From a virus: a stretch of DNA of 23,918 bases. Position 1 is the first letter of the stretch. Each line of letters opens with the position of its first letter. Under the pieces are notes generated by a model. It ran no database searches. It saw only the letters and a list, made by a program, of their open reading frames with translations, and was not told where the DNA came from. A program made the position numbers and the translations under genes. Where the stretch lies: positions 1 to 23,918 of the IMG/VR virus record IMGVR_UViG_3300020156_000077; one strand, given 5' to 3'. Below, piece by piece: positions 1 to 23,918 of the stretch.

Positions 1-37
1 AGAAATAGGGCAAGCAAGAACTGTGCCGCATAAAGAG

Positions 38-84
38 CTTTTCGCTTCTTTTCGCGACGTTTTGCCGCACTGGTCCGGGTTTTT
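38..84. promoter_or_regulatory. phased T-tracts, likely intrinsic DNA bend
   Basis: T-runs at 39-42, 49-52, 60-63 and 80-84 are spaced about 10, 11 and 20 bases apart, which is one or two helical turns. The first two sit in an identical octamer, CTTTTCGC, at 38-45 and 48-55. A-tracts phased with the helix are known to curve DNA, and such bends occur at promoters and packaging sites. No promoter boxes with good spacing were found beside them, so the function is open. Confidence 0.35.
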
Positions 85-244
85 CTGAGATTATATGGCG
101 GGCGGAGATAAATCGGCAGCGGCGCAAGTGCTTGAACTAGCAGCGGAAAACAGTGGTCGAATGTGGGAAATCCAGAAACGGGTTGTTTATTGGCTGGGTT
201 TTTCGCGCCGAAAAATAATCGAGCAAAAACAAGAGATTAGGGAG

Positions 245-367
245 AAAGGTTCCGGGATCGGAATTTATACCTCTTTTCTAGGATATTGGAAGGAGAGATA
301 GAGAAGAAGAAGGATATAATAGGGGAGGCTATGGAAATTGGACTGAAAAATCGATCCCGGAACCTTT
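245..367. repeat. perfect 16-bp inverted repeat with 91-base spacer
   Basis: AAAGGTTCCGGGATCG at 245-260 is the exact reverse complement of 352-367. The match stops sharply at both ends. The spacer holds a purine-rich stretch, a TATAAT and the start of a short ORF. The right arm ends 18 bases before the nuclease start codon, so a transcript across the region could form a long stem close to that gene's ribosome binding site. It could be an operator, an RNA structure or the remnant ends of a small element; the sequence does not decide between these. Confidence 0.6.
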
Positions 368-399
368 TGCTTGGAGTGCGCTTGAATGGCGAAACCTGA
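331..399 (+). CDS. possible 22-residue leader peptide
   Basis: ATG at 331 follows the very purine-rich AGGGGAGG at 321-328 and opens 22 codons (MEIGLKNRSRNLLLGVRLNG, then ET), stopping at 397-399. The stop lies inside the start of the nuclease gene (ATG 386), so the two could be translationally coupled. The spacing from GGAGG to ATG is only 2 bases, shorter than usual, and the peptide resembles nothing I know. Its codons include the right arm of the inverted repeat. It may be a leader ORF or chance. Confidence 0.22.
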   Translation: MEIGLKNRSRNLLLGVRLNGET

Positions 400-823
400 A
401 ACTGAATTTAAGACTGCCTTGCGCGATGCTTGGAAGGCGTATGGCGGATGGAGCGAGGCCTATGAGCCGGCGCGCGGCAGCGGCATTGGTTATCCTGATG
501 TGCAGTTTTTGGACACCGGGCGGCTGGTGCCGGCTGAGTTGAAGATTGGTCGGTTGTTGGGCGCGTTCTTGTTCTCGGATGATATCCGGCCGGCGCAAGT
601 GAAGTGGCATTGGGATTTGCGGCGACATGGTGGCCACTCCTGTTTGTTGGTCGGTGTGCGCGAGGGCGGGAATTGGGCGTTGTATGCCTATGCTGGCCGT
701 TTGGCGGACTGGCGCGCTGGATGGAGGATCGGCGCTGATGCGCTGTGCTTGGGCTGGGTTAGCGACCCGAAGACGATGGCAGCTTTGTCGGACTATCTGC
801 GGCGCTTGCCAAGTATGGGCTGA
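386..823 (+). CDS. PD-(D/E)XK (VRR-NUC-like) phage nuclease
   Basis: This 145-residue protein has the hallmarks of a small PD-(D/E)XK nuclease of the VRR-NUC or resolvase-like type. There is an early glutamate (E7) in the first helix, then GSGIGYPD with D38, a short strand, and E51-L-K53 as the (D/E)XK element. After these comes a helix with Q71, K73 and W74 in QVKWHWDL, as is common in VRR-NUC domains. Such enzymes cut or process DNA using divalent metal. The start has GGAG at 373-376, nine bases upstream. The gene sits immediately before the small terminase, where many phages carry an HNH endonuclease that assists packaging. A role in packaging or DNA processing is therefore plausible but inferred. 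Confidence 0.7.
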   Translation: MAKPETEFKTALRDAWKAYGGWSEAYEPARGSGIGYPDVQFLDTGRLVPAELKIGRLLGAFLFSDDIRPAQVKWHWDLRRHGGHSCLLVGVREGGNWALYAYAGRLADWRAGWRIGADALCLGWVSDPKTMAALSDYLRRLPSMG

Positions 824-855
824 GCCTGCGATAAAGGCGCTCCCTCGATATTTTT

Positions 856-1383
856 ATGGACGATCAATCGCAGATGGCCAGAGCAAATTCAAAAATGGGC
901 GCCAAGCCATCGCCAGAAGGCGCGGCCCATGAGTTCATTGAGCGTTTGCGCCCACAAGCCGGCAGGCCATCGCTTTATCGTGATGAATATTGCGAAGAAG
1001 TCGTGAATGTCATGCGCGCTGGCTTCAGCCTGACCGCGTTTGCTGGCATCATCGGTGTTACCCCAATGACGGTCACGAATTGGCGCAAGGAACATCCGGA
1101 GTTCGATGAGGCCTGCGAAGTGGCGAAGGCCGCTCGCGTTGTCCACTGGGAAGAAGCCTCCATCCAGACTGGGCGCGGAGGCGGTGGGCCCGGCAGTGCC
1201 ACCATGGTTCAATTCGCTTTGCGCAACATCAGCGCTCACGAATATCCCGACAAGCAGCGGGTGGAGAATACCGGCGCTGACGGCAAGCCGATGGAGCACA
1301 ATGTCACCATGGTGCGCCGGAAGATCATTCGCCCCGGCGATGTCGTGGCGGAGCAGGATGCTGATGAGGCGGGCGAGGAATAA
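856..1383 (+). CDS. terminase small subunit (TerS)
   Basis: This 175-residue protein is the likely DNA-recognition subunit of the packaging motor. Residues about 37-80 form a helix-turn-helix region (GRPSLYRDEYCEEVV, then FSLTAFAGIIGVTPMTVTNW), the arrangement seen in phage small terminases of the PBSX/Terminase_2-like groups. The rest is helical, with a glycine-rich loop near residues 105-114 and a charged C-terminus. No good ribosome binding site precedes ATG 856; ATG 874 or 895 are alternatives, leaving the HTH intact. Position directly before TerL supports the call. Which DNA site it binds is not visible. Confidence 0.75.
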   Translation: MDDQSQMARANSKMGAKPSPEGAAHEFIERLRPQAGRPSLYRDEYCEEVVNVMRAGFSLTAFAGIIGVTPMTVTNWRKEHPEFDEACEVAKAARVVHWEEASIQTGRGGGGPGSATMVQFALRNISAHEYPDKQRVENTGADGKPMEHNVTMVRRKIIRPGDVVAEQDADEAGEE

Positions 1384-1389
1384 TAGTCC

Positions 1390-2637
1390 ATGCTGTCTGA
1401 TGATGGCGCGCTCGACATTCTGACACCGGAAGTCTTCGAGCCATTCCTTGAGCCGGCGCGATACAAAGGCGCCCATGGTGGGCGTGGCTCAGGAAAGTCC
1501 CACTTCTTTGCCGAACTGCTCATTGAGCTTGCGATCCTCTGGCCTAGCATGCATGGCACTGGTCTCCGGGCGGTGTGCATTCGTGAAGTCCAGAAGTCGC
1601 TGGAGCAATCGGTCAAGCGACTGCTTGAAGATAAAATCGCCAAGTTGGGCGTTGGGCATAAGTTCGAAATCCTGAAGGCGGAAATCCGCTGCCCCGGCGA
1701 TGGCTTGATCATCTTCCAAGGGATGCAGAACCACACAGCTGACTCGATCAAGTCGCTGGAAGGCTATGACATTGCTTGGGTGGAAGAAGCGCAGACAATG
1801 AGCCAGCACTCGCTGGACTTGCTGCGCCCGACGATCCGCAAGGAATACGCGGACGGCACAACCTCCGAAATCTGGTTTAGCTGGAACCCACGCTTTGAGG
1901 ATGATCCGGTGGATGAGTTCCTGCGCAAGTATGCGCCGGCCAACTCCATCGTGCGCGAAGTTAATTACATCCACAACCCCTTCTTCCCGAAGGTGCTGAA
2001 GGATGACCTCGAATACGACAAGCGCCGCGATCCAGATCGCTATGGCCACATCTGGCTAGGCGGCTATCAGAAGTCCAGCGAAGCGCGCGTGTTCAAGAAT
2101 TGGACAATCGCGGATGGCTTCCTTGTGCCGCCTCCGGGAACCATCTTCTACCACGGCGCTGACTGGGGCTTTTCGGTCGACCCTTCCATTCTGGTGCGCT
2201 GCTGGATTGAAGATAGGACGCTCTACATTGGCGCGGAGGCCTATGAGGTTGGTTGCGAAATCGACCACACGCCGCAGTTGTGGAATAAAATCCCCGGCGC
2301 GAAGAAGTGGCGCATTGTCGCTGACAGTAGCGATCCGCAAAACATCAGCTACATGCGTCGGCAGGGTTTTAATGTTGTGCCCTCGATCAAAGGGCCAAAC
2401 TCAGTTGAGCAAGGCGTGGAGTTCCTGAAGGGATATGACATCGTCATTGACCCCCGTTGCGTCCACACTATCGATGAGTTTACCTTCTACAGCTACAAGG
2501 TGGACCCTCGCACCCAAAAGGTCACTAGCGTTCTTGAAGACAAAAAGAACCATGTTATCGATGCGATCCGCTATGCTATCGAGGAAGTCCGCAACGCTGC
2601 GCCAATGGCATCTGTTGGCACATTTGGAAGGCGCTAA
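1390..2637 (+). CDS. terminase large subunit (TerL), ATPase and nuclease
   Basis: This is the packaging motor that pumps DNA into the prohead and cuts the concatemer. At 415 residues it is typical of the PBSX/Terminase_3 type. The N-terminal ATPase has Walker A GGRGSGKS at residues 30-37, Walker B YDIAWVEEA at 126-134 with catalytic Glu, and a coupling motif FSWNP at 163-167. The C-terminal RNase H-fold nuclease shows D258 (GADWG), D312 (VADSSDP) and D391 (VIDAIRYA), the expected three acidic metal ligands. GAGGAA at 1375-1380 is a good ribosome binding site nine bases before ATG. It lies between TerS and the portal gene, the usual packaging order. Confidence 0.95.
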   Translation: MLSDDGALDILTPEVFEPFLEPARYKGAHGGRGSGKSHFFAELLIELAILWPSMHGTGLRAVCIREVQKSLEQSVKRLLEDKIAKLGVGHKFEILKAEIRCPGDGLIIFQGMQNHTADSIKSLEGYDIAWVEEAQTMSQHSLDLLRPTIRKEYADGTTSEIWFSWNPRFEDDPVDEFLRKYAPANSIVREVNYIHNPFFPKVLKDDLEYDKRRDPDRYGHIWLGGYQKSSEARVFKNWTIADGFLVPPPGTIFYHGADWGFSVDPSILVRCWIEDRTLYIGAEAYEVGCEIDHTPQLWNKIPGAKKWRIVADSSDPQNISYMRRQGFNVVPSIKGPNSVEQGVEFLKGYDIVIDPRCVHTIDEFTFYSYKVDPRTQKVTSVLEDKKNHVIDAIRYAIEEVRNAAPMASVGTFGRR

Positions 2638-2639
2638 GA

Positions 2640-4172
2640 ATGGCCGAAAAAGAGTTTGACCCCTCCACCCCATCATCGGTCTATACCGCCATGATTGCTG
2701 AGTGGCAGTTGGTCCGCGATATCCGCGCCGGAGCCGCAGCGATCCGCGCCGCAGGTCAGACCTATCTGCCCAAATTCGAAGATGAGGATGACGACGAATA
2801 CACCAAGCGCCTTGCCGTCGCGCCATTCACCGCGCTGTATGAGGACAGCACACGAACGCTGGTCAGCAAGCCCTTTAGCAAGGAAGTGAAGCTCCAAGGC
2901 GAAGTTCCCCAAGACCTTCGCGACTGGTGCGAAAACATCGACCTTGCCGGCAACAACCTGCATGTGTATGCCTCCAACACCTTTGGGGAAGCGATCCACA
3001 TGGGCGGCTGCTACATCCTCGTGGACATGCCGCGCCCGAACCAAGCGCCAGCCAACCTTGCCCAAGAGCGCGCGGCCGGCCTGCGGCCATTCTTCCGGAA
3101 TATCCATTTTGACGACATGCTGGCGATCTATGACGGTGTGCGCAATGGCAAAACCTACATCCGCCAAATCCGCTTCCGTGACAACTCGCTGGAGCTAGAC
3201 GATCTGGAGGAGAAGCTGGTGGAGCGCATCCGGGTCATTGACGATCTGGGCGAAGGCGACACGCCATGGCTGGAGCAACGGGTGTTTGAAAAGGGCAGCG
3301 AAGGCTGGTTCCTCAACACTGATCTGTCTGGCACCATCGGCGCTCCGAAGATCACCGAAATTCCACTGGTGCCACTGTTGTTCGGCCTGCCGGTCAATGG
3401 GCGCTTTGGCGTCAAGCCGACGATGGCCGATCTTGCCCACAAGCAGATTGAACACTATCGGCACTCCAACCGCCTTGACAACGCGCTGGAGTTCACCGGC
3501 TTTTCGCCATTGCAGGCGAAGGGCATGGCTCCACCGATGGAGAAGGATGACGCGGGCAATATGGTCGCCATGCGGCTCAGGATCGGCCAGAAGACCATCC
3601 TGTTTGCGCCTCCGGGCCAAGCCGGCGATAGGCCGGAATGGGATTGGCTGAAGACTGACTCAGCCGGCATCAACCAGCTTCGTGAACACAAGAAGGATTT
3701 GGAAGCCGAAATGCGTATGCTTGGCCTCCAGCCGATCATGCCGCAGGGCGGCATCCAGAACATGGCCGCCACGACTTCGAGCATCAACGCTGCCCGCACC
3801 CACAGCGCCGTGCAAGCGTGGGCGCTGAAGCTCAAGGACGCCATTGAGCTTGCCTTTGTGTATGCCGCTCGCTGGCGGAACCTGCCGGAGACGGCTGAGG
3901 CCTTCGTCCACACTGATTTCTCCTCCGAAGTGCTCAAGGACGCTGATGAAAAGCTCCTGCTGGAAATGGTGTTGGCTGGCCTGATCACCCGCGAAACATT
4001 CTATGACGAAATGCAGCGCCGCGACATCCTTGGGCCGCAGTTCGACAAGACTGAGGAGCCGGATAAGCTCGAAGCCGAAGGCCTAGGGCTGGCCAACGCT
4101 GGCCTGCCGGCTCCGGGCGAAGATGGCCCAACTGAGGGCGAGCAGGCGTCTGGCGGAGGCGCTGGCCAATGA
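2640..4172 (+). CDS. portal protein (DUF4055-type)
   Basis: This 510-residue protein matches the DUF4055 portal group in length and layout. The N-terminal part is helical and acidic (residues 1-60), followed by segments resembling DUF4055 such as ALYEDSTRTLVSKPFSKEV, a central mixed domain, and a long helical stretch around residues 340-420 containing INAARTHSAVQAWALKL. Portal proteins form the dodecameric ring at one capsid vertex through which DNA enters and leaves, and they dock TerL. The C-terminus is low-complexity and rich in Gly, Glu and Ala. GGAAGG at 2626-2631 is a clear ribosome binding site. The stop overlaps the next ATG (ATGA). Confidence 0.85.
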   Translation: MAEKEFDPSTPSSVYTAMIAEWQLVRDIRAGAAAIRAAGQTYLPKFEDEDDDEYTKRLAVAPFTALYEDSTRTLVSKPFSKEVKLQGEVPQDLRDWCENIDLAGNNLHVYASNTFGEAIHMGGCYILVDMPRPNQAPANLAQERAAGLRPFFRNIHFDDMLAIYDGVRNGKTYIRQIRFRDNSLELDDLEEKLVERIRVIDDLGEGDTPWLEQRVFEKGSEGWFLNTDLSGTIGAPKITEIPLVPLLFGLPVNGRFGVKPTMADLAHKQIEHYRHSNRLDNALEFTGFSPLQAKGMAPPMEKDDAGNMVAMRLRIGQKTILFAPPGQAGDRPEWDWLKTDSAGINQLREHKKDLEAEMRMLGLQPIMPQGGIQNMAATTSSINAARTHSAVQAWALKLKDAIELAFVYAARWRNLPETAEAFVHTDFSSEVLKDADEKLLLEMVLAGLITRETFYDEMQRRDILGPQFDKTEEPDKLEAEGLGLANAGLPAPGEDGPTEGEQASGGGAGQ

Positions 4173-4369
4173 GCGACGTCATAAGCCTCGCTGATCGCCG
4201 GCCGCCAGTTTGCTACACTGTCCGGATCGTCCACCGCTGGGATGACAGCCTAGAGGTTTTGGTGGAGGATATTGCCAGCGATGAGCGAAGCCGCGCGAGC
4301 GCTGCCGATGCCATGCGCCGGGCCGCTGACCTTATCGAACATGGATCGCCGGAAGATGTCAAGCGTTGA
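4169..4369 (+). CDS. small hypothetical protein
   Basis: This 66-residue protein begins inside the portal stop codon (ATGA overlap) with GGAGG at 4154-4158 upstream, so it is probably co-translated with the portal gene. It has an N-terminal beta-like segment (CYTVRIVHRWDDSLEVLVED) and a C-terminal amphipathic helix rich in Ala, Arg and Asp. I see no known domain. Tight coupling and normal codon use argue that it is a real gene. A structural or accessory role in the head is possible but unproven. Confidence 0.6.
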   Translation: MSDVISLADRRPPVCYTVRIVHRWDDSLEVLVEDIASDERSRASAADAMRRAADLIEHGSPEDVKR

Positions 4370-4652
4370 CGAAGTCGCCCTAGTCGCATTCAACGCCGCT
4401 CAACAAATGGCGGTTGACGAGAATGACCGCGTCTGGTTTGTCGATTGCTGGCTGGATGACGAAGGCGACGAAATCATCGACCGCTGGGCCAACCCCGATC
4501 AACCGCTGGGCGACACCACGCCGAATGTCAATTGGGAGGCTTGGGAGTTTGTCGAGGCGGTCACGGCATATTCTGACTTTCCCGAAGGCCGCAAATGGAC
4601 TACCTTCAGGCCAGATGACTTCGAACGCTCCGCCGAAGGGATAGTCAACTGA
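4341..4652 (+). CDS. small acidic hypothetical protein
   Basis: This gene encodes about 103 residues from ATG 4341, or 98 from ATG 4356; the frame is also open further up to an ATG at 4272. I prefer a late start because it limits overlap with the previous gene, which ends at 4369. No start has a convincing ribosome binding site. The protein is acidic and tryptophan-rich, for example RVWFVDCWLDDEGDEIIDRW and NWEAWEFV. No domain is recognised. It ends two bases before the gpF-like gene, so it is part of the same operon. Confidence 0.6.
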   Translation: MDRRKMSSVDEVALVAFNAAQQMAVDENDRVWFVDCWLDDEGDEIIDRWANPDQPLGDTTPNVNWEAWEFVEAVTAYSDFPEGRKWTTFRPDDFERSAEGIVN

Positions 4653-4654
4653 CC

Positions 4655-5641
4655 ATGGCCGCTTCAGCCGCCAAGCTCCGCGACCTGACCATTCTGCATC
4701 ACATCGGGCTCACCCGATATTCGCGACCTGTCATTAATCGCATCTTGAAGGCCTTGCGCGAGACACAGGCCGATATCGAGGCCTTGCTGACCGAACGCTT
4801 GGCGGTGGTCGAGAACAGCGCCCGCGATCCGCGCTCGCTCCGCCTCAATGCCCTGCTTGAGCAGGTGCGGCGCACCCAGACCGAAGCCCATGCCGCGATC
4901 CGCGCGAGGCTCGAAACCGACATTGATGAAATGATCGAGGAGGAGGCTGATTGGGCCGCTGGCTTCTCCAAGATCGCCATCGGCGCTGACGCCAATCTTG
5001 CAACTGTCAGCGCTGCCCAGCTGCGCGCTGCGGTAATGGCCTTCCCATTCCAAGGCCTTCACCTTCGCGAGTGGATGGACAAATTCGAGGACGGCGACAA
5101 GCAGCGCATGCGCGGCCAAATCATGATGGGGTATCTGGAAGGCGAAAGCGTTCCGCAGATTATGCGCCGCATTCGCATCATTGCGCCAGTGTCGCAACGC
5201 GGCGCGGAAATGATGGTTCGCACCAGCCTGACGCATATCAACAGCCGCGCCGTGCGCGAGAACATTGACGCCAACCCCGATCTGTTCCCCAAATATCAGT
5301 GGGTGAGCGTTCTGGACAACCGAACCACCCCGATCTGTCGGGCACATGCGGGCAAGGTCTTCGCTCGCACAAATGGCCCAATTCCTCCGGCCCACCCCAA
5401 TTGCCGTTCCACCATCTTTCCCTTAGTGAAGGGAGTTGCGCCGGCAGAAGATATGGGGTTTGACACGTGGCTGAATGAGCAGGACGCTGAGACCCAGCGC
5501 GATGTTCTGGGCGCTTCGAGGTTCAAGCTCTGGTCGGAGGGGAAAATGACGCTAGACCGCTTTGTGGATGGCAATCAAACCCTTACCCTCGAACAACTGC
5601 GCAAGCGCGATGCGGCAGCATTTCAGAAGGCGGGTTTGTAG
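4655..5641 (+). CDS. Mu gpF-like head morphogenesis (minor head) protein
   Basis: This 328-residue protein carries the signature of the phage Mu F / SPP1 gp7 family near its C-terminus: WVSVLDNRTTPICRAHAGKV at about 216-235, followed by PPAHPNCRSTIFPL at 244-257. The N-terminal two thirds are helical and charged. Family members are minor head proteins bound to the portal region and needed for head assembly or DNA ejection. The conserved Cys and His residues (C228, H231, H247, C250) may bind metal. Its place after the portal gene and two bases after the previous stop fits the usual order. Confidence 0.88.
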   Translation: MAASAAKLRDLTILHHIGLTRYSRPVINRILKALRETQADIEALLTERLAVVENSARDPRSLRLNALLEQVRRTQTEAHAAIRARLETDIDEMIEEEADWAAGFSKIAIGADANLATVSAAQLRAAVMAFPFQGLHLREWMDKFEDGDKQRMRGQIMMGYLEGESVPQIMRRIRIIAPVSQRGAEMMVRTSLTHINSRAVRENIDANPDLFPKYQWVSVLDNRTTPICRAHAGKVFARTNGPIPPAHPNCRSTIFPLVKGVAPAEDMGFDTWLNEQDAETQRDVLGASRFKLWSEGKMTLDRFVDGNQTLTLEQLRKRDAAAFQKAGL

Positions 5642-5642
5642 G

Positions 5643-5828
5643 ATGAATATTATTGGCGCTATCATGGTGGTTGGCTCCTTCGCGGCGCTGGGCCATTCGC
5701 TCTGGGCCTCGATCCGGGAAGGCGAGAAGTTGGGCGCGCTCATCCGAGACAATTGGTGGGACATCATCTTGTTCGGCTCGATTGCCATGGCCGGCGCTGG
5801 ACTTATCGTGGGTGACGCGCTGATCTAG
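5643..5828 (+). CDS. small two-helix membrane protein
   Basis: This 61-residue protein starts at ATG 5643, one base after the gpF-like stop. The frame is open further upstream into the gpF gene, but the portion before this Met is unlike a real protein. Two hydrophobic segments (about residues 2-23 and 40-60) flank a charged middle (IREGEKLGALIRDNWWD), which predicts two membrane helices with a short loop. Nothing identifies a family. Phage inner-membrane proteins of this size include holins and superinfection-exclusion proteins, but its place inside the head cluster is unusual for a holin. The function is unknown. Confidence 0.6.
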   Translation: MNIIGAIMVVGSFAALGHSLWASIREGEKLGALIRDNWWDIILFGSIAMAGAGLIVGDALI

Positions 5829-5864
5829 CTTGCCTCCGGGCGCTCCTGCCCTTTTGCTAGGATC

Positions 5865-6119
5865 ATGGAAGAAGCGAATCCCCCATCACGCTTCCGGGTC
5901 ATCGAAGGCGGAACGCCTCCCAAGCCGGCAAAGCCCAAGCGCGCTCCGAAGCCTGCCCTCGCTGGCCGGCTGCATGTCTGCCCTCACTGCAACATCAGCG
6001 CCTTGGTCAAGCTCCGCCTTGGCGCGCTCGATGTCGCCGGCAAACTCAGGGGTGGCGCTGACCACATGTGCTGCGCTCGCTGCCTTCGCCCTTTTTATCA
6101 GGTCAGATCATATGATTAA
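5865..6119 (+). CDS. small zinc-ribbon protein
   Basis: This 84-residue protein has CPHC at residues 39-42 and CCARC at 69-73, a two-knuckle pattern expected of a zinc ribbon. The N-terminus is a basic, proline- and lysine-rich tail (about residues 17-34), suggesting nucleic-acid or protein contact. No specific family was recognised. Its stop (6117-6119) overlaps the start of the HExxH gene by eight bases, so the two are probably translated together. A structural zinc site is likely; the role is unknown. Confidence 0.6.
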   Translation: MEEANPPSRFRVIEGGTPPKPAKPKRAPKPALAGRLHVCPHCNISALVKLRLGALDVAGKLRGGADHMCCARCLRPFYQVRSYD

Positions 6120-6528
6120 GCCACTCCGCTGGCACATGCCGCCTTTGTTCACATGCATGAAGTTCGCCTTTTGCCCCACTGAGGAAGTCTGGGAGGCGGA
6201 GCGCGAGAAGGTGAAGAAGGCCGACACCCTCGACATTGGCGAATATCCTCAGACCAATGGCATGTGCGTTTCTTGGCGCTCCAAGGGCGGTGTGCTGCAT
6301 GTGCTCATTACGCTAGATGATGAATTAGACAGCGATCCAGTCGAGTTGATTTCGGTCATCGCTCATGAATGCTATCATTTGGCCTGCCACACTTTGCGGG
6401 CCGCTTCGGAGGAGGAGCCGGGTGAGGAGACTGTTGCCTATCTGGTGGGGGATTTGGTCAAAACGATCTGGGAAGATTATTGCCTCACGCGTGGCAAAGC
6501 CAAATTCCCCGGAGTGGCCGAAAAATAG
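6112..6528 (+). CDS. HExxH putative zinc metallopeptidase
   Basis: This 138-residue protein contains HECYH at residues 85-89, an HExxH zinc-binding motif within an amphipathic helix (LISVIAHECYHLACHTL). E105/E106 in GEETVAYLVGDL is a candidate third ligand 16-17 residues later, an arrangement typical of gluzincin-like domains. I chose ATG 6112 because the sequence upstream of it in this frame is the shadow of the zinc-ribbon gene; the two genes overlap by eight bases. It lies just before the scaffold and capsid genes. It might process a head protein or act on a host target, but no substrate can be read from the sequence and catalytic activity is not proven. Confidence 0.7.
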   Translation: MIKPLRWHMPPLFTCMKFAFCPTEEVWEAEREKVKKADTLDIGEYPQTNGMCVSWRSKGGVLHVLITLDDELDSDPVELISVIAHECYHLACHTLRAASEEEPGEETVAYLVGDLVKTIWEDYCLTRGKAKFPGVAEK

Positions 6529-6637
6529 GCGGTTGCCAACTCGCTAAACAATCAGCTATCTCGGAAGTCTAGCCAGTCGCGAGACGCGGCCGGCAGCTAA
6601 CGCGGTGAGACGCCGCAATTCAAAGCGAGACGCTGAG
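6529..6637 (+). promoter_or_regulatory. intergenic leader before scaffold, possible weak promoter
   Basis: This gap holds TTGCCA (6533-6538) followed after 18 bases by TATCTC (6557-6562), a partial match to sigma-70 boxes. It also holds three copies of GAGACGC, at 6581-6587, 6607-6613 and 6627-6633. Either could regulate the scaffold and capsid genes. Both signals are weak, and the heptamers could be chance in GC-rich DNA. Confidence 0.2.
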
Positions 6638-7447
6638 ATGTTTGATTTTGACCTGATCCTTGACAACCTCGACAACGTGCCGGATGAATTCAAGGGCCTT
6701 TACACGGCCGGCGATGACGGCAAGTTCAACCTCGCGCCGGCTCTGGCTGAAAAGCTCAAGGCAGGTGGCGGCGCACACACTGCGCTCGCCAAGGAGCGCA
6801 AGGACAAGGCCAACCTCGAAAAGATCGTGAAGGCTTTCCGCACCGCCGCTGGTGTCGAGACGCCTGAAGAACTCACTGAGCGCATCACCACCCTCGAAGA
6901 TCAGGCCAACAAGGCTTCTGGCGCCGATGAGCGGGTGGCCAATGTCAAGAAAGACCTTGAAGACACCTATCAGGGCCAGATCACGACCCTGACCACAACC
7001 CTCGCCAATGAGCGCGCCGACAGTGACCGGGATTTCCGTGACCGCAATGTCATGGATGCAATCTCCGCCGCAGAGGCGATCCCCGAAGCCCTGCGGCCGA
7101 TCCTGCGCGAGCGGGTTTCGACTGTGCGCAGCGATGACAACAAGCGCTCGCTTGTCATCAAGGACGAAAATGGTGAAGAAGTGCTGGACGGCCACGGCAA
7201 CCCGATCACGCTGAAGGCGTATGTCGAGAAGCTCAAGGCTGACGAAAAGTACGGCTTTGCCTTCAAGCCCTCCGGCGCTCTGGGCGCTGGCGCCGGCAAC
7301 GGCAATGGCAACAACAAGAACATTGGAGGGGTCAATCCCTTCAAGAAGGAAACCCAGAACCTCACTGAAGCGCAAAAGCTGATCGCGTCCAATCCGGAAC
7401 GCGCTCGCGCTCTTGCGCAACAGGCAGGCTATCCAGTAACTTGGTGA
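6638..7447 (+). CDS. head scaffolding protein
   Basis: This protein of 269 residues from ATG 6638 is strongly charged and helical, with coiled-coil-like stretches at about residues 45-135 (ALAKERKDKANLEKIVKAF, and repeated Glu/Lys/Leu segments). A Gly/Asn-rich linker near 215-232 precedes a short basic C-terminal segment ending in AQQAGYPVTW. This is the layout of phage scaffolding proteins, whose C-terminal end contacts the capsid protein, and it directly precedes the capsid gene. A GTG at 6605 would add 11 residues, but the ATG gives the natural start MFDFDLILDNLDNV. Confidence 0.75.
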   Translation: MFDFDLILDNLDNVPDEFKGLYTAGDDGKFNLAPALAEKLKAGGGAHTALAKERKDKANLEKIVKAFRTAAGVETPEELTERITTLEDQANKASGADERVANVKKDLEDTYQGQITTLTTTLANERADSDRDFRDRNVMDAISAAEAIPEALRPILRERVSTVRSDDNKRSLVIKDENGEEVLDGHGNPITLKAYVEKLKADEKYGFAFKPSGALGAGAGNGNGNNKNIGGVNPFKKETQNLTEAQKLIASNPERARALAQQAGYPVTW

Positions 7448-7503
7448 TAACCGGGCAATACGCGCGGTCATCGCCAAAGCATTCATAGGAGAAACTACCA
7501 GCT

Positions 7504-8502
7504 ATGGCCACCACCCGCCTTTCGGACATCATCTACGGGCCGCTGTTCCTGCCCCGTGTGATCGCGCGTATTGCCGAACTGTCCACCATCCGCAATTCCG
7601 GCATCGTCTCGCTTGACGAGCAAATCCAGGAATTTGCCAATGGACCCGGCAATGAAATCATCATGCCGTTCTGGAACGACCTGAGCGGAGCTTCCAACGT
7701 CTCGACCGACGATCCGGCGCAGAACGCCACGCCCAACAAGCTGACCATGGGTCAGGATCAGGGCCGGAAAATCCGCCGCAACAATGGCTGGCAGTCTGCC
7801 AACCTCGTGTCGTCGCTGCTGGCGGAAGACCCGCTGGAAGCCGTTGCCACCCTGATCGCGTCCTATTGGGATCGTGAAGAACAGACCGTTCTTATCCAGT
7901 CGCTCATCGGCATCTTCGCCAGCGCCGGCATGGCCGGCAACGTGCTGGATGTCGCCTCTGAAGACGCGGCCAGCCCGGTCAAGTTTGACGCTGCTGTTGC
8001 CGCCGACGCCTATGCCCTTCAGGGCGACATGGGCGGTCAGCTGACCGGCATCATGATGCATTCGCGTGTCTTCTGGAACCTGCATGCTGCCCGCGCCATC
8101 GAGTATGGCAAGGACCCAGTCACCGGCCTGGATTTCCAGCGCTGGGATGGCAAGGCGGTATTCGTCAATGACAAGTGCCCCAACCGTGCCGGCACGACCT
8201 CTGGCCGCGTGTACACCAGCTACCTGTTTGGTAACGGCGCCATCGGCTATGCCGAAGCGACCGGCGCAGGCGGGCCGAAGCGCCCGGTGGAACTGGACAG
8301 CAAGCCCGAAGCTGGTAACGGTGAAGGCGTCGAAACCGTCTGGTATCGTCGCCACTGGGTCATGCATCCGCGTGGTGTGAAGTTCGATCCGACGCTGGCC
8401 GGCGAAAGCGCCACCAACGCCGAACTGGCCGATGGCGCCAACTGGAGCCGCGTCTATGACCCCAAGACCATCCGAATGGTCGCGGTGGAGACCAACGGCT
8501 AA
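7504..8502 (+). CDS. major capsid protein
   Basis: This 332-residue protein is the likely HK97-fold shell subunit. It begins MATTRLSDIIYGPLF and continues with a region rich in small and polar residues (IIMPFWNDLSGASNVSTDD), like the N-terminal part of many phage coat proteins, and then a long helix around residues 90-125. Position after the scaffold gene, length and strong codon bias support the call. GGAGAA at 7488-7493 is the ribosome binding site. A strong terminator follows 52 bases after the stop, consistent with the high and separate expression expected for a shell protein. There is no obvious N-terminal propeptide. Confidence 0.85.
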   Translation: MATTRLSDIIYGPLFLPRVIARIAELSTIRNSGIVSLDEQIQEFANGPGNEIIMPFWNDLSGASNVSTDDPAQNATPNKLTMGQDQGRKIRRNNGWQSANLVSSLLAEDPLEAVATLIASYWDREEQTVLIQSLIGIFASAGMAGNVLDVASEDAASPVKFDAAVAADAYALQGDMGGQLTGIMMHSRVFWNLHAARAIEYGKDPVTGLDFQRWDGKAVFVNDKCPNRAGTTSGRVYTSYLFGNGAIGYAEATGAGGPKRPVELDSKPEAGNGEGVETVWYRRHWVMHPRGVKFDPTLAGESATNAELADGANWSRVYDPKTIRMVAVETNG

Positions 8503-8553
8503 GTTCGGCCGCTAGAACGCCATCGAGCGCTGGAGGGAGCGCCCCTTGGCTAA

Positions 8554-8590
8554 GGGCGGCTGGGAAGCGATGGGCCCAGCCGCCCGTTTT
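8554..8590 (+). terminator. intrinsic terminator after the capsid gene
   Basis: GGGCGGCTGGG (8554-8564) and CCCAGCCGCCC (8575-8585) form a perfect 11-bp stem with a 10-base loop, followed by GTTTTGT. This is a classical Rho-independent terminator. The next gene starts only about 35 bases later, so it probably acts as a partial terminator that lowers expression of downstream genes relative to capsid protein. Confidence 0.85.
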
Positions 8591-8600
8591 GTAAATAATG

Positions 8601-8617
8601 AACTCTGAAGGAGAGTT
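8601..8617 (+). promoter_or_regulatory. small hairpin presenting the ribosome binding site
   Basis: AACTCT (8601-8606) pairs with AGAGTT (8612-8617), leaving GAAGG (8607-8611) in the loop. The Shine-Dalgarno AAGGAG (8608-8613) lies mostly in that loop, eleven bases before ATG 8625. This weak hairpin could tune or expose the site. It also helps choose ATG 8625 over ATG 8598, which has no ribosome binding site. Confidence 0.3.
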
Positions 8618-8624
8618 TCAGAAA

Positions 8625-9245
8625 ATGTCGAAGACCGAACTCAAGTCCAGCACCAGCCACACTCAGGCTCCGCTGAAGCTCGAAGACCTTGATGGTGCCA
8701 CGCTCGAAGCGCTGGCCCGCAAGAGTGATGCCAAGGCCAACTTCTTCGCCGGCCGGCCGAACAACCAGAAGGAAGCGCAGGCAGCGGCTGACGAAGCCAA
8801 GCGCATCCACGCCGAAATCGACAAGCGCGCTGGCCGCTTCTCCGATGTCGTGGACCCGGAAGGCACCGCACCGACGCTGGCCGATGGGCTGGGCAACTTT
8901 GCCGACGATCCGGAACAGGCCAATGCTGGCGGCATCGGCATCAAGGACAGCAATTCGCAGTCGCCGGAAGCCACTGCGCAGGAAATCGCTGACCTGAATG
9001 CCAAGCTGGCCGCCGCCAATGCCGAACTCGAAAAGCTCCGCGCTGGTCAGCCCGGCACCGGCTCCGCCGCTCCGGCCAATACTCAGCAGGCTCCGACTGC
9101 CGCTGTTGCCGCCGCGACTGCCGCCAAGCCTAGCGCCGCTCCGGCAGCGCCGGCCAAGACGACCACTACCGCTCCGGCAGCGCCGGCCAAGACGACCACT
9201 ACCGCTCCGGCCAAGACGACCACTACCCCGGCCAAGGGTTCCTAA
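8625..9245 (+). CDS. head-associated protein with Ala/Pro/Lys/Thr repeats
   Basis: This protein of 206 residues has a charged helical N-terminal half and a low-complexity C-terminal tail in which APAKTTTT occurs three times (about residues 172-203). A coiled-coil-like segment (IADLNAKLAAANAELEKL) lies near residues 119-137. It sits between the capsid and decoration-like genes and is flanked by terminators, so a head surface or cement-protein role is plausible. I recognise no family. ATG 8598 in the same frame would add nine residues but lacks a ribosome binding site. Confidence 0.65.
   Translation: MSKTELKSSTSHTQAPLKLEDLDGATLEALARKSDAKANFFAGRPNNQKEAQAAADEAKRIHAEIDKRAGRFSDVVDPEGTAPTLADGLGNFADDPEQANAGGIGIKDSNSQSPEATAQEIADLNAKLAAANAELEKLRAGQPGTGSAAPANTQQAPTAAVAAATAAKPSAAPAAPAKTTTTAPAAPAKTTTTAPAKTTTTPAKGS
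9138..9227 (+). repeat. 33-bp tandem repeat in the coding sequence
   Basis: A 33-bp unit (9138-9170) is repeated exactly at 9171-9203, then a third copy at 9204-9227 lacks nine internal bases. Each unit encodes the Ala-Pro-Ala-Lys-Thr-rich tail motif. Exact tandem repeats of this kind can expand or contract by slippage, so the tail length may vary between related phages. Confidence 0.9.
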
Positions 9246-9273
9246 GCTCCAATTCCGGAGCGAAGGTAAACAT

Positions 9274-9301
9274 GGGGCTGGCCAATTGGCTGGCCCCTTT
9301 T
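9274..9301 (+). terminator. intrinsic terminator before the decoration-like gene
   Basis: GGGGCTGGCC (9274-9283) pairs with GGCTGGCCCC (9288-9297), with two G-U pairs in RNA, around an AATT loop, and is followed directly by TTTT. It is a good Rho-independent terminator 18 bases before the next start codon, the second one in about 750 bases. Confidence 0.75.
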
Positions 9302-9319
9302 CACAAGAGGGAATGAAAT

Positions 9320-9553
9320 ATGATTACGCCCGGAATTGCCCGACGCATTGCCGCCGCTGCCGCTGCTGACAAGCATGATGATGGCGCCGAACTTCCGACC
9401 TATACCGTGGCCCAGTTGCCAGCCGCATCCGCCGCTAATGATGGCCAGCTTGTCCGTTGCTCCAATGGCGCTGCCGGTCAGCCTTGCCTCGCGCTCAGCG
9501 ACGGTGCAAACTGGCTCCGCGTTACCTTGGGCGCTGCCGTCGCCACTGCCTAA
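9320..9553 (+). CDS. small decoration-like head protein
   Basis: This 77-residue protein starts with an alanine-rich segment (residues 7-16). It continues with YTVAQLPAASAANDGQLVRC and LALSDGANWLRV, a pattern seen in small phage virion domains that often decorate heads or fibres. GAGGGA at 9307-9312 is a good ribosome binding site. Its place after the capsid gene suggests a capsid decoration or stabilising role. The family assignment is from memory of the motif and is tentative. Confidence 0.55.
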   Translation: MITPGIARRIAAAAAADKHDDGAELPTYTVAQLPAASAANDGQLVRCSNGAAGQPCLALSDGANWLRVTLGAAVATA

Positions 9554-9567
9554 CCTTCGGAGCCATC

Positions 9568-9984
9568 ATGCCATATGCGACCGCTGACGATATCGTTGAC
9601 CTTCATGGCCAGCAGTTTCTGAATGACCTTGCGGATCGCAACCAAGATGGCGCTCCCGACGCTGATGTTGTCGAGAGTGCCATTCGCGCCGCTGACGCTG
9701 AGATCAATACCTATCTCGCGATGCGGTATCAGACGCCATTGACATACAACCCCATCCCGGATGTGGTGCGGATTGCATCGGTGGAAATCGCATCCTATCG
9801 GCTCGCCTCGAATGGCTTGAGCTTGACTGAGGATATCCGCACACGATATGAAGACATGATCAAGCTGCTGACCCAGATCGCGACTGGTAAGGCTGGCTTG
9901 GGCGTCCCAGATGATCACATCGACGTTCCGAGTGACGAAGTTTACCGGCCGCCAGTGCCATTCATCGGCCGTAACTACAGGTAA
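9568..9984 (+). CDS. head-tail connector protein (DUF1320 / Mu gp36-like)
   Basis: This 138-residue protein from ATG 9568 begins MPYATADDIVDLHGQQFL and contains AIRAADAEINTYLAMRYQTP, a typical segment of the DUF1320 / Mu gp36 family. Members act at the head-tail interface. Helical content and length fit. The frame is open upstream to 9457, but that part overlaps the previous gene and has no ribosome binding site. It is followed after six bases by the gpG-like gene, as in Mu-like phages. Confidence 0.8.
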   Translation: MPYATADDIVDLHGQQFLNDLADRNQDGAPDADVVESAIRAADAEINTYLAMRYQTPLTYNPIPDVVRIASVEIASYRLASNGLSLTEDIRTRYEDMIKLLTQIATGKAGLGVPDDHIDVPSDEVYRPPVPFIGRNYR

Positions 9985-9990
9985 CGCCAG

Positions 9991-10422
9991 ATGGCTGTTT
10001 CCATCAACATTCGGGTGGACGCGGAGCAAGCGGCAGCGGCGCTGAATGCCTTCGCCATGGCTGGCACCTATCCATTGATGAAGACGATTGGCACTCTTGT
10101 TGAAGGCCAAACCAAGCGCCGCATTGCGGTGGAGAAGCGATCCCCAGATGGCGCGCCTTGGGCTCCGCTAAAGCCCAGCACGATTGCCAACCGACGCAAG
10201 CGCTCTAGCTCTATCCTGACCGATACGGGCCGGCTGTTGGGCTCGATTTCGCACACTGCCACTTCCCGGCAGGCGATCATTGGGACCAATGTGGAATATG
10301 CCGGTTTCCACCAGAGCGGAACGCGCAAGATGGTGGCCCGGCCGTTCATGGGCGTATCGCCTGCGAACATGGTCGAGATCAAGGCAGCGGTAAACGCTTG
10401 GGTTGAAGGATTGCTTGGATGA
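9991..10422 (+). CDS. phage virion morphogenesis / tail completion protein (Mu gpG, P2 gpS-like)
   Basis: This 143-residue protein fits the Phage_tail_S / virion morphogenesis family. It has an N-terminal beta-alpha region and a central RSPDGAPWAPLKPSTIANR (residues about 50-68), followed by LTDTGRLLGSI and NVEYAGFHQSGT, then RPFMGVS near the end; these are family hallmarks. The protein closes the tail end before it joins the head. Its stop codon overlaps the next start (ATGA). Confidence 0.88.
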   Translation: MAVSINIRVDAEQAAAALNAFAMAGTYPLMKTIGTLVEGQTKRRIAVEKRSPDGAPWAPLKPSTIANRRKRSSSILTDTGRLLGSISHTATSRQAIIGTNVEYAGFHQSGTRKMVARPFMGVSPANMVEIKAAVNAWVEGLLG

Positions 10423-11003
10423 GCGACGATAACGGCAAATTCTATGAATTGATGGAGGCCATCCAGACCTATCTCACGGCCCAGCTGCCTCCGCCGATCC
10501 TCCAGCGTATCGAGATTTATGAAGGCGTCTATGACGCGGATGGCGTTATGCGTCTCGTGACCAGCGAAGGCGTTGCCCATCTGGCCTTCTTGGGCGTCAA
10601 CAACATCGATGAGTTGGCCGGTGGGCCAGCAAACCTCCATGCCTCCTTCGCGGTCTATATCGCTTCTTCCGGCGTGGCGCGTGTCCGCAAGGCGCTCAAC
10701 CGCCTCGAAGCCATCGCCATCAAGATGATCGGAGTTGGCCACAATGGCCTAGACCTAGGTGTGACATATGTTGGCCAGCCAGTCATCGGCTCCATCGAAA
10801 ATCTCTACAGCAAGCCAGCCGGCCAGAATGGGGTGGTCATTTATGGCCTGAGCTTCGCCATCCCGATCCTGCTTGGCGATATGATTTTCAAGGATGAAGA
10901 AAGCCCGCTGGACCCGACCAAGTGGTTTGTGACTGACGAAGCGGATGGCGTTGATTTGTTCTCCTTCCAAGAAGCGGAGCCGCAGCCTCCGGAGGAGGGC
11001 TGA
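10419..11003 (+). CDS. DUF1834 / Mu gp37-like protein
   Basis: This 194-residue protein begins in the stop of the gpG-like gene with GAAGGA at 10405-10410 as ribosome binding site. Its position and layout (helical start, a beta-rich middle around DELAGGPANLHASFAVYIAS, RKALNRLEAIAIKMIG, then an IYGLSFAIPI strand) match the DUF1834 / Mu gp37 group of tail proteins. It probably works at the tail terminator or connector. The C-terminal tail is acidic. The family call rests on context and general pattern. Confidence 0.65.
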   Translation: MSDDNGKFYELMEAIQTYLTAQLPPPILQRIEIYEGVYDADGVMRLVTSEGVAHLAFLGVNNIDELAGGPANLHASFAVYIASSGVARVRKALNRLEAIAIKMIGVGHNGLDLGVTYVGQPVIGSIENLYSKPAGQNGVVIYGLSFAIPILLGDMIFKDEESPLDPTKWFVTDEADGVDLFSFQEAEPQPPEEG

Positions 11004-11470
11004 TGGCCACCCTCGATAGGATCGCGGCGCGGCTCCGGGCAGAAATCGAGCGCGCAAACCATCGCGCCGCTCGCTCAATGCGCCCCGGCGTGGTCGCGTC
11101 CTATGACCCGGACAAGCATATGGCCCGCGTTCGCCTTAACGGTGGCCAAGGAGTGGCTTTCCTGTCTCCGCTGTGCCAGATATTGGAAGCGGCCGGCGCT
11201 GGTACCAGCCGCACAACGCTGGTGGAAGGGCAGACAGTTTGGCTGCTGTGCCCCAATGGGGATTTGCGTGGGGCGCAGATCATGCCCGGCGATTTCTCTG
11301 ATGAGTTCAAATCCTCCTCCAACGCGCCGCATGAAACGCGCTTCGAGCGCGGAAATGTCCGGGTGGCGATCCGGCCTGACGAAGCGGAAATGAGCTTTGG
11401 AGAAACGACTGTCCGCATTAAGGATGGCCATGTGAGGGTTCACACCACTGGAACTGCGGATTTCGATTGA
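11003..11470 (+). CDS. baseplate assembly protein V (spike)
   Basis: This 155-residue protein is a gpV / Mu gp45-like baseplate spike. After an N-terminal helix comes an OB-fold region (VVASYDPDKHMARVRLNG to VWLLCPNGDLRGAQIMPG, about residues 30-95), then a repetitive beta segment ending in IKDGHVRVHTTGTADF. The start has GGAGGAGG at 10991-10998 and overlaps the previous stop (TGATG). It is short for the family and lacks an obvious apex domain; the separate PAAR gene that follows probably supplies the tip. Confidence 0.85.
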   Translation: MATLDRIAARLRAEIERANHRAARSMRPGVVASYDPDKHMARVRLNGGQGVAFLSPLCQILEAAGAGTSRTTLVEGQTVWLLCPNGDLRGAQIMPGDFSDEFKSSSNAPHETRFERGNVRVAIRPDEAEMSFGETTVRIKDGHVRVHTTGTADFD

Positions 11471-11727
11471 TGCCCAAAGTTGCCCGGCTTGGCGATACAT
11501 CCACCCACGGCGGCAGCGTCGTGAGCAGCGCTGCCAAATATCATTTCGAGGGCATTCTGGCAGCGCGCAAGGGTGATTTATTCGCCTGCCCAATTCATGG
11601 CCTTCAATCGATTGCGGCAGGATCGCCCAAATACAATTGCGAGGGCCAGCCTATCGCTCGCCATGGCGATCCGATAACCTGCGGAGCGTCATTGATTGCC
11701 AGCGCGGTCAAGCATTCATTCGAATAA
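11470..11727 (+). CDS. PAAR-domain spike tip protein
   Basis: This 85-residue protein is a complete PAAR domain: RLGDTSTHGG at the start, RKGDLFACPIHG in the middle, and PIARHGDPITCGASLI near the end. H13, C40, H43, H65 and C71 are candidate zinc ligands. PAAR proteins form the sharp conical tip of contractile spikes and here would sit on gpV. The TTG at 11467 is two codons earlier than needed; ATG 11470 overlaps the gpV stop. Its position supports the role. Confidence 0.88.
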   Translation: MPKVARLGDTSTHGGSVVSSAAKYHFEGILAARKGDLFACPIHGLQSIAAGSPKYNCEGQPIARHGDPITCGASLIASAVKHSFE

Positions 11728-11738
11728 AGGAGATCACC

Positions 11739-11960
11739 ATGAGGTATAAGGTCACCGAGACTGCCCCGAAGGAAATCATGGGCCGCAAGCCCGACAAGGA
11801 TGGCGAAATCAGCCTGACGAAAAAGCAGGCTGAATATTACCTGCGCAATGGGCACATCACCGAGGCCGAAGACGACGCCAAGCCCACTCCGGCCGCCAAG
11901 GCTTCGCCGGCTCCGGCGCTGCCGAAGGCCAAGCCCAGCGCGGAAACCAACGGGCTGTAA
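11739..11960 (+). CDS. small hypothetical protein with Ala/Pro/Lys-rich tail
   Basis: This 73-residue protein starts at ATG 11739 with AAAGGAG at 11726-11732. The frame is open upstream, but that part overlaps the PAAR gene. The N-terminal half (LTKKQAEYYLRNGHITEA) resembles small phage tail accessory proteins. The C-terminal half is low-complexity, rich in Ala, Pro and Lys. Its stop is immediately followed by the gpW-like start. No function is assigned. Confidence 0.55.
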   Translation: MRYKVTETAPKEIMGRKPDKDGEISLTKKQAEYYLRNGHITEAEDDAKPTPAAKASPAPALPKAKPSAETNGL

Positions 11961-12362
11961 ATGGCCACCGGAATTGACGCACAAACGGGCCAGCTGATTT
12001 CCGGCTGGCCCTACACAGTCCAGTGCCTGAATAAAGTCGCCACCACGATGATCGGTGAGCGGGTGATGCGGGAATATGTGGGCTCGCTCAATCCCGGCCT
12101 GCTGGTGAAGGAAAACCTCACCGAAGGGCCGCTGGATCGTTTCTGCTATGCCCTCATCCTGCAATGGGCGCTTTGGGTGCCAATGTTCGATGTGAAGTCT
12201 TGGCGCTATGAGAGCCAAGGGGATGAGCGCGAAGGCGGCTTTGGCATCGTCTTCATTGGCGATCACCGGCCCGACGCCCATTTGGGCAATTATGCGCTGG
12301 AAAGCTCGCGCCTCGCTCGCGCCCAGATCGCGGCCAACGCAATTTCGATCATCGGCGTTTGA
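11961..12362 (+). CDS. gpW / gp25-like baseplate wedge protein
   Basis: This 133-residue protein matches the P2 gpW / T4 gp25 group: IDAQTGQLISGW near the N-terminus, QCLNKVATTMIGERVMREYV, and a core resembling NPGLLVKENLTEGPLDRF. Family members form the baseplate wedge core and initiate sheath assembly. Its place between gpV/PAAR and gpJ is that of P2. The ribosome binding site is weak, but the start follows the previous stop directly, so it is probably coupled. Confidence 0.85.
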   Translation: MATGIDAQTGQLISGWPYTVQCLNKVATTMIGERVMREYVGSLNPGLLVKENLTEGPLDRFCYALILQWALWVPMFDVKSWRYESQGDEREGGFGIVFIGDHRPDAHLGNYALESSRLARAQIAANAISIIGV

Positions 12363-12364
12363 CC

Positions 12365-12393
12365 TTGCCATACATCGCCCGTTAAGGGATAAA
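12365..12393 (+). promoter_or_regulatory. candidate sigma-70 promoter before gpJ
   Basis: TTGCCA (12365-12370) and GATAAA (12388-12393) are separated by 17 bases; they match TTGACA in five of six and TATAAT in four of six. They lie in the 58-base gap between gpW and gpJ, one of the longer gaps in the tail cluster. The gpJ ribosome binding site AGAGG is at 12411-12415. A secondary promoter is possible; chance is not excluded. Confidence 0.3.
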
Positions 12394-12420
12394 ACTTCCT
12401 AAGCGATCCAAGAGGCTCCC

Positions 12421-13281
12421 ATGGCATTGCCCGCCGAACTTGCAAACCTGCCGCCACCCAGCCTCGTGGATTTGATTTCCTATGAAGCGCGCTATTCCGA
12501 ACTCCGGACCAAGTTGGCCCAGCTGTTCACACAAGCCGGCTTGCCATACAATGCCGATCCACTCGAAGTAGACCCGGCGCAAATCCTCCTCCAAGACGCT
12601 GCCTACATCGACATGGGATTGCGGCAGCGGATCAATGAGGCGATCCGCTCGTGGTTTCTTGCCTATGCGACTGGCGACGATCTGGACGCGCTTGCCTTCT
12701 GGTATGACGTTACTCGCCTGATTGGCGAGACGGATGACGAATTGAAGCGCCGCATTATTCTGGCGATCCAAGGGCGCTCCACCGGAGGCACCGAGCCGCG
12801 ATATCGCGCTGTGGCAATCGGTGCTGATCTTGCCGTTGCTGATGCGGCGGTTTACACCATCGGCCGCGATCCGACGATCCACGTGGCAATCTTCTCGAAG
12901 GAGAATGGCGGAGTGGCTTCGCCAGCATTGGTCGCCAAGGTGGATGCTGCGCTCCAAGACCCAGATGTGAGGATGGTCAATGACACCATCGTCGTGGAAA
13001 GCGCCGCTCAACAGACAATCAATATCGAGGCGCGTTATTGGCTGCTGCCGCAGGCTCCGGAGAATACCGACGATCTCATGGAAGCGAGCTTGCGCGCTGC
13101 ATGGGCAGCGGACATGCTGTTGGGCCGCGATATGACAATTTCATGGCTGACCTCGAAGCTCCAAGTGGATGGAGTGCAAAAGGTCATCATCGACGCTCCG
13201 GCTTCTGACCAGTCGATTGAGTTTAATCGCGCTGCCGCGCTGGGCTCGATCACCCTGACAAAAGTGGCTAGGGCATACTGA
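12421..13281 (+). CDS. baseplate assembly protein J
   Basis: This 286-residue protein has the features of P2 gpJ: PPPSLVDLISYEARYSEL at the start, a glutamine- and alanine-rich core, and ADLDALAFWYDVTRL-like (DDLDALAFWYDVTRL) followed by RRIILAIQGRSTGGTEPRYR, typical family segments. It joins the wedge to the baseplate periphery. The length is close to that of P2 gpJ (about 300). The stop overlaps the next start (TGATG), so gpI is coupled to it. Confidence 0.9.
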   Translation: MALPAELANLPPPSLVDLISYEARYSELRTKLAQLFTQAGLPYNADPLEVDPAQILLQDAAYIDMGLRQRINEAIRSWFLAYATGDDLDALAFWYDVTRLIGETDDELKRRIILAIQGRSTGGTEPRYRAVAIGADLAVADAAVYTIGRDPTIHVAIFSKENGGVASPALVAKVDAALQDPDVRMVNDTIVVESAAQQTINIEARYWLLPQAPENTDDLMEASLRAAWAADMLLGRDMTISWLTSKLQVDGVQKVIIDAPASDQSIEFNRAAALGSITLTKVARAY

Positions 13282-14594
13282 TGACCAGCGCGCTCCTTCC
13301 CCGCAATTCGACCAAGTGGGAAAAGGCGCTGGCGGATGCGATGTCGCCAGCTTCTGTTTCGATCAGCGGCATCAACGCCATGCGCCGCTTCAAGATCATG
13401 TCGCCGCGCCCCAACATGCTGCCCTTTCTCGTTTGGGAATACGGGCTGGGCGAGCTTACGCCATATGTGCCCAATCTCTATACGCTCATTGATGAGGGCG
13501 TTCGCTGGCAGCGCTTGCGCGGGACTGTCTCCGCCATTGCGGTGGGCCTCGCTTGGATCGGATATACTGCCGATCTGGAGGAGGCATGGAGCGGCCGGAG
13601 GTTCTGGAACTCCTTTCAACTCCGCTTCCCGGAACTGCCGGCAAATGACGATCCCGACCTTGAGCGCATTGAGGGCATCACCAAGTTATCAGTGCCACTG
13701 CGCTCTAAGCTCCGCCGTGGCGTCCACCAGTACGATATTACTCCATTGGAGGGCGATGAAAGCCAATATGACGAAGCCTTCTATGACTTCGAAAGTGGAA
13801 TTTCAGTCACCCAAGGCGGAACGATCTGGTCATTCGGCCGCACTCATGAAATCGACCACCAGCTGACGAAGATTGAAGGTGTGGCGGCAGGCTATTGGCT
13901 TGAGCCTGATTGGTACAACCCGCCTACTGGATCGCCGCTCTGGACGACGCTGAATGATGTGCTTTGGGCAGATGCGGATTTCCTCTGGACCACCAACCAA
14001 CTTGAACTCCGGGAACGGGTCATGGCGGGTTGGTTTGCTGGCAAGCCGCTCTATCTCCGGCTTGAAGATGAGAATGGCTTTACCATCGGCTTTCGCCGGG
14101 CAAGGGCCTCCCATCGAGTGAGCAAGGCCATTGATGGGGAATATGAGTTTGCAGGCGAGCGCTATGGCTTAAACCCCGATGGGCGCCTGCTGTATGTCGA
14201 AGCCATGACCGACTTTGAAGACGCGGATGGCGTTGAAGCTAAATTCGCATCACTCATTGTCGATGGAGGCCTGACGACAGGCATTGCGCCGGGCCAGCTT
14301 TGGCTTCCCCGGTTGGGGCTGGAGGATGGCGTTCCGCTCGCGCGCACCGCGATCAGCGCTCCGCTCCGGAAGACTGTTCGGGAAAGGTTCAAGTTCCTTC
14401 TGCGCTTCGATCTGGAGCCGCCACAGCCCGACGCATTGCAGGCGCTTGGGTCAGAATACAATGGACTGTCCATCAGCTTTACCGACAACAGTTATGCATC
14501 GCGCACGGCTTCCTTGGCGGAAATCGCTTTGCTCCAAGGCAGTGATTATGCGATTTCCTTCCTAGACAACAGTTATGCTGAGAAACCGGATTGA
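13281..14594 (+). CDS. tail protein I with long C-terminal extension
   Basis: The first about 120 residues match P2 gpI: LLPRNSTKWEKALADAM, then RPNMLPFLVWEYGL, YTLIDEGVRWQRLRGTVSA and a WIGYTADLEEAWSG strand. P2 gpI is much shorter (about 176 residues), so some 240 residues here form an added beta-rich domain. This links the baseplate to fibres. Near the end two segments, ISFTDNSYA and ISFLDNSYA, repeat 27 codons apart, with GACAACAGTTATGC identical at 14484-14497 and 14565-14578. Such extensions often replace the separate gpH attachment. Confidence 0.85.
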   Translation: MTSALLPRNSTKWEKALADAMSPASVSISGINAMRRFKIMSPRPNMLPFLVWEYGLGELTPYVPNLYTLIDEGVRWQRLRGTVSAIAVGLAWIGYTADLEEAWSGRRFWNSFQLRFPELPANDDPDLERIEGITKLSVPLRSKLRRGVHQYDITPLEGDESQYDEAFYDFESGISVTQGGTIWSFGRTHEIDHQLTKIEGVAAGYWLEPDWYNPPTGSPLWTTLNDVLWADADFLWTTNQLELRERVMAGWFAGKPLYLRLEDENGFTIGFRRARASHRVSKAIDGEYEFAGERYGLNPDGRLLYVEAMTDFEDADGVEAKFASLIVDGGLTTGIAPGQLWLPRLGLEDGVPLARTAISAPLRKTVRERFKFLLRFDLEPPQPDALQALGSEYNGLSISFTDNSYASRTASLAEIALLQGSDYAISFLDNSYAEKPD

Positions 14595-14602
14595 GGCAAT
14601 AA

Positions 14603-15835
14603 ATGGAATTTATCATTGGGACTGCCGCCTCTGTTCTTTCGGACATTCACGACCAACCGATCATGATCCCGGACGGGATGGGAGGTTGGACTAGCAAAGC
14701 CGCGAATGAGCCATGTATTGGCCCAGAGGGCCTGCAAACAATACCAACTCGCACGAATGCCGTTCGCAATTCGAGCGCTGCTGGCGGCGCGGCCGGAGTG
14801 CTGCCAACCTATTGGACTGAGTTTGTTGGTGGCCTTGGTACGATGACATCCATCAAGCATGGGGTTCATTCCGCGAAAGGCTTGCCTGTATTCCGCTATC
14901 AGGTTGTCGGCACTCCGGCATCCTCCAATGGCACGATCCTCCGGCCGGATGGCTCTAATCAGAATACTCTGGCCGCGACTGTGGGCCGGATCGTTGTGCT
15001 CACAATCTTCTTGCGGCGGGTGGCTGGTGATCTTTCCCAATTCACCACTATTCGGCCGCGCATTCTGGAGAGAAATTCCGGAGGAGTTCTTCACACCCAT
15101 TATTCAGGAAATCTGCGCGAGCAAATTACTGATGACTTGAAGCGATTTACTATGATCGTTACAGTCACAAATGCCGCGACGACGCATGTCACGCTGGATT
15201 TTGAGATGGCGTATGCGGCTGCTGTCAATGCAACGCTGGATTTTGGCGTTCCTCAGCTGGAGCTTGGGACATTTGCTTCGCCGCCAATCCTAACATCCGC
15301 TGGCGCCATTCCTCAAACTGGCAACCTTCAAGTTGTCAATTTGGCAGGCAAGTTGTCAAATGGTTTTGCTGGATTTGTTAGGTTTAACTTGAAGGCGCTG
15401 CCCGCTGCGGGAACCACGCCATGGCTGGTACTTATGTTCAGCGACGGCACGAATAATGAGCGCGTTCGCATTCAACTCAACCCTCAAGTGGATGGGAGTT
15501 GCCGCTTCGGCCTCTATTCGATGACTGGTGGGGTTGAAACCGCCAGCGTTGCAACTTTGGCCGCGATGCCGGTGGCGGTGGGGAAACACACCCTTGCCTT
15601 TGCCGCCGCACCGGGAAATCTTTTCCTTCGATGGCTTGGCGATACTCAAAGAAATGCGCCGGGCGGCGCATATCCAACTACCATGAGTCAATTATCCATC
15701 GGAAGTCGCGGATTTATCGCTGACCAAGCCAACGCCTTCATGAATACCGAAAAGCTTGATTTGGCCTTCGGAACGCCAGAGCGCCCTGTCAACCAAGCGC
15801 TCTTTGATCAAGTCTATGCGCGGGCTGCGGCATAA
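14603..15835 (+). CDS. adhesin-like tail protein, possibly lectin-fold
   Basis: This 410-residue protein is not recognised by family. It has a beta-rich N-terminal region with TLDFGVPQLELGTFASPPIL (about 211-230), a pattern common in fibre-attached carbohydrate-binding domains. The second half resembles a LamG/concanavalin-type sandwich (GNLFLRWLGD, LDLAFGTPER). The segment is poorer in G+C than its neighbours (25 and 28 of 60 bases in two sample lines, against 38 of 60 in the next gene). Position among fibre genes suggests a host-recognition protein obtained by transfer; this is inference. Confidence 0.55.
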   Translation: MEFIIGTAASVLSDIHDQPIMIPDGMGGWTSKAANEPCIGPEGLQTIPTRTNAVRNSSAAGGAAGVLPTYWTEFVGGLGTMTSIKHGVHSAKGLPVFRYQVVGTPASSNGTILRPDGSNQNTLAATVGRIVVLTIFLRRVAGDLSQFTTIRPRILERNSGGVLHTHYSGNLREQITDDLKRFTMIVTVTNAATTHVTLDFEMAYAAAVNATLDFGVPQLELGTFASPPILTSAGAIPQTGNLQVVNLAGKLSNGFAGFVRFNLKALPAAGTTPWLVLMFSDGTNNERVRIQLNPQVDGSCRFGLYSMTGGVETASVATLAAMPVAVGKHTLAFAAAPGNLFLRWLGDTQRNAPGGAYPTTMSQLSIGSRGFIADQANAFMNTEKLDLAFGTPERPVNQALFDQVYARAAA

Positions 15836-15874
15836 GTTAGTTTAGCGCGAACGATTTAAGCGGAACTCTCAAAT

Positions 15875-18800
15875 ATGGCCAATGAACACGAAAGCGGTTT
15901 GCCCTACGCCTTCGACACCGCGACCGGGAAGCAGTCTTGGCAACAGGTCATCCCGTATGGACGCAAGCCTTTCGTCCAAGGCCGCGATATCATCGACCTC
16001 CAGACGATCATCCGCGAGCGCCAAAACCGCATTGCCAACCTCGTGGCCAGCGATGGTGACCGGGTGGAGCAGGCCATTGCTGTGGTCAACGTGCTGGACC
16101 AGACGGTTACGCTGACCGCAGGCAAAATCTATGTGGCCGGGGATGTGTTCCCGGTTGGTGAGGCGACCATCAATGACGTGCCCATGGAAGGGTATGTTGA
16201 GCTAGGCGTCTGGCTGACCAAATACTGGCTGACCAGCGAGGATGAGCCTATCCTGCTGGGGTTGGTTCCCGGATCGGCCGCAGAAGGGGAGCAAGGCGCG
16301 GCGCGCGAGGTTGTTACCATCGCTTGGGGCCTCTCGACCGACGACGAAGATGGCCGGTTTTACAAGGTCTATGTGCTTCAGGATGGCACCATCCTCGATC
16401 AGAAGCCGCCTCCGGTATTGGAAGGCATCATGCAGGGCTTGCGCCTGTATGACAAGCCATTCGGCCACTATATCGTCTCCGGCAATACCGTCTCCACGCT
16501 GGGCGTCGAGGCCGGCAAGCGCATTTTCTCAATCGAGGAAGGTGAGGCCAATATCTCCGGAAACAAGATCATCCGGAACGCCTCTCTCCGCTTCGCTGAG
16601 ACGGAAAGCTGGGAAGTCGCCGCTGTGCCCGGCGAAACCCATGAGTATGTCGGCGGCGCCAGCCAGACGATCACGCTGGATCAATTCCCCATTGCGGAAA
16701 TCTCCTCCATTCTGCTGACCAAGGAGAAGACTGTCACCCTCACGCGCGGCGCGCTCGCCAATGGCGCGGATGGATTGCCTGACAATTCCGTGATCGAAAT
16801 CATCAGCGTGGTACAGGGCGGCACGACATATGATCAGGGTGCGGGCAATTCCTATGTGCGATCTGGCAACACCGTAGATTGGGCTGGACCCGGCCCGGAG
16901 CCAGCGATTGGCTCCAGCTACAATGTCACATACCGCTATCGCGCCAGCGTGGAGCCAGTCGAGTTCGATCAGACGACCATGACGGTGGAAGGCGGAGCGG
17001 CAGGTGGCGATATCATCGTGGCCTACACCTACAAGCTGCCGCGCATCGATATCCTTGGCTTGCTGCCCAGCGGCGCGCCAGTCTATGTGCGCGGCATCGC
17101 GGCGCGGGAAAATCCCGTTATGCCCCAGCCGCCCAGCAATGTGCTGCCGCTGTGCGAAATCCACAACAACTGGATGGGCACTCCGCAGATTATCGCGGAT
17201 GGCGTCAGGACTGGCGTTCGCATGTTCAATTGGGCGGAGATTTCCCGGCGCTTCAATGTGCTGGAGCGCCATTCGCGCCTGATCCAGAGCGAGCGCCTGT
17301 TGAGCCGTGTTGATCGGCGCGATCCGCTCGCGAAGAAGAACATGTTTGTCGATGCCTTCATGGATGATGAGTTCCGTGACCCTGGCCTTGCGCAGACTGC
17401 CGCGCTGGGCAATGGCATTATGCAACTGCCCATCGAAGTCACATTCTATGACGGCCTCCTGACTGAGCCGGTCATGCTCGATTATGTCGAGGATGTGATC
17501 ACCAAGCAGGAGCTTGCCACTGGGTGCGAGAAGATCAACCCATATCAGAATTTCCTGCCCATGCCCGGCGCGCTGACGCTGACGCCTGCGGCAGACTTCT
17601 GGACCGAACGCCAGACCCAGTGGGCTTCCCCGGTAACGGTCGAGTTCCAGCAAGGCATCCAGTGGGGCTGGGGCGGGCCGCTAGTCACCGAAAGCAGCAC
17701 TTCCCAGCAGTTGGGCACCCAGACCAGCCAACTGGCCTTCCTGCGCCAGCGCAGTGTGGCTTTCAAGATCGGCGGTTTCTTCCCCGGCGAAACCCTCGTG
17801 TCATTGACTTTCGACGGTATCAGCGTCATGCCCGGAGGCTTGCCAGCGGCAAATGCCCAAGGCGAAATCGTCGGCGCGTTCACCATCCCGGCGAATGTGC
17901 CGGCCGGCACCAAGATTGTGCGGGCGAAGGGCGCTGTCACAGAAGCGGAAGCGCTGTTCACTGGGCAGGGAACGCTGGCCATCGACATCATGCGCCGCGT
18001 GACGACGATCAACCGTTGGATGGCTCCGCCTGCGACCGAAAGCGGAAGCTCTGGCGATACGTGGCAAGGCTCTGGCGCTTCCGATCCGCAGGCCCAGATT
18101 TTCGTGCCCACCACTCCGCGCCAACTGCTTGGCGTCGATTTCAAGCTGTGCCACATTGGCGACGAAAACAACGCCATTCTGGTTCATCAGGTGGCGGTGG
18201 AGAATGGTATTCCGACCACCAGCTTGGAGGCGGAGGCCTTTGTGTCGATGATCGGCGCCACCGAGGGCTGGAAGTCGGCGCGATACAACATGCCAACACT
18301 GACTTCGAGCGACCAAGATCACGCCTTTGTGATCAAGACCGACGACGCTGACCATTCGATTGCGATTGCCACTCTGGGCGATTTCGATGCCACAGCGCAG
18401 AAGGCAGTCACCCAGCACCCCTACCCGATTGGCCCTCGCCTGTCTTCGGTCAATGCCCGCACTTGGACGCCCCATCAGGACAGCGCGGTGACGTTCCGGC
18501 TGATCGCGGCGCGCTATCCGGTCACGACAAAGACAATTGACATTGGCGACTTCGATTTGGTCGATTGTTCGGATATGCAAATCCGGGCCATCACAGAACT
18601 GCCCAACTCCGCCTGTCAAGTCGTCTTCAATGTCGAGCGCAGCAATGGCATGGTGTATCGGCTCCTTCCCTATCAGGTGCTGAGCCTGAATGAATGGATC
18701 ACCGAGACTGTCCATGTGACGGCAACCCTCACCGGAACTGAGTTCCTTTCTCCTATCCTTTTTGCCCCGGTGGAGTTCATCGCCGGCAAGATCGGGACGG

Positions 18801-19093
18801 AAGGCACCTATATCACGCGGGCCATGTCTATTGCTGGTGCTGATCAGATTTCGGCCTATCTCAAGCTTGCCCTGCCGGCCGGTTCTACCGTAACAATGCG
18901 GTACAAGATCGATGCGGACGCTTGGACAGCCTTGCCATTGGCGGCCACAGAGCCTTCGACCGATCCGCTTTGGGTTGAGCAAAACCACCGGAAGACTGGA
19001 ATTGCTGGTGCGGACATGCGAATTGAAATCAAGCTCACTGGCGGCGCTGCCGCAAGGCCTCGCGCCAGCGACTTCGGATTGGCGGTGATGTAA
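15875..19093 (+). CDS. large tail protein (DUF4815)
   Basis: This 1072-residue protein has the opening typical of DUF4815 phage tail proteins: LPYAFDTATGKQSWQQVIPY and RPFVQGRDIIDLQTIIRERQ-like text (KPFVQGRDIIDLQTI). It is followed by a beta-rich N-terminal domain, a helical middle around residues 440-540 (NWAEISRRFNVLERHSRLIQ) and a long beta-rich C-terminal part. Such proteins are large baseplate-associated fibre or adsorption proteins. The ribosome binding site is weak (GGAAC). Its stop overlaps the next start (TAATG). Confidence 0.8.
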   Translation: MANEHESGLPYAFDTATGKQSWQQVIPYGRKPFVQGRDIIDLQTIIRERQNRIANLVASDGDRVEQAIAVVNVLDQTVTLTAGKIYVAGDVFPVGEATINDVPMEGYVELGVWLTKYWLTSEDEPILLGLVPGSAAEGEQGAAREVVTIAWGLSTDDEDGRFYKVYVLQDGTILDQKPPPVLEGIMQGLRLYDKPFGHYIVSGNTVSTLGVEAGKRIFSIEEGEANISGNKIIRNASLRFAETESWEVAAVPGETHEYVGGASQTITLDQFPIAEISSILLTKEKTVTLTRGALANGADGLPDNSVIEIISVVQGGTTYDQGAGNSYVRSGNTVDWAGPGPEPAIGSSYNVTYRYRASVEPVEFDQTTMTVEGGAAGGDIIVAYTYKLPRIDILGLLPSGAPVYVRGIAARENPVMPQPPSNVLPLCEIHNNWMGTPQIIADGVRTGVRMFNWAEISRRFNVLERHSRLIQSERLLSRVDRRDPLAKKNMFVDAFMDDEFRDPGLAQTAALGNGIMQLPIEVTFYDGLLTEPVMLDYVEDVITKQELATGCEKINPYQNFLPMPGALTLTPAADFWTERQTQWASPVTVEFQQGIQWGWGGPLVTESSTSQQLGTQTSQLAFLRQRSVAFKIGGFFPGETLVSLTFDGISVMPGGLPAANAQGEIVGAFTIPANVPAGTKIVRAKGAVTEAEALFTGQGTLAIDIMRRVTTINRWMAPPATESGSSGDTWQGSGASDPQAQIFVPTTPRQLLGVDFKLCHIGDENNAILVHQVAVENGIPTTSLEAEAFVSMIGATEGWKSARYNMPTLTSSDQDHAFVIKTDDADHSIAIATLGDFDATAQKAVTQHPYPIGPRLSSVNARTWTPHQDSAVTFRLIAARYPVTTKTIDIGDFDLVDCSDMQIRAITELPNSACQVVFNVERSNGMVYRLLPYQVLSLNEWITETVHVTATLTGTEFLSPILFAPVEFIAGKIGTEGTYITRAMSIAGADQISAYLKLALPAGSTVTMRYKIDADAWTALPLAATEPSTDPLWVEQNHRKTGIAGADMRIEIKLTGGAAARPRASDFGLAVM

Positions 19094-20721
19094 TGGCAAA
19101 CACCGCCAATCGCGGATATCCGCTCCCGGACGTTGCCGATACCATCGCTGAGGAATTTTACAAGTTCCTCAATTCGACCTTGCCATTGATCGACGGCGAT
19201 GTCCATGCGCTGATCCAATTGTTGGCCGCGAAGGCGCCAGTGGTCCACGCCCACGACATTGCGCAGGTCAATGGGCTGGCCGATGCGCTGGCCGCGAAGA
19301 TGGCCAGTAATCGCACCTTCACGCTGGAGGAATTGACGGACGTAAGCGGTACGGTTGCCGCGCCCGACAACTATGTCCTGATCAAGCAGGCCGGAGCTTG
19401 GCTGGCGGTCAGCTTCGCCGCTGCGGTCAGCGCAGGTGGCGGTGTGGCGGTTACGCAAGTCAATGGCCTCTCCGATGCGCTCAACAGCATCAATACCACC
19501 CTCAATGCGCCGAAGCCGCTGGGCAGTCTGTCCGATGTCGATTTCACAGTGAAAGCGCCGGCCATTGGCGATAGCATTGTGTGGAATGGCTCCAAGTGGC
19601 TGGCCAATCCCGGTGGCGCTGGCGAGCCAGTTGGCCGCATTACGCTGCTGCTGGGCAACACGCCCGATCCGGGCTGGCTGGCCTTCGGTGAAGGCGGAAC
19701 CTATGACACCGCTGCATTTCCCGACCTGACAGCTTGGATGGGCGTCAACTTTCCAGAGCTTGCGCCGGGCAACTTCCCCGACTGGCGCGGCTATTCCCCG
19801 CGCACGACTGGCGGCGCTTTGGCTCCATCCCTGCGGACCAAGCAGGAAGATGCTTTTCAGGGCTTTGTACTTGGCATTGCTGGCGTTAGCCGTTCCCTTA
19901 CGGGCTATGATGGCTACGCGAACAATGATGCCACATCGGTCAAGCCGTCTGGTGTGTATGGGGCGAGCGCGGTCACCGCTGACACCATCGTTCCGATATC
20001 CAATGGCGTTCATGGCACCCCACGCACCGCCTCCGAAACCCGCGCCAAGACCTTCGGCGTTCGCTGGCAGATTAAGGCCTCTGGAGCGGTCACCAATCCC
20101 GGCGCGGCCGATATGGCCGTTATCTCGACCATTGCCGGCGCTGCTGTTCGGCGTGATATCGACCAAGGCGCTCAAGCCTTCTCCGCGCCGCAGAAGGTTA
20201 ACATTCTGAAGAATACACTTCAGGCGTGGGAAAGGATCGGGGGAAAGATCAATCTGGCTGGCCAAACTACCATTGATTGGACTGGTCTAGAGGATTTCGC
20301 CACCCTTCGTCTTTTGATCGGCGGCGCACCAAGCGCCACTTCTGCCCCTCAATTGAGGCTTAGGCGGCTAGGGCAACCGGCATTTGACTCAGGCGCGGCT
20401 GAATATCAATATGGCTACAGCTACCATATGCAGACCGGGAGCTTTACCGCATCCTATGGCAGCGCGGATCGCCTTTACATCGCGTTGTCTTCGTGGAGCC
20501 CATCGTATGGCGGCAGCGCTGAAGTGCTTCTTCAGCAATTCAACCTGCCTAGGTTGACCTATGTCCAATCGCGGGTGATCGAAATCGGCGGGGCCACCCC
20601 ATTCTCTTGGGCAGACTATAAGCAATATCACAACTCCCTCGCGATCTGCGACGGCGTTCGGCTGAGCCTCAGCGCTGGAGCTTGGGCAGAAGGCTATGCA
20701 ATTTTGGAAGGGAGCCGCTGA
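19093..20721 (+). CDS. tail fibre protein with collar domain
   Basis: This 542-residue protein is a fibre. The N-terminal attachment region (1-60) leads into a shaft with two QVNGLxDAL repeats (58-66 and 122-130) and two LTDV / LSDV segments, each ending in a short WLA motif. Residues about 180-240 form a phage tail collar domain (GRITLLLGNTPDPGWLAFGE, then NFPDWRGYSPRTTGG). The ETRAKTFGVRWQIKA segment (about 315-330) ends it. A beta-rich C-terminal domain follows and is the likely receptor-binding part. Confidence 0.85.
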   Translation: MANTANRGYPLPDVADTIAEEFYKFLNSTLPLIDGDVHALIQLLAAKAPVVHAHDIAQVNGLADALAAKMASNRTFTLEELTDVSGTVAAPDNYVLIKQAGAWLAVSFAAAVSAGGGVAVTQVNGLSDALNSINTTLNAPKPLGSLSDVDFTVKAPAIGDSIVWNGSKWLANPGGAGEPVGRITLLLGNTPDPGWLAFGEGGTYDTAAFPDLTAWMGVNFPELAPGNFPDWRGYSPRTTGGALAPSLRTKQEDAFQGFVLGIAGVSRSLTGYDGYANNDATSVKPSGVYGASAVTADTIVPISNGVHGTPRTASETRAKTFGVRWQIKASGAVTNPGAADMAVISTIAGAAVRRDIDQGAQAFSAPQKVNILKNTLQAWERIGGKINLAGQTTIDWTGLEDFATLRLLIGGAPSATSAPQLRLRRLGQPAFDSGAAEYQYGYSYHMQTGSFTASYGSADRLYIALSSWSPSYGGSAEVLLQQFNLPRLTYVQSRVIEIGGATPFSWADYKQYHNSLAICDGVRLSLSAGAWAEGYAILEGSR

Positions 20722-21083
20722 TGGACATCACTGTTAATGGCGTTTCGCGGCCGATGACGGCGGAAGAAATTGCGGAGTGGGAAGCGGATCAGGCCAACTA
20801 TATTCCCCCTCCGGCTATTATTCCAACCCTTTCCCTCCAGCAAGTCGCCTCCGCCAAGCTGGTGGTGCAAGATTGGGAAGTCGCTGGCCTCGAATTTTGC
20901 CACGGCATTGCCGGCGCGTTCCTGCTGGACACCGATCTGGCCATGGTCATTTTCGATCAGGAGTTTCCTGATTGTGAGTATATCGTCATGCCGCCCGAAG
21001 GCGTGACCAAATATCCGGGCCATGTTGAGGTCACGCGCCCCGGCCTCACTGCAATATCATTCATCATCATGAGGGTGCAATAA
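20721..21083 (+). CDS. possible tail fibre assembly / accessory protein
   Basis: This 120-residue protein follows the fibre gene with a TGATG overlap and GGAAGGGAG at 20706-20714. Its N-terminus (TAEEIAEWEADQAN) resembles the helical start common in fibre-accessory proteins. The rest is beta-rich (LDTDLAMVIFDQEFP, YIVMPPEGVTKYPG). Fibre genes are often followed by a chaperone, which is the reason for this suggestion; no clear family motif is seen. The frame is open to 20682, but that start overlaps the fibre gene. Confidence 0.5.
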   Translation: MDITVNGVSRPMTAEEIAEWEADQANYIPPPAIIPTLSLQQVASAKLVVQDWEVAGLEFCHGIAGAFLLDTDLAMVIFDQEFPDCEYIVMPPEGVTKYPGHVEVTRPGLTAISFIIMRVQ

Positions 21084-21095
21084 GGAATGGAACCA

Positions 21096-21374
21096 ATGCG
21101 CGTCATCTGCATGAAGACTGTCAATATCGCCGGAGTGCCCACGGAAGTTTTGGCGAATGTCACTACGCCATCGACTGGCAATCAGGGTTCTTACATCGCC
21201 ACAATCGTCGGTGTCGGCAATCCGTTCTGGGCCTGGCCTTCCATCCCCTCCGGCCGCGTCATCGCCGCCGACTTCACTGACGCTCCGATTGCGTCGGCAG
21301 ATGCGGCGGAAAATATGGCCGCTGTCTCCGCGATCACCGTCAATCCGCAGGATGTGCTGACGTATCAGCAGTAA
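21096..21374 (+). CDS. small hypothetical protein of the fibre module
   Basis: This protein of 92 residues starts from ATG 21096, with AAGGA at 21082-21086, nine bases upstream; ATG 21087 lies too close to that site. Beta-like segments (TVNIAGVPTEVLANVTT, GSYIATIVGVG) lead to a tail rich in Ala and Asp. No domain is recognised. Its place between the fibre accessory gene and the sheath gene suggests a virion accessory role. Confidence 0.5.
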   Translation: MRVICMKTVNIAGVPTEVLANVTTPSTGNQGSYIATIVGVGNPFWAWPSIPSGRVIAADFTDAPIASADAAENMAAVSAITVNPQDVLTYQQ

Positions 21375-21477
21375 TCCGGCGCTGGCCCAACCCATTGCGC
21401 CGCTCGATAAGATCAAGTAAATCTTAATTTGAAATCGGCCTTTGGGTTAGGCCAGTCAGCAGAAAGGGACGTTGGCG
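21375..21477 (+). promoter_or_regulatory. leader before the sheath gene with two hairpins
   Basis: The gap of 103 bases contains a TAAGAT/ATCTTA hairpin (21408-21413 with 21421-21426, seven-base loop) and a GGCCT/AGGCC hairpin (21437-21441 with 21449-21453). Neither is followed by a clear U-run. The region is AT-rich in the middle. No convincing promoter boxes were found. It is the longest gap in the tail half and may carry the start of a sheath/tube transcript. Confidence 0.25.
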
Positions 21478-22749
21478 ATGGCCGCTCCGAAAATCGGTTT
21501 CATGTTCGACACTCAGGAACTCGAAAGCCTTGTGCCTTCGAAGGCTGAAATGTCGGTTATTGGCGCGGTGGTGACCGCCCCGGCCAAGCAGGCAGGCATC
21601 GAATACAACACGCTGTATTCGATCAACTCCAGCGATGCGGAGTTTTACACCTCGCTGGGCGCCACCGGCACCGCTCAGGCGACGATCCGCGCCGCTGCCA
21701 AGCAGTTGGGCCAAATGCAGCGCTCCACGCGCATGGTCATCAATGTGGTGGAGGAAGGCACTGGCGCCGATGCCGCCGCCAAGGCGCTCGCAACCATCGC
21801 CAATATCAAGGGCGATCCGGTGTTGAAGACCGGCGTTCACGCTTTCAAGGGCGCTGCCCAGAAGGTCAACATCATCCCGCGCATTCTGATTGCGCCCGGC
21901 TATACCCACCAGCGCGTGGCAGACGCGGCCAATGCGGCTTGCACTGAGCTTGCCCTTGTGGCTGAGACGCTGCTGGCGGTCTGCCCAGTCGCTGGCCCAT
22001 CGACCACCAAGCAGGCGGCGCTGGACTGGCGCGAGACGCTGGCAAGCAAGCGCCTCATCCCAACTGATGGCGATTTCCTCGTCATGGACACCGATGGCGA
22101 CACCATCACCGAGCCCAATGACGCCTATATCGCTGGCCTCATCAACCGCGTCGATGAGCTTCATGGCGGCATGCCGTTCCATTCGGCCGGCAACCGGGAA
22201 GTCTTCGGCGTTCTGGGGCCATCCCGTATCACCGACTTTTCCCTGACCGATGCCGACACCTTCGGCGGGGAACTGCTGGAGAATGATATTGGCATCATCC
22301 TTCGCGGTGAAGGCGGCGACGATTTTGCGCTGGCTGAAGGCGGCACCCAGTATCTGGGCGTCAGCACCGCGTCCAATGAAAGCCTCTGGAAGTATTACAA
22401 TCAGGTGCGAGGACGCGACTTCATCCACCTGACCATGCTGCGGACGCTGCGTGAGCTTCTGGCCCGCTACAGCCTTTCGAGCCGGTTGGTCCAGACCTAT
22501 GTCAACACCATCCGGCAAATCCTCGCCGGCCTCGCCGCAGATGAACTCATCTATCGCGATTATCAGGTCCAGTTCACGAAGGCGGAAAACTCCTCCGATG
22601 AACTGCGCGATGGTCAGATCACCGTGCGGATGGCGGTGGAGGAGCCGGCGCCATTCCTTCGCGGCGTGATCAAGTCCACCCGGTACGAGTTCGCGGTGAA
22701 CAACTTCATCAGCCAGCTGGAAGCCCAGATCAACACCATTGCCATCTAA
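21478..22749 (+). CDS. tail sheath protein
   Basis: This 423-residue protein is the contractile sheath subunit, like P2 FI (396 residues). The N-terminal part has VVTAPAKQAG, and VRRITLA-type text is replaced by IRAAAKQLGQMQRSTRMVIN. Middle segments PRILIAPGYTHQRVADAANA and later QVRGRDFIHLTMLRTLREL, then YQVQFTKAENSSDELRDGQI, are family-typical. AAAGGGA at 21463-21469 is a good ribosome binding site. A TTG two codons upstream is in frame, but ATG 21478 is better spaced. It assembles around the tube and contracts on infection. Confidence 0.92.
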   Translation: MAAPKIGFMFDTQELESLVPSKAEMSVIGAVVTAPAKQAGIEYNTLYSINSSDAEFYTSLGATGTAQATIRAAAKQLGQMQRSTRMVINVVEEGTGADAAAKALATIANIKGDPVLKTGVHAFKGAAQKVNIIPRILIAPGYTHQRVADAANAACTELALVAETLLAVCPVAGPSTTKQAALDWRETLASKRLIPTDGDFLVMDTDGDTITEPNDAYIAGLINRVDELHGGMPFHSAGNREVFGVLGPSRITDFSLTDADTFGGELLENDIGIILRGEGGDDFALAEGGTQYLGVSTASNESLWKYYNQVRGRDFIHLTMLRTLRELLARYSLSSRLVQTYVNTIRQILAGLAADELIYRDYQVQFTKAENSSDELRDGQITVRMAVEEPAPFLRGVIKSTRYEFAVNNFISQLEAQINTIAI

Positions 22750-22780
22750 TCGGCGGCACTAGGAAGAAGGAAACAGAGAC

Positions 22781-23311
22781 ATGGCCGCAGATTTCAAGGT
22801 CATCACCGGCGCTAACCTCTTTTGCGACGAAGACCCGGATGAGAGCAATCATCTGTCGCTCGATGAGGTTGGCCTTTCCGACATCACCCGCGTGATGGAA
22901 GAACACCGGCCCGGTGGCGGCTTCATGGCGCTCGAAGTCGATATGAACATGATGGAAGCGCTGACCATCCCCTTCACCCTCCGTGGTGTCGCGGAAGGGA
23001 TGATGGCCCGCGTCGGCTATGGCGATGATGTCATCCACGCCTATACCATCTTCAAGGAAGTGCGCGATGTTCGCACCAATGGCAAGGAGCGCCTAACCTG
23101 TGTCGCTCGCGGCCAGCTGGCGAGCGTTGCCCACGACGCCTACAACAAGCGCGGGATGGCTGGCGCCAATTTCGAAATCCGTGGCATCCAGTCCTATTTT
23201 CTCCAGATCGGTGATCGGGTCATCTATGACTTCGACTTCTTCGCCAATCGCCGGATCGTGCTGGGCGAGAACCAGCAGGCCGCATCCAACGCCATCCTTG
23301 GGATCGTCTAG
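22781..23311 (+). CDS. major tail tube protein
   Basis: This 176-residue protein corresponds to P2 FII (172 residues). Its order after the sheath is as in P2. Features include GGGFMALEVDMNMMEALTIP, TCVARGQLASVAHDAYN and a C-terminal DRVIYDFDFFANRRIVLGEN. The protein stacks in rings to form the inner tube through which DNA passes. GAAGGA at 22766-22771 is a good ribosome binding site nine bases before ATG. Confidence 0.92.
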   Translation: MAADFKVITGANLFCDEDPDESNHLSLDEVGLSDITRVMEEHRPGGGFMALEVDMNMMEALTIPFTLRGVAEGMMARVGYGDDVIHAYTIFKEVRDVRTNGKERLTCVARGQLASVAHDAYNKRGMAGANFEIRGIQSYFLQIGDRVIYDFDFFANRRIVLGENQQAASNAILGIV

Positions 23312-23313
23312 TC

Positions 23314-23733
23314 ATGGCACTCGAAACCGTTCAGGACATTGAACGGGCTTTTGGAGTTCCGGCGAAGGAAGCGGCTCCGGCCGCTTCTTCCATTTCCAGC
23401 CCCTCCGCTGCCCAATCAACCTCCACCGAAGGCTTCCGCTTCATCAGCGAACGCCCGACCAAGACAATTCCGCTCCAATACCCATTTGCTCTGGGTGCCA
23501 ATGAATACCGGGAATACACCTTGCGCCGGCTAACTGCTGAGCAGGTGGCTGAGGTTGGCCAAGAGCTTCGCCGCACTGGTGAAATGGCTTCGCTCTATAG
23601 CGCCATTTGCGGATTGCCCTTCCTCGCTTGCAAGAATATGGACGCTGATGACGCGGAGGTTCTGGCGAAAGAGGCTCTGGGTTTTATGCCTGCCAGTCTA
23701 AAAGCGTTCGTGGGGCAAACCAACAACCTTTAG
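23314..23733 (+). CDS. tail assembly chaperone (P2 gpE-like), unshifted product
   Basis: This 139-residue protein begins two bases after the tube gene. It has a low-complexity Ser/Ala region (about residues 18-40), then TIPLQYPFALGANEYREYTL and RRLTAEQVAEVGQELRR, as in the gpE / gp41 tail assembly chaperone family. Such chaperones coat the tape measure protein during tail assembly. The slippery heptamer G GGT TTT at residues about 122-124 lies near its end, so it is probably the shorter of two products. Confidence 0.8.
   Translation: MALETVQDIERAFGVPAKEAAPAASSISSPSAAQSTSTEGFRFISERPTKTIPLQYPFALGANEYREYTLRRLTAEQVAEVGQELRRTGEMASLYSAICGLPFLACKNMDADDAEVLAKEALGFMPASLKAFVGQTNNL
23679..23685 (+). 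promoter_or_regulatory. -1 programmed ribosomal frameshift site
   Basis: GGGTTTT at 23679-23685 is read as (ct)G GGT TTT in the frame of the chaperone gene, exactly fitting the X XXY YYZ slippery pattern. A -1 shift here enters a frame that is open from 23652 to 23915. This is the known location and direction of the shift in P2 E/E' and lambda G/GT. No stimulatory structure was worked out downstream. Confidence 0.75.
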
Positions 23734-23918
23734 GGCTGGCCGATATCGTCGGCATTTACAGTCAGGCGCTCAGGGCCTTTTTCGAGACGGCCGATCAGCG
23801 TAATATCGCGGTGGCCAAGCTCCGAGGCGAAGCGCCCTCGCTCATCGAGACTTGGCCCCCAGCTAAGGTCCACCGCATCTGGTTGGCCTATCTCGAAAGC
23901 GTGAGCGACAATGGCTGA
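23685..23918 (+). CDS. tail assembly chaperone extension (-1 frame, E' or T-like)
   Basis: After the shift, translation would continue for 77 codons to a TGA at 23916-23918, giving a product of about 201 residues. The extension includes LGLADIVGIYSQALRAFFET and PPAKVHRIWLAYLESV. The frame contains no ATG, and its first GTG (about 38 codons from the end) has no clear ribosome binding site, so independent translation is unlikely. In known phages this longer form recruits tube protein to the tape measure. The family call rests on position and the slip site. Confidence 0.75.
   Translation, partial: YACQSKSVRGANQQPLGLADIVGIYSQALRAFFETADQRNIAVAKLRGEAPSLIETWPPAKVHRIWLAYLESVSDNG
23911..23918 (+). 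CDS. start of a further gene, probably tape measure (partial)
   Basis: ATGGCTGA at 23911-23918 overlaps the stop of the frameshift extension and would begin a new frame (Met-Ala) that runs off the window. In P2-type and lambda-type tails the tape measure gene follows here. Only two codons are visible, so this rests on context alone. Confidence 0.35.

Follow-up and report, generated by a model that had tools for sequence, protein, structure and literature searches.

The window analysed here is an entire virus record, IMGVR_UViG_3300020156_000077, of 23,918 bases, and the sheath, tube, and chaperone genes described below, with the elements inside the chaperone region, all lie on its plus strand. 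Its 3' end carries a run of tail genes. A tail sheath gene of the P2 FI type (21472–22749) is identified by PHROG_23 (tail sheath, E = 5e-35) and by tblastn matches to the sheaths of P2-like phages; a Pfam search with this gene gave no match. The next gene (22781–23311) encodes a tail tube protein of the P2 FII type (PF04985 Phage_tube, E = 2.6e-18) and adjoins the tail assembly chaperone (TAC) gene on its 5' side, as in the P2 order FI-FII-E-E'-T. Elsewhere in the tail module, positions 15875–19093 encode a 1072-aa protein of unknown function with matches to DUF4815 (PF16075, E = 1.9e-148) and PHROG_877.

The TAC gene itself (23314–23733) encodes an unshifted product of 139 aa, an analogue of P2 gpE and lambda gpG. 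It scores 26.1 bits against PF10109 (Phage_TAC_7, 'E, or 41 or 14'), narrowly above the cut-off of 25, and also matches PHROG_166 (tail protein, E = 1.1e-6). The gene is in frame 1 and ends with TAG at 23731–23733. In the -1 frame, two consecutive TGA codons (23646–23651) are followed by an open stretch that runs from 23652 to a TGA at 23916–23918, in which we looked for ATG and found none. Translation shows both frames open across 23652–23733. The record stops with this TGA, at position 23918, so the tape-measure gene expected downstream is out of view; it lies 3' of the TAC region in L002/L004, one of the two nearest relatives, and in most relatives.

Within the overlap, 17 codons before the TAC stop, lies GGGTTTT (23679–23685), which the TAC frame reads as G GGT TTT. 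A -1 shift here, at G123, would add 77 residues from the -1 frame extension, the E'- or T-like part (23685–23918), to give a predicted fusion of 201 aa. These readings bear out an earlier note on this DNA, which had placed GGGTTTT in the chaperone frame, described the -1 frame as open from 23652 to the TGA at 23916 without any ATG, and given the fusion 201 residues. The arrangement is that of the P2 E/E'–lambda G/GT type: a chaperone as first product, identified by both PF10109 and PHROG_166, an in-frame slippery heptamer near its end, and an overlap in the -1 register that, in the window, has no initiation signals of its own.

Judged from the window alone, the heptamer and the open frame are suggestive but short of proof. 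The chance that 88 codons stay open at 58% GC is approximately 0.045, and the chance of any canonical heptamer in the overlap is 0.084 (codon shuffle, 26 overlap codons). The other ORFs of the window contain three canonical in-frame heptamers in 5177 codon positions, one of which is also GGGTTTT.

The nearest relatives are two contigs, L002/L004 (one contig under two handles, with a tube protein 60% identical to that of the window) and L005. At the exact codon of the window heptamer, L004 has GGATTTT and L005 has AAATTTT, and ATGCC follows in all three. The extension is conserved too: 42 of 74 residues are identical between the window and L004, and 36 of 74 between the window and L005. In the -1 frame, differences from both relatives cluster at third codon positions, and pN is well below pS (0.30 vs 0.81 for L004; 0.33 vs 0.72 for L005), with pS near saturation and any dN/dS therefore only approximate. 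At the level of sequence, then, the extension evolves as a protein, with selection acting on the -1 frame. Further scans for clade members yielded these two contigs again and, beyond them, only loci that are more distant; with the window, three members of the immediate clade were found.

In L004, the -1 frame stop is followed within a few bases by the start of a tape-measure ORF. In L005 (6689–7260), approximately 570 bases separate that stop from the likely tape-measure ORF, and a small gene has perhaps been inserted there.

Searches with the TAC or tube protein alone found almost no homologues, and a sheath profile search found 80 viral and four genome loci. We could place a TAC in 69 of these, giving 43 loci with the gene order sheath-tube-TAC that are non-redundant at 85% identity; a few loci beyond the reach of automatic placement were either assigned manually or omitted. 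In 41 of the 43, a -1 frame overlaps the 3' end of the TAC gene and runs beyond its stop, and where a downstream tape-measure ORF was found, the -1 frame usually closes near its start. A canonical in-frame X_XXY_YYZ heptamer (Y being A or T; last 35 codons of the overlap) is present in 36 of these 41 relatives, whereas codon shuffles predict 1.87 and 200,000 simulated draws yielded nine at most. In the two other phases of the same 41 loci, a heptamer occurs in only two and one. GGATTTT of L004 was scored as one of the five misses. Throughout the family, the heptamer falls on one shared chaperone motif, usually N-F-[MLF]-P or P-[FL]-L. The earlier note had proposed checking homologues for conservation of the heptamer and the -1 frame: at the family level the frame and the slip site are conserved, but the exact heptamer varies even in the nearest relatives.

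P2 provides the reference for this family, as its genome (NC_001895, 19430–19857) has E and E+E' annotated with a -1 frameshift site. A profile of the family's fusions aligns with P2 E+E' over 140 columns at a probability of 97.4%, placing the GF of the window on the GF of the annotated P2 site (GGT TTT TTG). The three-sequence clade profile does not match P2 by itself; against the remaining family members it gives a match at 98.3%. Shared with P2 are the gene order through the chaperone, a -1 shift near the chaperone end, and the GF motif; the fusion is 142 aa in P2 and 201 aa in the window. The claim that location and direction resemble P2 E/E' and lambda G/GT is therefore supported, since position, direction, overlap, and conservation all agree with P2 E/E'.

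We consider it very probable (roughly 93%) that the TAC gene of the window is decoded by a programmed -1 frameshift of the P2 E/E' kind, one gene giving a 139-aa chaperone and a predicted 201-aa fusion. The sequence comparisons above establish that the frames are open, that the slip site aligns, and that selection acts on the -1 frame; that slippage takes place, how efficient it is, and what the fusion does are inferred.

A reading without frameshifting would make the -1 frame an independently initiated small gene. Possible starts do exist: the window has an in-frame GTG at 23811, which leaves 35 codons, and ATG, GTG or TTG occurs somewhere in the -1 frame of 37 of the 41 relatives. However, the window's GTG lacks a Shine-Dalgarno-like word, and a start there would remove half of the conserved extension, and in L004 no start codon leaves at least 15 codons there. 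Only four of the 41 relatives have a start with a Shine-Dalgarno-like word, and a separate gene leaves the slip heptamer in 36 of them unexplained. We therefore regard this reading as very unlikely, even though it fares best among the alternatives.

Slightly less probable again is that the -1 frame is entered elsewhere in the overlap or through slippage during transcription. Transcriptional slippage is conceivable in relatives with TTTTTT runs, but the T run in the window is only four long. As for other sites, the overlap offers only the non-canonical TCTAAAA as an alternative, and the candidate common to the window, L004, and L005 is NNNTTTT.

The remaining alternatives are refuted by comparison. 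The odds from the window alone (approximately 0.045 for the open frame and 0.08 for the heptamer) would allow both an open frame and a heptamer to arise by chance in intergenic sequence at the contig end, but frame relation, slip position, and extension all repeat in independent contigs, with pN of the extension far below pS. A one-base sequencing or assembly mistake splitting a single gene could likewise join the two frames, but independent assemblies show the same -1 relation in 41 of 43 representatives, and P2 has it too, annotated there as a -1 frameshift.

Under the programmed -1 frameshift, most ribosomes would terminate at the TAG at 23731–23733 and release the 139-aa chaperone. In a minority, the tRNA-Gly on GGT and the tRNA-Phe on TTT would move back one base onto GGG TTT, and these ribosomes would continue in the -1 frame to the TGA at 23916, producing the 201-aa chaperone-extension fusion. 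If the parallel with lambda G/GT and P2 E/E+E' holds, the chaperone part may bind the tape measure and the extension may recruit tail tube subunits; the fusion would be made at a fixed low ratio, and neither product would be retained in the virion.

Two possible stimulators flank the heptamer, and neither is established. The first is a weak candidate, a predicted hairpin at 23692–23740 (-22.1 kcal/mol, z = -3.4, none of 200 shuffles as good), which begins 6 nt 3' of the heptamer, a usual spacing, and covers the TAC stop. Folding of L004 and L005 revealed no counterpart in either, and the family mean z is -0.76, so we rejected a conserved downstream RNA structure. The second is GGAGG at 23655–23659, a possible internal Shine-Dalgarno stimulator at the same distance from the heptamer in the window, L004, and L005. 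Such stimulators usually lie 10–14 nt upstream of the slip site. This one is 19 nt off and is also accounted for by the conserved codons GCG GAG G.., so it too was rejected.

The clade differs from P2 in the register of its slip site. P2 is reported to slip on T_TTT_TTG, or T6G (PMC3931495), within C GGT TTT TTG. The window reads G GGT TTT ATG: the codon matching P2's TTG is ATG, and the sole canonical heptamer is G_GGT_TTT, one codon upstream. A codon listing showed no P2-type T_TTT_TTG in the chaperone frame of the window, L004, or L005, so this clade's small twist is to have kept only the upstream heptamer. What is conserved in the clade is N_NNT_TTT followed by ATGCC, not the exact heptamer: the X bases are GGG, GGA, and AAA, and P-site re-pairing on GGATTTT of L004 is imperfect.

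Across the family, the listing shows two registers at one position. P2 and many relatives have NNN TTT TTG (or TTC), giving T_TTT_TTG; the window clade has NNT TTT ATG, giving N_NNT_TTT; and another group, which shares the window's register, has CCT TTN and hence C_CCT_TTN. Some loci, such as L038 and L072 (GGGTTTTTTG), contain sites in both registers, which makes loss of the T6 site with the upstream heptamer kept a simple candidate path of evolution. We tentatively propose, while thinking it somewhat less likely than not, that the clade lost the P2-type T_TTT_TTG when the third codon became ATG and came to frameshift one codon farther upstream, at N_NNT_TTT. In that case the A-site TTT would be the main determinant of the shift, the stimulator would differ between phages (e.g., the hairpin at 23692–23740), and the GGGTTTTTTG relatives would represent the intermediate state. 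The aligned set suggests that a slip site can shift its register by one codon with both overlapping frames retained.

Lambda has a non-contractile tail and the slip sequence GGGAAAG, unlike the window. The likeness to lambda G/GT lies in the probable role, the expected place before the tape measure, and the -1 direction (PMC5009743). It is well known that lambda and P2 use such frameshifts and that these are widely conserved (PMC5009743; PMC3931495). Other systems provide established precedents for GGGTTTT and GGATTTT as shift heptamers: with mammalian ribosomes G_GGU_UUU ranks among the shiftiest, and G_GAU_UUU is the site of pea enation mosaic virus (PMC5009743).

GGGTTTT has also been proposed as a TAC shift site before, in gp16/gp16.1 of Burkholderia phage PhiE067. 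Going by the published description (PMC7266877), the heptamer is the same as in the window, and the predicted shift is at G127 with a 204-aa product, compared with G123 and 201 aa. GGGTTTT is found as well in L038, L072, L104 (prophage-like, without T6), and L106 (with T6). The earlier note had called the window site a distinct example. It does differ from P2's TTTTTTG, but the term is an overstatement because of the PhiE067 proposal, as described there, and these other loci. The site is a member of the known E/E'–G/GT class, in which GGGTTTT is less usual though not new.

These results support a fusion protein that is unannotated in the window phage and many relatives, including several public phage records with the sheath-tube-TAC order. 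Microcystis phage Mae-JY30 (PP438422; L003, 4540–5201) has sheath and tube proteins homologous to those of the window, and its open -1 frame ends just 5' of the tape measure; its in-frame slip sequence is CCCTTTG, compared with GGGTTTT in the window. In this record and in those of POA1180 (L092, 5244–5794), AcaML1 (L094, 4859–5250), and Vibrio MAR (L095, 5352–5842), the chaperone-position gene is annotated and the fusion is not, and all four have an open -1 frame with an in-frame X_XXY_YYZ or T-run heptamer. The extension alone matched no Pfam or PHROG family.

Some loci depart from the common pattern. Pseudomonas phage ZRG1 (L093, 5069–5469) has an open -1 extension and no canonical heptamer in the overlap. 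In Aurantimonas phage AmM-1 (L091, 5057–5533), a 158-aa gene at the TAC position abuts the tape measure with no -1 extension; possibly the two parts have fused, or the extension has been lost. L040 (3765–4148) and L042 (5344–5724) have no -1 overlap and seem to represent a related lineage lacking the -1 extension, and in L042 the final base of the TAC stop is also the first of the tape-measure ORF.
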